DNA of 64,000 nt from Lentisphaera profundi (lineage in GTDB: Bacteria; Verrucomicrobiota; Lentisphaeria; Lentisphaerales; Lentisphaeraceae): contig NZ_CP117811.1 of assembly GCF_028728065.1 (NCBI RefSeq), forward strand, positions 62,001 to 126,000, given 5' to 3'. Under the pieces are notes generated by a model. The model did not search any database. It was not told the origin of the DNA and saw only the letters and a program-made list of their open reading frames with translations. Made by a program: the position numbers and the translations under genes. Of this stretch, positions 1-64,000 are shown in pieces. Position 1 is the stretch's first letter, and each line of letters begins with the position of its first letter.

Positions 1-163
1 GAGGTGCTTTGCGACTTTTTAGCCAAATGAAAAGTACAACGGTGGGAATTAAGGTTCGAAAGAACGCGAGTGAGACCGCGGACATATTATCCGCTTCACG
101 GATAAAAATACCAACAGTCCCCCACAAAACGGAGGTGATAATGACTTTTAGAACTGGAGACAT
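1..163 (-). CDS. EamA/DMT-family transporter, N-terminal part (runs off left edge)
   Basis: Reading the minus strand from an ATG at 161-163 gives an open frame to the window edge (about 54 residues). It starts MSPVLKVIITSVLWGTVGIF and continues with a helix-loop-helix ending near FIWLKSRKAP. The first hydrophobic helix with an SxxWG motif and the second helix around residues 35-50 are typical of EamA (drug/metabolite transporter) proteins, inner-membrane exporters with ten helices. An in-frame stop lies four codons upstream, so this ATG is the only usable start. No good Shine-Dalgarno is visible. A promoter-like pair of hexamers embedded in two palindromes lies 30-60 bases upstream. The substrate cannot be told from this fragment. 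Confidence 0.72.
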   Translation of the reverse strand, partial: MSPVLKVIITSVLWGTVGIFIREADNMSAVSLAFFRTLIPTVVLFIWLKSRKAP

Positions 164-191
164 AAAAAAGTGTAATTAAATGATTGGGAAA

Positions 192-230
192 GGCGTATAA
201 TACGCCGGTCTATAATTTTGGCAAAATTAT
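192..230 (-). promoter_or_regulatory. Promoter candidate with two adjacent palindromes
   Basis: On the minus strand TTGCCA (219-224) and TATTAT (197-202) are separated by 16 bases and point at the EamA-type gene. The -35 hexamer lies in a perfect 19-base palindrome (212-230, arms ATAATTTTG/CAAAATTAT). The -10 hexamer lies in a perfect 15-base palindrome (192-206, arms GGCGTAT/ATACGCC). Such dyads are usual for dimeric repressor operators, but no regulator gene is seen next to it. The promoter and operator roles are inferred. Confidence 0.45.
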
Positions 231-303
231 GGAATCAAGATTAGAGGACTTCAGTTTAGTCAGTCTAAGTTTGAGAGGGAGGAGAGGTCTTAAAGTAAAA
301 GAA

Positions 304-391
304 TGGCGGAGAGAGAGAGATTCGAACTCTCGGTACCTTGCGGTACACACGCTTTCCAAGCGAGCACGTTCAGCCACTCCGTCACCTCTCC
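304..391 (-). tRNA. tRNA-Ser (anticodon GGA)
   Basis: The minus strand folds as a class II tRNA. The acceptor stem GGAGAGG pairs with TCTCTCC, followed by discriminator G and an encoded CCA. The D-loop region, the anticodon loop CTTGGAAAG with anticodon GGA, a long variable arm (TACCGCAAGGTA) and the T-arm with GTTCGAATC are all present. The long variable arm and the GGA anticodon identify a serine tRNA reading UCC and UCU codons. It lies between the EamA gene and the hypothetical/prmA operon. Confidence 0.95.
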
Positions 392-480
392 GCATAAAGC
401 TTAGTAATAAGCTGTTCAGATAGTAATGTAGCTTTATTGTATTGCAAGTTAAAATAATAGGATTTGTAGAGGACTTTATC

Positions 481-1182
481 ATGGGAAATATTGAGCAGTT
501 AATTAATGATTTGGGAAATTTTAAGTTACGATTTAAGGCTCGACGAGCGCTCGGGGGCTTTGCGCAGGAAGACGTTTGTCCTGCCTTACTGAATTACCTT
601 AAACAGAGTGACAATAATATCAATGGTGCATGGGCAGCGCTTCAGGTCTTGAAAAAGTTTCGCTATGCAGATGTTTTGGGTGATTTGCCTAGCTTAGCAG
701 AAGCTTACCCTTCTTTAATATGGGATATTCGCGACCTCGAAGAGATTATCACAGGTAAAAAAGCAAGCGATGCCCTCGCGGCTCTGGAGACGAACCTCAA
801 CCCCTTCGCTGAATTGCGAACTTTGTTGGGGATCGATTTGCTGAGTTTCAGTGATAAGGGCGGTTTTTATTCTTTTGTGTTAAAGACTGATTTAACTCGC
901 AAGCATGAAATGATTTTAATTGAAGAAGAAAACTTTTATCATATTTATACTGAGTGTGGCGTGGCGGATGAAGAAATATCCGGACAATTGGCCGCCTTAA
1001 ATGAAAATCTCGATTTAGGTGAATTGAAAATTGAAAGCAAAGAAGATGGCGAGTCAGCTTTAAGCTTGCATTACTCCATAACGCGGGAATCTTCGGCCAT
1101 TGAACAGGAAAAAGTCCTTCGTCGCTTAGCTCAAGTGGCAGATGGACTCGAGAAACAGCTTAGTGATAAGGATCTAATATGA
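481..1182 (+). CDS. Hypothetical protein with YbjN/CesT-like C-terminal half
   Basis: A 233-residue soluble protein. The start at 481 is chosen because an AGAGGA ribosome site lies seven bases upstream; the frame stays open to a TTG at 442 that has no ribosome site. The first 95 residues are helical and resemble HEAT-type repeats (KARRALGGFAQEDVCPALLN). The rest alternates strands and helices in the way of the YbjN/CesT chaperone-like fold (for example GGFYSFVLKTDL and KHEMILIEEENFYHIYTE). The family call is from pattern only. There is no signal peptide or membrane segment. The stop overlaps the start of prmA as ATGA, so the two genes are translationally coupled. The function is unknown; a protein-binding role is possible. 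Confidence 0.7.
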   Translation: MGNIEQLINDLGNFKLRFKARRALGGFAQEDVCPALLNYLKQSDNNINGAWAALQVLKKFRYADVLGDLPSLAEAYPSLIWDIRDLEEIITGKKASDALAALETNLNPFAELRTLLGIDLLSFSDKGGFYSFVLKTDLTRKHEMILIEEENFYHIYTECGVADEEISGQLAALNENLDLGELKIESKEDGESALSLHYSITRESSAIEQEKVLRRLAQVADGLEKQLSDKDLI

Positions 1183-2075
1183 GCACCCCCCAAGAAATTC
1201 TTTATGTTGTCACACTCATGACTAATTCAGCCATGGGCGAACTGTTGGATGAAATGCTTCCCGTTGAGGAACTCTACCCGACTTCGTATTTTGATAAAGA
1301 TGATGATTTAGCTCGTATGTCATTGTACTATGAAACAGCCGCTGAACGTGACCAAGTCCACGTTCGCTTAGAAAAAGCTTTAGCCAATTGGTCCGATTTC
1401 ATTGATATTGATGAAGTGGATATTATTGCACAAGAAGTTTTACGTGAAGATTGGTCAGAAACCTGGAAAAAGTTTTTTCATACCGTGAAAGTATCCGATC
1501 GCATTGTGATAAAACCTTCTTGGGAAGAATATGAAATTCAAGAAGCAGATGAAGTGATTGTAGAAATTGACCCAGGCATGAGTTTTGGGACAGGCAATCA
1601 TGGCACAACCAAGGCCTGCTTACAGTTTATCGATCAGGCCTCAGCACTTCAGACGGGCATGTCTTTTTTAGATGCGGGTTGTGGTTCGGGTATTTTGTCA
1701 TTGGCCGCAGATAGCTTGGGCTGTAGCCCTGTAGAAGCGTTTGATTATGACCCCGAGGCCGTCGCTTGTACCAAGCGTCATTTTGAAGCTATTAACGCTT
1801 CGGATCGGATCGATGTTTTTCAGGCCGACTTAACGACTTTAGAATTGGCTAAGCAGTACGATATTATTGCCGCCAATATCTTGGCACCAGTTTTACTCGG
1901 CGCCTCAGATAAGTTGATGAATCACCTGAAAAAGGGTAAAGATTCACGCTTGATTTTAGCGGGTATTTTGACGGAACAATACCCCGAAATCAAATCGCAT
2001 TTTGAGGGCTTAGGCCTCGAAGAATTGCGATCTGCGCAAATAGATGAATGGACCAGCGGAGTCTTCAAATTCTGA
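1179..2075 (+). CDS. prmA: Ribosomal protein L11 methyltransferase
   Basis: PrmA uses S-adenosylmethionine to trimethylate ribosomal protein L11 in the cytoplasm. The 298-residue length is normal for the family. An N-terminal substrate-binding region (residues 1-100) precedes the family signature FGTGNHGTT (about 136-144). After it come methyltransferase motif I DAGCGSG (165-171), the acidic residue of motif II (AFDYD) and the NILAP motif (about 232-236), which replaces the NPPY of other N-methyltransferases. The start ATG overlaps the stop of the preceding hypothetical gene, and the last 28 bases overlap the NlpC/P60 frame. No key residue is missing. Confidence 0.95.
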   Translation: MSTPQEILYVVTLMTNSAMGELLDEMLPVEELYPTSYFDKDDDLARMSLYYETAAERDQVHVRLEKALANWSDFIDIDEVDIIAQEVLREDWSETWKKFFHTVKVSDRIVIKPSWEEYEIQEADEVIVEIDPGMSFGTGNHGTTKACLQFIDQASALQTGMSFLDAGCGSGILSLAADSLGCSPVEAFDYDPEAVACTKRHFEAINASDRIDVFQADLTTLELAKQYDIIAANILAPVLLGASDKLMNHLKKGKDSRLILAGILTEQYPEIKSHFEGLGLEELRSAQIDEWTSGVFKF

Positions 2076-2773
2076 AGATAGAAAAGAAGCAAGTACTCAT
2101 TATTGGACTACTTGCTTGTTCTTGTACCATTTTTTATTTCCAAGCTATTAATAGTAAATTCTACAATTTAGCTTTTATCATTTTAAGTCTAAATTTTTAT
2201 AGCTATCTAACTTACCTCAGTAAGAAAGTCATGAAGTGGGCTCTCTTATGTGTACTGCTAACGGTAATTATTTTTACTTTGAGTCCAGCAAAAAAAATTG
2301 ACACAGCAGAACTTAAACGTACTTACCTTTCCAAACTACCCAACTATGAAGGCGTTAGTTATGTTTGGGGAGGTGAAAATAGTCTCGGTATTGATTGTTC
2401 CGGTTTGGCTCGCAGGGCTTACCGAGATGCTCTGTTTACTTATACTTTAAAAAATCTTAATAGTGGTGCCTTACGAGAGTTTTTAGCTAATTGGTGGTGG
2501 GATTCTTCTGCCGAAGCCATGAGTCAAGGCTATCGTGATTATTTGAAGCCTATAGGTCTAGATGGGACGATAAAAACCCTGCATTATGAAAACCTGGAAC
2601 CAGGTGATATTGCGATCACAGCAGATGGAGTGCACATGCTCGTATATTTGGGAGAGGAACTCTGGATTCAAGCTGATCCAGTCGCAGAAAAAGTAATTAT
2701 ACGCAATGGCATCGAAGACAAGAACTCCTGGTTCGATGATCAGGTGAAGATCTACCGTTGGTCAAGGATTTAG
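2048..2773 (+). CDS. Membrane-anchored NlpC/P60-family cysteine peptidase
   Basis: A 241-residue protein with hydrophobic segments at about residues 15-50 and 65-80, followed by an NlpC/P60 domain. The catalytic cysteine is visible in GIDCSGL (Cys117) and the catalytic histidine in GVHMLVYLG (His196); YVWGG precedes the cysteine as usual. Such enzymes cleave peptide stems in the cell wall or act as amidases, here probably in the periplasm. The frame starts inside prmA; a later ATG at 2231 would leave a single signal anchor and cannot be excluded. The stop codon lies inside the first copy of a 54-base repeat that recurs 149 bases downstream. Confidence 0.82.
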   Translation: MDQRSLQILKIEKKQVLIIGLLACSCTIFYFQAINSKFYNLAFIILSLNFYSYLTYLSKKVMKWALLCVLLTVIIFTLSPAKKIDTAELKRTYLSKLPNYEGVSYVWGGENSLGIDCSGLARRAYRDALFTYTLKNLNSGALREFLANWWWDSSAEAMSQGYRDYLKPIGLDGTIKTLHYENLEPGDIAITADGVHMLVYLGEELWIQADPVAEKVIIRNGIEDKNSWFDDQVKIYRWSRI

Positions 2774-2964
2774 ACTAAGGCCTGTCCTTTGGAGGTGTGT
2801 GGCTTAGACACTTGTAGTTTTTCAAGAAGGCCTGCCCACTCTTATAAGCCAGGTAGGTAGTCCACTCTTTAGAGTGCCGAATTACTAAATCAATATAATA
2901 ACCCGCCTATTCAAGGATTTAGACTAAGGCCTGTCCTTTGGAGGTGTGTGGTTTAGACTCTTGT
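2762..2964 (+). repeat. Duplicated 54-base REP-like sequence, copies at 2762-2815 and 2911-2964
   Basis: The two copies differ at only two positions. Each contains the core AAGGCCTGTCC (2777-2787 and 2926-2936); a third related core, AAGGCCTGCCC, is at 2827-2837. The first copy includes the stop codon of the NlpC/P60 gene, so the second carries a duplicate of the gene end. Short palindromes are present, such as CACTCTTTAGAGTG between the copies. The same core recurs twice beyond the transposase gene. The arrangement fits REP elements served by the adjacent REP-associated transposase. Confidence 0.75.
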
Positions 2965-3060
2965 GGAAATGGATGGGAGCAGCATTAATTCTACAATTAT
3001 AATTTTTGCTTTTGATCAAGGGAGCTTTTATATTACTTGTACTTTGGAAAGGAGATAGTT

Positions 3061-4023
3061 ATGGCTCACAATCGTGTAAAGGAAAGTTGTTCGGATCAGT
3101 CAGTTTATTATTTGGTGACGAATCGCATAGCTGGCGGTCGAATGTTATTCAAAGATCAGGAAAAACAGAAGCTGAAATCTTTGTTATTTGCGGGATGCAC
3201 AAGGTTTAGTTATCAGGTGATTGATTATGTTTTTATGGATAATCATTTTCATTTATTGATCAAGATTCCGGCTACGAATGAAATGGATAAAATAGAATTA
3301 TTACAGCGTTATCGACTTCATAAGAAAAACGAAGAAGTAAAATTTATTAACTCAACACAAAGGGAAGAATTCAGGGAAAAGATTCACGATATTTCATTCA
3401 TTATTGGTAATTTTGAGCAACGATTCGTTCAATGGTTCAATAAAGTACATTCATCGTGGGGGCGCTTGTTTGGCCAAAGGTTTGACTCGGAAATGATTGA
3501 GGTTTCGGCTCATTCGGATTCTCTGCTTCGGGTCATGGCCTACATCTCTTTAAATCCAGTTCGAGCCGAAATTGTTTCAGATCCAAAAGACTTTCATTTC
3601 TGCGCTTATTCAGATCGTTTAGCAGGCGGAGATATAGGGAAATCAGATCATGAGTTCTTTGACTTGTTTTGTCGTGGAATTGAAGCTAAGGACATCAGAG
3701 ATAAGCAAAAGCATTTCAGACAGGTGTTTAGAGCTTATATGCTTGGCTTACGTCGTTACCAGAGTGTTGATTCTCAGACTCTCGCTGAATTCTTCAGAGA
3801 AGTGAATTTATCTGAGCAACTCGCTTGGGATGATCTTTTTATACATAAATGCAGATTCTTTACTAAGTGTTTGGTCATAGGGTCCGAGGCTTTCGTTCGG
3901 AATAAACTAACCAAGTTCTCAGCTAAGATGAAATGGAAAAGAGTTCATGAGCCCTATACGGAGGATGAATGGAATGATATTTATTCACTCAAGCCTAGGC
4001 GACGGCAGGCTTCCGCTGATTAG
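3061..4023 (+). CDS. REP-associated tyrosine transposase (RAYT, IS200-like Y1 fold)
   Basis: A 320-residue protein. The start ATG is preceded by AAGGAG at seven bases; an upstream TTG in frame lacks a site. The HUH metal-binding motif is in DNHFHLLIK (His62, His64), and the likely catalytic tyrosine is in AYISLNPVRAE (Tyr161), matching the YIxxNPV motif of known RAYTs. The 60-residue insert between the two motifs and the long tail make it longer than the short enteric type. RAYTs nick and mobilise short REP hairpins, not their own gene. Five copies of the same 11-base core flank this gene on both sides, as expected for a RAYT locus. The reading frame is intact. Confidence 0.9.
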   Translation: MAHNRVKESCSDQSVYYLVTNRIAGGRMLFKDQEKQKLKSLLFAGCTRFSYQVIDYVFMDNHFHLLIKIPATNEMDKIELLQRYRLHKKNEEVKFINSTQREEFREKIHDISFIIGNFEQRFVQWFNKVHSSWGRLFGQRFDSEMIEVSAHSDSLLRVMAYISLNPVRAEIVSDPKDFHFCAYSDRLAGGDIGKSDHEFFDLFCRGIEAKDIRDKQKHFRQVFRAYMLGLRRYQSVDSQTLAEFFREVNLSEQLAWDDLFIHKCRFFTKCLVIGSEAFVRNKLTKFSAKMKWKRVHEPYTEDEWNDIYSLKPRRRQASAD

Positions 4024-4262
4024 AGAATGTTAAACACCCCCATAAAAACCAACACAGATTTTAAATACAAGATAGCTTCCCAACTGTCTTGAGTGCTTCG
4101 TTTTCATTTTAGCTGAGTTTGTACTCTATCGACTAAAATAAAGTTGAATTTTTGATCTCATTACCAGCTAAAAAGGGGGGGGGGCTTGCTTGTTGCGTTC
4201 ATTTAGACCTTCTAAAAACGAAAAAAAAGCCTCATTTTGAAATTCTTTTAAATCAGCCTTTG

Positions 4263-4335
4263 ACTAAGGCCTGTCCTTTATAAAGGGCGTTATAAAGGGC
4301 GTTTAACTAAGGCCTGTCCTTTACAAAGGGCGTTC
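4263..4335 (+). repeat. Two REP-like copies downstream of the transposase
   Basis: Copies at about 4263-4292 and 4306-4335 share ACTAAGGCCTGTCCTTTA followed by AAAGGGCGTT. The core AAGGCCTGTCC is at 4266-4276 and 4309-4319. Each copy forms a CCTTTA-type hairpin with the following AAAGG. The rest of the 4024-4445 gap holds no gene; it has a run of ten G at 4175-4184 and AT-rich sequence before the next gene. Confidence 0.75.
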
Positions 4336-4445
4336 TTTAATTTTAAAGATTTCTAGTTTTTATAAAATCCGATTTTATGGCTGTGGAAGTATATGTTTTT
4401 GTGAGTGTTAAGTTAATGAGCAGTTCATAATCAAGGATAAGTCAC

Positions 4446-5510
4446 ATGAAGATGAAAACTAAAGAAGTTTGCAGCTACGATATTCTCTCATTAGGCGAAG
4501 TTATGTTGCGCCTTGATTCTGGCGAGGAACGGGTGCGCAATACACGTCAATTCAAAGCTTGGGAGGGTGGAGGCGAGTATAATGTGGCACGAGGCCTGCA
4601 TCGTTGTTTTAATCAGCGTGCGGCTATAGTCACTGCCCTAGCTGATAATGATATCGGATACTTGATCGAAGACCTCATCTACCAAGGTGGCGTGGATATG
4701 ACTTATCTTAAGCACTTGCCGTCCGATGAGCGAGGGCTGCGTAATGGGCTCAATTTTACGGAACGAGGCTTTGGTTTCAGGTCATCGCTCGGGACGTCGG
4801 ATCGTGGGGATACGGCGATCTCTCGTTTGAAGCCAGGCGATATTGATTGGCATAAAATATTTGGAAAAGACGGGGTGCGTTGGTTTCATACGGGAGGGGT
4901 CTTTGCCGCCTTATCTGATAGTTCAAAAGAAGTGGCATTAGAGGCGGTTAAAATTGCCAAGCAGTATGGTACGAAAGTCTCGTATGACCCTAATTATCGC
5001 GCTTCCCTTTGGAGTGATCGGGGTGGGGTTGAGGCTGCGCAAGAACTTAATCGAGAGATTAGTAATTATGCCGATGTGATTATGGGTATGAGTTTAGATA
5101 GTGCTATTATCGATCTCAATTTAAATAAATTGAATCAAAAGGAACTGACGAATATTTTTGAAAAAACGGCGGCTAAGTTCCCGGATTTAAAGGTAATTAC
5201 TACGACTCTGCGCGAAGTGAAGAGTGCTACGATCAATGATTGGCGCGCCATTGCGTGGTCACCTGAGCAGGGCTTAGTGGAATCATCTCATTATAAGAAT
5301 TTAGAGTTGTTGGATCGTGTGGGAGGTGGAGATAGCTTTGCCTCAGGTTTAATCTATGGACTCTTAAAAGGAGGGGCTTTGCAGGAGGCGGTGGATTATG
5401 GGGCGGCCCATGGTGTGCTGGCGATGACCACTCCAGGTGATACCTCAAGTGCACGACTGGATGAAGTCGAGCAAGTAATGAAAGGGGCCGGAGAAGCTGT
5501 CATTCGTTAA
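4446..5510 (+). CDS. kdgK: PfkB-family sugar kinase, probably 2-keto-3-deoxygluconate kinase
   Basis: A 354-residue cytosolic kinase of the ribokinase fold. It opens with the family pattern LSLGEVMLRLDSGEERVRNT and EGGGEYNVARGL (N-terminal sugar-binding signature). It ends with the ATP-site signature RVGGGDSFASGLIYGL, whose Asp296 is the catalytic base. The sequence YDPNYRASLW is typical of KDG kinases, which phosphorylate 2-keto-3-deoxygluconate in uronate degradation. This would fit an organism rich in polysaccharide-degrading enzymes. Substrate assignment within PfkB is inference. AAGGATAAG lies about ten bases before the start. The gene stands alone, with the transposase and REP copies upstream. 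Confidence 0.85.
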   Translation: MKMKTKEVCSYDILSLGEVMLRLDSGEERVRNTRQFKAWEGGGEYNVARGLHRCFNQRAAIVTALADNDIGYLIEDLIYQGGVDMTYLKHLPSDERGLRNGLNFTERGFGFRSSLGTSDRGDTAISRLKPGDIDWHKIFGKDGVRWFHTGGVFAALSDSSKEVALEAVKIAKQYGTKVSYDPNYRASLWSDRGGVEAAQELNREISNYADVIMGMSLDSAIIDLNLNKLNQKELTNIFEKTAAKFPDLKVITTTLREVKSATINDWRAIAWSPEQGLVESSHYKNLELLDRVGGGDSFASGLIYGLLKGGALQEAVDYGAAHGVLAMTTPGDTSSARLDEVEQVMKGAGEAVIR

Positions 5511-5646
5511 GGTGCTCGCCACTGCGGGGGAATATTTTTTATGAGGTCAAATTTTATATTTCTTAAGCGAAAAAGCCATTTGCCAATTTGTTAATATCGC
5601 TAAGTGTAAAAAGAAATTTTAAATATAAGGAATTTGAGGGCTAATT

Positions 5647-5940
5647 ATGGCAAATACTACCGATATGATGATTAGTACTTTTTATGATGAAGAGGCAATT
5701 GAGTACATTAATAAGAAAACAGGATTGGATTTTCGTTGCACCTCAGATGGTGGCAAATGCGGAGGAACAAAAGCTTTATCTTTTGAGGTATACGGCTCCT
5801 GTCATAGGAGTATTGGAAGTGACGAGATTGAGCAATTGATTAAAGCTTTTAAAGAAGCTCCGTTCACATCGCCTGAATATGCGGTTTTGTTTATTGATGA
5901 TGATAATCAATGTTTTAATGGACTAGTGACTCGTACTTGA
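5647..5940 (+). CDS. Small hypothetical protein
   Basis: A 97-residue soluble protein that I do not recognise. It contains four cysteines (in FRCTS, GKCGG, GSCHR and NQCFN) spread through a mixed alpha/beta sequence, with an acidic stretch FIDDDN near the end. TATAAGGAATTTGAGG upstream gives a plausible ribosome site. It has its own intergenic spaces on both sides, so it is probably monocistronic. Cysteine spacing does not match a standard zinc ribbon. Codon use is like that of its neighbours, which supports a real gene. Confidence 0.65.
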   Translation: MANTTDMMISTFYDEEAIEYINKKTGLDFRCTSDGGKCGGTKALSFEVYGSCHRSIGSDEIEQLIKAFKEAPFTSPEYAVLFIDDDNQCFNGLVTRT

Positions 5941-6029
5941 TTCACGAATAAAGGCCATTTATTTTCCTTCGAAAGGTCGCAGATTAATCTACCCTTGGTC
6001 AGAGTTTTAGGCTAAGTCGAAAATACGAA

Positions 6030-6893
6030 TCACTTCTTTCGGTATTGAAGCAGCCATTTTTCTAGTTGGCGACCAGGGCATTCTGATTGTCCGAGGTGTT
6101 TGTGACCGTATACTTTGGTTGCAGGAAGTTGATACTTTTTGCGTAAGTAACCTAACATAGTGTTGAGGGAAGCGAGTTGTTTGCTATTGGGAAGCTTTTT
6201 ATTGAAATCTCCAATAAGCGAAACACCGATGTTATTGGAGTTGGCACCACTGACATGAGCACCTTGGTATTTAATCGGACGGCCTTGGTATATAGTGCCA
6301 TCACGACCAATGATATAGTGATAGCCAATCGAGGCCCAATTTTTCTTTTGGTGTGTTTTCTCAATGATATTGAGGTATGTAACATCACTCATTTTTGCTA
6401 AATTAGCGGGTGCAGTTGTGTGATGAACGGTAATTTTTTTAATATGTCCCATGGGGTTGACATTGCTCTTCATATTGTACTGACACCATTGACTACGGGG
6501 AACTACTTTCACTTGTCCCGGAAGGGTCGGTTTCTTTTTGGACTTTTTGTAGGGATTGTAGGCGCTATTGATATAGAGCTTTTGGTCGATATTTATAGTG
6601 CTAGATTTTAATTTATTTGTGCGAACAATGGAATTGACAGAACTACGGTAGCGTTTGGCTATAGCGGTTAAGGTTTCACCCTTTTTGACAATGTGAATTA
6701 AGTAATTCGGAGTGGCTTGAGTGGGTTCCTCTGGAGTAGGCTCTGGTGCATCGGGAAGTTTTATGGGCGCAGGAGGAGTTGGTATGGAGGGTGTGTAGGG
6801 CTTATGGACAGAAGAATTGGGACTGTAAGAACTTGTACAAGCATAGAGTAAATAGGCTAGTACAAGTAAACTAAAACATTTTATATATTTCAT
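6030..6893 (-). CDS. LysM-containing N-acetylmuramoyl-L-alanine amidase lipoprotein
   Basis: A 287-residue secreted peptidoglycan amidase. A lipoprotein signal ends in LLYAC, making Cys19 the lipidation site. A proline-rich linker (about 25-62) leads to a LysM domain (about 64-109; IVKKGETLTAIAKRYRSS), which binds glycan. An amidase_2/PGRP zinc domain follows (about 145-285): TVHHTTA supplies the first zinc histidine, GYHYIIGRDGTIYQGR is the family core, and GHKHLGQSECPG supplies the last ligands. It cuts the bond between muramic acid and the peptide stem. It is transcribed alone, convergent with the small gene at 5647. Confidence 0.92.
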   Translation of the reverse strand: MKYIKCFSLLVLAYLLYACTSSYSPNSSVHKPYTPSIPTPPAPIKLPDAPEPTPEEPTQATPNYLIHIVKKGETLTAIAKRYRSSVNSIVRTNKLKSSTINIDQKLYINSAYNPYKKSKKKPTLPGQVKVVPRSQWCQYNMKSNVNPMGHIKKITVHHTTAPANLAKMSDVTYLNIIEKTHQKKNWASIGYHYIIGRDGTIYQGRPIKYQGAHVSGANSNNIGVSLIGDFNKKLPNSKQLASLNTMLGYLRKKYQLPATKVYGHKHLGQSECPGRQLEKWLLQYRKK

Positions 6894-6954
6894 TCATCCC
6901 TCATATTTGATGCGGTGAACTTAACAGAGTTACAGAGATACACAAATGCAAATT

Positions 6955-8091
6955 TTAGCTTTCCTTGAGGCAATCAGAAATCCTAGCTAAAGCTTTTTCG
7001 AGGAGGCTTTTAGGGCAGGCGAAGTTTAAGCGCATAAAACCGTCGAGGCCAAAGTCTTTACCATCGGAAAGTCCCACCCCGGCAGCTTCCAAATATTTTG
7101 GGGGATTATTCAAACCACTCTTGCGAAAATCGATCCAAGCTAAATAGGTAGCTTCAGCCTTGATCATGGTGATTTTTCCTTGCTGAGTTTGAACAAAATC
7201 TTCGAGTCTACTTAGATTTTCTCTGAGGTAGTCAAGGACTTCCAAGCGCCAAGGTTCACCATCGCGATAAGCGGCTTCACCAGCAACTAAGCCCAATAAA
7301 TTAGTTTCAGGAATTTTACCACGGCATTCACGGATAAATTTTCTACGAAGAGAATCATTGGGGATATAGGCGATGGAACAGCCCAAGCCAGCAATATTCC
7401 AGGTTTTACTAGGAGCCATGAGTGTAATGGACTGCTGAGCAATCTCGTCTGAGATGGTAGCGATGCTATGATGTACTTGCTTCTTATCTAAAATGAGGTC
7501 ACAATGAACTTCATCTGAACAGAGAATAATATTGTTTTCTAGACATATTTTTGCGAGTTCGGCAAGTTCTTCTTTACTAAAACAAATCCCCACGGGGTTA
7601 TGAGGATTACAAAGCAAAATTATTTTAGTTTTTTTGGTGATGGCCTCTCTGAGTTTTTGCATGTCTGGACGCCAATCATTCTCGTTTAAGGGAACTTGGA
7701 CGGTTTTTGCGCCAGAGTTTACCGGTGCATAGAGAAAAGGAGGGTAAATCGGTGTGAAGGTAATGACTTCATCACCGGGTTGAGTGTAGGCACGGCACAC
7801 GGCGTGTAAGGCACAAACGAGTCCCGGCAGCCAAAAGAGTTCACGAGCTTCGGGCTTTATTTGATGATGTTCATGAACGTAATCAATAAAAGTTTGATTG
7901 CAACGATCAGTTGCTTCAGAATAACCAAAGACGCCAAACTGAGCGGATTCAATAATTGCTTCGCTAATGCATGGAGCAGAAACAAAATCCATATCGGCAA
8001 CCCACAGGGGAATGATGTCGGTATTTTTATATTTATCCCACTTATAGGATCCGGTATTTTGGCGATCGGGAAGGTAATCAAAATTAGTCAT
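6955..8091 (-). CDS. patB: PatB/MalY-type PLP aminotransferase (cystathionine beta-lyase-like)
   Basis: A 378-residue fold-type I PLP enzyme. The family marker PLWVADMDF sits near the N-terminus. CNPHNPVG (about 161-168) and SDEVHCDL (Asp193 binds the PLP ring nitrogen) are present, and the Schiff-base lysine is in APSKTWNIAGL (Lys229). PatB and MalY proteins cleave C-S bonds in cystathionine or cysteine conjugates, releasing homocysteine or thiols with pyruvate and ammonia. Length and motifs are complete. The gene is divergent from RNase Z, whose start is 77 bases away. The exact substrate is inferred from family. Confidence 0.9.
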   Translation of the reverse strand: MTNFDYLPDRQNTGSYKWDKYKNTDIIPLWVADMDFVSAPCISEAIIESAQFGVFGYSEATDRCNQTFIDYVHEHHQIKPEARELFWLPGLVCALHAVCRAYTQPGDEVITFTPIYPPFLYAPVNSGAKTVQVPLNENDWRPDMQKLREAITKKTKIILLCNPHNPVGICFSKEELAELAKICLENNIILCSDEVHCDLILDKKQVHHSIATISDEIAQQSITLMAPSKTWNIAGLGCSIAYIPNDSLRRKFIRECRGKIPETNLLGLVAGEAAYRDGEPWRLEVLDYLRENLSRLEDFVQTQQGKITMIKAEATYLAWIDFRKSGLNNPPKYLEAAGVGLSDGKDFGLDGFMRLNFACPKSLLEKALARISDCLKES

Positions 8092-8167
8092 GCTTGAACT
8101 CGTGTATTTGTAAAGATGCGCAGTGTGTTTATTGTGTGAACAAAAGTATACAAGCAGAGGTATTATT

Positions 8168-9166
8168 TTGCAATTTCATTTCTTGGGGACTTCGGCAGGA
8201 AGCCCGACAATCGAGCGCAACGTTACGGCTTTGGGTTTCATGCCCCGAGGGCGTAAAAACTGGTGGTTGTTTGACTGTGGCGAAGGGACTCAACAAAGAC
8301 TTTTACGATCGACTTTATCTCTGCCAAAGATGAATAAAATTTTCATTACTCACATGCATGGCGATCACTGTTATGGGCTTTTTGGTTTATTAACCAGTCG
8401 CGGATTAATGAGTGGTGGCGAAGAGGCTGTTCATATTTATGGTCCAAAAGGCATTAAAGAAATGATTCACACAGTTCTCAAACTGTCGTATGTAAATCTA
8501 TCTGCGCCTTTAACATTTACTGAATTTGATGAGGCAGGTGAACTTTTTTCTGATGATGAATTTACTATTTCGAACGTGCGGCTCTCACATGATGTGCCTT
8601 CTTGGGGTTATGTCATTAAAGAAAAAGAACGCCCTGGAGTTTTTGATTCTGCTAAAGCGAAAGCCGATGGGATTGCCCCTGGACCGATTTACTCTCAGCT
8701 TAAAGATGGCGCGCAAATTACTCTTGACGATGGTCGAGAAATTGATGGTCGAGATTATGTCGGGAAAAGCCAAGAAGGAAGAACGGCACTCATTGGTGGA
8801 GATAATGATCGGCCCCAACTCTTTGGTGAGGCTTTAAATAAGGCAGCGGTGATGATTCATGAAGCGACTCATACTGAAGAAGCCTTGGCGAGCTTGAGTT
8901 TCAAGAGCCGCCATTCCACAGCGAAAAGAGTGGCTCTTATTGCAGCTGAGAACGAGGTTAAAAACCTTGTACTTACACATATTAGTCCGAGATTTCTAAC
9001 GAAGCCGCGCAAGGGCATGAAGTGTGTGGATGAAATTGAAGATGAAGCGAAAGAAAATTTTGAAGGGCCATTGCACATGGCGCGTGATTATGATGTGTAC
9101 GAACTTGATCGCGACTCAAAACTCAAGCTTATTGATAGCCGTTACCGAAAAGAGCGCCAGCGCTAG
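8168..9166 (+). CDS. rnz: Ribonuclease Z
   Basis: RNase Z trims the 3' trailer from tRNA precursors. I chose the TTG at 8168 because AGAGG lies seven bases upstream and the protein then begins at the normal position (QFHFLGTSAGSPT). The open frame reaches back to 8123 with a cysteine-rich extension not seen in the family. The metallo-beta-lactamase metal motif HMHGDH is at residues 62-67. Later ligands are in RLSHDV, HEATH and the final VLTHISPRF. The length of 332 residues is normal. It is monocistronic and divergent from the patB-like gene. Confidence 0.92.
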   Translation: MQFHFLGTSAGSPTIERNVTALGFMPRGRKNWWLFDCGEGTQQRLLRSTLSLPKMNKIFITHMHGDHCYGLFGLLTSRGLMSGGEEAVHIYGPKGIKEMIHTVLKLSYVNLSAPLTFTEFDEAGELFSDDEFTISNVRLSHDVPSWGYVIKEKERPGVFDSAKAKADGIAPGPIYSQLKDGAQITLDDGREIDGRDYVGKSQEGRTALIGGDNDRPQLFGEALNKAAVMIHEATHTEEALASLSFKSRHSTAKRVALIAAENEVKNLVLTHISPRFLTKPRKGMKCVDEIEDEAKENFEGPLHMARDYDVYELDRDSKLKLIDSRYRKERQR

Positions 9167-9217
9167 AAGTTTGTTGGTGATGAAATGTTCTTAAATAGAG
9201 AACTGATCAAATCCCCA

Positions 9218-9400
9218 TTATTGTAAGGGAAAAAATTCTGTACTTACTGGGGGGACTTCGGGGCTTGGGGTATTCGAGCTAGCGCTAGCTATTAAGATAA
9301 TGAGCAAAAAGAAGAGTCCTGCTAAGCAGGAAGTCATAATGCCAATAATCATAAAGAAGAATTGAGTTACTTTGAGTATTTTTTCGGTGTTGAGAGTCAT
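9218..9400 (-). CDS. Possible small single-span membrane protein
   Basis: A 60-residue frame with a hydrophobic segment at about residues 12-38 (FFFMIIGIMTSCLAGLFFLL) followed by a short serine/proline tail. The ribosome site is poor (no clear purine run before the ATG). Its support is the clean one-helix layout and the lack of any competing frame. It lies convergent to RNase Z. It may be a chance frame. Confidence 0.35.
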   Translation of the reverse strand: MTLNTEKILKVTQFFFMIIGIMTSCLAGLFFLLIILIASASSNTPSPEVPPVSTEFFPLQ

Positions 9401-9533
9401 ATTTTTAAGGCCATTAATTAATTCTTTTACAAAATACTCTCATTTGTTTATTCTACCTGAGCTAATGAGAATTATTTCATGGCATAGGAATTGATACAAT
9501 TATTCAGAATTAAGGCTTACTGTATGATTTATC

Positions 9534-10634
9534 TTAACGAAGATTTTGTCTGTGAAGGCGAGAGAAGTATTCTCGACATTTGGAAAAATTGGGCCTGTTT
9601 TCGGGATCTTGATCAATCATAAGTCGAACAAATGCCGGTAAGTTTTTGTCTTTAAATTCTTCTAGGTAGGTGATGCGCTCAATGAGTAGATTGTGTGGAT
9701 TATTTTCTAAAAATGGGTACTCACCTGAAATAAAGGCTATCGCAAGAATCCCTAGTGAATAAACCGCAGATGCACGTGTATGAACTTTATTTAACACGGC
9801 TTCAGGAGCGAGAAAGTAAGGGGGGATAGCTTTGTTAATTTTCATGCGAGACAACAAAGATTCACGTAAACCATAGTCACAAAGCTTAGTGGTGCCATCC
9901 ACAGTGAGCATGACATCAGAGGCTAAAAAAGCGCCATAACAACTATGGTCAGACAAGTCTTCAGCAATTTGGCAAATCTGGCTAAGTACTTGAGCCACTT
10001 GTTCTTTTGGCAAAGCTCCAAACTTGCTCAAGTAGAGGTTCATTCTATAAGACGCATTCTCACGGCTAATATAATAGGCACCATCATCCTCAGTATAATG
10101 CAGGGGAGAAAGATAATTGTTTACCTCAAGGACGGCATAATCTGTGAGGATATCTTTTAAGTTAGATAGCGACGCAGAGGTATCAATTTTTTCATAAACC
10201 ACGACGTCGCCATAAAAATCGGTTTCTTTATTTTGAGCGCGAAAAATATTGATAAAGTCACTTTCATAAATGTGTTTATCATAGATGAATTTTTCTGTTT
10301 CAACTGGGACACGAAATTGACTGGAGCAATTGGGGCACTTTACTTTTTCAAAAAGAGTTTTGGTTTTAAAAAGATTCGTCCCTTCACACTGAGCGCAAGT
10401 AATATAGATTTGGTAAAGTTCTTCTGCTTGAGGAGCGTCACCTTCAGATGTATTAAAACGCTCGATGTTATTGCGAGTTTCTTGGCCAGGAAGTCGTAGG
10501 CTATTGGGGAGCATCATGTCAAGTTGAGTTTTACGCCTTTGCAAAGGAGGCAGTGTAGTATGCAGGTCGAGTCGTTTAAGCAGATCGCCTCGCGTATTTT
10601 TCTTGACTTGTTCTTGATTATCGGAATTATTCAT
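9534..10634 (-). CDS. Zinc-ribbon protein with degenerate protein-kinase domain (pseudokinase)
   Basis: A 366-residue soluble protein; the ATG at 10634 has a strong AGAGGGGG ribosome site, unlike the in-frame TTG 24 bases earlier. A CxxC...CxxC ribbon (ITCAQCEG and VKCPNCSS) lies at about residues 78-110. The remainder follows a Ser/Thr kinase plan: a C-lobe with TTKLCDYGLRES in place of DFG, APEAV in place of APE, then YSLGILAIAFISGEYPF and ENRPNFSKCREY. The catalytic-loop position reads CYGAFLASDVML, where an HRDxKxxN motif should be, so the catalytic aspartate and asparagine are gone. I expect binding or scaffolding, not phosphotransfer. No partner is obvious in the neighbourhood. Confidence 0.75.
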   Translation of the reverse strand: MNNSDNQEQVKKNTRGDLLKRLDLHTTLPPLQRRKTQLDMMLPNSLRLPGQETRNNIERFNTSEGDAPQAEELYQIYITCAQCEGTNLFKTKTLFEKVKCPNCSSQFRVPVETEKFIYDKHIYESDFINIFRAQNKETDFYGDVVVYEKIDTSASLSNLKDILTDYAVLEVNNYLSPLHYTEDDGAYYISRENASYRMNLYLSKFGALPKEQVAQVLSQICQIAEDLSDHSCYGAFLASDVMLTVDGTTKLCDYGLRESLLSRMKINKAIPPYFLAPEAVLNKVHTRASAVYSLGILAIAFISGEYPFLENNPHNLLIERITYLEEFKDKNLPAFVRLMIDQDPENRPNFSKCREYFSRLHRQNLR

Positions 10635-10886
10635 ATCGCCCCCTCTGTCCTCGTACAATTTTAAAATAAGTGTGTTAAGTCAAGAAGGTCCTTTTGTGGA
10701 ACGGTTTCTTGATCATTCTATTTTGCATATAACTAAGTGACAAGAAAAATTGAGAAGTGCTACAAATCTTTAATTGTATTTAGGTGTGACTTACGGAAGA
10801 GGCTAAAATAATTAGTTAAAATTTAATATTTGAAACACGTAAAAAGATTATATTTAGATAATTATCAATGATTTATGGGATATGTG

Positions 10887-10907
10887 TAAGCTTATTATAT
10901 AAGCTTA
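10887..10907. promoter_or_regulatory. Perfect dyad in the 10635-11006 gap
   Basis: Arms TAAGCTTAT and ATAAGCTTA are separated by three bases. The dyad lies in an AT-rich gap of about 370 bases that holds no gene. The gap separates two minus-strand genes: the pseudokinase, whose start faces this gap, and the end of the ThuA-type gene. It could be an operator for the pseudokinase gene, but it is 250 bases from its start; the role is a guess. Confidence 0.3.
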
Positions 10908-10965
10908 TAATGAGATGATTTTTTCAGGATTTATGATAATTCAGCAATGAGATTGGCATCAATAA

Positions 10966-10992
10966 GATGTGTCGAAGATGGTTCGACACATC
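10966..10992 (-). terminator. Hairpin terminator after the ThuA-type gene
   Basis: An 11-bp perfect stem (GATGTGTCGAA with TTCGACACATC) and a five-base loop lie 15 bases past the stop codon of the minus-strand gene. They are followed on that strand by a short T-rich tract (TTATT). The stem is strong and the tract weak. Confidence 0.65.
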
Positions 10993-11006
10993 CTAATTAA
11001 ACTTAG

Positions 11007-14642
<3,636 letters not shown>

Positions 14643-14770
14643 TGATGAACTCCGTTGGTTTAATTGAATTTTAAAGGGCTTGTTTACGACTTAGTCGCAG
14701 CAAAAGTGTGAATCTTGCGCAGCAACAAAAAGTTTTTTAAATTTAGAATTTTTCACCTAATGGACAGCAG

Positions 14771-16111
14771 CTAATAATGATGACGGCGAATTAACAAAGT
14801 TTTTAATTTCTTTTCAGGCATACTGGTATAGACCTCAAAATACATACTAGGGACTGGATTGCTGTGCTTTCGGTAGGCACCGCTATCTAAGAGTGCCCCC
14901 ATTGCTTCAAATTGATCATAACCATCCGGGATATCCCAAGCGATAATGGAAGTCGCATGGGCCAAAATCCCCTGCTCATACAATTGCCCTTCCACTTTTA
15001 AGGGAGTCTGGTGTACACCCTGGTTAATAGTGATGCCATAGGCGCCTGATTTAGCAATATTCCAAGGGATTTCAGCCAGGCTTAAGGAGCCGGCAGGACC
15101 TTTAATGATGGGGGAAATCCATGCACCATGATCGAAGCGATTGTTATCACCACCATTACTCACCACGAGGTAGAGCTTTGACGCGCCTTTAATATCAACT
15201 TTTATCGGGACCATGTGATTAGGAGTCGTTAAGTCCACTAAAGGACTTTTATAGATGGGACGATCATTTTCAAGGGCTTTGAGTACTTGCCCTTGTTCGG
15301 TAGTCGCGTAATGCTGCGCTGAAACCATGACGGAGTTATGTCCATTATCAAAACGAACTGTGCCTTCTCGAACATCAAGTAAAGAGGATACATCTGATGA
15401 GGAAATTGAAAAAACAGTGCCCAAAACTTCTGCCGTAGAGTGCTCCGTGGTGACGAGCATTTTTTTCTTTTGAGGTTTTACGTCAGCGCTGATTTGTCCC
15501 GAAAAGAGCTCGATTTTCTTCTGCCCCTCAATTTCACTTAGGCGTACAAAAGAACTATCGAAAAAGGTCAGTGTTGAATCATCTAGATAACTTAGCTTAA
15601 GCTTACTTTTATCTTGAACGTAAATATGATCACCTGAAAAAAGCTCCGTACTTTCAGTAGGGTTGAGTTTCTCTTTGCCCCGAACAATAAAACTATAACC
15701 CTCTAAAGTCTTCACATGAGCCATTAAAGCAGGTTTTGTAGCGATCTTTAGCTCTGGATGAGCGGGTTGTTGAAACATGAAGAAAAAAGCGGGGATGAGT
15801 AATACTTGAGCAACTAAAGCAGGGATTAACCACTTAGGGAAACGCCGTGTTTTATCTTGATGTAGTTCTTCTAAAACGCGATTTTCTAAATCATTATCTT
15901 CACACTCTAATTTCGAAAGTACTTCTTGTTCTAAGTTGTCAGTTTTAGGATGCTGAGAAAGCTTGAGTAGACCTTTGATTTCGAGGGCAGCAGAGGCCTC
16001 GCTACGAAAATCATTATCCTCTTCTAAAAGTTGTAAAAACTCATTGAGTTCATTTTCGCTGAGTTCATCATCTTGATAACGTTCTATTAATTGTATTTGA
16101 TGCTGATTCAT
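14771..16111 (-). CDS. FecR-like anti-sigma/signal protein with C-terminal NPCBM-like domain
   Basis: A 446-residue protein with a cytoplasmic acidic N-terminus (YQDDELSENELNEFLQLLEEDN, the anti-sigma-like motif of PVC FecR proteins). One membrane helix is at about 94-112. A FecR domain (about 130-270) has the typical LFSGQISADVKP and EVLGTVFSI segments. The last 160 residues (VDIKGASKLYLVVSNGGDN; AWISPIIKG) resemble the NPCBM/NEW2 carbohydrate-binding fold. The start overlaps the sigma factor stop (ATGA), so the two are coupled. It probably senses a glycan or cell-surface signal and controls the sigma factor; the downstream dehydrogenase protein may be its target. Confidence 0.85.
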   Translation of the reverse strand: MNQHQIQLIERYQDDELSENELNEFLQLLEEDNDFRSEASAALEIKGLLKLSQHPKTDNLEQEVLSKLECEDNDLENRVLEELHQDKTRRFPKWLIPALVAQVLLIPAFFFMFQQPAHPELKIATKPALMAHVKTLEGYSFIVRGKEKLNPTESTELFSGDHIYVQDKSKLKLSYLDDSTLTFFDSSFVRLSEIEGQKKIELFSGQISADVKPQKKKMLVTTEHSTAEVLGTVFSISSSDVSSLLDVREGTVRFDNGHNSVMVSAQHYATTEQGQVLKALENDRPIYKSPLVDLTTPNHMVPIKVDIKGASKLYLVVSNGGDNNRFDHGAWISPIIKGPAGSLSLAEIPWNIAKSGAYGITINQGVHQTPLKVEGQLYEQGILAHATSIIAWDIPDGYDQFEAMGALLDSGAYRKHSNPVPSMYFEVYTSMPEKKLKTLLIRRHHY

Positions 16112-16647
16112 GATAATTCTATACAGGTTTTGAGTTTTTTCTTCAGGCGGAAAAGCTTAGAGCTTATGGCATTTTCACTGCTATTGAGTCTCTCGGCTAA
16201 ACCCATCACGGTCTCAGAATTAAAGTAACGTGATTTAATAATTTCTTTGGCGTCAAGGGGTAGTTTTTCGAGGCAGCTAAGCAGGCTTGCAAGTCGCTCT
16301 GGCCCTGGAAGTGAAAGCTTGTCATCTTCCTGAGCTAAGACATTTTGTATCTCTTCTTGATAAGTGGCTTTGAGGTTGCTTTGAGAGTACGATCGACGCA
16401 TATGGTCAGCTAGTTTGAAGCGACTTATGCTGAGTAACCAAGTTTTAAATTGGCTCTGGCCGTTAAATTTATCTAAGGAACGGTAGGCGGCCACAAAGAT
16501 TTCTTGGGAAATATCTTCTACAGCATGATAGTCATTGAGGCGCGATAAAAGAAAGGCACGGACCGAGGGCGCTAGCTCACGTATGATCAAGCGGTAGGCT
16601 TCCGTATCGCCTTGACGACTTTTTGAAAGTAAAGAGTTTATGTCCAT
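16108..16647 (-). CDS. ECF RNA polymerase sigma factor
   Basis: A 179-residue ECF sigma factor with region 2 (FLLSRLNDYHAVEDISQEIFVAAYRSLDKF...FKTWLLSISR) and region 4 (LEKLPLDAKEIIKSRYF...LNSSENAISSKLFRLKKKL). The second ATG (16647) is preferred because GAGAAA lies too close to the first ATG at 16653. It is followed by the FecR-like gene with an ATGA overlap, the usual pairing in Planctomycetota and Lentisphaerota. The pair probably drives the ThuA/dehydrogenase gene and perhaps distant targets. Confidence 0.92.
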   Translation of the reverse strand: MDINSLLSKSRQGDTEAYRLIIRELAPSVRAFLLSRLNDYHAVEDISQEIFVAAYRSLDKFNGQSQFKTWLLSISRFKLADHMRRSYSQSNLKATYQEEIQNVLAQEDDKLSLPGPERLASLLSCLEKLPLDAKEIIKSRYFNSETVMGLAERLNSSENAISSKLFRLKKKLKTCIELS

Positions 16648-16740
16648 CAGCATTTCTCGATTAATTTTGTAGGTACACTAGGTATTCTACAAGCTTAGTC
16701 GAGCTAGGGGTAGTTATCTTGCGCTATCTTGATGGATAAT

Positions 16741-17334
16741 CTACGACTTTTTCTTTCCTTGACTAAAGAGTCCAGCGGCAGTCAGTATAACAAATAAACT
16801 GAGCCAGATAATATGAAAGGTTTTTGATTGCGATGTCAGCAAGTCTTGATCCAAAATATCATGAAGAGATAAAATCAGAAAGAAACTATGGGTGAATAAA
16901 GCAGCACCGTAAATCGAGGTGATCAGTACAACCACTTTATCTTTCATCATCGCGGCAATCATGCCAAAAAAGAGTGAAAGCGTTGCGGTGGCGGCAAAAG
17001 GAAGCCAGTTAGGATCATCAGGAACAAAACTCTGTATGGAAGGATAGAGCATAAAGGCAACAGATGAGCCTAAAATAAAGGTGGCGGCAGAATGTACGAC
17101 TTTGGAGAGCCAAAGACCAAAAATGGCTGCGATCGCCGCAATTGTACAGGGAATCCATAAAACGTTTTCATCGATCTGAAGTCCGAGTAACCAACCCAAT
17201 AAACCCAAACTCAAAGCACAGCCAATAGCTAACAAGGCCTTGAACATTTTTAGGCCTTTGAAAATGAACAAAAGCGAAAGCAGGGGAAGGGTGTAGATGA
17301 TCCAAGAATCTAGCTGATCGATGATCGTTTCCAT
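16741..17334 (-). CDS. Multi-pass membrane protein (DUF4203/TMEM198-like)
   Basis: A 197-residue protein with about seven hydrophobic segments and very short loops, ending in a basic GKKKS tail. Glycine-rich helices (ALSLGLLGWLLGLQ; FILGSSVAFMLYP) resemble TMEM198/DUF4203 membrane proteins, but the match is by look only. It follows the CpXC gene with a four-base gap, so the two form an operon on the minus strand. No catalytic motif is visible. The function is unknown. Confidence 0.7.
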   Translation of the reverse strand: METIIDQLDSWIIYTLPLLSLLFIFKGLKMFKALLAIGCALSLGLLGWLLGLQIDENVLWIPCTIAAIAAIFGLWLSKVVHSAATFILGSSVAFMLYPSIQSFVPDDPNWLPFAATATLSLFFGMIAAMMKDKVVVLITSIYGAALFTHSFFLILSLHDILDQDLLTSQSKTFHIIWLSLFVILTAAGLFSQGKKKS

Positions 17335-17338
17335 GAAA

Positions 17339-17980
17339 TTACTGATCTACAAGGCGTTCGACTTGCACATAGAGGCCAGGAAAAATTGTGTCGGGATCAA
17401 ATTCCTGGTGCTCATCATCGATAAATTGCTTATAAACTTCCATGGGGATGGAGAGCGTTTTTTCTGCATTGCCTGCCTGGCGTGTCATCATCGTGAACTC
17501 AAGGTGATCGGGATTAGTCGTGTTGAAATCATAGTAAAGGTCCTGCAAGGGCCATACGACATCGCCATTACGATACATAATGAATTTCACATATTCCATA
17601 ATACGGTCATCAATATTATTGATATAAGCAGCAATTTTTTCGATGAACTGATTGCGGTCGAGGACTAATCTGGCTTCAGGGTCGAGTTCTGGAGGAAGTT
17701 CCGACGCCATTTCATCGAGGACAATTTGCATTTGTTTTTCAGTTTCGCGCCAATCCTCGCCTTCAGTGCGGGGTTTGTAAAAGATGATATATTGACCATC
17801 ATCACTACGGAAAGTTATGGGAGTTTGAACGTGAAATTCAATCGCACAGGCGGGACAATTTACACGGTTGAGTGAACCTTCAAAGAGTTCTTGTATAGCA
17901 GAACTTTGTTCGTGAATTGAATCGACGACTTCGTATTCAATAGTGGTTTCGCAATTGGGACAGCTAATTTGATTTTCCAT
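17339..17980 (-). CDS. CpXC-domain protein
   Basis: A 213-residue cytosolic protein that starts at the ATG at 17980. The open frame extends further to 18322, but that part overlaps the DUF4126 gene on the other strand and does not look like protein. Residues 6-75 hold a CpXC zinc-ribbon domain: ISCPNCETTIEYEVVDSIH, then a second CPAC pair and FHVQTPITF. The C-terminal 130 residues are acidic and mixed alpha/beta without a known motif. CpXC proteins have no settled function. It is the first gene of a two-gene unit with the downstream membrane protein. Confidence 0.8.
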   Translation of the reverse strand: MENQISCPNCETTIEYEVVDSIHEQSSAIQELFEGSLNRVNCPACAIEFHVQTPITFRSDDGQYIIFYKPRTEGEDWRETEKQMQIVLDEMASELPPELDPEARLVLDRNQFIEKIAAYINNIDDRIMEYVKFIMYRNGDVVWPLQDLYYDFNTTNPDHLEFTMMTRQAGNAEKTLSIPMEVYKQFIDDEHQEFDPDTIFPGLYVQVERLVDQ

Positions 17981-18140
17981 AGAGTGTGATCGGGGCTTAG
18001 TTGTTATTAAAATTAATATATTCCTAATATGTATGAATGAGGTGAAAATTAAAGGACTCACTTCGAGAATTTTGTGAGTCCTTGTATCAGCAAAGATTTT
18101 ATGGTATCTTAAGTAATTGATAATTAAGAGGAAGAAAGAA

Positions 18141-18728
18141 ATGGAAATAGAATTATTAACGGGTTTGTGTATTGGGATAGGACTGAGTGCCGCATGTGGT
18201 TTTAGAGTTTTCGTACCGATGCTGGGAGTTAGCTTGGCTTCACGCGCAGGGCACATGGAATTAAGTTCTGGTTTTGAATGGCTCGGCGGAGATTTGGCGA
18301 TGATTGTCTTACTCATTGCCACAATTTTTGAAGTAGCCGCGTATTTTGTTCCTTGGGTAGATAATCTACTGGATACGATTGCAGCACCTGCCGCTATAGT
18401 AGCGGGGACAATTTTGACCGGAGCAATGACCGGAGAAATGAGCCCATTATTTAAATGGTCTTTAGCATTGATTGCAGGTGGCGGCGCAGCTGCAACCGTT
18501 CAGGCCGTGACCACCGTGGTTCGTGGGACATCTACAGTGACAACCGGTGGTATAGGCAACCCTCTTGTGGCAGCAGGGGAACTTGCAGGTGCGACCGGAG
18601 TAACACTCCTCGCAATTTTTGTTCCTATTGCGGCAGTGATTCTAGTGATGGCAGCACTCATCTACCTCGGTTTTCGAGTCATGAAAAAGAAACCGGGAAC
18701 AGAACTTAGTCCTCCCTCTGTAGCTTAA
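18141..18728 (+). CDS. DUF4126 membrane protein
   Basis: A 195-residue protein. The ATG at 18141 has AAGAGGAAG just upstream, while the frame-opening TTG at 18117 does not. It begins with the DUF4126 pattern LTGLCIGIGLSAACGFRVFVPML. Several glycine/alanine-rich helices follow (LDTIAAPAAIVAGTIL; TTVVRGTSTVTTGGIGNPLVA) and a final membrane span (about 165-185). Members are inner-membrane proteins of unknown role. A strong terminator follows, so it is a single-gene unit, divergent from the CpXC gene. Confidence 0.85.
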   Translation: MEIELLTGLCIGIGLSAACGFRVFVPMLGVSLASRAGHMELSSGFEWLGGDLAMIVLLIATIFEVAAYFVPWVDNLLDTIAAPAAIVAGTILTGAMTGEMSPLFKWSLALIAGGGAAATVQAVTTVVRGTSTVTTGGIGNPLVAAGELAGATGVTLLAIFVPIAAVILVMAALIYLGFRVMKKKPGTELSPPSVA

Positions 18729-18751
18729 AGGCATTCATAATAATCAACACA

Positions 18752-18782
18752 AAAAGCCCTCTGTTTGAGAGGGCTTTTTTTA
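18752..18782 (+). terminator. Rho-independent terminator
   Basis: Stem AAAAGCCCTC pairs with GAGGGCTTTT around a short loop and is followed by a run of T. It lies 24 bases after the DUF4126 stop. Confidence 0.9.
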
Positions 18783-18857
18783 TGAAAAGTTAGATTTCTT
18801 TACTTTGTTTGTAATAAAAAGACAATTTGTTCGTCATAGTTTTAAAAAGGTGGTTCT

Positions 18858-19283
18858 ATGAAATATCTATCATGTGTAATAGTGTTTTTTATCTCTGTTT
18901 CAGCTTGGGCGAAACTTGATATGAGTCAATACAAAGAGTCAGTTCACTTGGGTGAACAAGTTGTCTCGATTAGCAAGGCAGAAATTATAGTGAATAAGAT
19001 GCCGAGCACTGATGAGCAAAAATCGAAGCGCTATATCATCATCAATTTATCCGCGAAAGATGGCAAAAAGATTGTGGCCGACTATAAAATTTTATCTTTA
19101 AGTTTTCCCGGGTGCACGAGACGCTTCCACAAAAAAGTTACAGAAATACGAGAAGGTGGCTGTGTTGTTCACACTTTACCCACTTGGGCAAAAAAAGGTG
19201 TCTTAGTGGCTTTAGAAATCGAAGATGTGAACGGCAAGAAAACAAAACTTAAAGCCATAGCGACTAAAATGATTGTCCATTAG
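18858..19283 (+). CDS. Secreted hypothetical protein
   Basis: A 141-residue protein with a clear signal peptide (residues 1-18, cleavage near SAWAK). The mature part is mostly beta strands and rich in lysine (SKRYIIINLSAKDGKKIVAD). It holds two cysteines (PGCTRR and GGCVVH) that could form a disulfide. AAAGGTGG precedes the ATG. I do not recognise the family. It is convergent with the broken gene at 19307-20905. Confidence 0.7.
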   Translation: MKYLSCVIVFFISVSAWAKLDMSQYKESVHLGEQVVSISKAEIIVNKMPSTDEQKSKRYIIINLSAKDGKKIVADYKILSLSFPGCTRRFHKKVTEIREGGCVVHTLPTWAKKGVLVALEIEDVNGKKTKLKAIATKMIVH

Positions 19284-19306
19284 ATAATTGGAGATGCCTA
19301 AATCGA

Positions 19307-20407
19307 TCAAAATCCATGAGTGTATTGGTAGAGGGCAAATAAGCTTTGATCTTTAGAATTTTGAAAAACGATTGTACGTCCATCTTTATCCATAGTTTCT
19401 ATTGTTAGAGGTTCTTCCTGATACTGACCATTAATTGAATTTATAAATTCTTTTTGTGCTTTTTTGGTTTTAAAGTTCTCTTTAACATCTTCTGAAGTCC
19501 AGATGCCAATGAAAGTTAGGATATCTTCATTTTCCATAAACCAAGGCCCCTCATTTTCATAAGGTGGGGTTCGACTAAGTTTTTCGAGGATTTCTTCGTT
19601 CATCCCTTCTTGAAAATCGTAATCAATTTCATGAATAACTTTTAGTACTCCCTTTTCGATGGCATTAAGGTGCACATAAAAGAAATGATCCCCAGCATGG
19701 TTCTGCTCGACAAGATCTCTTAATTCGTGCTCACTAATATCCACTTTAAATGATTCATTATAAGCACTTACATTCGGGCGTAAACAAATTCCTTGCTCAC
19801 CTGTCAGATCACATTTTGCATCATCAAGTGGTTTCCAGCCTAAAAATTCAAAATCTGCTTGGAAGTAATTCATTTCGATTTTGTTTGATTCCTTTTTGCC
19901 AAAACGTTTTTCCATTCTCTTACGATGTTCAGCCATTTTCACTTGTTTTTCGGTTTCACGTGTTGCTCTCGCAGCGATTACTTCAGGGTCTTTATCACTT
20001 TTTGCTTTCCTTTCAGCCATTGTATCAGATTTTTCCTGATATAAAGAATCTAAGTCTTCATCGTAATAACCATCTTTGACAAGTTCTTTTTTGATTTGGG
20101 AACTACTTTCTCCACCATAAAAACCTATATCCCAGTAAGAATTGTAAGATGAATCACTTAACAAGTCATTATCATATAATACACGGTATAATTTTTGACT
20201 CATGAACGTATCCCAACCTTTCGTAAACAAATCAAGGTCATTTATTTTTGGAGTAAAATCAGGAGAAATTGATGCAGGAACACGCTGTAAATATTTATCA
20301 TTAATCTCTTCTCGAAACATTGTTTCAAACTTTTTGAAATCGTTTTCAATAATAGCCCAATAAACAGATCGACTTGGTTTGGTCTCACCTGTTAAGGCTT
20401 TAACCAA
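19307..20407 (-). CDS. Hypothetical protein, C-terminal fragment of a split gene
   Basis: An open frame of 366 codons that begins at a TTG without a good ribosome site. It is rich in charged residues, with a coiled-coil-prone KAKSDKDPEVIAARATRETE stretch (about 135-155). I do not recognise the family. The reading frame stays open 33 bases upstream of the TTG, where sense codons continue the protein seen in another frame. It is best read as the main part of the 19307-20905 broken gene. Confidence 0.6.
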   Translation of the reverse strand: MVKALTGETKPSRSVYWAIIENDFKKFETMFREEINDKYLQRVPASISPDFTPKINDLDLFTKGWDTFMSQKLYRVLYDNDLLSDSSYNSYWDIGFYGGESSSQIKKELVKDGYYDEDLDSLYQEKSDTMAERKAKSDKDPEVIAARATRETEKQVKMAEHRKRMEKRFGKKESNKIEMNYFQADFEFLGWKPLDDAKCDLTGEQGICLRPNVSAYNESFKVDISEHELRDLVEQNHAGDHFFYVHLNAIEKGVLKVIHEIDYDFQEGMNEEILEKLSRTPPYENEGPWFMENEDILTFIGIWTSEDVKENFKTKKAQKEFINSINGQYQEEPLTIETMDKDGRTIVFQNSKDQSLFALYQYTHGF

Positions 20408-20524
20408 AACTGGTTTAAAGCTCGCTCCCTTTAAAGCATTTTTTCGAAGAGTTTAACAAATTTCTTTTTCACAAGTAAAACATATGAACCATCATATAAA
20501 ATATTTGTTTGAAGAATTTTAAAA

Positions 20525-20905
20525 TTACCAAGAGTTTTTTTTCTCAAAAATCAGCTCATTGTCGATAATTTCGTTATAGTATTTCTCTCTATCATATTCA
20601 GTTTTAGTATAAAAGCTTAAATAAGCTGCAGAAAACCTATCAGCATCTTCATATTCTAATTTTGTCTCTGAGTAATACCCATTATCACATAAAAAAAATC
20701 GATCACTTCTTTGGAGTTCATATTTTTCAACAAGGGCAGTAAGCTCTAAAAACTCGAGTAAATCAACATCATCTTGCCTAAACCAAAATTTATTATAGCC
20801 GTCAAAAACAGAAAATTCTCTGCTGATTTCTTTAACTTTCTTATTTAAAACCCTGAAAATTTCACGACTTTTAAATTTAAATTCAAACTTATATTTTAAT
20901 TTCAT
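20525..20905 (-). CDS. Hypothetical protein, N-terminal fragment of a split gene
   Basis: A 126-codon frame with an excellent ribosome site (GGGGGAGGAAG before the ATG), showing that translation starts here. It is rich in Phe, Tyr and charged residues (FFLCDNGYYSETKLEYEDAD). It stops soon after a run of eight A on the coding strand, where dropping one base would carry on into the next segment. Family not recognised. See the joint entry for 19307-20905. Confidence 0.6.
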   Translation of the reverse strand: MKLKYKFEFKFKSREIFRVLNKKVKEISREFSVFDGYNKFWFRQDDVDLLEFLELTALVEKYELQRSDRFFLCDNGYYSETKLEYEDADRFSAAYLSFYTKTEYDREKYYNEIIDNELIFEKKNSW

Positions 20906-21056
20906 TTTGACTTCCTCCCCCAGATCATACTTTTCTCGTACTTGACATCAGCACATAATTTACATGTCATCACTAATTTCGAAAGCGTTAGTCAGAGTTA
21001 AGAGATCCATGATTTATAACTATTAGTAACTAAATTTGTACAAAACAGCTTACTAT

Positions 21057-21091
21057 ACAAAAAAAGCCTCCACGATGGGAGGCTTTTTTTA
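21057..21091 (-). terminator. Terminator downstream of the valS 3' remnant
   Basis: GCCTCC pairs with GGAGGC around a six-base loop, with A-runs on the left and T-runs on the right, so it can work both ways. It follows the remnant stop codon by 17 bases, the position expected for the original valS terminator. Confidence 0.8.
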
Positions 21092-21107
21092 TGGAGTGAG
21101 GCGAGGC

Positions 21108-21313
21108 TTACTCGATGATGAGTGCGATTGCCACACCTTCTCGTGCATCTGTGTACTCAAGACCTTCGCTATTGAAGCTCACTTCTTCAGCGCGAGCGGC
21201 AGCTTTTAGCTGTCCTGGTTCGCCTTGGAGAAGTTTGAGGTGGTCACCTTCAGCTTTTACGGAGATAGCTTTGATAGGTGATTTAGATTTGAGGCCATTA
21301 GCTTGTTTAATAG
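21108..21313 (-). pseudogene. Second copy of the valS 3' end (remnant)
   Basis: This 206-base segment aligns without gaps with 26570-26775, the last 68 codons of intact valS. It keeps the frame through the stop (KQANGLKSKSPIKAISVKAE ... GVAIALIIE). Protein differences are few and mild (Tyr to His, Ala to Gly, Glu to Asp, Leu to Ile), so the fragment has not drifted at random. It has no start and no upstream part. With the intact copy it brackets the hydroxylase/GH3/epimerase operon as a direct repeat. Confidence 0.9.
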
Positions 21314-21351
21314 ATTATAATGTAAGGGTTGATTCCTTCCATTCACCATTG

Positions 21352-21386
21352 ATAAAGTCAATATTGACTATCAATATCGACTTTAT
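21352..21386. repeat. Near-perfect inverted repeat at the island edge
   Basis: Two 16-base arms (21352-21367 and 21371-21386) match at 15 positions and are separated by three bases. The dyad lies 38 bases from the end of the valS remnant and 97 bases before the first gene of the operon. It could be an operator, a terminator-like hairpin or part of a junction; the sequence does not decide. Confidence 0.6.
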
Positions 21387-21482
21387 TTAATTTATGAATT
21401 ATCATGTTAGTATATGCTAAATAATATAAGGATGTTTTCAATAAACCACCTCAGGGCAGGCTTTATTTTACATGTGTGATAA

Positions 21483-22298
21483 ATGAGAGAATTTTTAGAT
21501 TTAGTCCTTAATATGCCTGCTTGGCAGAAGCTAGCCATAGTGATTTTTTCACTGAGTTTATGTTGGCTGCTCGAAACTTGGAATCCTTTATTTAAATTCA
21601 ACTACGATAAAAAAAGGCATGGTCTTACAAATTTATCCTTGTTTTTATGGATGTCTTTGATCAACTTTTTCTTTGGACTCTTTTTAGTTTATGGCTTAGA
21701 TTTTTTTCAGTCTAGTGGTTTCGGGCTACTGCAAATCATTTCACTTCCACTATGGTTTGAGTTCGTCTTATCGGTATTAATTCTCGATTTTATTGCTCAA
21801 TATGTAATTCATGTATGTCTGCACAAAATTCCGTGGATGTGGAAGTTTCATGTGATTCATCATAGTGACGAACAGCTCGATGCAAGTTCAGGTACGCGCC
21901 ATCACCCGATTGATTATCTCCTGCGCGAAGTTTACTCTTTCATAGCGCTTGTACTGCTGGGGATTCCGGCGGCCTATTATTTTACATTTCGACTATTTAC
22001 GATCTTTTTCACCTATATCAATCATGCCAATATTTCCGTACCCACCTGGCTCAACCGACCGCTCTCTTTGATCTTTGTGACCCCCGACCTACACAAAATC
22101 CATCATCACCGTAAACAACCCTGGACCGACCAAAATTACGGTAATATATTCTCCTTCTGGGATCGTATTTTCGGCACTCTGATAGAGGCTGATTCACGTG
22201 ATGTTGAGTATGGTCTAGATTCACTTGGCGAAGGCTTTGACGCAGGCGTCAAGGATTTGCTGCTGCTGCCCTGGAAAAAAGATGATACACATGAATAA
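21483..22298 (+). CDS. Sterol desaturase / fatty-acid hydroxylase superfamily protein
   Basis: A 271-residue integral membrane di-iron enzyme with at least four hydrophobic spans. The eight-histidine pattern is visible: HVCLHKIPWMWKFHVIHHSD (about 112-131), RHHPIDY, and near the end LHKIHHHRKQPWTDQNYGN, with FSFWDRIFGTL closing the domain. Such enzymes hydroxylate or desaturate lipids using O2. It is the first gene of a tight operon (next start overlaps by eight bases). The preceding 170 bases carry the inverted repeat at 21352-21386. The substrate is not predictable from the sequence. Confidence 0.88.
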   Translation: MREFLDLVLNMPAWQKLAIVIFSLSLCWLLETWNPLFKFNYDKKRHGLTNLSLFLWMSLINFFFGLFLVYGLDFFQSSGFGLLQIISLPLWFEFVLSVLILDFIAQYVIHVCLHKIPWMWKFHVIHHSDEQLDASSGTRHHPIDYLLREVYSFIALVLLGIPAAYYFTFRLFTIFFTYINHANISVPTWLNRPLSLIFVTPDLHKIHHHRKQPWTDQNYGNIFSFWDRIFGTLIEADSRDVEYGLDSLGEGFDAGVKDLLLLPWKKDDTHE

Positions 22299-22716
22299 AC
22301 GTGCGGCATTTATACTGCTATTACTCACGCTACTATTTCTAGGCCGCGTCAGTGCTCAGCTCGTAGAATTCTATGTTGATGTGCCCATCATCCCAAATTT
22401 CGAGGAATGGCACAGTGCCACCATCCCCTATGGGCTACTACTCTTTTTTCAGCTTATCATTCTTTACCTGATGCTGATTAATGTGAAACGTTTATGGGAG
22501 GGGAACTTCAGTGCAAAAATGAGTAAAGGAAAAATATTCTTGATGTTGGGCCTCGTTTACTTTTTTGCGATGATCGCTAGACATATCCTCGGATTGACCC
22601 TTTTGTCTGATACAGTTTGGTTCACCAGCTTTTTATCTATTTATTTCCATTATGTCCTAGCGGCTTATCTCACTTATTTAGGCTGGATTCACCACAAGCA
22701 GGCCACTCATGCGTAA
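22291..22716 (+). CDS. Small multi-span membrane protein in the GH3 operon
   Basis: A 141-residue protein with four predicted hydrophobic helices (about 5-22, 46-64, 80-97 and 108-127) and a short histidine-containing tail (WIHHKQATHA). The start overlaps the stop of the hydroxylase gene by eight bases, and its own end overlaps the next gene by eight bases. An ATG nine bases earlier is an alternative. I do not recognise the family. It may be a membrane partner for the two hydroxylase domains or a redox/cytochrome-like subunit; the histidines hint at this but do not show it. Confidence 0.75.
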   Translation: MNKRAAFILLLLTLLFLGRVSAQLVEFYVDVPIIPNFEEWHSATIPYGLLLFFQLIILYLMLINVKRLWEGNFSAKMSKGKIFLMLGLVYFFAMIARHILGLTLLSDTVWFTSFLSIYFHYVLAAYLTYLGWIHHKQATHA

Positions 22717-25249
22717 AGTTTCATTACTCAATGCCTCTATCTATCCCGCGCTTATGGCGTTTTCCTTAGTACTTTTTTTTGCTTTGCAAAGTATGGGCGT
22801 GTCCTTGCTTCTGAGTACTTATTCACCCGTGATACTTGCGGCATTAGTCATTTGCCTTTTCGAAAATTTCCGACCTTATAATTCTACTTGGAAGCCCAAT
22901 TCTGCTGAGATCAAATCTGATGCGACCTATATGCTAGTAGTTCAAGTTCTGCTAGCGCGGATGCTCGCCTTCAGTTTTACATGGCTTCTCTTAACAGCTA
23001 ATTTTAATGCGCCCAGCGCACTCTGGCCGCATTATTGGCCCGTGCTCCTACAAGTTGTCATCATGATTTTACTGGCAGACTTTCTGCGCTATTGGCTGCA
23101 TCGCCTAGCTCATAGCTGGCAACCCCTTTGGCGTTTGCACGCAGTTCACCACGCGCCGTCAAAGCTCTACTGGTTTAATGTGAATCGCTTTCATCCCCTG
23201 GAAAAAGTGACGCAGTTTTTATTTGATGCCTTGCCCTTTATTTTACTTGCGCTCGACCCAAAAGTCCTTGGCTTGTATTTCGTTTTTTACGCCGTCAATG
23301 GATTTTTTCAACACTGCAATATTAAAGTCGAAATGGGCTTTCTAAATTATATCATCAGCGGACCTCAATTGCACCGCTGGCATCATTCGCGCAAAGTGAG
23401 TGAATCAAATAATAATTACGGAAATAATATCATTATCTGGGATTTACTTTTTGGAACCTGGTTTTATCCACGGGAACGCCAAGTTGGTGAACTGGGCTTA
23501 CTCAATAAAAATTACCCCCAGGATTTTGCGGCTCAGATGCTCACCCCTTTGAGTGACATCGATAAAAAGCAGCTATCACCAATGGGCTTTATTGACTTGC
23601 TGTTAAATTTTCTTTTACGCATAAAAATGTATTTTATTTATATGATTCAGGTGAAAGGTTTTCTTGCGAGAACCGCGAATCCGATGAAGTATCAAATTGA
23701 ACTCATGAAACGTATTTGCCATAACAATGCTAATACGGACTATGGCAAAAAATATAAATTCTCCAATATTGAAAACTATGAAGATTTTCAGAAATGTGTT
23801 CCCATTAGCGATTATGAAGACCTGCGTCCTTATGTCGAACAGCAGGATGAAAATAATACTAAAGCACTCATCGCAGGAAAAGTAATAAGCTATAAGCAAA
23901 GCTCCGGAACAACGGGTAAGGCAAAATATATCCCCGTCACTCGTGAGTCTTTGAAGTTCATGAAAATATCGCGTCAGATCACCGTGTGGTTTCAATACAA
24001 ACTCAAGCCCCATTGTTTTAGCGGTCACGTGCTACCCATTGTAAGTCCAGAAATTGAAGGGTTCATGCCTTCGGGCTTGCCATTTGGCAGTGCCTCCCAT
24101 CAAATCGCTGGCAGTATGCCCTGGGTGGTGAAGAAAAAGTTTGTCTTGCCTCCTGAAGTTTTTGAAATAGAAGATTACCCCATCAAGTACTATATAATGA
24201 CTCGCATTGCTCTGGCGGACAAAAGTATCACTTATCTGGGGACCGCTAATCCGACGACCTTGCACAAGATATGTGAAACCTTCATGCTTAATAAAGCACA
24301 GTTATTGCAGGATATTGATAATGGCGGCTGTAACTATTTGAATGAACTACCGCAAAAGTTGCAGTCTAAGATAAGGCCTTGGCTAAAGAAAGATCCTCAA
24401 CGAGCCGCGGAGTTACAAGATTTGCACAGAGCGCAAATCTTTGAGATTTGGCCTTATTTGAGTCTTATCAATACTTGGACCCGCGGTAGCTGTGGCATTT
24501 CGATCAAGGCTCTTTTGGAAAATGCACCGACTGAGCTGATGACTTGCGATCTGGGTTATCTGGCAAGCGAATTATATGGAACCCTGGTGATTGACCCACT
24601 CAAAGGGATTGAATTGCCCAATTTAAACACGGTCTTTTATGAGTTTTGCGAGCGAGATAAATGGGAGTCGAATTCACCGCAAATACTTTTACTTGATCAA
24701 GTCACCGAGGGCCAATTTTACTATGTTTTCATTACGACTTCGTGGGGGCTGTATCGCTATCAAATGAATGATATAATCACTGTTACAGGAATGTATGATA
24801 AGACGCCCGCACTACATTTTGTGCAAAAGGGCAGGGGATTCACAAATATGACTGGTGAGAAGCTCTATGAATCGCAATTGATTGAAGCGATGCAGAAACT
24901 TGAAGAAACATACAGCTTGCAGGTGAAGTTTTATCTTATGTTGGCTGATGAGCAAGAGTGTTTTTATCGGCTTTACCTCGAACAGGAAGAACAGGCCCCG
25001 GCTCAATCAGATCTGATGGCACTCACAAACGCACTCGATCAGCAGCTTCAGGACATCAATCTTGAGTATAAAAGTAAACGGGCTAGCACACGACTCAAAC
25101 CACTGCGTTTAAGCCTGCTCAAATCCGGGGCTTACGAAGCTTATAAACGCGAACAGCTCAGTAGTGGAATTCGTGAGGGCCAATACAAAGTCTTACTGCT
25201 CGATTATGCCGCCAATAATAAATTCCCCTGGGAGGAATATCATGTCTGA
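22709..25249 (+). CDS. Fusion of a fatty-acid hydroxylase-like domain with a GH3-family acyl-amido synthetase
   Basis: An 846-residue two-part protein. Residues 1-300 are a membrane di-iron hydroxylase: HRLAH (131-135), LHAVHHAPSK, NRFHP and HRWHHSRKV (about 222). Residues about 320-846 are a GH3 adenylating enzyme. The ATP-binding motif I is SSGTTGKAK (from about 398), a motif II equivalent is LASELYG, and the third motif GLYRYQMNDIITVTG lies at about 679-693. GH3 enzymes activate a carboxylate with ATP and join it to an amino acid. Having both activities in one chain suggests that a membrane lipid or fatty acid is oxidised and then conjugated. The stop overlaps the epimerase start by eight bases. 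The frame is intact across the join. Confidence 0.88.
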   Translation: MRKVSLLNASIYPALMAFSLVLFFALQSMGVSLLLSTYSPVILAALVICLFENFRPYNSTWKPNSAEIKSDATYMLVVQVLLARMLAFSFTWLLLTANFNAPSALWPHYWPVLLQVVIMILLADFLRYWLHRLAHSWQPLWRLHAVHHAPSKLYWFNVNRFHPLEKVTQFLFDALPFILLALDPKVLGLYFVFYAVNGFFQHCNIKVEMGFLNYIISGPQLHRWHHSRKVSESNNNYGNNIIIWDLLFGTWFYPRERQVGELGLLNKNYPQDFAAQMLTPLSDIDKKQLSPMGFIDLLLNFLLRIKMYFIYMIQVKGFLARTANPMKYQIELMKRICHNNANTDYGKKYKFSNIENYEDFQKCVPISDYEDLRPYVEQQDENNTKALIAGKVISYKQSSGTTGKAKYIPVTRESLKFMKISRQITVWFQYKLKPHCFSGHVLPIVSPEIEGFMPSGLPFGSASHQIAGSMPWVVKKKFVLPPEVFEIEDYPIKYYIMTRIALADKSITYLGTANPTTLHKICETFMLNKAQLLQDIDNGGCNYLNELPQKLQSKIRPWLKKDPQRAAELQDLHRAQIFEIWPYLSLINTWTRGSCGISIKALLENAPTELMTCDLGYLASELYGTLVIDPLKGIELPNLNTVFYEFCERDKWESNSPQILLLDQVTEGQFYYVFITTSWGLYRYQMNDIITVTGMYDKTPALHFVQKGRGFTNMTGEKLYESQLIEAMQKLEETYSLQVKFYLMLADEQECFYRLYLEQEEQAPAQSDLMALTNALDQQLQDINLEYKSKRASTRLKPLRLSLLKSGAYEAYKREQLSSGIREGQYKVLLLDYAANNKFPWEEYHV

Positions 25250-26369
25250 GTCTTCTATTAAAAACTGTAAAAAAACAAGCTTAGTAAACAACTTGCTGAG
25301 CGCGGATTTGTATGAACTTCAGCTCCCCTTTCAGCAAGCGTTTTCACATAGTAAAAAATCGCGTAAAAGCTCTGATTCATTCATGCTGCGATTAGTCGAT
25401 GATAAAGGTAATGAGGGCTGGGGTGAAGCTCTACCGCGTGATTATGTTACCGGCGAGGATGCCCGGAGTTTGAAGAAGGATTTTGCTGAGATCGCGTGGC
25501 CGGCCTTACCCGATATTCCTCCGCAAGTCCAGGGTAGCCTGCGCTGCCTCGTAAGCACGGCTTTACTCGATTTAGAATTACAAGCATCCAATCAGCATTT
25601 CGCTGAACGTTATCCGAAGCGAAGGGATATTTTTTCTAGTGGTGTGATAGGCTCTGGTTCTAGAGAATCAATCATAAAAATCGCAAAGTTTTACTGCGAT
25701 CTTCAATTGCCTTCAGTGAAGTTAAAAGTATCTTGCCTCGATGACCTCGACTTGTTGCCAATACTTCGCAAAATCCTCGGTGATAAATGTCTTTTACGTC
25801 TTGATGCCAATGCCGCTTTCGATTTCGAAACCGCACTCGAATTTATGCGCCAAGCGGCCGCTTTCGGGGTAGATCTAATCGAACAACCACTTGCGGTAGG
25901 AGATGAAGAAGCCGCCGCGGAACTGCGTCGGGCAGGGCCTATGCGCATCATTGCAGACGAGTCTTTGACTAATCTTAAACAAGCTGAAAATTTAATCAAA
26001 CTCGGTGCCTGTGATATTTTCAATTTACGGCTATCAAAATGCGGCGGGGTCGAGCCACTTATCGAAATCGCGAAACTCGGCCGCAAAAATGGTCTTGGTC
26101 TGATGATGGGCTGCCATGTAGGCGAGAGTGCCTTGCTCTCTGCAATGGGCAGTCAACTCGCCCAGCACCTCGGAGTCAGTCTTTTTGAGGGTTGTTTTGG
26201 ATCTTACTTACTTGCGCAGGATATCTGTCAGAAAGACCTGCGCTTCGGTTCCTCGGGTAAAATACCCTCATTTAAAAGTGAAAGCTCCTTTGGCATTGAT
26301 CTGGAAGCGGCGCAAATCATAAAACTTAGTGCGGATCATCTTCATTTTAGCACACAAGATTCTCTATGA
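25242..26369 (+). CDS. Enolase-superfamily enzyme, dipeptide epimerase-like
   Basis: A 375-residue enzyme; the ATG at 25242 has GGGAGGAAT seven bases upstream and overlaps the GH3 stop. The muconate-lactonizing subgroup layout is clear. An N-terminal capping domain is followed by a barrel with the catalytic KxK (VKLKVS), metal ligands in LDANAAF, IEQPL and IADES, and the second catalytic lysine in LRLSKCGGVEP. Relatives include L-Ala-D/L-Glu epimerase and o-succinylbenzoate synthase; no menaquinone genes are near. In this operon it may invert the stereocentre of an amino acid or amino-acid conjugate made by the GH3 partner. That role is inference. Confidence 0.85.
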   Translation: MSESSIKNCKKTSLVNNLLSADLYELQLPFQQAFSHSKKSRKSSDSFMLRLVDDKGNEGWGEALPRDYVTGEDARSLKKDFAEIAWPALPDIPPQVQGSLRCLVSTALLDLELQASNQHFAERYPKRRDIFSSGVIGSGSRESIIKIAKFYCDLQLPSVKLKVSCLDDLDLLPILRKILGDKCLLRLDANAAFDFETALEFMRQAAAFGVDLIEQPLAVGDEEAAAELRRAGPMRIIADESLTNLKQAENLIKLGACDIFNLRLSKCGGVEPLIEIAKLGRKNGLGLMMGCHVGESALLSAMGSQLAQHLGVSLFEGCFGSYLLAQDICQKDLRFGSSGKIPSFKSESSFGIDLEAAQIIKLSADHLHFSTQDSL

Positions 26370-26513
26370 CAGACAATTGTGCGGGGGGTAAGCCATTCCA
26401 CAAAGGGCTTGTCAAATGATTTATTAGCTTACGACTACTCCACCAAAAAAAGGCTGTGATCGATAAGAGTTATATCATATGTGCTTACAAAACAATTTTC
26501 CCATTACTTTAAG

Positions 26514-26553
26514 CACAAAAAAAGGCTCATTCGAAATGAAGAGCCTTTTTTTG
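26514..26553. terminator. Bidirectional terminator between the epimerase and valS genes
   Basis: AAAAGGCTC pairs with GAGCCTTTT, with a shorter inner CATT/AATG stem and A/T tracts on both sides. It serves the convergent plus-strand operon and minus-strand valS. The 26370-26513 part of the gap shows nothing else. Confidence 0.85.
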
Positions 26554-26569
26554 AGTCTAGAGTTTAGAT

Positions 26570-29311
26570 TTACTCGAGGATGAGGGCGATTGCCACACCT
26601 TCTCGTGCTTCTGTGTACTCAAGACCTTCGCTATTGAAGCTCACTTCTTCAGCGCGAGCGGCAGCTTTTAACTGTCCGGGTTCGGCTTGGAGAAGTTTGA
26701 GGTAATCCCCTTCAGCTTTTACTGAGATAGCTTTGATAGGTGATTTAGATTTGAGGCCATTAGCTTGCTTAATAGGAAGAATAACTTTCTTGATATCAGC
26801 TACTAATTCAGTTCTTAATAGCGCCGCTTCATCCATTTTTACGGCTAATTTAAAACGTTCGCTAGAACCTTCCCACGCATCGGCAACTTCGGCTTTCACA
26901 AGCTTAGAAATTTTGCAGACACCACAAAGGTCTTCACCTATTAAATCAATAAGTTGCTGATCGTCTTCACTGGCTTCCACGGTGAGAGTTTCTACTGCGA
27001 GCTTCATAGAGAAATTATTTTTGGACTTATAAGTTCTCACTAAAGTAACGAGATCTAAGAGTACGAGACCGGCTTTTTTTCCAGTTTCGCAAATCGCTTC
27101 TGCAGCAACACTCGGAAGTAAAGAGATATGAACTGATTTATCACCTTCGCGTTCACGGAAAACATCTTGGTAGATTTCTTCGCAAATATGAGGCATATAA
27201 GGAGCAAATAGTTTAATGATTCCCAGTTGGATTTGATAAAGCGTCCAGCGTGCGGCTTTGGCATCTTCAGCGGCTTCATCACCATAAAGGCGGTGCTTCA
27301 CCATTTCGATATAATTATCACAGAAGTCAGACCAGAAGAATTGTTCAAGGGCATTACGCGCAGGGAAAAATTCATACTTTTCAAAAGCTTTGTGATAAGC
27401 GCTGATGACTTCATCAAAACGGGTAAGAATCCATTTGTCAACGGCCGTTAAAGTAGGCATGGCAGCGGAAGCATCAAAATTCTCTAAAAAGCCTTCTGCA
27501 AAACGAGTGGAATTCCAAAGCTTGGTAAGAAGTTTACTTGAGCCTTCGATTTCGTCTTCATCAAAAGCAATATCAGTACCGAGAGTACCGGATGATGCCC
27601 AGTAACGAATTTGGTCGGCACCGTGATTTGCGATCATCGCAAGTGGTGAGAAGCGATCGCCATCTTTTGATTTAGAGATTTTTGATTTACGTGCAAAGGC
27701 TTTACCTTCGACTTGTTGTTGTTCAACCTGAACATCTTTTTTGATCACGTGACCAGAAATCACGGCATCTTTCCATGGCACATCATTGAATTGGAAATAA
27801 GATTTCACAATGGTGTAAAAAGCCCAAGTACGAATGATATCGTGAGCTTGAGGACGCATCGACATAGGGCGAATTTGAGGAAGCTCATCTTCTTCACCCC
27901 AGCGCGAGTTCAATTCTGGTGAACTAGATGAAGTAGCCCAGGTATCGAGAACATCTGCTTCAGGAATAAGTGTTTCAGGATCATAGCCTTTGCAATCAAG
28001 GGGCTTGTCCACAAGTGGATTGACAGGGAGTTGCTCAGGTGATGCAGGGAGAACCGTTCCGTCAGGAGCATACCAAACGGGAATCGGAACACCGAAATAG
28101 CGTTGACGAGAGATAGCCCAGTCCCAACCGAGGTTATCGACCCAATCACGGTAGCGTTTGCCCATGAATGATGGGAACCAATTTACTTTTTCGCCTTGAG
28201 CTAAAAGTTCTTCTTTATGTTCAACAACTTTGATGAACCACTGTTTAGTGGGAAGATACTCAACAGGAGTACCACAGCGTTCGTGAGTATTCACAACGCG
28301 TGTTTCAGCCGCTAAGTCTTCTTGTTTGAAAATAATGTTTTCTTCTTTGAGTTTTGCGATGATTGCAGAACGAGCATCATCAATACTCATGCCTTCGTAT
28401 TCACCTGCGCGCTCATTCATGAGGCCTTCGAGGGTCAAACAAACATTGATTTCTAAATCGTGTTCACGCCACCAATCGATATCGGTTACATCACCAAAAG
28501 TACAGCACATAACAATACCAGTACCTTTTTCCGGATCGGCTTTTTCGTCGGCAAGAATTTTTACTGTGTGACCAAAAATGGGTACAATAGCATCTTGACC
28601 AATGAGGTGCTTATATTTTTCATTCTCAGGGTGAATAAACATGGCTGCACAGCCAGGAAGTAACTCAGGTCGTGTAGTGGCAATAGGAATATCTTCACCA
28701 TCGGCACTTTTAAAATTGAGGTAGTTAAAAATCGTGCCCTTGTTTACATCATCAACTTCTGCTTGAGCAAAAGATGTCTGACATTTCGTACACCAGAGTG
28801 TAGGGCTTTCATTATACTTAACTTTATCACGTTGGAGTAAATCAAGGAATGAACGTTGTGAAATACGCTGAGACTTTTCGCTGATGGTTGAGTAGGCATT
28901 TCCCCATGCGCAGGAAAAACCGAGACTCTGCCAAAGTTCTTTGAATTGAGAACGGTATTTAGCTGAAACTTCTTCACAGTGTTTAACGAATTCTGCACGA
29001 GGCATCTCTGAGCCCTTAATGCCTTTTTCTCTTTCGGTGAGGATTTCAGTGGGTAAACCATTGTCATCAAAACCAAAAGGATACATAACGTTTTTACCCA
29101 ACATGCGTTGGTAACGAGCTACGATTTCTGCTTGGGTATAAGAAAAAACGTGTCCGATGTGAAGCTTGCCGGATACTGTTGGTGGGGGTGTGTCTATAGA
29201 AAAAACTTCTTTATCTGATTGTTCATCAAAGGCATAGATGCCTTCTTGATCCCAGAATTCCTGCCATTTTTTTTCGCTGTCGGCAGCACTGTATTTGTTG
29301 GACAAAGCCAT
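26570..29311 (-). CDS. valS: Valyl-tRNA synthetase
   Basis: A 913-residue class I synthetase that charges tRNA-Val. The HIGH motif is in PPPTVSGKLHIGHVFSYTQ (about 42-60) and the KMSKS loop reads KISKSKDGD. A cysteine pair (LWCTKCQTSF) lies in the catalytic insertion, and the CP1 editing domain and anticodon-binding region are present. The final 68 codons (26570-26775) are duplicated at 21108-21313 on the far side of the neighbouring operon. Only this copy has the full gene. The start ATG is preceded by GGAGATAAAATC. Confidence 0.96.
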   Translation of the reverse strand: MALSNKYSAADSEKKWQEFWDQEGIYAFDEQSDKEVFSIDTPPPTVSGKLHIGHVFSYTQAEIVARYQRMLGKNVMYPFGFDDNGLPTEILTEREKGIKGSEMPRAEFVKHCEEVSAKYRSQFKELWQSLGFSCAWGNAYSTISEKSQRISQRSFLDLLQRDKVKYNESPTLWCTKCQTSFAQAEVDDVNKGTIFNYLNFKSADGEDIPIATTRPELLPGCAAMFIHPENEKYKHLIGQDAIVPIFGHTVKILADEKADPEKGTGIVMCCTFGDVTDIDWWREHDLEINVCLTLEGLMNERAGEYEGMSIDDARSAIIAKLKEENIIFKQEDLAAETRVVNTHERCGTPVEYLPTKQWFIKVVEHKEELLAQGEKVNWFPSFMGKRYRDWVDNLGWDWAISRQRYFGVPIPVWYAPDGTVLPASPEQLPVNPLVDKPLDCKGYDPETLIPEADVLDTWATSSSSPELNSRWGEEDELPQIRPMSMRPQAHDIIRTWAFYTIVKSYFQFNDVPWKDAVISGHVIKKDVQVEQQQVEGKAFARKSKISKSKDGDRFSPLAMIANHGADQIRYWASSGTLGTDIAFDEDEIEGSSKLLTKLWNSTRFAEGFLENFDASAAMPTLTAVDKWILTRFDEVISAYHKAFEKYEFFPARNALEQFFWSDFCDNYIEMVKHRLYGDEAAEDAKAARWTLYQIQLGIIKLFAPYMPHICEEIYQDVFREREGDKSVHISLLPSVAAEAICETGKKAGLVLLDLVTLVRTYKSKNNFSMKLAVETLTVEASEDDQQLIDLIGEDLCGVCKISKLVKAEVADAWEGSSERFKLAVKMDEAALLRTELVADIKKVILPIKQANGLKSKSPIKAISVKAEGDYLKLLQAEPGQLKAAARAEEVSFNSEGLEYTEAREGVAIALILE

Positions 29312-29572
29312 GATTTTATCTCCGTATAAATTTAATCGCGCTAAAGTAATGCCATTGAAGGGGATTGAAAATTAATCACCCGATTTAGTACAGTATTCAA
29401 AGCTTAGATTTAATGATTTCTCGTTTAGTCTTAGAAGTCGCTCTAAGATTTTTTGTAGAAAAAGGAGGATTTTCTAGATTTGTCGTGTCAGTTTTAGTAG
29501 GTGTATACGATATTAATAAGGAGGACAGAGCTTTTTAAGTTTTGTAAAATTTTAATTCAGAAGGATAGAAAT

Positions 29573-30163
29573 ATGCGTATAATTACTTTAGTCATGGCCC
29601 TAGTTTTTTTAGGAAATAGTTCTTTCGCAAAAGAATTGTTCAAAGATCCAAGCTTTAAAAAGTTCGATGATTACTGGTGGGTAAAGCCTCATAATGAGTA
29701 TAAATCCTATAAGCCCGTAATTAAAAAAGGGGTTTTTTCAGTCACGACAAAGCATACCTCAGAATCCCATTATTATGGATTAATTGGTCCAGTTGATTTA
29801 AAAGAAGGTAAGAAATATTTACTCACTTTTGAAATGAATTGCGAAGGTGAGGGGATGGTGAATATAATTGCACGTACAACAAAACAGACCGGTAAAAAGA
29901 AAGGCAAAACAAAAGATAAAACTAAGAATAAACTGGTAACTCTGGGGCTTGCGCACAAAGCTAAAGATATTCAGCCAGGATGGAAAAAATATACTTGTGA
30001 ATTTACGGCCACTAAAAATCCCAATTCAGATCAGATTCCTTCGATCAAAATTTTACTTGGAGAATTTCAAGGGACAGTCGAGGTCCGTAAGATGTCATTA
30101 ACAGAAAATTCCGATGGTGGAGATGGTGGGAAAAAAGGCACAGTCGAAATTACTGAGCTCTAA
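29573..30163 (+). CDS. Secreted beta-sandwich protein (carbohydrate-binding-module-like)
   Basis: A 196-residue exported protein. The ATG at 29573 follows AAGGATAG; a signal peptide ends near SFAKE. The mature protein reads like a CBM4/9-type jelly roll: ELFKDPSFKKFDDYWWVKP, GVFSVTT, GLIGPVDLKEGKKYLLTFEM, and a last strand VEVRKMSLTE. A lysine-rich insert, KKKGKTKDKTKNK, sits in the middle. It is a paralogue of the protein at 54304-54888, with the same order of motifs and a similar lysine-rich insert. Ligand unknown. A terminator follows directly. Confidence 0.78.
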   Translation: MRIITLVMALVFLGNSSFAKELFKDPSFKKFDDYWWVKPHNEYKSYKPVIKKGVFSVTTKHTSESHYYGLIGPVDLKEGKKYLLTFEMNCEGEGMVNIIARTTKQTGKKKGKTKDKTKNKLVTLGLAHKAKDIQPGWKKYTCEFTATKNPNSDQIPSIKILLGEFQGTVEVRKMSLTENSDGGDGGKKGTVEITEL

Positions 30164-30182
30164 TTCATTTTCGTATTTTTTT

Positions 30183-30211
30183 AAAAGCCCGTTTCGACGG
30201 GCTTTTTTTTC
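30183..30211. terminator. Bidirectional terminator
   Basis: AAAAGCCCG pairs with CGGGCTTTT around TTTCGA-type loop bases, followed by eight T. It lies between the convergent secreted protein and CocE-type genes. Confidence 0.9.
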
Positions 30212-30217
30212 TAATTT

Positions 30218-31942
30218 TTATTTTACCACAGGAAGAATAATTCTGGAGGGGTATTTTTTTGAAAGCATGATCGTGTTGTTTGCTACAGGAGATTCATTAA
30301 AAGACATTACGGGTTCGTAACTATTGGGATGCACTTCGTACTTAGGACTGTTGCTACTAGATATATGTACAGCTAAACGGTGCCCCTTGTTAATGACAAT
30401 CGCGGTACTCCACATATCCATCGTCAATTTATATACTTTGTCTTTTTTAAGTTTAGATTGCTTATCGAAACCTTCATGGAAGCGTCCCATAATAATCGAA
30501 TCGCGTACAATGGCTTCGTAGCCATCTGGATAAATATCTATAAGATTAGCGGTGAAAGTAGTGTCCTCGACATCCGTTTTAATAAAAAGTTCAGCAAAAA
30601 CCTTACCCGTAATCTCCATAGGAGCTTGAAGTACATCAGAGCGGAAACGCAGGATATCTTTGCGATCCTTGTTAAGTCTCTGATCTTTTGGCCCGACACC
30701 TGTGTGAATAAAAACATCTCCGCCAATTGAAGGCACAGGATTACGAGGATCGTATTTGAAACTGAGAGCGGCATTTTTTACTGTGGGTAAACTTGTCTTA
30801 AGAGAGCCATCACTCTTCATATAATAAGAGACTTTTTTATGGGGAACAGGCCAGACTTCTGTCATTTTGTATTCGTTTCCTGGAGCATTTGGATCAGTAC
30901 TATCACCCATTAAGAAGTAGATCATCTTTGATTTTTCTGTTACCGAGCCTGTGAGTGCCTTGGAGAGCTTCGGCAGTTGCCATTTTGCGGGAACAGCACG
31001 CATGGGTGGTTTTCGTCCAGCCATATTTCCATGGCCAGAGGCATCGACTTGAATATATAAATTGCCCTTATCGGCAAAAGCCTCGAAATAGTCTAAAGCA
31101 GACTCCGCAAAAATGTCGTACCAGCCTGTTTTGGCAATAAAGGCAGTTTGATTGTTGATGGAAGCCTTTTTAATAGTTTGTGCGTAAGTGTTTTTATTGA
31201 AGAGAGTAATGGTGGGTTTTGGCCATTGAGGTGTCTGAGTATTGCGTTGTTGCAGCCAGTTATACATTTCCCTACGAACGCCATTGTGATAGGTCCAATA
31301 TAAATAAGCATTACCGCCGCTAACATTTGTTGAAACAGTCTTCAAGGCAGGATGTTTTGCTAAGTAAGCCATATAGCCACAGAATCCGTGCCCACTCTGA
31401 CCAATAATGCCCACATTCCCATTACAAAAAGCTTGTTTCGAAATCCAGTCAATCGCATCATAGCCATCTTCGATTTCATTATCAAAGCTCTTGGCATCGA
31501 ATGTACCTTTGCCCTCAGATTCACCATCTCCTCTCGGATCCTGACAGATAAAGACTAAGTTTTGTCCTTTAAATCGATGGGCATTATGAAAGGCTGCACT
31601 CCAAATTCCGTAAGCAGTGCGAGTGAGAATTACGGGGGCAGGTCCAGCGTTCTTGGGGACGAAAATACCCGTAGCAAGCTTGACACCGTCTCTCATGGGA
31701 ACCATGTGGCGTTCAAAGGTATAATCACCTCCTAGTTGAGCAGAAATAGTCTCGATACAATATTTTTCTTTTTCCGCATGGGTGAGGATGCCATCACCAT
31801 TGAAATCCGATTTTGGGTGTTGCTTCATAAAGTGAGCAGCACCAGGAATTGCGGTAGGCAAAGATTTTTCAATATCCTTTGCATAGAGTGAATAGCTTAT
31901 CAATGCTAGATTTATAAACAGTAATCGCTTTAGTTTTATCAT
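30218..31942 (-). CDS. CocE/NonD-family (X-Pro dipeptidyl-peptidase-like) hydrolase
   Basis: A 574-residue exported alpha/beta hydrolase. The signal peptide (about 1-21, ending SLYAK) is followed by a short EF-hand-like calcium loop, DFNGDGILTHAE (about 45-56). Then comes the S15/CocE fold with MRDGVKLATGIFVPK, the oxyanion region QDPRGDGES, and the nucleophile elbow GQSGHG (Ser between the glycines). The C-terminal jelly-roll typical of CocE enzymes covers about 370-570. It probably cleaves an ester or amide outside the cytoplasm; the substrate is unknown. The elbow lacks the usual GSSYGG form but keeps GxSxG. Confidence 0.88.
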   Translation of the reverse strand: MIKLKRLLFINLALISYSLYAKDIEKSLPTAIPGAAHFMKQHPKSDFNGDGILTHAEKEKYCIETISAQLGGDYTFERHMVPMRDGVKLATGIFVPKNAGPAPVILTRTAYGIWSAAFHNAHRFKGQNLVFICQDPRGDGESEGKGTFDAKSFDNEIEDGYDAIDWISKQAFCNGNVGIIGQSGHGFCGYMAYLAKHPALKTVSTNVSGGNAYLYWTYHNGVRREMYNWLQQRNTQTPQWPKPTITLFNKNTYAQTIKKASINNQTAFIAKTGWYDIFAESALDYFEAFADKGNLYIQVDASGHGNMAGRKPPMRAVPAKWQLPKLSKALTGSVTEKSKMIYFLMGDSTDPNAPGNEYKMTEVWPVPHKKVSYYMKSDGSLKTSLPTVKNAALSFKYDPRNPVPSIGGDVFIHTGVGPKDQRLNKDRKDILRFRSDVLQAPMEITGKVFAELFIKTDVEDTTFTANLIDIYPDGYEAIVRDSIIMGRFHEGFDKQSKLKKDKVYKLTMDMWSTAIVINKGHRLAVHISSSNSPKYEVHPNSYEPVMSFNESPVANNTIMLSKKYPSRIILPVVK

Positions 31943-32265
31943 TCATGTACCCGTTTAAATTATTGTTGAGATTTCGATGTGATAAACTGCTTGTTACTCT
32001 GAGCTGTTACAGGATATAGATATTTAGTGAATCTTTTTTAAATATACTTACTGTAGTGAAATCTAATTTTGACGAATATTCCACAAAAGTCATTTGATCA
32101 CCTGAATTAGCTAATAAGTGACTTTTAGTACCTAAGGACATACCCTAAAATATGTCTTAAGGATCAAACCCGAAAAGTTTTTTATATTTTATTTGATCTT
32201 TTAATGGATTGGCAAGTATTTTATACCTATGTCTCTAGGAATGATAAAATATTAGGAGTGCACTC
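31943..32265. other. Gene-free stretch with an imperfect hairpin
   Basis: A 323-base gap between divergent genes. It holds an imperfect stem-loop at 32131-32162 (CCTAAGGACATA against TATGTCTTAAGG, two mismatches). No gene or recognised riboswitch is visible. Confidence 0.4.
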
Positions 32266-33963
32266 GTGCAGGAAATTACTCACCAACAAATCATGATCTT
32301 TTTCTTTAGCCTCGCCCTACTTATTGGCTTGGCACGTATCTTTGGTGAAATGTGTAAAAAAATTGGTCAACCTTCGATATTGGGTGAAATCGCAGCGGGT
32401 ATAATTTTAGGGCCTACAGTCTTTGCCTACATTGCCCCAGATTTACAAGCCACACTTTTCCCATCGTCTGGGCCTCTCTATGTAACTTTTGAGTTCATTG
32501 GAATGCTAGCCATTACTCTGTTCATGTTGATTGCAGGCATGGAAGTGGATCTTAAATGCCTTAAAAAGCAGGCTAAACCTGCCACGATAGTGGGCATTAG
32601 TAGCATGGTGGTCCCCTTTATAGGTGGCTTTGCGCTAGTTTACCTTTTTCCGAAAACATTTGATACTCAGGAAAAAACACTAGTGACAGCCTTGTTTATG
32701 GCAACCGCCCTAGCCATATCGGCTCTCCCAGTAATAACAAAAATTCTCATGGACCTTAAGCTCATAAAAACTGACCTAGGTGTCACCATAATTGCAGCCG
32801 CCATTTTTAATGACCTGACTGGTTGGATGATTTTTGCGATTGTGCTCAGTTTAATGAGCGATAATTCAGGTGGTTTTCCTTGGGAGACAATCGTTGGAAT
32901 TGTGGTAGCAGGAGTACTTATGCTCACTGTAGGCAGGAAAATAATTCTGGCACTGATCCCACGTGTCCAAGCTCATGCCTCCTGGCCAGGTGGAGTTATG
33001 GGCTTTGTACTAACGGGAGCTTTACTCTCTGCTGGAGTTGCTGAATGGATTGGCGTACATGGAATTTTTGGTAGTTTCCTTTTTGGTGTAGCTCTTGGCG
33101 ATAGCCCTCACTTACGTCACCAAACTGAAGAGTATATGGAAAAATTCATTTCATTCATTCTAACCCCCATATTTTTTGCGACCATAGGTTTAAAAGTTAA
33201 TTTCCTGACTCATTTCGATATTTTTGCAGTCGTGATTTTATTAGTGGTGGGTTCCGTAACAAAAATCTTCGGTAGTTATATTGGAGCTAAATTTTGCCGC
33301 ATGAGTAAAAGAGAATCCTGGGCCTTGGCTTGGGGAATGAATGCTCGTGGAGTGATGGAAATTATTTTAGCTATCATCGCTTTAGAGGCTGGAGTCATTA
33401 ACGATACTATTTTTGTGGCAGTGGTCATTTTAGCATTATTCACATCGATGACTTCTGGTGCTTTAATGAAAATTAGTCTAAGAAGACGTTCAAAAACTTC
33501 TGCAGCAACGAGCTTTGGGCGTGGTGCTTTCGTGGCAGATCTTTCTCATCAATCACCTTCCCACGTCATTAAGGATATTGTTCTTGGCCTTAAGTTAGAT
33601 CATCAAGTTCAGGCCGACCTTATCCAAAGTATAATTAACCGAGAGCAACTGATGTCGACGGGACTTGAAAAAGGCCTAGCTGTCCCTCATTGCCGTACTG
33701 ACTTGGTCAAAAAGCCAGTGCTAGCAATAGGCATCCATAAAGAGGGAGCAAATTTTGATTGCTTTGACGATGGTAAAGCTCATATAATTGCTCTGATTAT
33801 CACACCTCTAGATGATCCGGAGAGTCAATTAGAACTCATTAGTCTTCTCGCATCTCACTTTTCATCCAAAGAAGAAATAGAAAAGGCAATGCAGTGCCAT
33901 TCCAAGGTGGATATGCACGCCATTCTAAATGCAGCGGATGAATTATCCGAAAAGAAGCACTAG
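32266..33963 (+). CDS. CPA2-type Na+(K+)/H+ antiporter fused to a PTS EIIA-like domain
   Basis: A 565-residue membrane protein. The start is GTG, with TAGGAG seven bases upstream. Residues 1-400 form about twelve helices of a monovalent cation:proton antiporter: GQPSILGEIAAGIILGP, MLIAGMEVDL, and the ion-site region IIAAAIFNDLTGW. The C-terminal 140 residues are a soluble PTS EIIA type-2 domain with the phospho-acceptor histidine in LAVPHCRTD (His475). Such fusions could tie ion exchange to the phosphorylation state of the PTS (nitrogen or sugar branch). No other PTS gene is in the window. Confidence 0.9.
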   Translation: MQEITHQQIMIFFFSLALLIGLARIFGEMCKKIGQPSILGEIAAGIILGPTVFAYIAPDLQATLFPSSGPLYVTFEFIGMLAITLFMLIAGMEVDLKCLKKQAKPATIVGISSMVVPFIGGFALVYLFPKTFDTQEKTLVTALFMATALAISALPVITKILMDLKLIKTDLGVTIIAAAIFNDLTGWMIFAIVLSLMSDNSGGFPWETIVGIVVAGVLMLTVGRKIILALIPRVQAHASWPGGVMGFVLTGALLSAGVAEWIGVHGIFGSFLFGVALGDSPHLRHQTEEYMEKFISFILTPIFFATIGLKVNFLTHFDIFAVVILLVVGSVTKIFGSYIGAKFCRMSKRESWALAWGMNARGVMEIILAIIALEAGVINDTIFVAVVILALFTSMTSGALMKISLRRRSKTSAATSFGRGAFVADLSHQSPSHVIKDIVLGLKLDHQVQADLIQSIINREQLMSTGLEKGLAVPHCRTDLVKKPVLAIGIHKEGANFDCFDDGKAHIIALIITPLDDPESQLELISLLASHFSSKEEIEKAMQCHSKVDMHAILNAADELSEKKH

Positions 33964-33984
33964 GCCTTAAGGCTTAAAGCCTAG
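33959..33984 (+). terminator. Hairpin after the antiporter gene
   Basis: ACTAGGC pairs with GCCTAGT around a 12-base loop overlapping the antiporter stop codon. A T-rich tract comes only 30 bases later, so it is a weak terminator candidate. Confidence 0.4.
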
Positions 33985-34230
33985 TGGACATAGAGTTATT
34001 CTATGTAGAGTTCATTTTTTTATTAAATATTTTAGAGAATCACCAATAAAACTTTTAAAATTTGCGTTTTAACAATATCAAGCAAATGAAAAGAGTCTAA
34101 ATTCAGTGAATCAATCAATAGCAAAAATGAGTTTAAAGGAAGTCCCAGTAATGAATCAGCCTTACTGAGCCAACTTAAGCAGGGAGATGAAGGAGCTTTA
34201 AGCGAATTAATCGTTCTGCATCAAGAAGCT

Positions 34231-34677
34231 ATGATTGCGTATATATATTGCCTTAGTGGTGATATTGAACTCAGTAAGGATATTTGCCAAGAAAGTTATT
34301 TAAAATTGCTTAGCAAACCTCCAGTTCTGATAGTGGGAAAAAGTTTACGTTCGTGGCTTTTTCGCGTGGGTCGCAACAAGTTTCTTGATCATATCCGAAA
34401 ACAAAAATATGAGTTTGCAGAATTGAATGAAAATTTAAGCTGTAGTGAAAAGTCACCAGATCATCAAATGATTCAATTCCAACAAAAAGAAAATATTCAG
34501 CACTGTCTTGAAGCACTACCTGAACTACTTCGTGAAACGGTAAAATTAAGGGTTTACGAAGAGATGAATTTTCGTGAGATATCTGAGCAAATGGGGACAC
34601 CACTGGGGACAGTGCTTTGGCGTATGCAAAAAGCGCTTAAACTTCTAAAGCCCCAATTTAAAGGAGAGAAATCATGA
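34231..34677 (+). CDS. ECF sigma factor (N-terminal end unclear)
   Basis: From the ATG at 34231 there are 148 residues with sigma region 2 (LSKDICQESYLKLLSKP; SWLFRVGRNKFLDHIRKQ) and region 4 (LEALPELLRETVKLRVYEEMNFREISEQMGTPLGTVLWRMQKALKLL). The same frame is open back to 34090 and plainly codes for the usual sigma N-terminus (LLSQLKQGDEGALSELI), but it holds no ATG, GTG or TTG. An ATG at 34151 with AAAGGA upstream is one base out of phase. The real start may therefore need a non-standard codon or an indel in the sequence. The stop overlaps the next gene (ATGA). Confidence 0.85.
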   Translation: MIAYIYCLSGDIELSKDICQESYLKLLSKPPVLIVGKSLRSWLFRVGRNKFLDHIRKQKYEFAELNENLSCSEKSPDHQMIQFQQKENIQHCLEALPELLRETVKLRVYEEMNFREISEQMGTPLGTVLWRMQKALKLLKPQFKGEKS

Positions 34678-35063
34678 ATAAAGAAGATTTTCGCTTGAAT
34701 AATGATCAGCAATTAGCGCTGAGATCGGCATTGAAAAAACAGCCAAGTATGAAAAGAAGTCGCTTCATATTACCGGCCTATGCGGCGGTCGTACTGGGCA
34801 CTTTTTTACTAGTAAATCCAAAAACAGATGTAAACCCACCTAATCATTCTCAAGAAGTAATCAAAGAGCAATATTCCCATCAGGATTTGGTGAAGTTCGA
34901 GAGAGAGTTTGAAACCCGACGTAGTGCAAATAAGAGAGTTCGTAAAGATAAAGTAAAAGTTAGATTTCAAGCTAGGAAAAAAAGTAAATCAGCAAATTTG
35001 GCTGAAAAAATGGCAGGCACTCGTTTGCGTTTAAATAAATTGAAAAGTAAAATTAATAGTTAA
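34674..35063 (+). CDS. Probable membrane anti-sigma or regulatory protein
   Basis: A 129-residue protein coupled to the sigma gene by an ATGA overlap. Residues 1-28 are a short cytoplasmic region, residues 31-47 one membrane helix (FILPAYAAVVLGTFLLV). The rest is a very basic outer domain (RSANKRVRKDKVKVRFQARKK), likely a coiled coil. Position and topology are those of small anti-sigma factors paired with ECF sigmas, but no zinc-binding HxxxCxxC motif is present. The basic domain could bind the acidic protein encoded next; that is inference. Confidence 0.7.
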   Translation: MNKEDFRLNNDQQLALRSALKKQPSMKRSRFILPAYAAVVLGTFLLVNPKTDVNPPNHSQEVIKEQYSHQDLVKFEREFETRRSANKRVRKDKVKVRFQARKKSKSANLAEKMAGTRLRLNKLKSKINS

Positions 35064-35075
35064 GAGGAGTTAGAA

Positions 35076-35717
35076 ATGAATAAATTATTTATCTTGTTTA
35101 TGTTGCTGTTTACAGCTAGTGGCATGCTTTTTGCGAATAGTACAAAATGTAATTCTACAAGAGTTGGAATTGTTTTTGAAGAAGATGACGAACACGACGA
35201 AGATGACGAAGATGACGAACACGACGAAGATGACGAAGATGACGAAGATGACGAAGATGACGAAGATGAATTTGATGAAGAAGAGTTTAAACAGTTTTTG
35301 AGTAAACACTTTGGATTTGCACAAAAACTTAAGCAGCGCCTAAGTGAAGACGAACACGAAGAATTTATTGAAGAAATAGAAGAGCTCTACCTTAGCATCA
35401 AAGAAAATAGTGAAGACGAACATGAAAGTATAGAGCTTAAAATTGAATTGATGGAGATTCAATCCTACTTGATGGGAGAGTTGATTCGCTACACAAGCAA
35501 TAAAGAAGAAAAGCAAGAGATGCAACAGAAATTAGCTGGGCATCTCAGTATACTTTTTGATTTAAAGTTGAAAACGTATCATATGGAAATGAAAGACTTG
35601 GCAAATGAAATACAAGAGATGCAAAAAATGATTCAAAAGCGTAAAATGCTTAAAGAAAAAATCATTGAAATGCAACTTTTTAAGCTAAGCAATGATGAAG
35701 ATTTACTAGATTGGTAA
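35076..35717 (+). CDS. Exported Asp/Glu/His-repeat protein, metal-sensor-like
   Basis: A 213-residue protein with a signal peptide (about 1-20). Residues 36-66 are tandem EDD/EHD units encoded by 9-base GAAGATGAC and GAACACGAC repeats (35182-35268). The rest is long amphipathic helix rich in Glu, Lys and Met (KEEKQEMQQKLAGHLSILFD; EMQKMIQKRKMLKEKIIEMQ). The helical part recalls CpxP/Spy/ZraP-type periplasmic sensors, and the His/Asp repeats could bind divalent metals. It is the third gene of the sigma operon, twelve bases after the putative anti-sigma gene. The 3' end almost touches the convergent Nudix gene (five-base gap). Confidence 0.75.
   Translation: MNKLFILFMLLFTASGMLFANSTKCNSTRVGIVFEEDDEHDEDDEDDEHDEDDEDDEDDEDDEDEFDEEEFKQFLSKHFGFAQKLKQRLSEDEHEEFIEEIEELYLSIKENSEDEHESIELKIELMEIQSYLMGELIRYTSNKEEKQEMQQKLAGHLSILFDLKLKTYHMEMKDLANEIQEMQKMIQKRKMLKEKIIEMQLFKLSNDEDLLDW
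35182..35268 (+). repeat. Nine-base tandem repeat encoding EDD/EHD units
   Basis: About nine in-frame units, mostly GAAGATGAC, with GAACACGAC at two places. Length change by slippage would add or remove three residues at a time without a frameshift. Confidence 0.85.
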
Positions 35718-35722
35718 GCTTA

Positions 35723-36220
35723 TTAGTCAATTGATATTTGGAAATGTGACATGATGAGCTGATACGTGAAGCCCCAAAGGTCAGTCCCTTCTATATCAAT
35801 GCAGGTAAAATCTAAATCAGGATAGTTCTTTGATTTTTGCTTCTTTAGATGAAATTGCGGCTTCCGCAAATAATCTAATGATACCCAGTAGTATTCATAG
35901 TGCTCACGAAGATCTAAAGTAATTTGCGGTTCATGCTCAAGTTCGAAAAAGTAGGGCTGAACCCACATGGGGTGTCCAACAGTCCCGCCAGCCGAAAGCA
36001 TTGGAAGTTCTTCGTAATCACTGTGTTGATCTAAGGCGAAGTCACACTCTTCACGGGTCTCCCTGATTGCAGCAGCAAGAGGGGAGCTATCTTCGGGGTC
36101 AATTTTACCACCAGGTAAGGACAGGTGACCTGACCAAGGGTCTATATCATTGATGGAGCGCTTGAGTATAAGGATCTTGTCATCACAAAGAATGAGACTT
36201 ACTGCGGCTTGTGCTATCAT
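35723..36220 (-). CDS. Nudix hydrolase
   Basis: About 165 residues from the ATG at 36220; a TTG at 36238 is an alternative start but overlaps the end of the upstream gene and has no ribosome site. The Nudix box is visible as GGKIDPEDSSPLAAAIRETREECD-type residues (G...E...REE), preceded by DPWSGHLSLPGG, a form close to CoA/ADP-ribose pyrophosphatases. Such enzymes hydrolyse nucleoside diphosphates linked to another group, using Mg2+. It follows the DUF4870 gene on the same strand with almost no gap, so the two share a transcript. Confidence 0.87.
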   Translation of the reverse strand: MIAQAAVSLILCDDKILILKRSINDIDPWSGHLSLPGGKIDPEDSSPLAAAIRETREECDFALDQHSDYEELPMLSAGGTVGHPMWVQPYFFELEHEPQITLDLREHYEYYWVSLDYLRKPQFHLKKQKSKNYPDLDFTCIDIEGTDLWGFTYQLIMSHFQISID

Positions 36221-36240
36221 GATATGTTTAGGGTCCAAGT

Positions 36241-36612
36241 TTACTTAATCAAACGGATGGTCCATGGATATTTATAAAGCACGCCTCTGTTTGCGGCATT
36301 CGCAGCTTTGATGATACAGACTATATCTACAATGAGTATGGCAAAGAGCATTAAATAGCCGATCAATAACAGACATAAGACGATACTTATTACTGAATAA
36401 ATGAGCATTGTTATTTGGAAATTGATAGCTTCTTTCCCGCACTCATCGACAAAGGGAGATTCATCTTTTTTTATTACCCAAAAAATAGCGGGCCCAATGA
36501 TTCCGCCAAAAGGGATACCTGCAAAATTTAACAAGGCGAGAAGGTGACAAACCATGGCGTTGGTTTTTTCTTCTTTAGGTATATCTGCGGGGTCTATAAT
36601 TAATTCATCCAT
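36241..36612 (-). CDS. DUF4870 (Tic20-like) membrane protein
   Basis: A 123-residue protein with the DUF4870 layout: an acidic start, MVCHLLALLNFAGIPFGGIIGPAIFW (first helix pair), then FVDECGKEAINFQITMLIYSV and two more helices. The motif around GKEAINFQ is diagnostic for the family. The function is unknown. AGGAATG-type sequence lies before the ATG. It is probably co-transcribed with the Nudix gene. Confidence 0.88.
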   Translation of the reverse strand: MDELIIDPADIPKEEKTNAMVCHLLALLNFAGIPFGGIIGPAIFWVIKKDESPFVDECGKEAINFQITMLIYSVISIVLCLLLIGYLMLFAILIVDIVCIIKAANAANRGVLYKYPWTIRLIK

Positions 36613-36879
36613 CTAAACATTCCTCCATAGGGTAGTTATCTAATATGAGATAAATTGGAGCGATCTAATAATAGATCAAGTGTCCGATGCAATAATTATA
36701 ATGAGCGATGGAGTATACGTCGATAAAAGGCAATGAAACAAGCTGTATCTATAGTGTTAGCTTCAGCATAGATTATATTTTGATTAAATATAGCGAATTC
36801 AATTTAAAAAATTTGTTGTGTGAGGGGCATAGGCATAAATTAATTGCAGCAATATTAATTTAAAATTAGAGGTACTATT

Positions 36880-37479
36880 ATGTCATTTATTCAAAGAGAT
36901 CTTCCCTATGGTTTTGATGATCTAGCCCCACATCTAGATCGTAGTGTTCTCGAGATACATTTCACCAAACATCATGCGGGTTACGTTTCGAAGCTCAATG
37001 CGGCATTGGAAAACACCGAGCTCATTAATAAAGATTTGACCTCTCTAGTCTCAGATCTTTCAGTAGTTCCAGAAGCAAAACGTGCAGCGGTGAAAAAACT
37101 TGCCGGTCAACATTATAATCATCAACTCTACTGGGAAAGCCTTTCTCCAAGAGGCGGAGGTGAACCTACAGGTTCATTAGCAGAAGCAATCATTAGAGAT
37201 TTTGGTTCTTACGATGCTTTTCGTACAAGCTTTAATGCCGCGGCAGCAACACAGTTTGGCAGTGGTTGGGCATGGCTCAGTAATAATAATGGTAAACTTG
37301 AGGTGAGTTCTACAGGTAACGAGGATACACCGCTAATGACTGGAGCTAAACCTATCTTAACCTTAGATGTATGGGAGCATGCTTATTACCTACAGTATCA
37401 GAATCGTCGCCCTGCTTTTATTGACGCTTTTTGGAATGTCGTTGACTGGGATGCCGCAAACACACGCTTTAATTCTTAG
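36880..37479 (+). CDS. sodB: Iron/manganese superoxide dismutase
   Basis: A 199-residue cytosolic enzyme that converts superoxide to hydrogen peroxide and oxygen. The four metal ligands are in place: His27 ([12 protein letters not shown]), His81 (HYNHQLYW), Asp163 and His167 ([10 protein letters not shown]). The GSGWAWL motif and DAFWNVVDW tail are complete. The metal choice (Fe or Mn) cannot be fixed from the sequence alone, so the symbol is provisional. AGAGGTACT precedes the ATG. A hairpin terminator follows. Confidence 0.95.
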
Positions 37480-37499
37480 TTGAAGCAATCGTTGTGATC

Positions 37500-37531
37500 A
37501 AAGAGAGAGCCTTTTGGTTCTCTCTTTTTCT
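37500..37531 (+). terminator. Terminator after superoxide dismutase
   Basis: AAAGAGAGA pairs with TCTCTCTTT, with an inner CC/GG pair, followed by TTTTCTTT. It lies 21 bases after the stop. Confidence 0.85.
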
Positions 37532-37613
37532 TTGTAGTGAAAGCGAACGAATAAATATTAACCATTATACCGCTGAAGAGACATCTTATATATATTGATA
37601 TAGGGAGCAATGC

Positions 37614-37642
37614 TTGACTTAAGGTCCGTGGATAATTATTAA
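37614..37642 (+). promoter_or_regulatory. rRNA operon promoter candidate
   Basis: TTGACT (37614-37619) and TATTAA (37637-37642) are 17 bases apart, 555 bases upstream of 16S. No other gene lies between, so this is the best sigma70-type candidate for the rRNA leader. Confidence 0.5.
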
Positions 37643-38197
37643 TGCATGCCATCATGACCTAATAAACACAGTTATATCCTGCTTGCGCTGTGTCCGAGTA
37701 TAGATCGAGGCGAGATAAAGAGTGGAGTCAAAATCCACAGTAGGGCTAAGATCTCGCAACAGGAAACCCTATTTTCGAAGGGAGTATCACTCGCATTCCA
37801 GCTGGGCATTGATCCTTTTGAGCAGGAATGCAGCTTGAGAGCGTATATTTCGAAAAAAGATCTCTCAAGCTTAAAAAGCTGTAAGTGGCTGCCTAGAAGC
37901 GCTTAGGTGTGGTATAGAGCAGTTGCTTGCTAGAGAATCCGTATAAAAAGTAAATAAAAGATAGCAAAGGGCATTGCAGAAAAACGAACTGAGGATATTC
38001 TAAGGCCTCGTCAGAAACGACGGGCAAACAACCGGGCCGAAAGCGAGCTAGTTGAGAGTAAAAAAACGAAGATTTTTGATAGTTGAATTATATGATAGTA
38101 ACGGGCTCCTAAATCATTTATGATTTAAGAGTTAATTTTTTCGAGAGAGAAAACTCAATAGAATAAAAAAAGTAATAAGTCAGAATCAAACACAATC
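37643..38197 (+). other. rRNA leader region
   Basis: About 550 bases without a gene. It contains several GC-richer hairpins, such as GGATTTT-type and AGCTT pairs around 37700-37900. It also holds the left arm of the 16S processing stem at 38084-38106, which pairs perfectly over 23 bases with 39795-39817. This is the expected target for RNase III. Confidence 0.7.
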
Positions 38198-39717
<1,520 letters not shown>

Positions 39718-40006
39718 TTAAGGAATGAAAAAAGACTAACCTCTATTTAGAACTTCGGTTCTATAACATGAGTGCTTTTTACATGACTTATTACCCCGTT
39801 ACTATCATATAATTCAAATATTGGACCGAGCGACAGCGCTCAGTCTTCGATATAGATCCTTGAAAGGAAGAAAACAATAGAATGAAAGAGTCAAAGTATA
39901 AAGTAAGAAACAATTTATACCAAGATCGCAAACCAAAGAATACAAGATAGAACGACTTAGTAAGAAATAGGTGTGTCGCCGAAAATGTTAATTTTTTAAG
40001 ATTTTT
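39718..40006 (+). other. 16S-23S internal spacer without tRNA genes
   Basis: About 290 bases. No tRNA-Ile or tRNA-Ala is present. It holds the right arm of the 16S processing stem (39795-39817). It also holds AAGATCGCAAAC (39923-39934), which pairs with GTTTGCGATCTT at 43000-43011, a probable 23S processing stem. Confidence 0.8.
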
Positions 40007-42927
<2,921 letters not shown>

Positions 42928-43048
42928 TCTTTTTTACTTAGCACTCAAATGCTCAGTAAAAAAGACAATAAGCACACACACAAATTCGAGTTAAGTCGAG
43001 TTTGCGATCTTAATCTTTCCACACTAAGTTTTCTTCCCAACATTTTCC

Positions 43049-43164
43049 GGCTGGTAACCACAGCGGAGGAGCCACACCCGATCCCATCCCGAACTCGGTA
43101 GTTAAGACCTCCAGCGCCGATGGTACTGCAGTTAAGACTGTGGGAGAGCAGGTCGTTGCCAGCC
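43049..43164 (+). rRNA. 5S ribosomal RNA
   Basis: Ends pair as GGCTGGTAAC with GTTGCCAGCC. The sequence contains CCACACCCGATCCCATCCCG and GAACTCGG, the usual loop B/C region. Length is about 116 bases. It is the last gene of the operon. Confidence 0.95.
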
Positions 43165-43218
43165 TTTTTTTTTGCTGCCTATTTATAGGCAGTTCGGCTA
43201 AGACCGGAAACATTCTAG

Positions 43219-43249
43219 AGCGTATATCATTTGATATACGCTTTTTTTT
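43219..43249 (+). terminator. rRNA operon terminator
   Basis: An 11-bp perfect stem (AGCGTATATCA with TGATATACGCT) and a run of eight T. A smaller hairpin, CTGCCTATTTATAGGCAG, lies just before it. Confidence 0.93.
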
Positions 43250-43262
43250 GTGCTCACACTAC

Positions 43263-43333
43263 TGCCGTAGGGGCGATTGAGTCTGTTATATAGAAATAAA
43301 TATACTGGCGTAGGGGCGGATGAGGCTGTTAGA
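43263..43333 (+). repeat. Pair of 28-base direct repeats after the rRNA operon
   Basis: Copies at 43263-43290 and 43306-43333 (TGCCGTAGGGGCG.../TGGCGTAGGGGCG...) match at 23 of 28 positions. A third, shorter TTGCCGTAGG occurs near 43455. The 43250-43676 stretch holds no gene. Confidence 0.6.
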
Positions 43334-43405
43334 TTATTCGTAGATGTAATCCTTTTAAAAGAATAGCGTGTGTATATAAGGTGGTGGCTTATTTGTTGCG
43401 ATAAG

Positions 43406-43435
43406 CTCGGCACGCTGAAAGCGTGTACTACATAC
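43406..43435 (+). repeat. REP-like hairpin with conserved GTACTACATAC flank
   Basis: The stem CACGC/GCGTG is preceded by TCGG and followed by TGTACTACATAC. A second element at 59541-59570 has the same flanks, but its stem is CAGGA/TCCTG. Different but paired stems with the same flanks indicate a folded repeat family. Confidence 0.7.
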
Positions 43436-43676
43436 TTAGATGAGGTTTTTCTATTGCCGTAGGTGTAAAACTTCGGTAAATATTGTTTTTTATAAGGTTT
43501 TCTTGTGTAGTTGTTAAGGAGACTCCTTACATGTGAGCCTAAGATAAATGAAGTGTGTGATTAGCTCCCGTGAACATTAAAATCACGCGTGATTCAACTC
43601 AGTTGAATCACTAAATTAGGGATCGATATTGATTTGTAGATGAGACAATATTCAGTAATGTTATCTGACATTGGGC

Positions 43677-44294
43677 TTATAAATCTTTCTTGATGAGCAC
43701 TTTCCATATTAAATTGGAGATAATTTTATGTCCCTCGGAATTGGGATGAATGCCATCGGCTAAATTCATTTTCGGGTGACCCGCAACGCCTTCGAGCATG
43801 AAGGGGAGTAATTCAATATCATTCTTTTTTGCTAAGCGAGGGTAAAGGGCTTCAAATTTACTGGTGTATTCTTTGCCCATGTTGGGGGGCATTTTCATGC
43901 CCGCTAGAATGATGCGAATGGAAGGGTTTTTCTTTTTAGCGGAAGTAATGATTTTTTGTAGATTTTCTTCCAGTACTTCAGTGCTGAGGCCACGAAGGCC
44001 ATCGTTTGCACCTAGGGCAATAATGAGTACATCTACCTTCTTTTTAAAGAGCCAGGGAAGCTTGCGTAGGCCACCAGCAGAAGTTGCACCACTCGTGCCA
44101 GCATTGATCACCTTGGAGTCAGTATGTTCTTTGTTGAGTTGCTTTTGTAGAAGAGCGGGCCAAGCCTCACTTTCTTGGACGCCATAGCCTGCAGTGAGGC
44201 TATCGCCTAAGCAGATAATGCGCTGCTCAGAGCTTAGAGCTGAAAGAGCAAAAGCAAAAAATAAAGTTAGGTGAGGAATAATTTTTTTAATCAT
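43677..44294 (-). CDS. tesA: SGNH/GDSL esterase, TesA-like arylesterase
   Basis: A 205-residue exported hydrolase with a signal peptide (about 1-22). Block I is ICLGDSLTAGYGV (Ser32), followed by NAGTSGATSAGG (block II), LGANDGLRGL (block III) and DGIHPNSEGH with the catalytic Asp and His. This is the full SGNH set of TesA/arylesterase proteins, periplasmic thioesterase/lysophospholipase-type enzymes. A run of eight ATTCCCAT units ends 63 bases upstream of its start. A decayed second copy lies at 50711-51013. Confidence 0.92.
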   Translation of the reverse strand: MIKKIIPHLTLFFAFALSALSSEQRIICLGDSLTAGYGVQESEAWPALLQKQLNKEHTDSKVINAGTSGATSAGGLRKLPWLFKKKVDVLIIALGANDGLRGLSTEVLEENLQKIITSAKKKNPSIRIILAGMKMPPNMGKEYTSKFEALYPRLAKKNDIELLPFMLEGVAGHPKMNLADGIHPNSEGHKIISNLIWKVLIKKDL

Positions 44295-44356
44295 AATGAA
44301 AAAATATAGGCCGAGATGAAGCTAAGACAATAGTTTTATGGATCAAGATAAATTTT

Positions 44357-44420
44357 ATTCCCATATTCCCATATTCCCATATTCCCATATTCCCATATTC
44401 CCATATTCCCATATTCCCAT
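44357..44420. repeat. Tandem repeat of ATTCCCAT, eight units
   Basis: Sixty-four bases made of eight perfect copies of ATTCCCAT, between the divergent tesA and receiver-domain genes and 63 bases from the tesA start. Slippage would change promoter spacing by steps of eight. Confidence 0.95.
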
Positions 44421-44926
44421 CTATGAAATCCTTAATTATTATGTGTGAGTAGTATTTTTTTGTCTTGTGTAGAGATATAATTGGGAAAAATAGCGCTATA
44501 AAATAGAACCCTTTTCAAGAGAAGTTCTTCTCAAAATGGCAAATAAGCACTGTATATATAGTGCTAATGAGTGGCATGCTAGAATAAAAGGATGACATTC
44601 ATATCAACTACAGAACCAAGGTTTACGATCTGTGAATAATCTGGGATCCTTATAAGAAATTGTGTTCTTTAGTACCAAATAAGAGTGTTTGTTTATAGCA
44701 ATAACGTCGGCGTATAAAAATAGTTATTATTAGTTTTGAGATTTTTTGTTAAGAAATGATTAATGCATGTAGCGCGCTTGAAATTTCGTTGTTTCTTAGG
44801 CTACAGGAAAATTTTTTCATACTACAATATTCTTATATGTAAAATCAAAAAAGAGTTTTTTGCTTGTTAATATGTAGTTTTTTAGTGTGTAGGCAGTTAT
44901 TATTTATAATGAATAGGATTTTTATC
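44421..44926. other. Gene-free upstream region of the pga cluster
   Basis: About 500 AT-rich bases with no gene. A dyad AGCACT/AGTGCT lies at 44546-44565. No clear promoter hexamers stand out, but this must contain the promoter of the receiver/pga operon. Confidence 0.4.
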
Positions 44927-45355
44927 ATGAGTTACGGCGTTACGTCTAATAGAGTAAAAACAATTGTTTTAATTGATGATGACCGTTTAATTACAGTCTT
45001 GGTTAAGGCATTTTTAGTACATACAGATATAAATTTAATTACGTTTAATTGTCCGGAATTGGGACTTAAGTACGTTTTAGAAAATGAAGTTGATATGTGT
45101 ATTACAGATTTAATGATGCCTAAAATTGATGGCTTCGATATTTGTGATCAAATTTTAGAAAAAAAGCCCCTGGTAAAACTTGCGGTATTATCATTCAAAA
45201 AAATGTCGATAAATGAGATGCACTATTTACTTGCGAATGGGATTTGTTATTTCAATAAACCAGTAGCGCCCAAATTTTTTCGTCAACATTTGGATGCGTT
45301 TTTATTTTCCAAGAGTGATTGTCTAATACCTAATCAGGTAACAGCGGCTCATTAA
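44927..45355 (+). CDS. Stand-alone response-regulator receiver protein
   Basis: A 142-residue protein made only of a CheY-like receiver. Acidic residues Asp17-Asp19 (LIDDD), the phospho-acceptor Asp61 (CITDLMMPKIDG), Ser89 and Lys111 (FNKP) are all present. The ATG at 44927 has AGGA eight bases upstream; earlier ATGs lack one. It lacks an output domain. It sits thirteen bases before pgaA and probably forms part of the operon, so it may tune polysaccharide synthesis by phosphorylation. No histidine kinase is nearby. Confidence 0.88.
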   Translation: MSYGVTSNRVKTIVLIDDDRLITVLVKAFLVHTDINLITFNCPELGLKYVLENEVDMCITDLMMPKIDGFDICDQILEKKPLVKLAVLSFKKMSINEMHYLLANGICYFNKPVAPKFFRQHLDAFLFSKSDCLIPNQVTAAH

Positions 45356-45367
45356 GGCAAATGAGCA

Positions 45368-47440
45368 ATGAGGTTTTTTATCTACTTATGCATGTCGTTT
45401 AGTTTTAATATTAGTGCATCATTAATCCTTAATGATGCAGACTTTAAATCTGCCAAAATTTTGTTTAAAAACAAACAATACCTTAAGGCATTAGTGCAGA
45501 TCAATAGACATTTATCGATAAGGCCAAATGATATTGATGGACGAGCATTTAAAGCAGAGACACTCCATATACTAAAACAACATACAGAGGCCTTAAACTT
45601 GTATCAAGAGATATTACGAGAGAGACCTAAGTGGAAATATATTCAGGTGCAGTATGTACACTTACTCATCGACTTAGGTGCCTTGACTCCCGCTCAAAAA
45701 TTGATTGAAAAGTATAGTTTACAGGAAGACTTAGATCAACGTTTTTATGGTAATCAGGCGGTGAAATATATTAAATGGAATGATTCTGAAGAAGCAGAGA
45801 AGTTGCTATTAAAGAATAGTCACTCACAGGATTCCATTTTAAAGCAGCGCGCAAAATTTGATTTGATCATGCTATATCGGAAAAAATCATTGATGAATAA
45901 AGTCTTACAGGAAAAGCAGTTACTAGATGAGGTAGTTAAAGAGTTTCCCTTTTGGCTTCAAGAGGCTGAGGCAGATGCCCTTTTAGCGAGTAAAAAACCA
46001 GAAGATGCGCTACTTATATATAGAGAATTGGAATCTAAACATCAATTGTATGCAAAGGATTATCCACAGAGTTTCAATTTGCAGATGTCGATTTTCGCGT
46101 GTTTTATTGACATGGAACACTTTGAAGAGGCCTTTGGTGTATTGGAAGATATTAACTCCTATATAGGAGGCTTGCGGGAAGAAAGAGGCCTATTAGTAAA
46201 TAATTATCATTGGGTGTCGATAAGATTAAATTATGCTTGGTGGTATATGTACCAAGGAAGGTTTGAAGAGGCTGAATCTATTATAGAAGATTTGCATGAC
46301 TTGATGCCTGCAAATGATATGGTCCAATTTTCTAAAGCCTACCTTAGTTTGTGGCGCGGTCATCCGACGAAAGCACTTGAGTCATTTTCTATTATTAAAC
46401 ACGGCAATCATATCAATTCCATCCAAACGCAAAATGGTATTAACATGGCTTTAGATAACTTGGGATTTAAGCGAGAGGCGAGAGCTCACACGGATGAGTT
46501 ATTAAGTTATTATCCCGAGTCAATTTTGCTGAAAACTCAAAAAGAAAATCAATCAGTAGATGATATGAATATCTTTAAATTCGAAACTAGCTTAGAGGAC
46601 TTCTATAGACTTAGTTTAAGTGCTCCCGTTGATTGGTTTGATCGAGAGGTGGGTATTGATAGGATATTCATAGAACATGCTTGGTGGAAAAAAGGTAATG
46701 ATTATTACAATTCTAGAAGTAACTCTCAATCTTCTATAACCGAAGGGAAAGATCGTTTTTTCGAGAAATTTGGCTGGCGAGGTCTATATGTACCCGGAAT
46801 TAAAGGAGAACTATATTTATCTTATTTCAATCACGATAAAGTAGGTTTTGGATCACATATGGAAGCCGGTACAGATCATTGGTTCCTTGCTGCTGGTTAT
46901 GATAGCATTTCTGAGAAGGTACCTTTAATAAATGAACTGCAAGGGAATGAAAGCTATGTACAAGTTAAATATAGACAGGATGAAACTTTTGATGTGGCAT
47001 TGAAGATGGAATACATCGCGCAAAATGATGGTAATCATCGTAGTTCTTATTCACTGAGAAGCCATAATCTAATTAAAGTATATCATCGATGGCAATTTAA
47101 TATAGATACAGACTTAGCTTATATTGACCGTAAAAAAGAGCAATCAGAGCTTTATTATAGCCCCAATGATTATGTTTTAGGATATGTCATTCCGAATGTT
47201 TCTCATTTGTGGTATAGAAGGTATGATTATTCATTTAGTGACAGATTATATTTCGGCTTAGGTTATAAAGAAGAAAGAAATTATGAGGGGGGCGAGGTCT
47301 CTTTTATTCGCTATCAGCAAGAGTTAAATGTTAATAAAAAATTGAAATTTCTATGGTCTATGACTTGGGATAATAGCATTTTTTATGGTGATAAAGAAGA
47401 TAATATTGGTGCTTATTTTGAAATGGAGTGGAGATTTTGA
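45368..47440 (+). CDS. pgaA: PgaA-like TPR outer-membrane export protein
   Basis: A 690-residue exported protein with a signal peptide (about 1-17). TPR repeats fill about residues 20-400 (LKALVQINRHLSIRPNDIDG; EALNLYQEILRERPKW). A C-terminal region of alternating aromatic strands (about 470-690, e.g. GELYLSYFNHDK, ending FEMEWRF) has the features of a beta-barrel with the usual terminal Phe. In E. coli PgaA exports partly deacetylated poly-beta-1,6-N-acetylglucosamine through the outer membrane. Gene order with pgaB, pgaC and pgaD is the same here, which supports the call more than sequence alone. Confidence 0.85.
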   Translation: MRFFIYLCMSFSFNISASLILNDADFKSAKILFKNKQYLKALVQINRHLSIRPNDIDGRAFKAETLHILKQHTEALNLYQEILRERPKWKYIQVQYVHLLIDLGALTPAQKLIEKYSLQEDLDQRFYGNQAVKYIKWNDSEEAEKLLLKNSHSQDSILKQRAKFDLIMLYRKKSLMNKVLQEKQLLDEVVKEFPFWLQEAEADALLASKKPEDALLIYRELESKHQLYAKDYPQSFNLQMSIFACFIDMEHFEEAFGVLEDINSYIGGLREERGLLVNNYHWVSIRLNYAWWYMYQGRFEEAESIIEDLHDLMPANDMVQFSKAYLSLWRGHPTKALESFSIIKHGNHINSIQTQNGINMALDNLGFKREARAHTDELLSYYPESILLKTQKENQSVDDMNIFKFETSLEDFYRLSLSAPVDWFDREVGIDRIFIEHAWWKKGNDYYNSRSNSQSSITEGKDRFFEKFGWRGLYVPGIKGELYLSYFNHDKVGFGSHMEAGTDHWFLAAGYDSISEKVPLINELQGNESYVQVKYRQDETFDVALKMEYIAQNDGNHRSSYSLRSHNLIKVYHRWQFNIDTDLAYIDRKKEQSELYYSPNDYVLGYVIPNVSHLWYRRYDYSFSDRLYFGLGYKEERNYEGGEVSFIRYQQELNVNKKLKFLWSMTWDNSIFYGDKEDNIGAYFEMEWRF

Positions 47441-48855
47441 TCTGTCGCTTACTAATCTACTTCCTCGGCTTAATTAGCTACGGACAGATGCTTCCCTTAG
47501 CCGATGCAAGTTGGGAAAAAAATGAGTATATTTCTCTTTGTTATCATGATGTTCCCTTAAGAGTTGACGGAGATCCTTATGCGGTCGATTTGGAAAGTCT
47601 AGTAGATCAAATTGAGTATTTGCTCCGACATGAATATAACTTTATAAGTTTTCAGGATGTAATTGATGCTAATAAGGGATTAAAAAATCTTCCGTCAAAG
47701 GCCGTACTGATGACATTTGATGATGGTTATGAGAGTTTTCACGATAATATTCTTCCCATTTTAGAGCTTTATCGAGTCCCTGCAGTTTTTGCCATTGTAA
47801 GTAGTTGGATACAGCAAGCACCTAAAGCACCCCGAGGTAAAGAAAAACTTTATCCTAAAATTATTAGTCTAGAAAAATTAAAACGAGTCGCAAAATCCCC
47901 TTTAGTAGAAATCTCTTGCCATAGTCATAATATGCATAAAGCGGTACAATTGAACCGCTATAAAAATACCGCTGCATCCCTACCTACTAGACAATATTTA
48001 GGCTTAGAAGATCGCTTTGAAACTTTTGATGAATACCACCGAAGATTAAAAAATGACTTACAAGAAAACATAGATTTTATTGAAAGGGAACTAGGGCTTA
48101 AACCGAGGATTATGGTGTGGCCTTATGGCAAATATAATCGACTTGCAGTTGAAACAGCGAAGGAACTTGGTTTAGCCTATCATTATACTCTAAATAAAGG
48201 CGAGAATTTATCGAATCAGCCTGATCATACCAAGCGAAAACTTATCGTGAATAACCCCAACGGAGCAGGATTTGCACTGTTAATGCAAACTAAATTCTAT
48301 ATGGATTATCGCAAAACTTTCTATTTTTCTAACTTCAATAAAAATGACTTAGCATGGAGAAAGTTGCACTTGGATTCTTTTGTAGAATCAATGTTTAAAT
48401 TAAAGCCTAGCTATGTAGTTTTGGACTACGTGCCCGGAGATTTACAATTTTTAAGTCATAGCTGTAGAGCGTTAAATATGAGAAATATGAGTGTATTGAT
48501 TTCTCTTTCCAAAAATGATCGAGCAAAAATAAGTGACCTAGCACAATTGCTTGATTTAGACGGCTTAGTCTTCAAAGATTATCTTCCTCTACCAGAAGAG
48601 GTTTTAGCATTTAAATATTATCGACCGAAAGGGATTGTTATTGGTGCCGGAGGGGATTGTGACTACCAACTCTGTTATGATGAAAGTGAACTAGATCAAA
48701 AAAGTGAGCTCTTGAAGAAAAAAATATTTTTTAGCGATAATGAATCAAGGCTTCTTAAGAGCTTGAGTTTAGGAGTGAAATATATAGCATCGGACAAGGA
48801 ATATAAATGCTTGTCTAATAAGGTTTTTCCAATGAAAGGATATTTTAAAAAATGA
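47437..48855 (+). CDS. pgaB: PgaB-like polysaccharide N-deacetylase
   Basis: About 472 residues; the TTG at 47437 overlaps the pgaA stop and has GGAG eight bases before it; a GTG at 47428 is the alternative. After a signal peptide comes a NodB deacetylase domain: LCYHDVPL, LMTFDDGYESF (metal and base aspartates), ISCHSHNMH (metal histidines) and MVWPYGKYN. E. coli PgaB has about 670 residues with a C-terminal glycosyl-hydrolase domain; here the part after about residue 280 is shorter (about 190 residues), so that domain is reduced or changed. Its job is partial deacetylation of the polymer in the periplasm, needed for export. Confidence 0.88.
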   Translation: MICRLLIYFLGLISYGQMLPLADASWEKNEYISLCYHDVPLRVDGDPYAVDLESLVDQIEYLLRHEYNFISFQDVIDANKGLKNLPSKAVLMTFDDGYESFHDNILPILELYRVPAVFAIVSSWIQQAPKAPRGKEKLYPKIISLEKLKRVAKSPLVEISCHSHNMHKAVQLNRYKNTAASLPTRQYLGLEDRFETFDEYHRRLKNDLQENIDFIERELGLKPRIMVWPYGKYNRLAVETAKELGLAYHYTLNKGENLSNQPDHTKRKLIVNNPNGAGFALLMQTKFYMDYRKTFYFSNFNKNDLAWRKLHLDSFVESMFKLKPSYVVLDYVPGDLQFLSHSCRALNMRNMSVLISLSKNDRAKISDLAQLLDLDGLVFKDYLPLPEEVLAFKYYRPKGIVIGAGGDCDYQLCYDESELDQKSELLKKKIFFSDNESRLLKSLSLGVKYIASDKEYKCLSNKVFPMKGYFKK

Positions 48856-50072
48856 TGGAGTATATCTCTATATTTGTGTTTGTGTATCCCATGATGATGG
48901 CGATTGTGTGGATCTTTGGGAGTTTGATTTTTAGGTTTTTTGTAAAAGAAGAAATAATGTTTCCCCCTTTTGCCAAGGGAGCTATTCCTGGTTTGTCTAT
49001 ACTTGTACCATGCCACAATGAAGAAGATTGCATAGAAGAGACGGTTTTAAGGTTAATGGTTTTAGAGCTAGAGCAGTATGAAGTTATTCTCATTAATGAC
49101 TGTAGCCAAGATAGTACACTAGATAAAATGATTGAACTTCAACAAAAATTTCCCGAAAGTAATATTAGAATTGTCAATTTAAAAACTAACCAAGGCAAGG
49201 GTGCGGGTATGACTATAGCCGCTAAAGTAGCCAGATATGAATACCTCTTGGGAATTGATGCCGATGCGGTTCTAGATAAATGGGCGCCGCAATACTTATT
49301 GTGGCATTTAGTGAGACATCCAGATTTAGGGGCAGTAACTGGTAATCCAAAAGTTCGAAATAGAATTTCGATTTTGGCGAAAATACAAGTGGGTGAATTT
49401 TCCAGTATTATTGGAATGATAAAGAGAACTCAAAGACTTTTTGGAGTCGTCTATACGGTATCTGGCGTAGTGGCATTATTTAGGAAACGAGCTGTAGTGG
49501 ACGTAGGTATGTGGTCAAATGACATGGTAACTGAAGATATTGATATAACGTGGAAATTACAATTAAAAGGTTGGGGCGTTCAGTTTGAACCGAGGGCGCT
49601 ATGCTGGATATTAGTCCCTGAAACCCTTAAGGGGATTTGGAGCCAGCGTTTGCGCTGGTCACAGGGGGGCAATGAAGTTTTATTAAAATATTGGAAGGAT
49701 ATTTTTTCATTCAGATCGTACAAAATGTGGATTTTGTATTTGGAGTATAGCTGCTCAGTATTTTGGTGTTATGCATTTTTATTTACGATTATAATCACCA
49801 TATGTGAAGGATCAGCGAGCACTCTATTTAAGCCAGAATTACTAGGGCTTTTGTCTTTAATTTGCTTAGTACAATTTAGTACGGGTTTAATCTTGGATAA
49901 CCGCTATGAAAAATCACAGTATAAAAATATTCCTTGGTTAGTACTCTATCCCTTAGCTTACTGGATAGTTAACATGTCTGTTACCGTTGTTAGCTTTCCG
50001 AAAGCGCTATTAAAACCAAAGGGAAAAGTCGCGACTTGGAAAAGTCCTGATAGAGGAATCCGTAATGAATAG
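48852..50072 (+). CDS. pgaC: PgaC-like poly-N-acetylglucosamine synthase (GT2)
   Basis: A 406-residue inner-membrane glycosyltransferase family 2 enzyme. An N-terminal helix (about 5-30) precedes the catalytic domain: LVPCHNEED, LINDCSQDST, GIDADAVL (DxD metal site), TEDIDITWKLQ (catalytic base region) and QRLRWSQGG (QxxRW product-site motif). Two or three helices follow. It polymerises UDP-N-acetylglucosamine into beta-1,6 chains. The start overlaps the pgaB stop (ATGATG), and the end overlaps pgaD by eight bases. Confidence 0.93.
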   Translation: MMEYISIFVFVYPMMMAIVWIFGSLIFRFFVKEEIMFPPFAKGAIPGLSILVPCHNEEDCIEETVLRLMVLELEQYEVILINDCSQDSTLDKMIELQQKFPESNIRIVNLKTNQGKGAGMTIAAKVARYEYLLGIDADAVLDKWAPQYLLWHLVRHPDLGAVTGNPKVRNRISILAKIQVGEFSSIIGMIKRTQRLFGVVYTVSGVVALFRKRAVVDVGMWSNDMVTEDIDITWKLQLKGWGVQFEPRALCWILVPETLKGIWSQRLRWSQGGNEVLLKYWKDIFSFRSYKMWILYLEYSCSVFWCYAFLFTIIITICEGSASTLFKPELLGLLSLICLVQFSTGLILDNRYEKSQYKNIPWLVLYPLAYWIVNMSVTVVSFPKALLKPKGKVATWKSPDRGIRNE

Positions 50073-50637
50073 AAAGCTAACATCGAGTAATCGCAGACGA
50101 AATACTGATGTCATGCTCAAAAATGAGCAGCACAACCCTATGGCCCGCGACACCTTTTATGACCTGATTTTCAATCGATCAACTTTAAATGAAAAAATAC
50201 AGGGCTCACAGAGAAAGGGGATCATTTATTTTATTTTAAAGTATTTGCTTCTTAGACCGATGTTTCTAATATTGTCATGGTATGTAATTATATGGCTTAG
50301 TAGTCATTTGGCGGATGAAGGTTTTCTTGATATCACCAAGTTTGATTCTTGGTTTTTTGCTTTATTTTTTATCACTACTTACGCCCTTCTTTTGATTTTG
50401 TTCAAGCCTGAAAATAATGATTTAAATTCTTCTATTATGAAGGATAATGAGTTGTCCGAAAAATTTAGATGCTTAGAAAGTGATATAAAACTTATTAAAG
50501 CAAGTAGGTACATAGAAGTAGACTTCTATCGTGAGCATGTGATCTTAAATTCTGAACAGGTTGATAATATAATTATTAAAATACCTTTTAAAATTGATAA
50601 TCTCGATAAGTATGTGAATCCAAATAAGATCTCTTAA
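50065..50637 (+). CDS. pgaD: PgaD-like accessory protein
   Basis: A 190-residue protein with two membrane helices (about 55-80 and 92-112), matching the size and topology of PgaD, the partner that stabilises PgaC and in E. coli binds cyclic di-GMP with it. Sequence similarity within this family is low; the call rests on position, the two helices and a trp/aromatic-rich loop (KFDSWFFALFFIT). A longer C-terminal tail (about 120-190) than usual is present. It is the last gene of the operon. Confidence 0.75.
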   Translation: MNRKLTSSNRRRNTDVMLKNEQHNPMARDTFYDLIFNRSTLNEKIQGSQRKGIIYFILKYLLLRPMFLILSWYVIIWLSSHLADEGFLDITKFDSWFFALFFITTYALLLILFKPENNDLNSSIMKDNELSEKFRCLESDIKLIKASRYIEVDFYREHVILNSEQVDNIIIKIPFKIDNLDKYVNPNKIS

Positions 50638-50710
50638 TCTAGAAAACATGGTCCTTCGAAGTTTGCTGTAAAAACTATCTAATATGAAAAACATCATTTT
50701 CACAGATGGT

Positions 50711-51013
50711 CTTCCAGAACTTGAGTATGAGATCATCGTTTGCACCTAAGGTCACGATAAGTACATCTACATTCTTTTTAAAGAGCTAGGGAAGCTTGCG
50801 TAGCCCACCAGCAGAAGTTGCACCACTGGTGCCAGCATTGATCACTTTATAATTAGTATGTTCTTTGTTGAGTTGCTTTTGTAGAAGTGCCGGCCAAGCC
50901 TCATCTTCTTGCACGCCATAGCTTGCCGTGAGACTATCACCTAAGCAGATAATGCGCTGCTCAGAAGCTATTGCGCTAAGCGCAAAAGCGACAATAAATA
51001 AAAAGTATTTCAT
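50711..51013 (-). pseudogene. Decayed second tesA-like gene
   Basis: The first 76 codons from the ATG at 51013 closely match the intact gene at 43677-44294 (GDSLTASYGVQEDEAWPALL; NAGTSGATSAGG). The tryptophan after RKLP has become TAG. Beyond the stop, similarity continues in frame for some 25 codons (LFKKNVDVLIVTLGAND) and ends after a short deletion near 50711. The catalytic Asp-His block is missing. The ribosome site and signal peptide remain, so a short product could still be made. Confidence 0.85.
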
Positions 51014-51075
51014 GATATTCCGATAATTATTTTTCGAAATATAGACCGATGCCGAACAGAAGCAATGAATGTCCC

Positions 51076-51729
51076 TTATTTGATTTCCCAAACAGCGAAA
51101 TTATCGAGCTGATAGCCGGCACCACTGATGTCGATATTAAAGGTATTGGAGCGTTCGCCTTTGATGAGTGGATCAGTGACAGAAAACTTTGTGCCATTGA
51201 TGAGAAATTGCGCTTGATCAGCTTTCACCCAAGCCTGCACAGTGTACCACTTATTATACTCGAGTTTGAAAGAAGTATTTTCAGAGATTTGTTTTGCTTC
51301 GCCTTTTGTGAGGTGGTTTTCGAGAACCAGAAGTGAGTTTTCACTAGTTAAGGTCAGGCGTATACAACGGTGGCCCATATCGAAGTAGGCTCGACTCTTC
51401 TTTGCGGATTTCGCATCAGCCGGCTCATTAATCATAAGCTTGAATTCACAAATATAGTCTTTGGGAAGATTGGGAAAATTAACTCGAGAGAAAGAACTCT
51501 TGGCCCACTTACTCTCTTTTCCAGTTCCGGTGTAAGCAATGATAGGAGGAATAGCATGGAGCTTGCCGTCGGCAACTTTGTATTGAGTCTCCTTGTTGAA
51601 TTTAACGGATGATTTACTTACATCGGATATTTTATCAAAATCCTTTTTGAAGATTTGTTTGCCTTTGCTGATTTCTCCGGCACTCAAATAAGCGGAGAGG
51701 CAGAGTGCTAATATAAGTAATCGTTTCAT
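51076..51729 (-). CDS. Secreted concanavalin-like (LamG/3-keto-disaccharide hydrolase-like) protein
   Basis: A 217-residue exported protein with a signal peptide (about 1-17). The mature protein is beta-rich: CEFKLMINEP, RAYFDMGHRCIRLTLTSENS, NKWYTVQAWVKADQAQFLINGTKF and a final YQLDNFAVWEIK. The order 'measure of a strand - W..V..... - ..V.....F.ING' is typical of LamG or DUF1080 jelly rolls that bind or process sugars. It overlaps the sulfatase stop by four bases, so it is made with that enzyme and probably helps to bind or process the same sulfated glycan. Confidence 0.78.
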   Translation of the reverse strand: MKRLLILALCLSAYLSAGEISKGKQIFKKDFDKISDVSKSSVKFNKETQYKVADGKLHAIPPIIAYTGTGKESKWAKSSFSRVNFPNLPKDYICEFKLMINEPADAKSAKKSRAYFDMGHRCIRLTLTSENSLLVLENHLTKGEAKQISENTSFKLEYNKWYTVQAWVKADQAQFLINGTKFSVTDPLIKGERSNTFNIDISGAGYQLDNFAVWEIK

Positions 51730-53102
51730 TTGAGTGAAAATCCTTTATTAGGAGTGAGTTTTGGTGCCTTGGTATCCTTTAACCAAAGCGCTAGAGTTTT
51801 TTTCAATTCTTGTGCTTTTTCTGGCTGAACAGGGCTTATGTCCTTGGTTTCTTTCTCGTCATTGTGAAGATCAAAGAGTTCGACTCTGTCGTATTCAGAG
51901 AAGTCTATGAGCTTATAGTCGCCTGAGTAAATCACATTGCGCCATGAATCGCCCCAAGTTTTTGTCTTCTTGTTAAAGCGTGCGTATTTCGGATAAAAAC
52001 AAAAGATATTACGTGGATCGAGTTCTTGAGTTATGCCGCTAAGAAGGGGCAGTAGAGAGACGCCATCGAGTTTGGGCGCTTCACTTTTGCTAAGTTCGCA
52101 AAGAGTGGGAAGAATATCTAAGCCGCAGATACGTTCATTAGAAACGGAGCCGGCTTTGATTTTACTTGGCCATTTAAAGATATAAGGGACGCGCATTCCA
52201 CCTTCATAGACCTGACCTTTCTTTTCACGTAGACCGCCATTAAGATTAGCATGATAGGAACCATTGTCGGAAGTGAAAATGATGAGAGTATTATCTTCGA
52301 TACCAAGCTCTTTGACTTTGTTGTTGAGCTTGCCGACACAATCATCAAGAAGCTTGGTCATAGCGGCAATCACATGTAGTTCTTTACCGTCTTTTTTCTC
52401 TTGGGGAATATCTTTGAGTTTCTCTTTGAAGTGAGCTATGTAGTCAGCACGACAATCCATCGGGCCGTGAACGAGAAAGAAAGGAAGGAAAAGAAAAAAG
52501 GACTTTTCTTCTTTTACTGATTTATCCATAAACTCAATAGCTTTATCAGTGAAAAACTCGGTAGAACTGACATCATCGGGACAATCAACTGGAGGAATTG
52601 CAGTGAATTTGTAGTGAGCCCCTGAGCTGACAATGGCATCGTCAAAGCCAAAAGCCATGGGATGAGATTCGGATTTGTTTTGATTGGAAACATGCCATTT
52701 CCCGTAGGAAGCCGTTGCGTAACCCGCATTTTTCATGGCCCGACCGAGATTGAAGGTTTCTGCTTTGAGTTCGAGGCATTCGGGAACCTTCCAGCGAATG
52801 AGTTCTTCGCTTCCTTTGTGTTTATTTGAAACGCGGAAGACATGGGTACGTGAACCATAGAGACCGCTAATAATCGCAGCACGGCTAGGCTTACAAGTAG
52901 GGTAGTTAGAGATGCCCTTGGTGAAATTCATTCCCCCAGCAACTAAGTTATCAAGGTGAGGGGTTTCGAGATATTTGGTGCCATTAGCGTGAATGCCGCC
53001 AAAGCCCATGTCATCGGCAAGAATGAAAATCACATTGGGTTTTGCGTTTTCCGCAAAAGAAAAGAGGCAAAAAGTGATGAGTGTGAGAAAAAGTCTGTTC
53101 AT
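51726..53102 (-). CDS. Secreted sulfatase (arylsulfatase family S1)
   Basis: A 458-residue exported sulfatase with a signal peptide (about 1-17). The calcium-binding start NVIFILADDMGFGG and the C-x-P-S-R signature are clear: PTCKPSRAAIISG with Cys70 as the formylglycine precursor. Later metal ligands are in LIIFTSDNGSYH. The enzyme removes sulfate esters from a glycan. A formylglycine-generating enzyme is not in the window. It is first in a two-gene operon with the LamG-like protein. Confidence 0.93.
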   Translation of the reverse strand: MNRLFLTLITFCLFSFAENAKPNVIFILADDMGFGGIHANGTKYLETPHLDNLVAGGMNFTKGISNYPTCKPSRAAIISGLYGSRTHVFRVSNKHKGSEELIRWKVPECLELKAETFNLGRAMKNAGYATASYGKWHVSNQNKSESHPMAFGFDDAIVSSGAHYKFTAIPPVDCPDDVSSTEFFTDKAIEFMDKSVKEEKSFFLFLPFFLVHGPMDCRADYIAHFKEKLKDIPQEKKDGKELHVIAAMTKLLDDCVGKLNNKVKELGIEDNTLIIFTSDNGSYHANLNGGLREKKGQVYEGGMRVPYIFKWPSKIKAGSVSNERICGLDILPTLCELSKSEAPKLDGVSLLPLLSGITQELDPRNIFCFYPKYARFNKKTKTWGDSWRNVIYSGDYKLIDFSEYDRVELFDLHNDEKETKDISPVQPEKAQELKKTLALWLKDTKAPKLTPNKGFSLK

Positions 53103-53322
53103 GTCTAGTCCTTATGTTTTTTAGTATAACTGCTGACACTTAGGTATTGTTGACAGCACTTAGTATTTTTTTCAATATTCGCATTAATAATCGTCATTAG
53201 AATTCATGTCTAAGAATAAATAGAGATGTCCTAGTTTGTTTGAAAATACTTGTAACATTTGATTAGTTTTACTGTTAACTATTGACTGTGAGACGCGTTC
53301 TGAAAAGAGTAAGTCGGTTAAT

Positions 53323-53446
53323 CATAAATATCAGATCTCTGTAAAATGAAGTAATTCTTTGATATCGACCACTTTTGTGGGAGGTATCGCAAGCACACAA
53401 AGTCTTGATTCAAGATAGAACCCAAAATAGAGATCTGATATTTATG
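53323..53446. repeat. 124-base element bounded by 18-base inverted repeats
   Basis: Perfect inverted repeats CATAAATATCAGATCTCT (53323-53340) and its complement (53429-53446) enclose 88 bases with a small CTTGATTCAAG hairpin. There is no coding frame. It lies in the 53103-53480 gap between two minus-strand genes. It could be a MITE-like element or a structured RNA/terminator; the rest of the gap shows nothing else. Confidence 0.65.
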
Positions 53447-53480
53447 GTGAATCGAAAGCTTTATAATAAGCAATCCTGAT

Positions 53481-54218
53481 TTACGGCGTATAAGTGGGGC
53501 TACCGTGGTTGCCGCTACCTAAGTTATTTGTAGGTAGAGCATACAATGACTGCATGAACTGCCCCACAAAAGCGCCTTCGGGGAGCCATTTGATGGATTC
53601 AACGTGACCATCAATAAAGGCATAGTTAGAGGATGTACGACCATGTTTGAAGTCATTGCCTGACGCACCTGAAGTTTGTAGATCATAGCTGTGTCCTGTG
53701 CGCAAGAGGCTTCTTCCTTCAGTTATACGGCCATTCATGTGAAAGACATCAGATAATAAGATTTCATCAGAAGGCTTAGACACTACAGTTGCTTTGTAAC
53801 CCATCCATGATCGGTCAGGTCCACCAGCAGAAATCCCATAATCAACAGTGTAATAATTCCCCGTATTTTCGATTGTGGTAGGGCAAGCCCACCAGCCGGG
53901 GGATGCACCTTTGTTACCAAACTGAGCTTGGCCATAACTTTCTATAGGGGCACTCCCACCAAAGTATTGATCGACGCCAATATTCCAATCAGTATTTTGA
54001 AAGCGGTTATCGTTAAACCAAGTGTGAGCTATGTAGCCGTCATAATCATCTCTAAACATCGTCATGGCTGTGTTTAAATTGCGGATGCCACTCATGCATT
54101 GGGCTTGCTTGGCAGTTTCACGGGCAGACTTGAGAGTAGGTAAAAGTAAAGAAGCAAGGATACCGATGATGGCGACCACTACCAGTAGTTCGATCAGACT
54201 GAATAAATGTTTTTTCAT
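53481..54218 (-). CDS. Prepilin-type N-terminal methylation-motif secreted protein
   Basis: A 245-residue protein with the type IV pilin-like leader MKKHLFSLIELLVVVAIIGI and a hydrophobic helix (about 7-27), then a globular domain with FIDGHVESI and WACPTT. This is the abundant PVC 'xcpT/GspG-like' secreted family (often DUF1559-related), usually near sulfatases and carbohydrate genes. The leader should be cut by a prepilin peptidase before Phe or Ser. The role of these proteins is not known. It lies between two sulfatase clusters. Confidence 0.88.
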   Translation of the reverse strand: MKKHLFSLIELLVVVAIIGILASLLLPTLKSARETAKQAQCMSGIRNLNTAMTMFRDDYDGYIAHTWFNDNRFQNTDWNIGVDQYFGGSAPIESYGQAQFGNKGASPGWWACPTTIENTGNYYTVDYGISAGGPDRSWMGYKATVVSKPSDEILLSDVFHMNGRITEGRSLLRTGHSYDLQTSGASGNDFKHGRTSSNYAFIDGHVESIKWLPEGAFVGQFMQSLYALPTNNLGSGNHGSPTYTP

Positions 54219-54303
54219 AATAATTGGCCTTGTATTAATTTAAGCTTCTAACTGTCGTGAAAGCAAGATTTTGACAGGAAGTACTAAATTTTCTTAGGTT
54301 TTT

Positions 54304-54888
54304 TCACTTTTTCCTTTCCACAGGTTTTTCAAGGGCTTGATCTGACTTTGTGAGTGAGAGATTTTTAATCTTAAAATCCCCCATATAATCTCCTAAGTTG
54401 ATACGGACAGAGCTTTGGCGATCACCAGAGCGTCTCCTCTCCAAGACGGTAAAATGATAAGTGTAGGTTTTGAATTCAGCGGTAAAATCAGTAATGCTTT
54501 CCTTGAGGCCTAGGCCTTCGTTTTTTTCCTCACTTTTCTTTTTATCTCGTTTTTTTCCTTTTGATTTTTCCTCGTCGCCATATGCACCATAGTAGAGAGC
54601 TATTGCCCCTTCACCTTTGGCACTGAGGTCCATTCTTATTTCATAAGTTTGTCCAACTTCGAGATCCACAGGAGTGAGTAAGGAGAGGTATTGACCAGAA
54701 GATGAAGAGACGGTGACAATGTGAAAAACGCCTCTTTTATAGCTAGGAGTAATATTTTTGTACTCAGCCCGTTTACTCAAATGCCAGCTCTTTTTGGGAT
54801 CTTTAAATTCGGGATCTTTGAATAAGTTTTTTTCGCCATAGGCAAAAAGTGAAGTAAAGATAAAAAGTGTGAGGATCGATAGTTTCAT
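54304..54888 (-). CDS. Secreted beta-sandwich protein, paralogue of 29573-30163
   Basis: A 194-residue exported protein with a signal peptide (about 1-18). NLFKDPEFKDPKKSWHLSKR, KRGVFHIVTV, LLTPVDLEVGQTYEIRMDLS, GEG, a lysine-rich insert (KSKGKKRDKKKSEEK) and a final MGDFKIKNLSLT follow the same order as in the protein at 29573. The fold looks like a CBM4/9-type domain. It lies between a prepilin-like protein and a sulfatase, so it may help bind or display a sulfated glycan. Confidence 0.78.
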   Translation of the reverse strand: MKLSILTLFIFTSLFAYGEKNLFKDPEFKDPKKSWHLSKRAEYKNITPSYKRGVFHIVTVSSSSGQYLSLLTPVDLEVGQTYEIRMDLSAKGEGAIALYYGAYGDEEKSKGKKRDKKKSEEKNEGLGLKESITDFTAEFKTYTYHFTVLERRRSGDRQSSVRINLGDYMGDFKIKNLSLTKSDQALEKPVERKK

Positions 54889-55001
54889 AGTAATATTCCT
54901 TATTTATTTAACAGTTTCAGAGAGTTCGAATTCAGCAAAAACGAACGATTTTACTCCCGAGATGCGAAGACGGAATTTATCCGCTGTCACGGGGGCTTTT
55001 C

Positions 55002-56558
55002 TCATTCTTTGATGTCCTCGATCCATTTAATTTGTTCCCAGCTTGAGGGGCCATCATTTTTTTGAGCTACACCAGGGCTGACGCGCCCTTCGCGAATAAC
55101 CTTAGCAAATATTTTCCTGAGCTGCGCAGCTTTTTCTGGATTGCTTTTGATGAGGTTATTTTCTTCCTTGATATCATCTGCGAGATTAATTAGAGCGGTT
55201 TTATTGGGTGTATTGAGGTAGGAAAGTTTCCACTTGCCGATACGTATTGCTAGGTCGCCTGGGAAGCTTTGGTGAACGAAAATGCGTTCTGTAATGTTCG
55301 TTTCTTTTCCTTTCAGTTGGGGAAGGATTGAGATGCTATCTTCTGCGGTGTTCGCATTAATATTTTCCCCGAGTAAATCGGCGCAGGTAGCGTAGAGATC
55401 ATTGAGTGAGATAGGGGAATCACAGCTACTACCCGCTTTAAGTTCCTTGGGCCACGAGGCGATGAAAGGGACGCGGTGGCCGCCTTCTAGTGTGCGACCT
55501 TTGTAGCCACTGTAGATGTAACTTGTTTGATGATCGAATTGCTTTTGTTGAACTTCTGGGAGAGCCTTCAGTGAAGAGCCGTTATCGGCGGTAAAAATCA
55601 CTAAGGTATTTTCGAAAAGACCTTTGGCCTTGAGAGCTTTAATAACTTGACCGACGCTCCAGTCTACTTCGAGACAAAAATCGCCATACGATCCTGCCTT
55701 ACTTTTACCTCGCCATTTTTCACTGGGCGTTACGGGTGTGTGAGGCGCAGTGAGAGGCATATAGAGAAAGAAGGCTTGATCACTGTTTTGTTGCTTGATG
55801 TAGTCGACGGCCGCATTGGTAATCATCGGCATCGCATCAGTGGCTTTTAAGCCTTCTGCCATGAGCCCTTTTCTCCAAGCGGCTTTAGGATAGTTTTTCA
55901 TGATGTTATTGAGCTCATTGCCTTTGAGGCCTTTTGCTTGTGCATCCAAATATTCTTGAGGACGTGGATAATGCTCAGTTTTAGGGTTTGTTGGGATCAG
56001 TTTTGATGAATCAAGCATGCGGTTTTTGATGAAGGCGTAAGGAGCCATATCCCAAGAAGCCGCGGGGCCATACCAGTAATCGAAGCCTAGATCGAGCGGC
56101 CCGTGTGTGATGGCTTTGCTAAAGTCGACATCTTCTTCTGAAGATATTTTATTTTTCCCTGCTTTGGGAGTCCAGTCGAGGCCAAGGTGCCATTTACCAA
56201 TAATAGCCGTTTTATAGTCGTGACGTTTGAGTAAAGAAGCTACGGTATCGCGATCTTTAGGAATAAGGCAGGGAGAGTAGGAATTGAGAACCCGCTCCTT
56301 GAGTTGAGTACGCCATGAATAGCGGCCAGTGAGTAAGCCATAGCGAGTTGGGGTACAAACAGAGGAACCTGAATGAGCATCAGTGAAAATGCGGCCTTCG
56401 CTCGCTAGAGAATCAATGGCAGGAGTCTGGATTTTAGAATTTTCGTTGAGGCAAGAGAGGTCGCCCACGCCCATGTCATCGGCGAGAATGAAGACGATGT
56501 TAGGATTTGCGGAATATAGCTGAACGGAGCTAAGTAGTAGGAGGAGAAAGACTTTCAT
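55002..56558 (-). CDS. Secreted sulfatase (arylsulfatase A-like)
   Basis: A 518-residue exported sulfatase with a signal peptide (about 1-16). NIVFILADDMGVGDLSC supplies calcium ligands, and SVCTPTRYGLLTGRY is the signature with Cys68 as the formylglycine precursor. GKWHLG and FTADNGSS complete the active site. It is longer than the sulfatase at 51726 and differs in the signature (CTPTR against CKPSR), so the two are not recent duplicates. It is divergent from the ECF sigma gene, with 162 bases between. Confidence 0.94.
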   Translation of the reverse strand: MKVFLLLLLSSVQLYSANPNIVFILADDMGVGDLSCLNENSKIQTPAIDSLASEGRIFTDAHSGSSVCTPTRYGLLTGRYSWRTQLKERVLNSYSPCLIPKDRDTVASLLKRHDYKTAIIGKWHLGLDWTPKAGKNKISSEEDVDFSKAITHGPLDLGFDYWYGPAASWDMAPYAFIKNRMLDSSKLIPTNPKTEHYPRPQEYLDAQAKGLKGNELNNIMKNYPKAAWRKGLMAEGLKATDAMPMITNAAVDYIKQQNSDQAFFLYMPLTAPHTPVTPSEKWRGKSKAGSYGDFCLEVDWSVGQVIKALKAKGLFENTLVIFTADNGSSLKALPEVQQKQFDHQTSYIYSGYKGRTLEGGHRVPFIASWPKELKAGSSCDSPISLNDLYATCADLLGENINANTAEDSISILPQLKGKETNITERIFVHQSFPGDLAIRIGKWKLSYLNTPNKTALINLADDIKEENNLIKSNPEKAAQLRKIFAKVIREGRVSPGVAQKNDGPSSWEQIKWIEDIKE

Positions 56559-56720
56559 TTTGAGTTCCTTTTTGCTGAAGTTTTCTTAATGACTGTCAAG
56601 AAAGGCTATTTGTTGACAATAAATAATGAAAAATATTGAGTCAATTTTTATAGCGCTTGAAAAAAGGTCTCTAAAGCTTGAAATTATGCTACTTGTCAAA
56701 ACTTCGGAGTAAAGAATATC

Positions 56721-57317
56721 GTGAGTCAATTTCATCCAACCCGCCAGACTTTGATTGCCAAGATTCGCAACCAGCACGATGAAGGTGCTTGGGATGAATT
56801 CGTGAATTATTACCGGCCTTATATCTATACTGTTATTACACGTATGGGTTTGGGACATGATCTTGCTGAAGACTCAGTTCAAAAAGTTATTATGACGCTG
56901 TGGAAAAAGCTTCCTGATTTTGAATACATGCCAGATAAATGCAAGTTCCGCACATGGATGAATAATGTGACTCGCAAGGAAGTACTCAATGCTTTTCGTA
57001 CGGCAGGACGTTATGATCGTCGTTTAGATAAGGCTTCGACTATGGAAGAATGGCAGCCTAATGATGAGATGCCCGATATTTATGTAATTGCCGAGGATGA
57101 ATGGAAATTGCATGTATCTAAATTGGCTTGGGAAAATGTACAAAATGAATTTTCGGGCAAAGCGATGGACTGTTTTATGCTCTTTAGCCAAGGTAAAAAC
57201 ATTGAAGAAGTTTGTGAAGAATTAGATTTAAAAGCTAATAGTGCCTATGTCTTACGCAGTCGAGTGAGTGATAAATTGGCAAAAGAAATACGTCGTCTTG
57301 ATCAGGAATTGAGTTGA
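56721..57317 (+). CDS. ECF sigma factor of the PVC type
   Basis: A 198-residue sigma factor; the GTG start has GGAG eleven bases upstream. Region 2 is seen in FVNYYRPYIYTVITRMGLGHDLAEDSVQKVIMTLWKKLP and FRTWMNNVTRKEVLNAFR; region 4 in FSGKAMDCFMLFSQGKNIEEVCEELDLKANSAYVLRSRV. This form is common in Planctomycetota and Lentisphaerota next to protein kinases. It overlaps the kinase gene by one base (TGATG). It may direct the neighbouring sulfatase genes. Confidence 0.9.
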   Translation: MSQFHPTRQTLIAKIRNQHDEGAWDEFVNYYRPYIYTVITRMGLGHDLAEDSVQKVIMTLWKKLPDFEYMPDKCKFRTWMNNVTRKEVLNAFRTAGRYDRRLDKASTMEEWQPNDEMPDIYVIAEDEWKLHVSKLAWENVQNEFSGKAMDCFMLFSQGKNIEEVCEELDLKANSAYVLRSRVSDKLAKEIRRLDQELS

Positions 57318-59455
57318 TGGCAGAAGGTCGAGTTCCGGATGATTTTCTGAAGAGCTTTTACGAAAAATCGATATTGGAAAAACCAGATCCACTTCAGGAA
57401 TCTGAATTGATAAGTTCCCTAAAGGATATTCAAGAGCGCTATCTAGATAAGAGAGCGCTCGGAGAGGGAGGAATGAAGCTGATTGAATCTTTTGAGGATC
57501 AGGTTTCAGGTAGGCGTGTCGCTAAGGCTCGGATTAAAAATTGCCAATCAGCTGCGGATATTGATAATTTTATACGTGAAGCGCGATTAACAGCCATGTT
57601 AGAGCATCCAAATATTGTTCCTCTTTACGACATTGGACTCGGAGAAGATGGCTTTCCCTATTTTACCATGAAGCAATTGGGTGGAAAAAATCTCCAGCAA
57701 ATCTTAGAAGAATACCGCGATAAAAAAGGGCGGCAAGATTTCACTTTAAATCGTCGTTTAGATATATTTCTGAAGATATGCGATGCGGTGGCATATGCCC
57801 ATTCAATGGGGGTAGTTCACCTAGATATTAAGCCTGCCAATATTCAGATCAATGAATATGGTGAAGTCTTACTTTGTGACTGGGGCTTAGCTCGTGATCT
57901 CGACCGCAAAGGCGCCTGCGAAACTTTAGAACTAAGAAAAGAAGAGTTTGATTTATTACCGGAAGTACCCGTTTCTATAGATCAGCGTATTAAAGGGACG
58001 CCAGGTTTTATGGCGCCTGAGCAGATCGATAGTAAAAGCTTTGGCAAACGCTCGGTTCATACAGATGTTTACAGCCTAGGAGCGGTGCTGTACTCTTTAC
58101 TTGTCTTGGAAGCACCTTTTGCAGGTGATTCGGTTAAAGATGCCATCATTCACACTTTGGTGGGGAAATTACTTCCACCGATGGAATTGAAACCGGATTT
58201 ACGAGTTCCATCAGCACTCAATGCAGTCGTGCTCAAAGCTATGTCTCCAAGCAAGGAAAACCGTTATCAAAGTGCAGATGAGTTTGCGAACGAAATTCGC
58301 TCATGGCTAGGCGGTTTTGCGACCAGTGCAGAAGAAGCGGGCTTCGTACGCAATATGAGTTTGGTTTTTAAACGCCATAAAACGGAAGCTTTTTATAGCT
58401 TAGTCTTTCTTATTGTTGCGGTGCTGATCGCAGGTATTGCCTTTCAAAGGGTGAATCAAGAAAAAGAACGAGCACAACAATCGGAAGAATCAGAAAAAAT
58501 GGCGAGGCAAAGAGTAGAGGATTCCGAACAAAAATTATCACTTACGGTAGATGATTTAGAATTAGAACGAGCGCGCAAAGAACAAATATCTCTGAAGGCA
58601 TCAAACAATTTTTACTCAACGGCCATGAACTCCATTCGCAATGAACAATACACGCGAGCGATGACAATGATTGATGATATTTTAGCTCTTAATCCACTTA
58701 ACCAAAAAGCTCTACTGGAGAAAGGTCGCTTGCTTATAGGACAGTTGCGTTTTCATGAAGCCGTAATCACCTTAAAGAAGTATCAGAAGCAAAAGGCGAT
58801 ACTACCTTTGATGGATTTTGCTAAAAAATATCGTCTCATTAAACCTGAAAATGGACTCTTGGAAATCGATATTTTTTTAATATTTTTGAATGATGTCAAG
58901 GAAGTGCCGATTAAATTTAATTGGCACATACATAAAATGGTGATTAAGTGGGTGACAAATAACTACCCGCTCGAGATGCGTATAGAATTAGCTCGGCGTA
59001 TTATATCTGCTGATGGACGTCATAGGTTTATTGTCAAGAATGTAGATCAGGGATATACACTAGATATAAGTGACCATGAAGGGCTTCAGGATATAGCGAT
59101 ACTATCTAATTTACCTCTGCTAGAACTGGATATGAGTAAGACAGCGGTACGCGATTTATCAGCCTTAAGGGGAATGCAACTGAATGTATTAAATTTAAGT
59201 GATACGTATGTTTCTGAACTATCTTCTTTGAAAAAAGCTGACTTGGAGGAACTCGATTTACGGGGCTCACATGTGACTAAAATTAATGACTTAAATTTAA
59301 AACGTTTAAAGCTCATTTATTTAAACGAATTTATTGTGAGCCTGTCACCTTTGGCCTCCGCGCTAGCACTCGAGGAAATATATTTACCAAAAGCTTATGA
59401 TAATGAAGGGCAGCTTAAGCATATACCTGAAACGGTAAAAATTATTCGCTACTGA
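57317..59455 (+). CDS. Transmembrane Ser/Thr protein kinase with TPR and LRR-like sensor region
   Basis: A 712-residue protein. Residues about 45-330 form the kinase domain: GEGGMKL (glycine loop), AKARIKN, VVHLDIKPANIQ (catalytic loop), LCDWGLARD in place of DFG (as in many PVC kinases), and GTPGFMAPEQ. A membrane helix (about 357-377) is followed by a coiled coil rich in Glu/Lys, a TPR-like segment (RAMTMIDDILALNPLNQKAL) and leucine-rich repeats (LPLLELDMSKTAVRDLSALR). It probably senses an outer signal and modifies the sigma factor encoded just before. Active-site residues are intact. Confidence 0.9.
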   Translation: MAEGRVPDDFLKSFYEKSILEKPDPLQESELISSLKDIQERYLDKRALGEGGMKLIESFEDQVSGRRVAKARIKNCQSAADIDNFIREARLTAMLEHPNIVPLYDIGLGEDGFPYFTMKQLGGKNLQQILEEYRDKKGRQDFTLNRRLDIFLKICDAVAYAHSMGVVHLDIKPANIQINEYGEVLLCDWGLARDLDRKGACETLELRKEEFDLLPEVPVSIDQRIKGTPGFMAPEQIDSKSFGKRSVHTDVYSLGAVLYSLLVLEAPFAGDSVKDAIIHTLVGKLLPPMELKPDLRVPSALNAVVLKAMSPSKENRYQSADEFANEIRSWLGGFATSAEEAGFVRNMSLVFKRHKTEAFYSLVFLIVAVLIAGIAFQRVNQEKERAQQSEESEKMARQRVEDSEQKLSLTVDDLELERARKEQISLKASNNFYSTAMNSIRNEQYTRAMTMIDDILALNPLNQKALLEKGRLLIGQLRFHEAVITLKKYQKQKAILPLMDFAKKYRLIKPENGLLEIDIFLIFLNDVKEVPIKFNWHIHKMVIKWVTNNYPLEMRIELARRIISADGRHRFIVKNVDQGYTLDISDHEGLQDIAILSNLPLLELDMSKTAVRDLSALRGMQLNVLNLSDTYVSELSSLKKADLEELDLRGSHVTKINDLNLKRLKLIYLNEFIVSLSPLASALALEEIYLPKAYDNEGQLKHIPETVKIIRY

Positions 59456-59540
59456 GTGTGACGGTAGGTTTTATTTAATTGCTCTCTCCCTTTTGGCGAC
59501 AAATAATGGGTGTTCAGATCAGTGCTTGAAAACAGGCCCG

Positions 59541-59570
59541 CTTCGGCAGGATGAATCCTGTACTACATAC
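59541..59570 (+). repeat. REP-like hairpin, second copy
   Basis: Same flanks as the 43406-43435 element (TTCGGCAGGA...TGTACTACATAC) with stem CAGGA/TCCTG in place of CACGC/GCGTG. The 59456-59743 gap holds nothing else that I recognise. Confidence 0.7.
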
Positions 59571-59743
59571 CATATATCAATGACGTTTAGAAACCAAAAA
59601 TCAGCCTATAAACTCAGTGTATCCTGTGTGATACTTGCTTTTGTTTTACGGCTTCCACAATAAGTGAGAAAGAATCTTTGTTTCCAGTCAATCAGTACAG
59701 GCGATAGGTATTGGCGTAATCGTGTAAATCATGTAAATGGTAG

Positions 59744-60430
59744 TTACCAGCTGTGATCGGATATCCACCATTTTTCATTTTCGTTGTTGGTGAGAGGGGC
59801 GGATTGTTCTTTGTTGACATGGCCGTCGGAAAAGAGAGCGTTAATGAATCCCTGATGGCGATCACCTACGTTTTGAAATCTGAACCACGTATGGCCAGCA
59901 CTATTCATAGTATCTGAGGCGTCGCCTTCGAGCATTGACTTTGAAGGATTTAGTATTTCGGAGGTTTGTTTTGGACCCCATTGATGTCCTGTGTTGTCAC
60001 TGGCGCGATAGCCCATGTAGCGCCAGTTGTAGCTGTAACCTGCAAAAGCTGGATATTCAATTCCTCCATTGTTGTTGCCTTCGAGTATCGGCTCATCAAA
60101 GATGGTTCCCCTAAGGTCCGTGAGCTCAAGTGTCGTTGGATGGAGAGTTATTCCAGTATAGGGTTGAGTGTAGAACATAGTACCCGAATCTGTGCCCTTC
60201 AAACTTAGGCCAATTACGCCTGAATCCACAAGAGAGCCTGGGGGCAAGAAGTCATTGTTATCGAGGGGATACAAGAACAGGGCGAGACCGATTTGTTTGA
60301 GATTGGATTTACAGACCGATTCTTTTGCGGTTCGTCTTGCCTTGGAAAGCGAGGGGATGAGTAGCGACGCGAGTATTCCTATGATCGCAAAGACGACTAA
60401 TATCTCGATGAGGGTGAATTTCTTTTTCAT
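59744..60430 (-). CDS. Prepilin-type N-terminal methylation-motif secreted protein
   Basis: A 228-residue protein beginning [20 protein letters not shown], with a helix to about residue 27 and the [28 protein letters not shown] segment typical of the PVC family. The globular part ends with [12 protein letters not shown]. It is related to the protein at 53481 by leader and layout, but the globular domains differ. Function unknown; likely part of a secreted or surface pseudopilus-like set. Confidence 0.88.
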
Positions 60431-60844
60431 AGTTGAGACTCCATGTTTGGTGATGAAAGTGTATAAGTATAGCGCCGTTAAAGCAAGTCTATTTATATAA
60501 AAAACACAATTAAATAATGTTACTAATCATCTTACTTATTAGTTAACTTATTTGTAAAAAGTACTTAATAAATGTTAGTTAAATTTTAGTGATGTATATT
60601 ATATACATAATAATACAATTATAATTAAGCCTAAAGAGTCTGGCTTATTAGTCTTAGCGACTGAGGATAAAATTTTGCCTAGCGCTTCATTTCCTTGGGA
60701 ACGGGGCAAAAATTAGGGAGCTTTAAACAAAAGACTGCTGGCTCGATGAGCTTGAGGCTTGAAAAGAACTCGCTTGAAGTACCTATTAGTTAATAGACTT
60801 TCCACGGCTAAGTACGTGGTTGAATTTAAATGACGGAGTGTGTT
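60431..60844. other. Gene-free region upstream of the MoxR operon
   Basis: About 410 AT-rich bases. A palindrome (ATGTATAT/ATATACAT, 60592-60608) and a hairpin (CCACG/CGTGG, about 60801-60818) just before the first gene are visible. No small RNA or riboswitch is recognised. Confidence 0.45.
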
Positions 60845-61825
60845 TTGAGTGATAAGTCACAAGCTATAGATTTTATACATAAAGTTCGCAGTCAGGTAGG
60901 GAAAGTTGTCATCGGTCAGGATGAGGTAGTCGAACGGGTACTGATTGCCTTGTTTACTGGGGGGCATTTATTGCTTGAAGGTCTACCGGGCCTAGCAAAA
61001 ACACTGCTCGTCAATACCGTAGCAAAAGCGGTAGATTTGCAATTTAGTCGAGTTCAATTCACGATTGATATGCTGCCTTCAGATATTTTGGGAAGTGAAA
61101 TTTTGGATCAAGCGAAAGGCAGTTTCTACGTTAATAAAGGTCCTGTTTTCACCAATTTATTATTAGCAGATGAAATCAATCGTGCCGCACCGAAAGTACA
61201 GGGCGCGCTGCTAGAATGTATGCAGGAGCGCAAAGTAACTATCGGTAAAGAGACTTTTACATTACCCTCGCCTTTCGTGGTGATTGCCACCCAGAATCCG
61301 GTGGAGCAGAGCGGTACATTTGAGCTCCCAGAAGCTCAGTTGGATCGCTTTATGATGATGCATCGTTTAGGCTATCCAGATGAACAGGACGAATTTAAGA
61401 TTCTTACACAACAGCTCGGCCTTGGCTTGAGTAAAAATGAGGAAGGGGGTGCGGTTCCTCAGAGTGCTTTTGACTTGATTGAAGATAAATCAGTAGGTGG
61501 ACTAGCGGATTTAGTGGGAGTGATGGAAATGATTCAAGCGGTACATGTCAGTGATATATTCACTCAGCATTGCCTACAATTAGTTCGAAAAACACGCGAG
61601 AATCCCTTAATCGAAATGGGAGCCAGCCCCCGTGCAGGCTTAGCTTTGGTGCAAGCGGCGCGAGCACGAGCCTTCATTCACGGGCGCGACTATGTGGTTC
61701 CCGAAGATCTTTTTGTCTTAGCTGAAGATATAATTTTGCATAGGATTCGTCTGACTTACGAAGCTTTAGCAGAAGGACATAGTGCTAAAGAAGTCTTACA
61801 AGAAAGTCTCAATCAGCTAGGTTGA
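60845..61825 (+). CDS. MoxR-family AAA+ ATPase
   Basis: A 326-residue AAA+ ATPase. The TTG at 60845 has GGAG seven bases upstream; the earlier ATG at 60830 has no ribosome site. Walker A is GLPGLAKT, Walker B LLADEINRA, sensor 1 ATQNPVEQ, and the lid region includes GASPRAGLALVQAARA. MoxR ATPases act as chaperones for VWA-domain partners, often in metal insertion or stress tolerance. The next genes are the usual DUF58 and VWA partners in one operon. Confidence 0.93.
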   Translation: MSDKSQAIDFIHKVRSQVGKVVIGQDEVVERVLIALFTGGHLLLEGLPGLAKTLLVNTVAKAVDLQFSRVQFTIDMLPSDILGSEILDQAKGSFYVNKGPVFTNLLLADEINRAAPKVQGALLECMQERKVTIGKETFTLPSPFVVIATQNPVEQSGTFELPEAQLDRFMMMHRLGYPDEQDEFKILTQQLGLGLSKNEEGGAVPQSAFDLIEDKSVGGLADLVGVMEMIQAVHVSDIFTQHCLQLVRKTRENPLIEMGASPRAGLALVQAARARAFIHGRDYVVPEDLFVLAEDIILHRIRLTYEALAEGHSAKEVLQESLNQLG

Positions 61826-61829
61826 TTCA

Positions 61830-62696
61830 TTGGATTCATCCCCACATGTGAATGACCATATTGATGAAAAACAATTTTCTCTAGCCGTCAAACGCCTAGC
61901 AGATAGTTTGTCTTATGGTACAGATATTTCCCCCTTTTTAGGTGGGGGGATTGATTTCGTGCAGTCACGACAATATATGCCAGGGGACTCGGTAAAATCA
62001 ATTGATTGGCGGGTGACAGCACGAACGGGCAAAGTTTTTGTGAAAGAATACGAAGCCCCAAAACAAATGCCGATTTATATAGTGATGGATACTTCCGCAT
62101 CGATGTGTGTGAGCTCCCTGAAAATGAGTAAATATGCTTGGGCAGTACAAATCGCGACGAGTTTGGCTTTGGTAGCTCAAAATCGCATGAGTCCAGTAGG
62201 TTTAATGGGCTGTGGTAGTCGAGAGCGAACGCTGCATTACCAGCCAAGTGTATCGAAAAATATTGTTATGCAATGGGCGAACGATTTACGCTATTATGAT
62301 TTAGCAGAAAGGACTTCGCTAGGAGAAACACTTAGGGGGCTATTGCCTTCTTTAAAAAGTAAAAGCGTGGTGGTCGTGATTTCAGACCTACACGACGCAG
62401 ATGCTATCTCAGCTCTTAAGTTGGTTCAACAAGGGCATGATTGCATGGTTCTTTTGATGCGTGATCCTGCCGAAGAAGGGCATCTTGGTGGCGGGATTTT
62501 TCGAGCGCAAGAAGCAGAGTCAGGCGCGGGCTTTACGAGTCATGGCAAAAAAAACTGGTTTGCAGGGGAGAATTATATAAGTGTTTTAAAGCGGGCGGGC
62601 ATAGATAACTTACTCTTGAGAACAGATGAGCCGATGATGTCTAAGTTACGTCATTTCTTAAAGCATCGAGATGCCTTGGGGAAAAGTCGCTTATGA
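61830..62696 (+). CDS. DUF58 protein
   Basis: A 288-residue protein that begins at a TTG four bases after the MoxR stop. The DUF58 signature YMPGDSVKSIDWRVTARTGKVFVKEYE is at about 50-76. A VWA-like region follows: YIVMDTSASMCV (MIDAS DxSxS) and VVVVISDLHD. DUF58 proteins work with MoxR ATPases; the operon order MoxR-DUF58-membrane protein-VWA is the common one. The overlap with the next gene is four bases (ATGA). The biochemical role is not known. Confidence 0.9.
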   Translation: MDSSPHVNDHIDEKQFSLAVKRLADSLSYGTDISPFLGGGIDFVQSRQYMPGDSVKSIDWRVTARTGKVFVKEYEAPKQMPIYIVMDTSASMCVSSLKMSKYAWAVQIATSLALVAQNRMSPVGLMGCGSRERTLHYQPSVSKNIVMQWANDLRYYDLAERTSLGETLRGLLPSLKSKSVVVVISDLHDADAISALKLVQQGHDCMVLLMRDPAEEGHLGGGIFRAQEAESGAGFTSHGKKNWFAGENYISVLKRAGIDNLLLRTDEPMMSKLRHFLKHRDALGKSRL

Positions 62697-63451
62697 AATT
62701 GATTCTGCTCTTAAGTTTATTTTTACTCCCTTCATCTTATGCACTTGAAGTGGGGCTAGCTCACCCACAAAAAATTATCTTGCCAAGTGCTGACTGGCAA
62801 GTAAAAAGATTTACAGAAGGGAGCGATCTCGAAGTGCGCTTAGTCTCTATCATAGAACTGGGAGGAGAATACGAATATTCTTTAGAGCTTATTGCCAATA
62901 AAGAGGGCAAGTATAATCTCTTAGATTTTTTGCGAGATGCGCAAAGCCAAAAAGCGAGTGAAATCAAAGCCTTGTGGCTTAAGTTTGATAGTGAAATTCT
63001 AGCGGACTTTGATGGCGAACTTATCGGCTATGAGCAAAATATAATTGAACTAAAACCTTGGTATCAGTCATTTAATAAAGGACTGATAATTATATGGGCT
63101 CTAGCTTTATGCGGCATTATTTTCATTAGAAAAAGAAAGCCTGAAGTTGAATTAATAGAAGAAACTAAGCTGACCTTAGGAGAATATCTCCTCTCTAAAT
63201 TAGAGCTATTGAATCAAGGGAAATCCAATAAGGAACTTTGGCAAGAAGTGGAATTGGCTTGTATTCAGTTTTGTCGTGAACGTTTAGCGTTAAAGGACCT
63301 ATCTGGAGAGGAGCTTTTCGACGCTTTAAAAAAGGACGCTGAAGTGGCTCCACTGATCCTGACTTTGGAAAAATCTTTACATGGTCAAGAAAAAGTAAAT
63401 CAACAAAGCTTAGTGAATCAAATCCGTCAATTCACGGAGAAAGAGCTGTGA
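62693..63451 (+). CDS. DUF4381-like membrane protein of the MoxR operon
   Basis: A 252-residue protein with a signal peptide (about 1-17), a beta-rich outer domain (about 20-125), one membrane helix (about 128-147) and a cytoplasmic helical tail (KLTLGEYLLSKLELLNQGKS...). This layout, between DUF58 and the VWA protein, fits DUF4381 proteins. Its start overlaps the DUF58 stop (ATGA) and its stop overlaps the next start. The role is unknown, perhaps tethering the ATPase to the membrane. Confidence 0.8.
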   Translation: MKLILLLSLFLLPSSYALEVGLAHPQKIILPSADWQVKRFTEGSDLEVRLVSIIELGGEYEYSLELIANKEGKYNLLDFLRDAQSQKASEIKALWLKFDSEILADFDGELIGYEQNIIELKPWYQSFNKGLIIIWALALCGIIFIRKRKPEVELIEETKLTLGEYLLSKLELLNQGKSNKELWQEVELACIQFCRERLALKDLSGEELFDALKKDAEVAPLILTLEKSLHGQEKVNQQSLVNQIRQFTEKEL

Positions 63452-64000
63452 ATTTCGAGGCACTACATTTTTCATTGAGTAGCTGGTTTTTATTAGGTTT
63501 TATTCCCTTATTACTGCTCTTTCATGTGTGCTTAACGAAAGGCCACTCGATTATATTGCCAATGGATGGTAGCCAAGTAAAGAGTCAGAAGTGGCTCCTC
63601 ATTTTATGTAATAGTGCCGGCATGCTACCAGCGCTCGTCTTAGTTATTGCAATCTTTCTCTTAGCAGGCCCCAAAATCAAGGGTAAACCCGAAGATGAAA
63701 AAATAATTTCGAATATTCAAATTTGCTTAGATTCATCGGGTTCAATGCGCGCTAATTTTGGCGAGGAAAATCGTTATGAAGTCGCCATGGGCGCGGTCAA
63801 GAAATTCACGGAATATCGTCGCGGGGATGCTTTTGGTTTGACGGTATTTGGCTCGGAATACATCAATTGGGTACCGGTGACCAAAGATACATCAGCGATT
63901 GCTCTCGCAACGCCTTTTTTATCGCCAGATAAAATGAGCAAGTGGTTTGGAGGAACGAATATTGCCAAGGCTTTGAAGGGTTGTCAACAACAGCTCATGC
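63448..64000 (+). CDS. VWA-domain (BatA-like) membrane protein, N-terminal part
   Basis: The reading frame starts at a GTG (63448) overlapping the previous stop and is open to the window end (184 codons). Two membrane helices (about 10-28 and 52-73) are followed by a von Willebrand A domain with the MIDAS motif LDSSGSMRANFG and GGTNIAKAL. This is the standard plan of BatA-type proteins, inner-membrane partners of MoxR ATPases linked to oxygen tolerance in Bacteroides. It is incomplete at the right edge. Confidence 0.88.
   Translation, partial: MNFEALHFSLSSWFLLGFIPLLLLFHVCLTKGHSIILPMDGSQVKSQKWLLILCNSAGMLPALVLVIAIFLLAGPKIKGKPEDEKIISNIQICLDSSGSMRANFGEENRYEVAMGAVKKFTEYRRGDAFGLTVFGSEYINWVPVTKDTSAIALATPFLSPDKMSKWFGGTNIAKALKGCQQQLM

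Follow-up and report, generated by a model that had tools for sequence, protein, structure and literature searches.

Aminolipids are phosphorus-free membrane lipids that are important in oligotrophic waters. The bacterial GH3 enzyme OlsH uses ATP to join a free fatty acid to ornithine, producing N-acyl-ornithine, and its operon in Singulisphaera acidiphila also includes OlsI and OlsG (JBC 2025, PMC12493201). The same study counted >7,500 bacterial GH3 homologues, and its authors expect other members to use other amino acids (PMC12493201). A reference title quoted in PMC11631085 describes OlsE as hydroxylating the headgroup of the finished ornithine lipid at C4. Racemases of the enolase superfamily accept N-acyl amino acids and act via a pair of lysines (PMC8142540). 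In the literature searched, no bacterial GH3 with an assigned function was found besides OlsH. Here, we describe a locus of Lentisphaera profundi, contained in a 64,000-nucleotide stretch of DNA (the window), in which relatives of these three enzyme classes are encoded side by side.

Gene organization and catalytic motifs

The four open reading frames on the plus strand between positions 21483 and 26369 (Table 1) were confirmed at the coordinates given in a preliminary description, and the domains assigned to them were borne out by Pfam searches. Starts overlapping the preceding stops had also been claimed, and all three junctions overlap by 8 nt when ATG starts are used. An obvious Shine-Dalgarno sequence is found only at the start of P0002 (GGGAGGAATATCATG), and scans for promoters and terminators found nothing above chance.

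Table 1. Features of the cassette, its borders, and the protein conserved at hydroxylase-free loci
Feature	Locus	Positions	Strand	Match or remark
P0003, extra membrane di-iron hydroxylase, 271 aa	window	21483-22298	+	FA_hydroxylase, 1.1e-29 (Pfam)
P0004, small 4-TM protein, 141 aa	window	22291-22716	+	no Pfam match
P0001, FA_hydroxylase-GH3 fusion, 846 aa	window	22709-25249	+	Pfam
P0001 N-terminal part, OlsE-side membrane di-iron hydroxylase domain	window	22709-23596	+	PF04116, 1.3e-30
P0001 C-terminal part, GH3 acyl-acid amido synthetase domain, in-frame fusion	window	23597-25249	+	PF03321/PF23571/PF23572
P0002, enolase superfamily (MLE subgroup), putative N-acyl-amino-acid epimerase/racemase	window	25242-26369	+	MR_MLE_C, 1.4e-32
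Duplicated remnant of valS 3' end, left border	window	21079-21313	-	encodes last 70 aa of ValS at 90%
In-place valS 3' end, right border	window	26541-26775	-	valS 26570-29311
437- to 479-aa protein	L050	8985-10349		
437- to 479-aa protein	L051	6762-8075		
437- to 479-aa protein	L052	2344-3735		
437- to 479-aa protein	L098	7901-9253		
437- to 479-aa protein	L099	912-2351		

Located in a 2.8-Mb contig, P0001 reads as one frame uninterrupted by stop codons and is the sole GH3 gene of the 5.46-Mb genome. The GH3 N, M, and C domains are matched in Pfam at 1.4e-58, 2.5e-20, and 1.5e-17, with PF03321 at 199 bits (gathering score of 23.6). The di-iron histidine clusters of the hydroxylase (HRLAH, HAVHH, and HRWHH, for HxxxH, HxxHH, and HxxHH) and the three GH3 nucleotide motifs (SSGTTGKAK, GYLASE, and GLYRYQMND) are intact in P0001 and in essentially all cassette members, which rules out the earlier concern that the GH3 motifs might be dead. 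The AlphaFold model of P0001 (mean pLDDT of 85.4) consists of a helical part that is presumably membrane embedded, a long helix (residues 291 to 323), and a GH3 fold that matches plant GH3 structures (E value of 1.5e-27, TM score of ∼0.8 by target).

The domain pair and its neighbors were sought in other genomes. Among 15 cassettes that contain a hydroxylase, the two domains are fused in 5, with an epimerase-type gene adjoining: the window and four from Pseudomonadota (G782, G1228, G1109, and G1114), whose proteins are ∼40% identical to P0001 over most or all of their length. In the other 10, the hydroxylase and GH3 are separate genes, and the position of the fusion join is the gene boundary of these split forms. 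The unbroken frame and the four fused homologues in other genomes rule out an assembly join, which had been considered as the source of the fusion. The existence of fused and adjacent split forms argues for a shared target molecule of the hydroxylase and GH3. In both GH3 and hydroxylase trees, the fused forms fall on one side of a branch with weak support (69/47 and 83/68), a pattern compatible with a single origin of the fusion.

In P0002, residues K160, K162, D188, E214, D239, and K266, which are invariant in an alignment of 13 sequences, supply both lysine bases (KxK and K) and the three acidic metal ligands of the MLE subgroup. A motif check over 17 sequences found the catalytic motifs throughout, except for an IEQP-type motif that was not found in G1109. 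Dipeptide (L-Ala-D/L-Glu) epimerases carry a characteristic DxD motif where the eighth strand ends. P0002 lacks it, with E316 and G320 aligned to the two aspartates of 1jpm, and this E, G pattern resembles that of the closest PDB profile match, 2p88, which we take to be an N-succinyl-Arg/Lys racemase. P0002 scores below every curated family cutoff, including those of MenC, AEE, and DgcA, and belongs to a distinct, tight subfamily whose members match the A1/A8 profiles at E values of <1e-100, versus ∼1e-50 for ordinary epimerases. A 13-row tree had suggested a conflict between the histories of the epimerase and the GH3 of the window, but the resulting chimera claim was dropped because a 17-row tree puts the window P0002 on a long branch at no settled position. 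Separately, the enolase-type gene of L034 (∼10520 to 11613) is disrupted by stops or frameshifts, with one TAG and two TAA codons in the matched frame, while its GH3, hydroxylase, and TM genes are intact; this is either real decay or a metagenome assembly error.

The two upstream genes differ in how far they belong to the cassette. P0003 is 24 to 33% identical to the cassette hydroxylases, which are its sole match in the 14 other hydroxylase cassettes. The overlap that had led P0003 to be counted as a member of the set is therefore real, but conserved membership is not, and by this comparison P0003 is a window-only addition outside the conserved set. P0004 has homologues in 13 of these 14 cassettes. 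Overall, the 4-TM gene is found only together with the hydroxylase (14 of 15 loci with it, 0 of 5 without it), a distribution that identifies P0004 as a conserved partner of the hydroxylase. The P0004 AlphaFold model has four long helices (mean pLDDT of 89.8), and searches of Pfam, NCBIfam, and PDB folds returned no match, with no PDB fold below an E value of 4.

Distribution and acquisition of the cassette

A first scan with the fusion against contigs of GTDB-type genomes found three relatives in which hydroxylase, GH3, epimerase-type, and small membrane genes are adjacent, with the hydroxylase and GH3 split. Scans with an enolase-type profile found the gene in 4 of 388 genomes of the window's phylum, 6 of 77 Nitrospinota (the phylum of L033), 3 of 398 Pseudomonadota (the phylum of L032), and 6 of 200 genomes of one Pseudomonadota order. 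With two further members in the window's class and the L034 genome, the total is 20 distinct genomes, in a sample without some phyla such as Bacteroidota, home of most bacterial GH3s. The enolase-type gene directly adjoins a GH3 gene in all 20. This bears out the earlier view of the genes as a functional unit and disposes of the possibility that the epimerase never co-occurs with the fusion.

The full set of hydroxylase, GH3, and enolase-type genes is present in 15 of the 20 genomes, which belong to the Nitrospinota, Pseudomonadota, and Verrucomicrobiota or relatives. Across Nitrospinota, Pseudomonadota, and the window, the usual order is TM-hydroxylase-GH3-epimerase, and neighboring genes overlap or are only a few bases apart. 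In L032 and L034 the TM gene instead closes the cassette, and one relative has an S15 hydrolase gene inserted between the TM gene and the fusion. The cassette flanks mostly differ, the exception being two related Nitrospinota loci (L065 and L067). Judged from these gene neighborhoods, co-occurrence of the cassette genes is far beyond chance. The cassette of L032, labelled Thioglobus, is 79 to 86% identical to that of L034, and ankyrin-type genes are common to both, so L032 is probably misbinned. Among the viral contigs searched, there was no relative of the epimerase; the phages searched gave only four weak single-domain matches, all in records of Acinetobacter phage MD-2021a, and the plasmids searched gave single-domain matches but no record with the fusion. 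As a side observation, an S15/PepX hydrolase gene interrupts a Pseudomonadota cassette (L079, 10105 to 11886), and an S15 hydrolase gene 25% identical to it lies beyond valS in the window (30218 to 31942), possibly by coincidence.

In the remaining 5 of the 20 genomes, the GH3 and enolase-type genes occur without a hydroxylase in the retrieved neighborhood. All five loci encode a conserved protein of 437 to 479 aa (Table 1) that is 50 to 71% identical to the G181 copy; the members tested had no Pfam, NCBIfam, or PDB sequence match. An ICMT/PEMT-type methyltransferase gene lies beside the GH3 gene in three of the five, and two carry a gene distantly related to FkbO/Hyg5 chorismatase-like/RidA proteins (49 and 39 bits, with a cutoff of 325). 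Because five genomes have the GH3 and enolase-type genes with another set of neighbors, these two genes are the core and the hydroxylase and TM genes one tailoring option. Other GH3 genes in the window's phylum (L008, L009, L023, L024, and L029) directly follow a gene of ∼230 to 250 codons with a common C-terminal pattern, GDELxCLAxIxxxNLN, which suggests that GH3 has another conserved context besides this cassette.

The window cassette is bordered by a 235-bp direct repeat of 90% identity (Table 1). Integration at the 3' end of valS would leave just such a repeat, with a valS remnant of ∼70 codons on the far side, and the cassette thus appears to have been acquired horizontally at that position. 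No integrase is present at the cassette site. The GC3 of the cassette genes is slightly higher than that of most neighbors (0.42 to 0.49 versus 0.26 to 0.43), which lends weak support to acquisition. Two genomes of the same genus, G209 and G315, lack the cassette. At the same site downstream of valS, G315 has a HigB-like toxin gene (PF05015) and an HTH antitoxin-type gene (L081, 2068 to 2790), while in the other genome valS lies almost directly against the next gene, suggesting that the site is a small insertion hotspot.

Other features of the genome were recorded in passing. The rRNA operon at 38202 to 43164 has a 16S-23S spacer (39718 to 40009) without a tRNA gene, and ARAGORN found a single tRNA-Ser in the whole window. 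The assembly consists of two contigs of 2.81 and ∼2.65 Mb, and the first contig of a same-genus genome is 2.73 Mb; this pattern may reflect two large replicons.

Proposed function and alternatives

The gene set, its conservation, the motifs, the folds, the equivalence of fused and split forms, and the acquisition pattern are all computed results. We tentatively propose, with confidence just short of even, that they describe a membrane-bound and horizontally mobile cassette for the assembly and tailoring of an N-acyl amino acid, which is most likely an aminolipid akin to ornithine lipids. Using ATP, the GH3 domain would adenylate a carboxylic acid in its free form, probably a fatty acid of the long-chain or 3-hydroxy type, and would couple it to an amino acid through the amino group, leaving the alpha-carboxylate free. 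Such a product would be N-acylated while retaining its carboxylate and would thus be the correct kind of substrate for an enolase-family racemase. The enolase-superfamily enzyme would hold this carboxylate via Mg2+ while its lysine pair inverts the alpha-carbon, so that the headgroup becomes D-configured. With help from the 4-TM protein, the membrane di-iron hydroxylase would then oxidize the lipid, probably at the headgroup as OlsE does. The preliminary description had placed the oxidation of a membrane lipid ahead of its conjugation, whereas OlsE acts on the completed lipid. We infer the substrates, the epimerization, the order of steps, and the role of the 4-TM protein; the combined reading of synthesis, alpha-carbon inversion, and hydroxylation rests on the parallels with OlsH and OlsE, the N-acyl substrates of known racemases, and the 2p88-like pattern of P0002. 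It is possible, though doubtful, that the cassette, laterally spread among Nitrospinota, Pseudomonadota, and Verrucomicrobiota/Lentisphaerota, makes a new class of hydroxylated aminolipids with a D-configured headgroup. We know of no enolase-superfamily enzyme that acts on a membrane lipid.

Several observations weigh against this proposal. P0001 scores far below the cutoffs of the OlsH and OlsE models (77.5 versus 620 bits and 190.9 versus 475 bits), one non-cassette control hydroxylase beats the cassette members against OlsE (342.6 bits) and another comes near them (146.6 bits), the enolase-type enzyme falls under every curated cutoff, and the cassette has no gene for an OlsI-like O-acyltransferase. 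The chorismatase-like gene at two of the five hydroxylase-free loci would fit an aromatic acid rather than a fatty acid. The GH3 might conjugate an aromatic or other hydrophobic small acid instead of a membrane lipid, yielding a diffusible conjugate or signal. The characterized plant GH3s, which are the best structural matches, do use small acids, and that chorismatase-like/RidA protein adjoins the cassette core at both loci. We nevertheless consider this serious rival unlikely, given that a membrane hydroxylase spanning the OlsE model is fused to or overlaps the GH3, that the GH3 carries a long N-terminal helix, and that OlsH, the characterized bacterial GH3, takes fatty acids. The opposite simplification, a conventional hydroxylated ornithine or lysine lipid made by work-alikes of OlsH and OlsE, with the enolase-type enzyme only supplying or recycling an amino acid derivative, draws on the fact that these two are the only named NCBIfam relatives covering the two domains. 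We regard it as quite improbable: the equivalog cutoffs fail, OlsI and OlsG are missing, and the enolase-type gene is tied to GH3 more tightly than the hydroxylase is (20 of 20 versus 15 of 20).

The reaction of the enolase-type enzyme could also differ from the one proposed. As a lyase or cycloisomerase acting after hydroxylation, it would remove water from the amino acid or lipid, or close it into a ring, and yield a dehydro-amino-acid or a cyclic product and not a D-center. o-Succinylbenzoate synthase, muconate cycloisomerase, and cis-3-hydroxy-L-proline dehydratase use the same fold and lysine pair, their models score P0002 about as epimerase models do, and a hydroxylase accompanies the enolase-type gene at 15 of 20 loci; at the other five, however, hydroxylation is no prerequisite, since no hydroxylase is found in the retrieved neighborhood. 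This chemistry, elimination in particular, is a serious rival but seems rather unlikely to us. We give almost no credence to P0002 being a housekeeping o-succinylbenzoate synthase (MenC) or murein L-Ala-D/L-Glu epimerase that merely happens to be located here. Its similarity to these enzymes is at the family level, but the DxD motif is replaced by E..(.)G, the scores lie below the MenC and AEE cutoffs, few genomes of the phylum carry the subfamily (4 of 388), and its linkage to GH3 is complete. A MenC role was rejected, as the genome has no MenB.

The cassette defines a GH3 subfamily whose partners stay the same across three or more bacterial phyla, among them relatives of the nitrite-oxidizing Nitrospinota, and such constancy makes its substrate and product predictable and testable. 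If the enolase-type enzyme epimerizes the conjugate, stereochemical inversion would become a step of membrane lipid biosynthesis.

Comparison with characterized enzymes

The preliminary description knew of no pathway with this gene set. The literature searched indeed yielded neither the combination of four genes nor the fusion nor an obligate enolase-type partner, but OlsH (PMC12493201) and OlsE had been overlooked. Since both equivalog cutoffs fail, the cassette stands outside their families.

The cassette hydroxylases resemble OlsE in being membrane di-iron FA_hydroxylase proteins that span the OlsE model (NF052566) end to end; the P0001 match covers positions 6 to 288. They score 153 to 203 bits, compared to 544.5 bits for a Rhizobium positive control and mostly 74 to 147 bits for generic FA_hydroxylase controls, so that the link to OlsE is suggestive only. 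P0002 shares with N-succinyl- and N-acylamino acid racemases and dipeptide epimerases the KxK and K bases, the D/E/D ligands, and the 2p88 match. It differs from them in its scores below the curated cutoffs, in the lack of DxD, and in being tied to GH3 rather than to amino acid or peptide metabolism. The plant enzymes JAR1, GH3.5, and GH3.12 have the same fold and ATP motifs as the P0001 GH3 domain, which is only ∼20% identical to them, bacterial, and fused to a membrane hydroxylase.

The closest parallel is OlsH. Like it, the cassette GH3 combines the GH3 fold and three nucleotide motifs with an operon encoding a lipid-modifying enzyme. Its scores against the OlsH equivalog (NF052613) remain low in the relatives as well (86.4 and 94.2 bits), and the P0001 match says little beyond GH3 membership because OlsH is the only GH3 model that NCBIfam returned. 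Each enzyme class in the cassette is known, and a 2025 study already reported aminolipid synthesis by a GH3; what is new relative to the literature searched is the combination, together with the fusion and the obligate partner. The product is probably a modified amino acid lipid that is apparently undescribed. Where the OlsH operon includes OlsI, an alpha/beta-hydrolase O-acyltransferase, and OlsG, an N-methyltransferase, the window operon lacks both and the cassette carries instead a hydroxylase that is often fused to the GH3, a 4-TM protein, and an enolase-superfamily enzyme.
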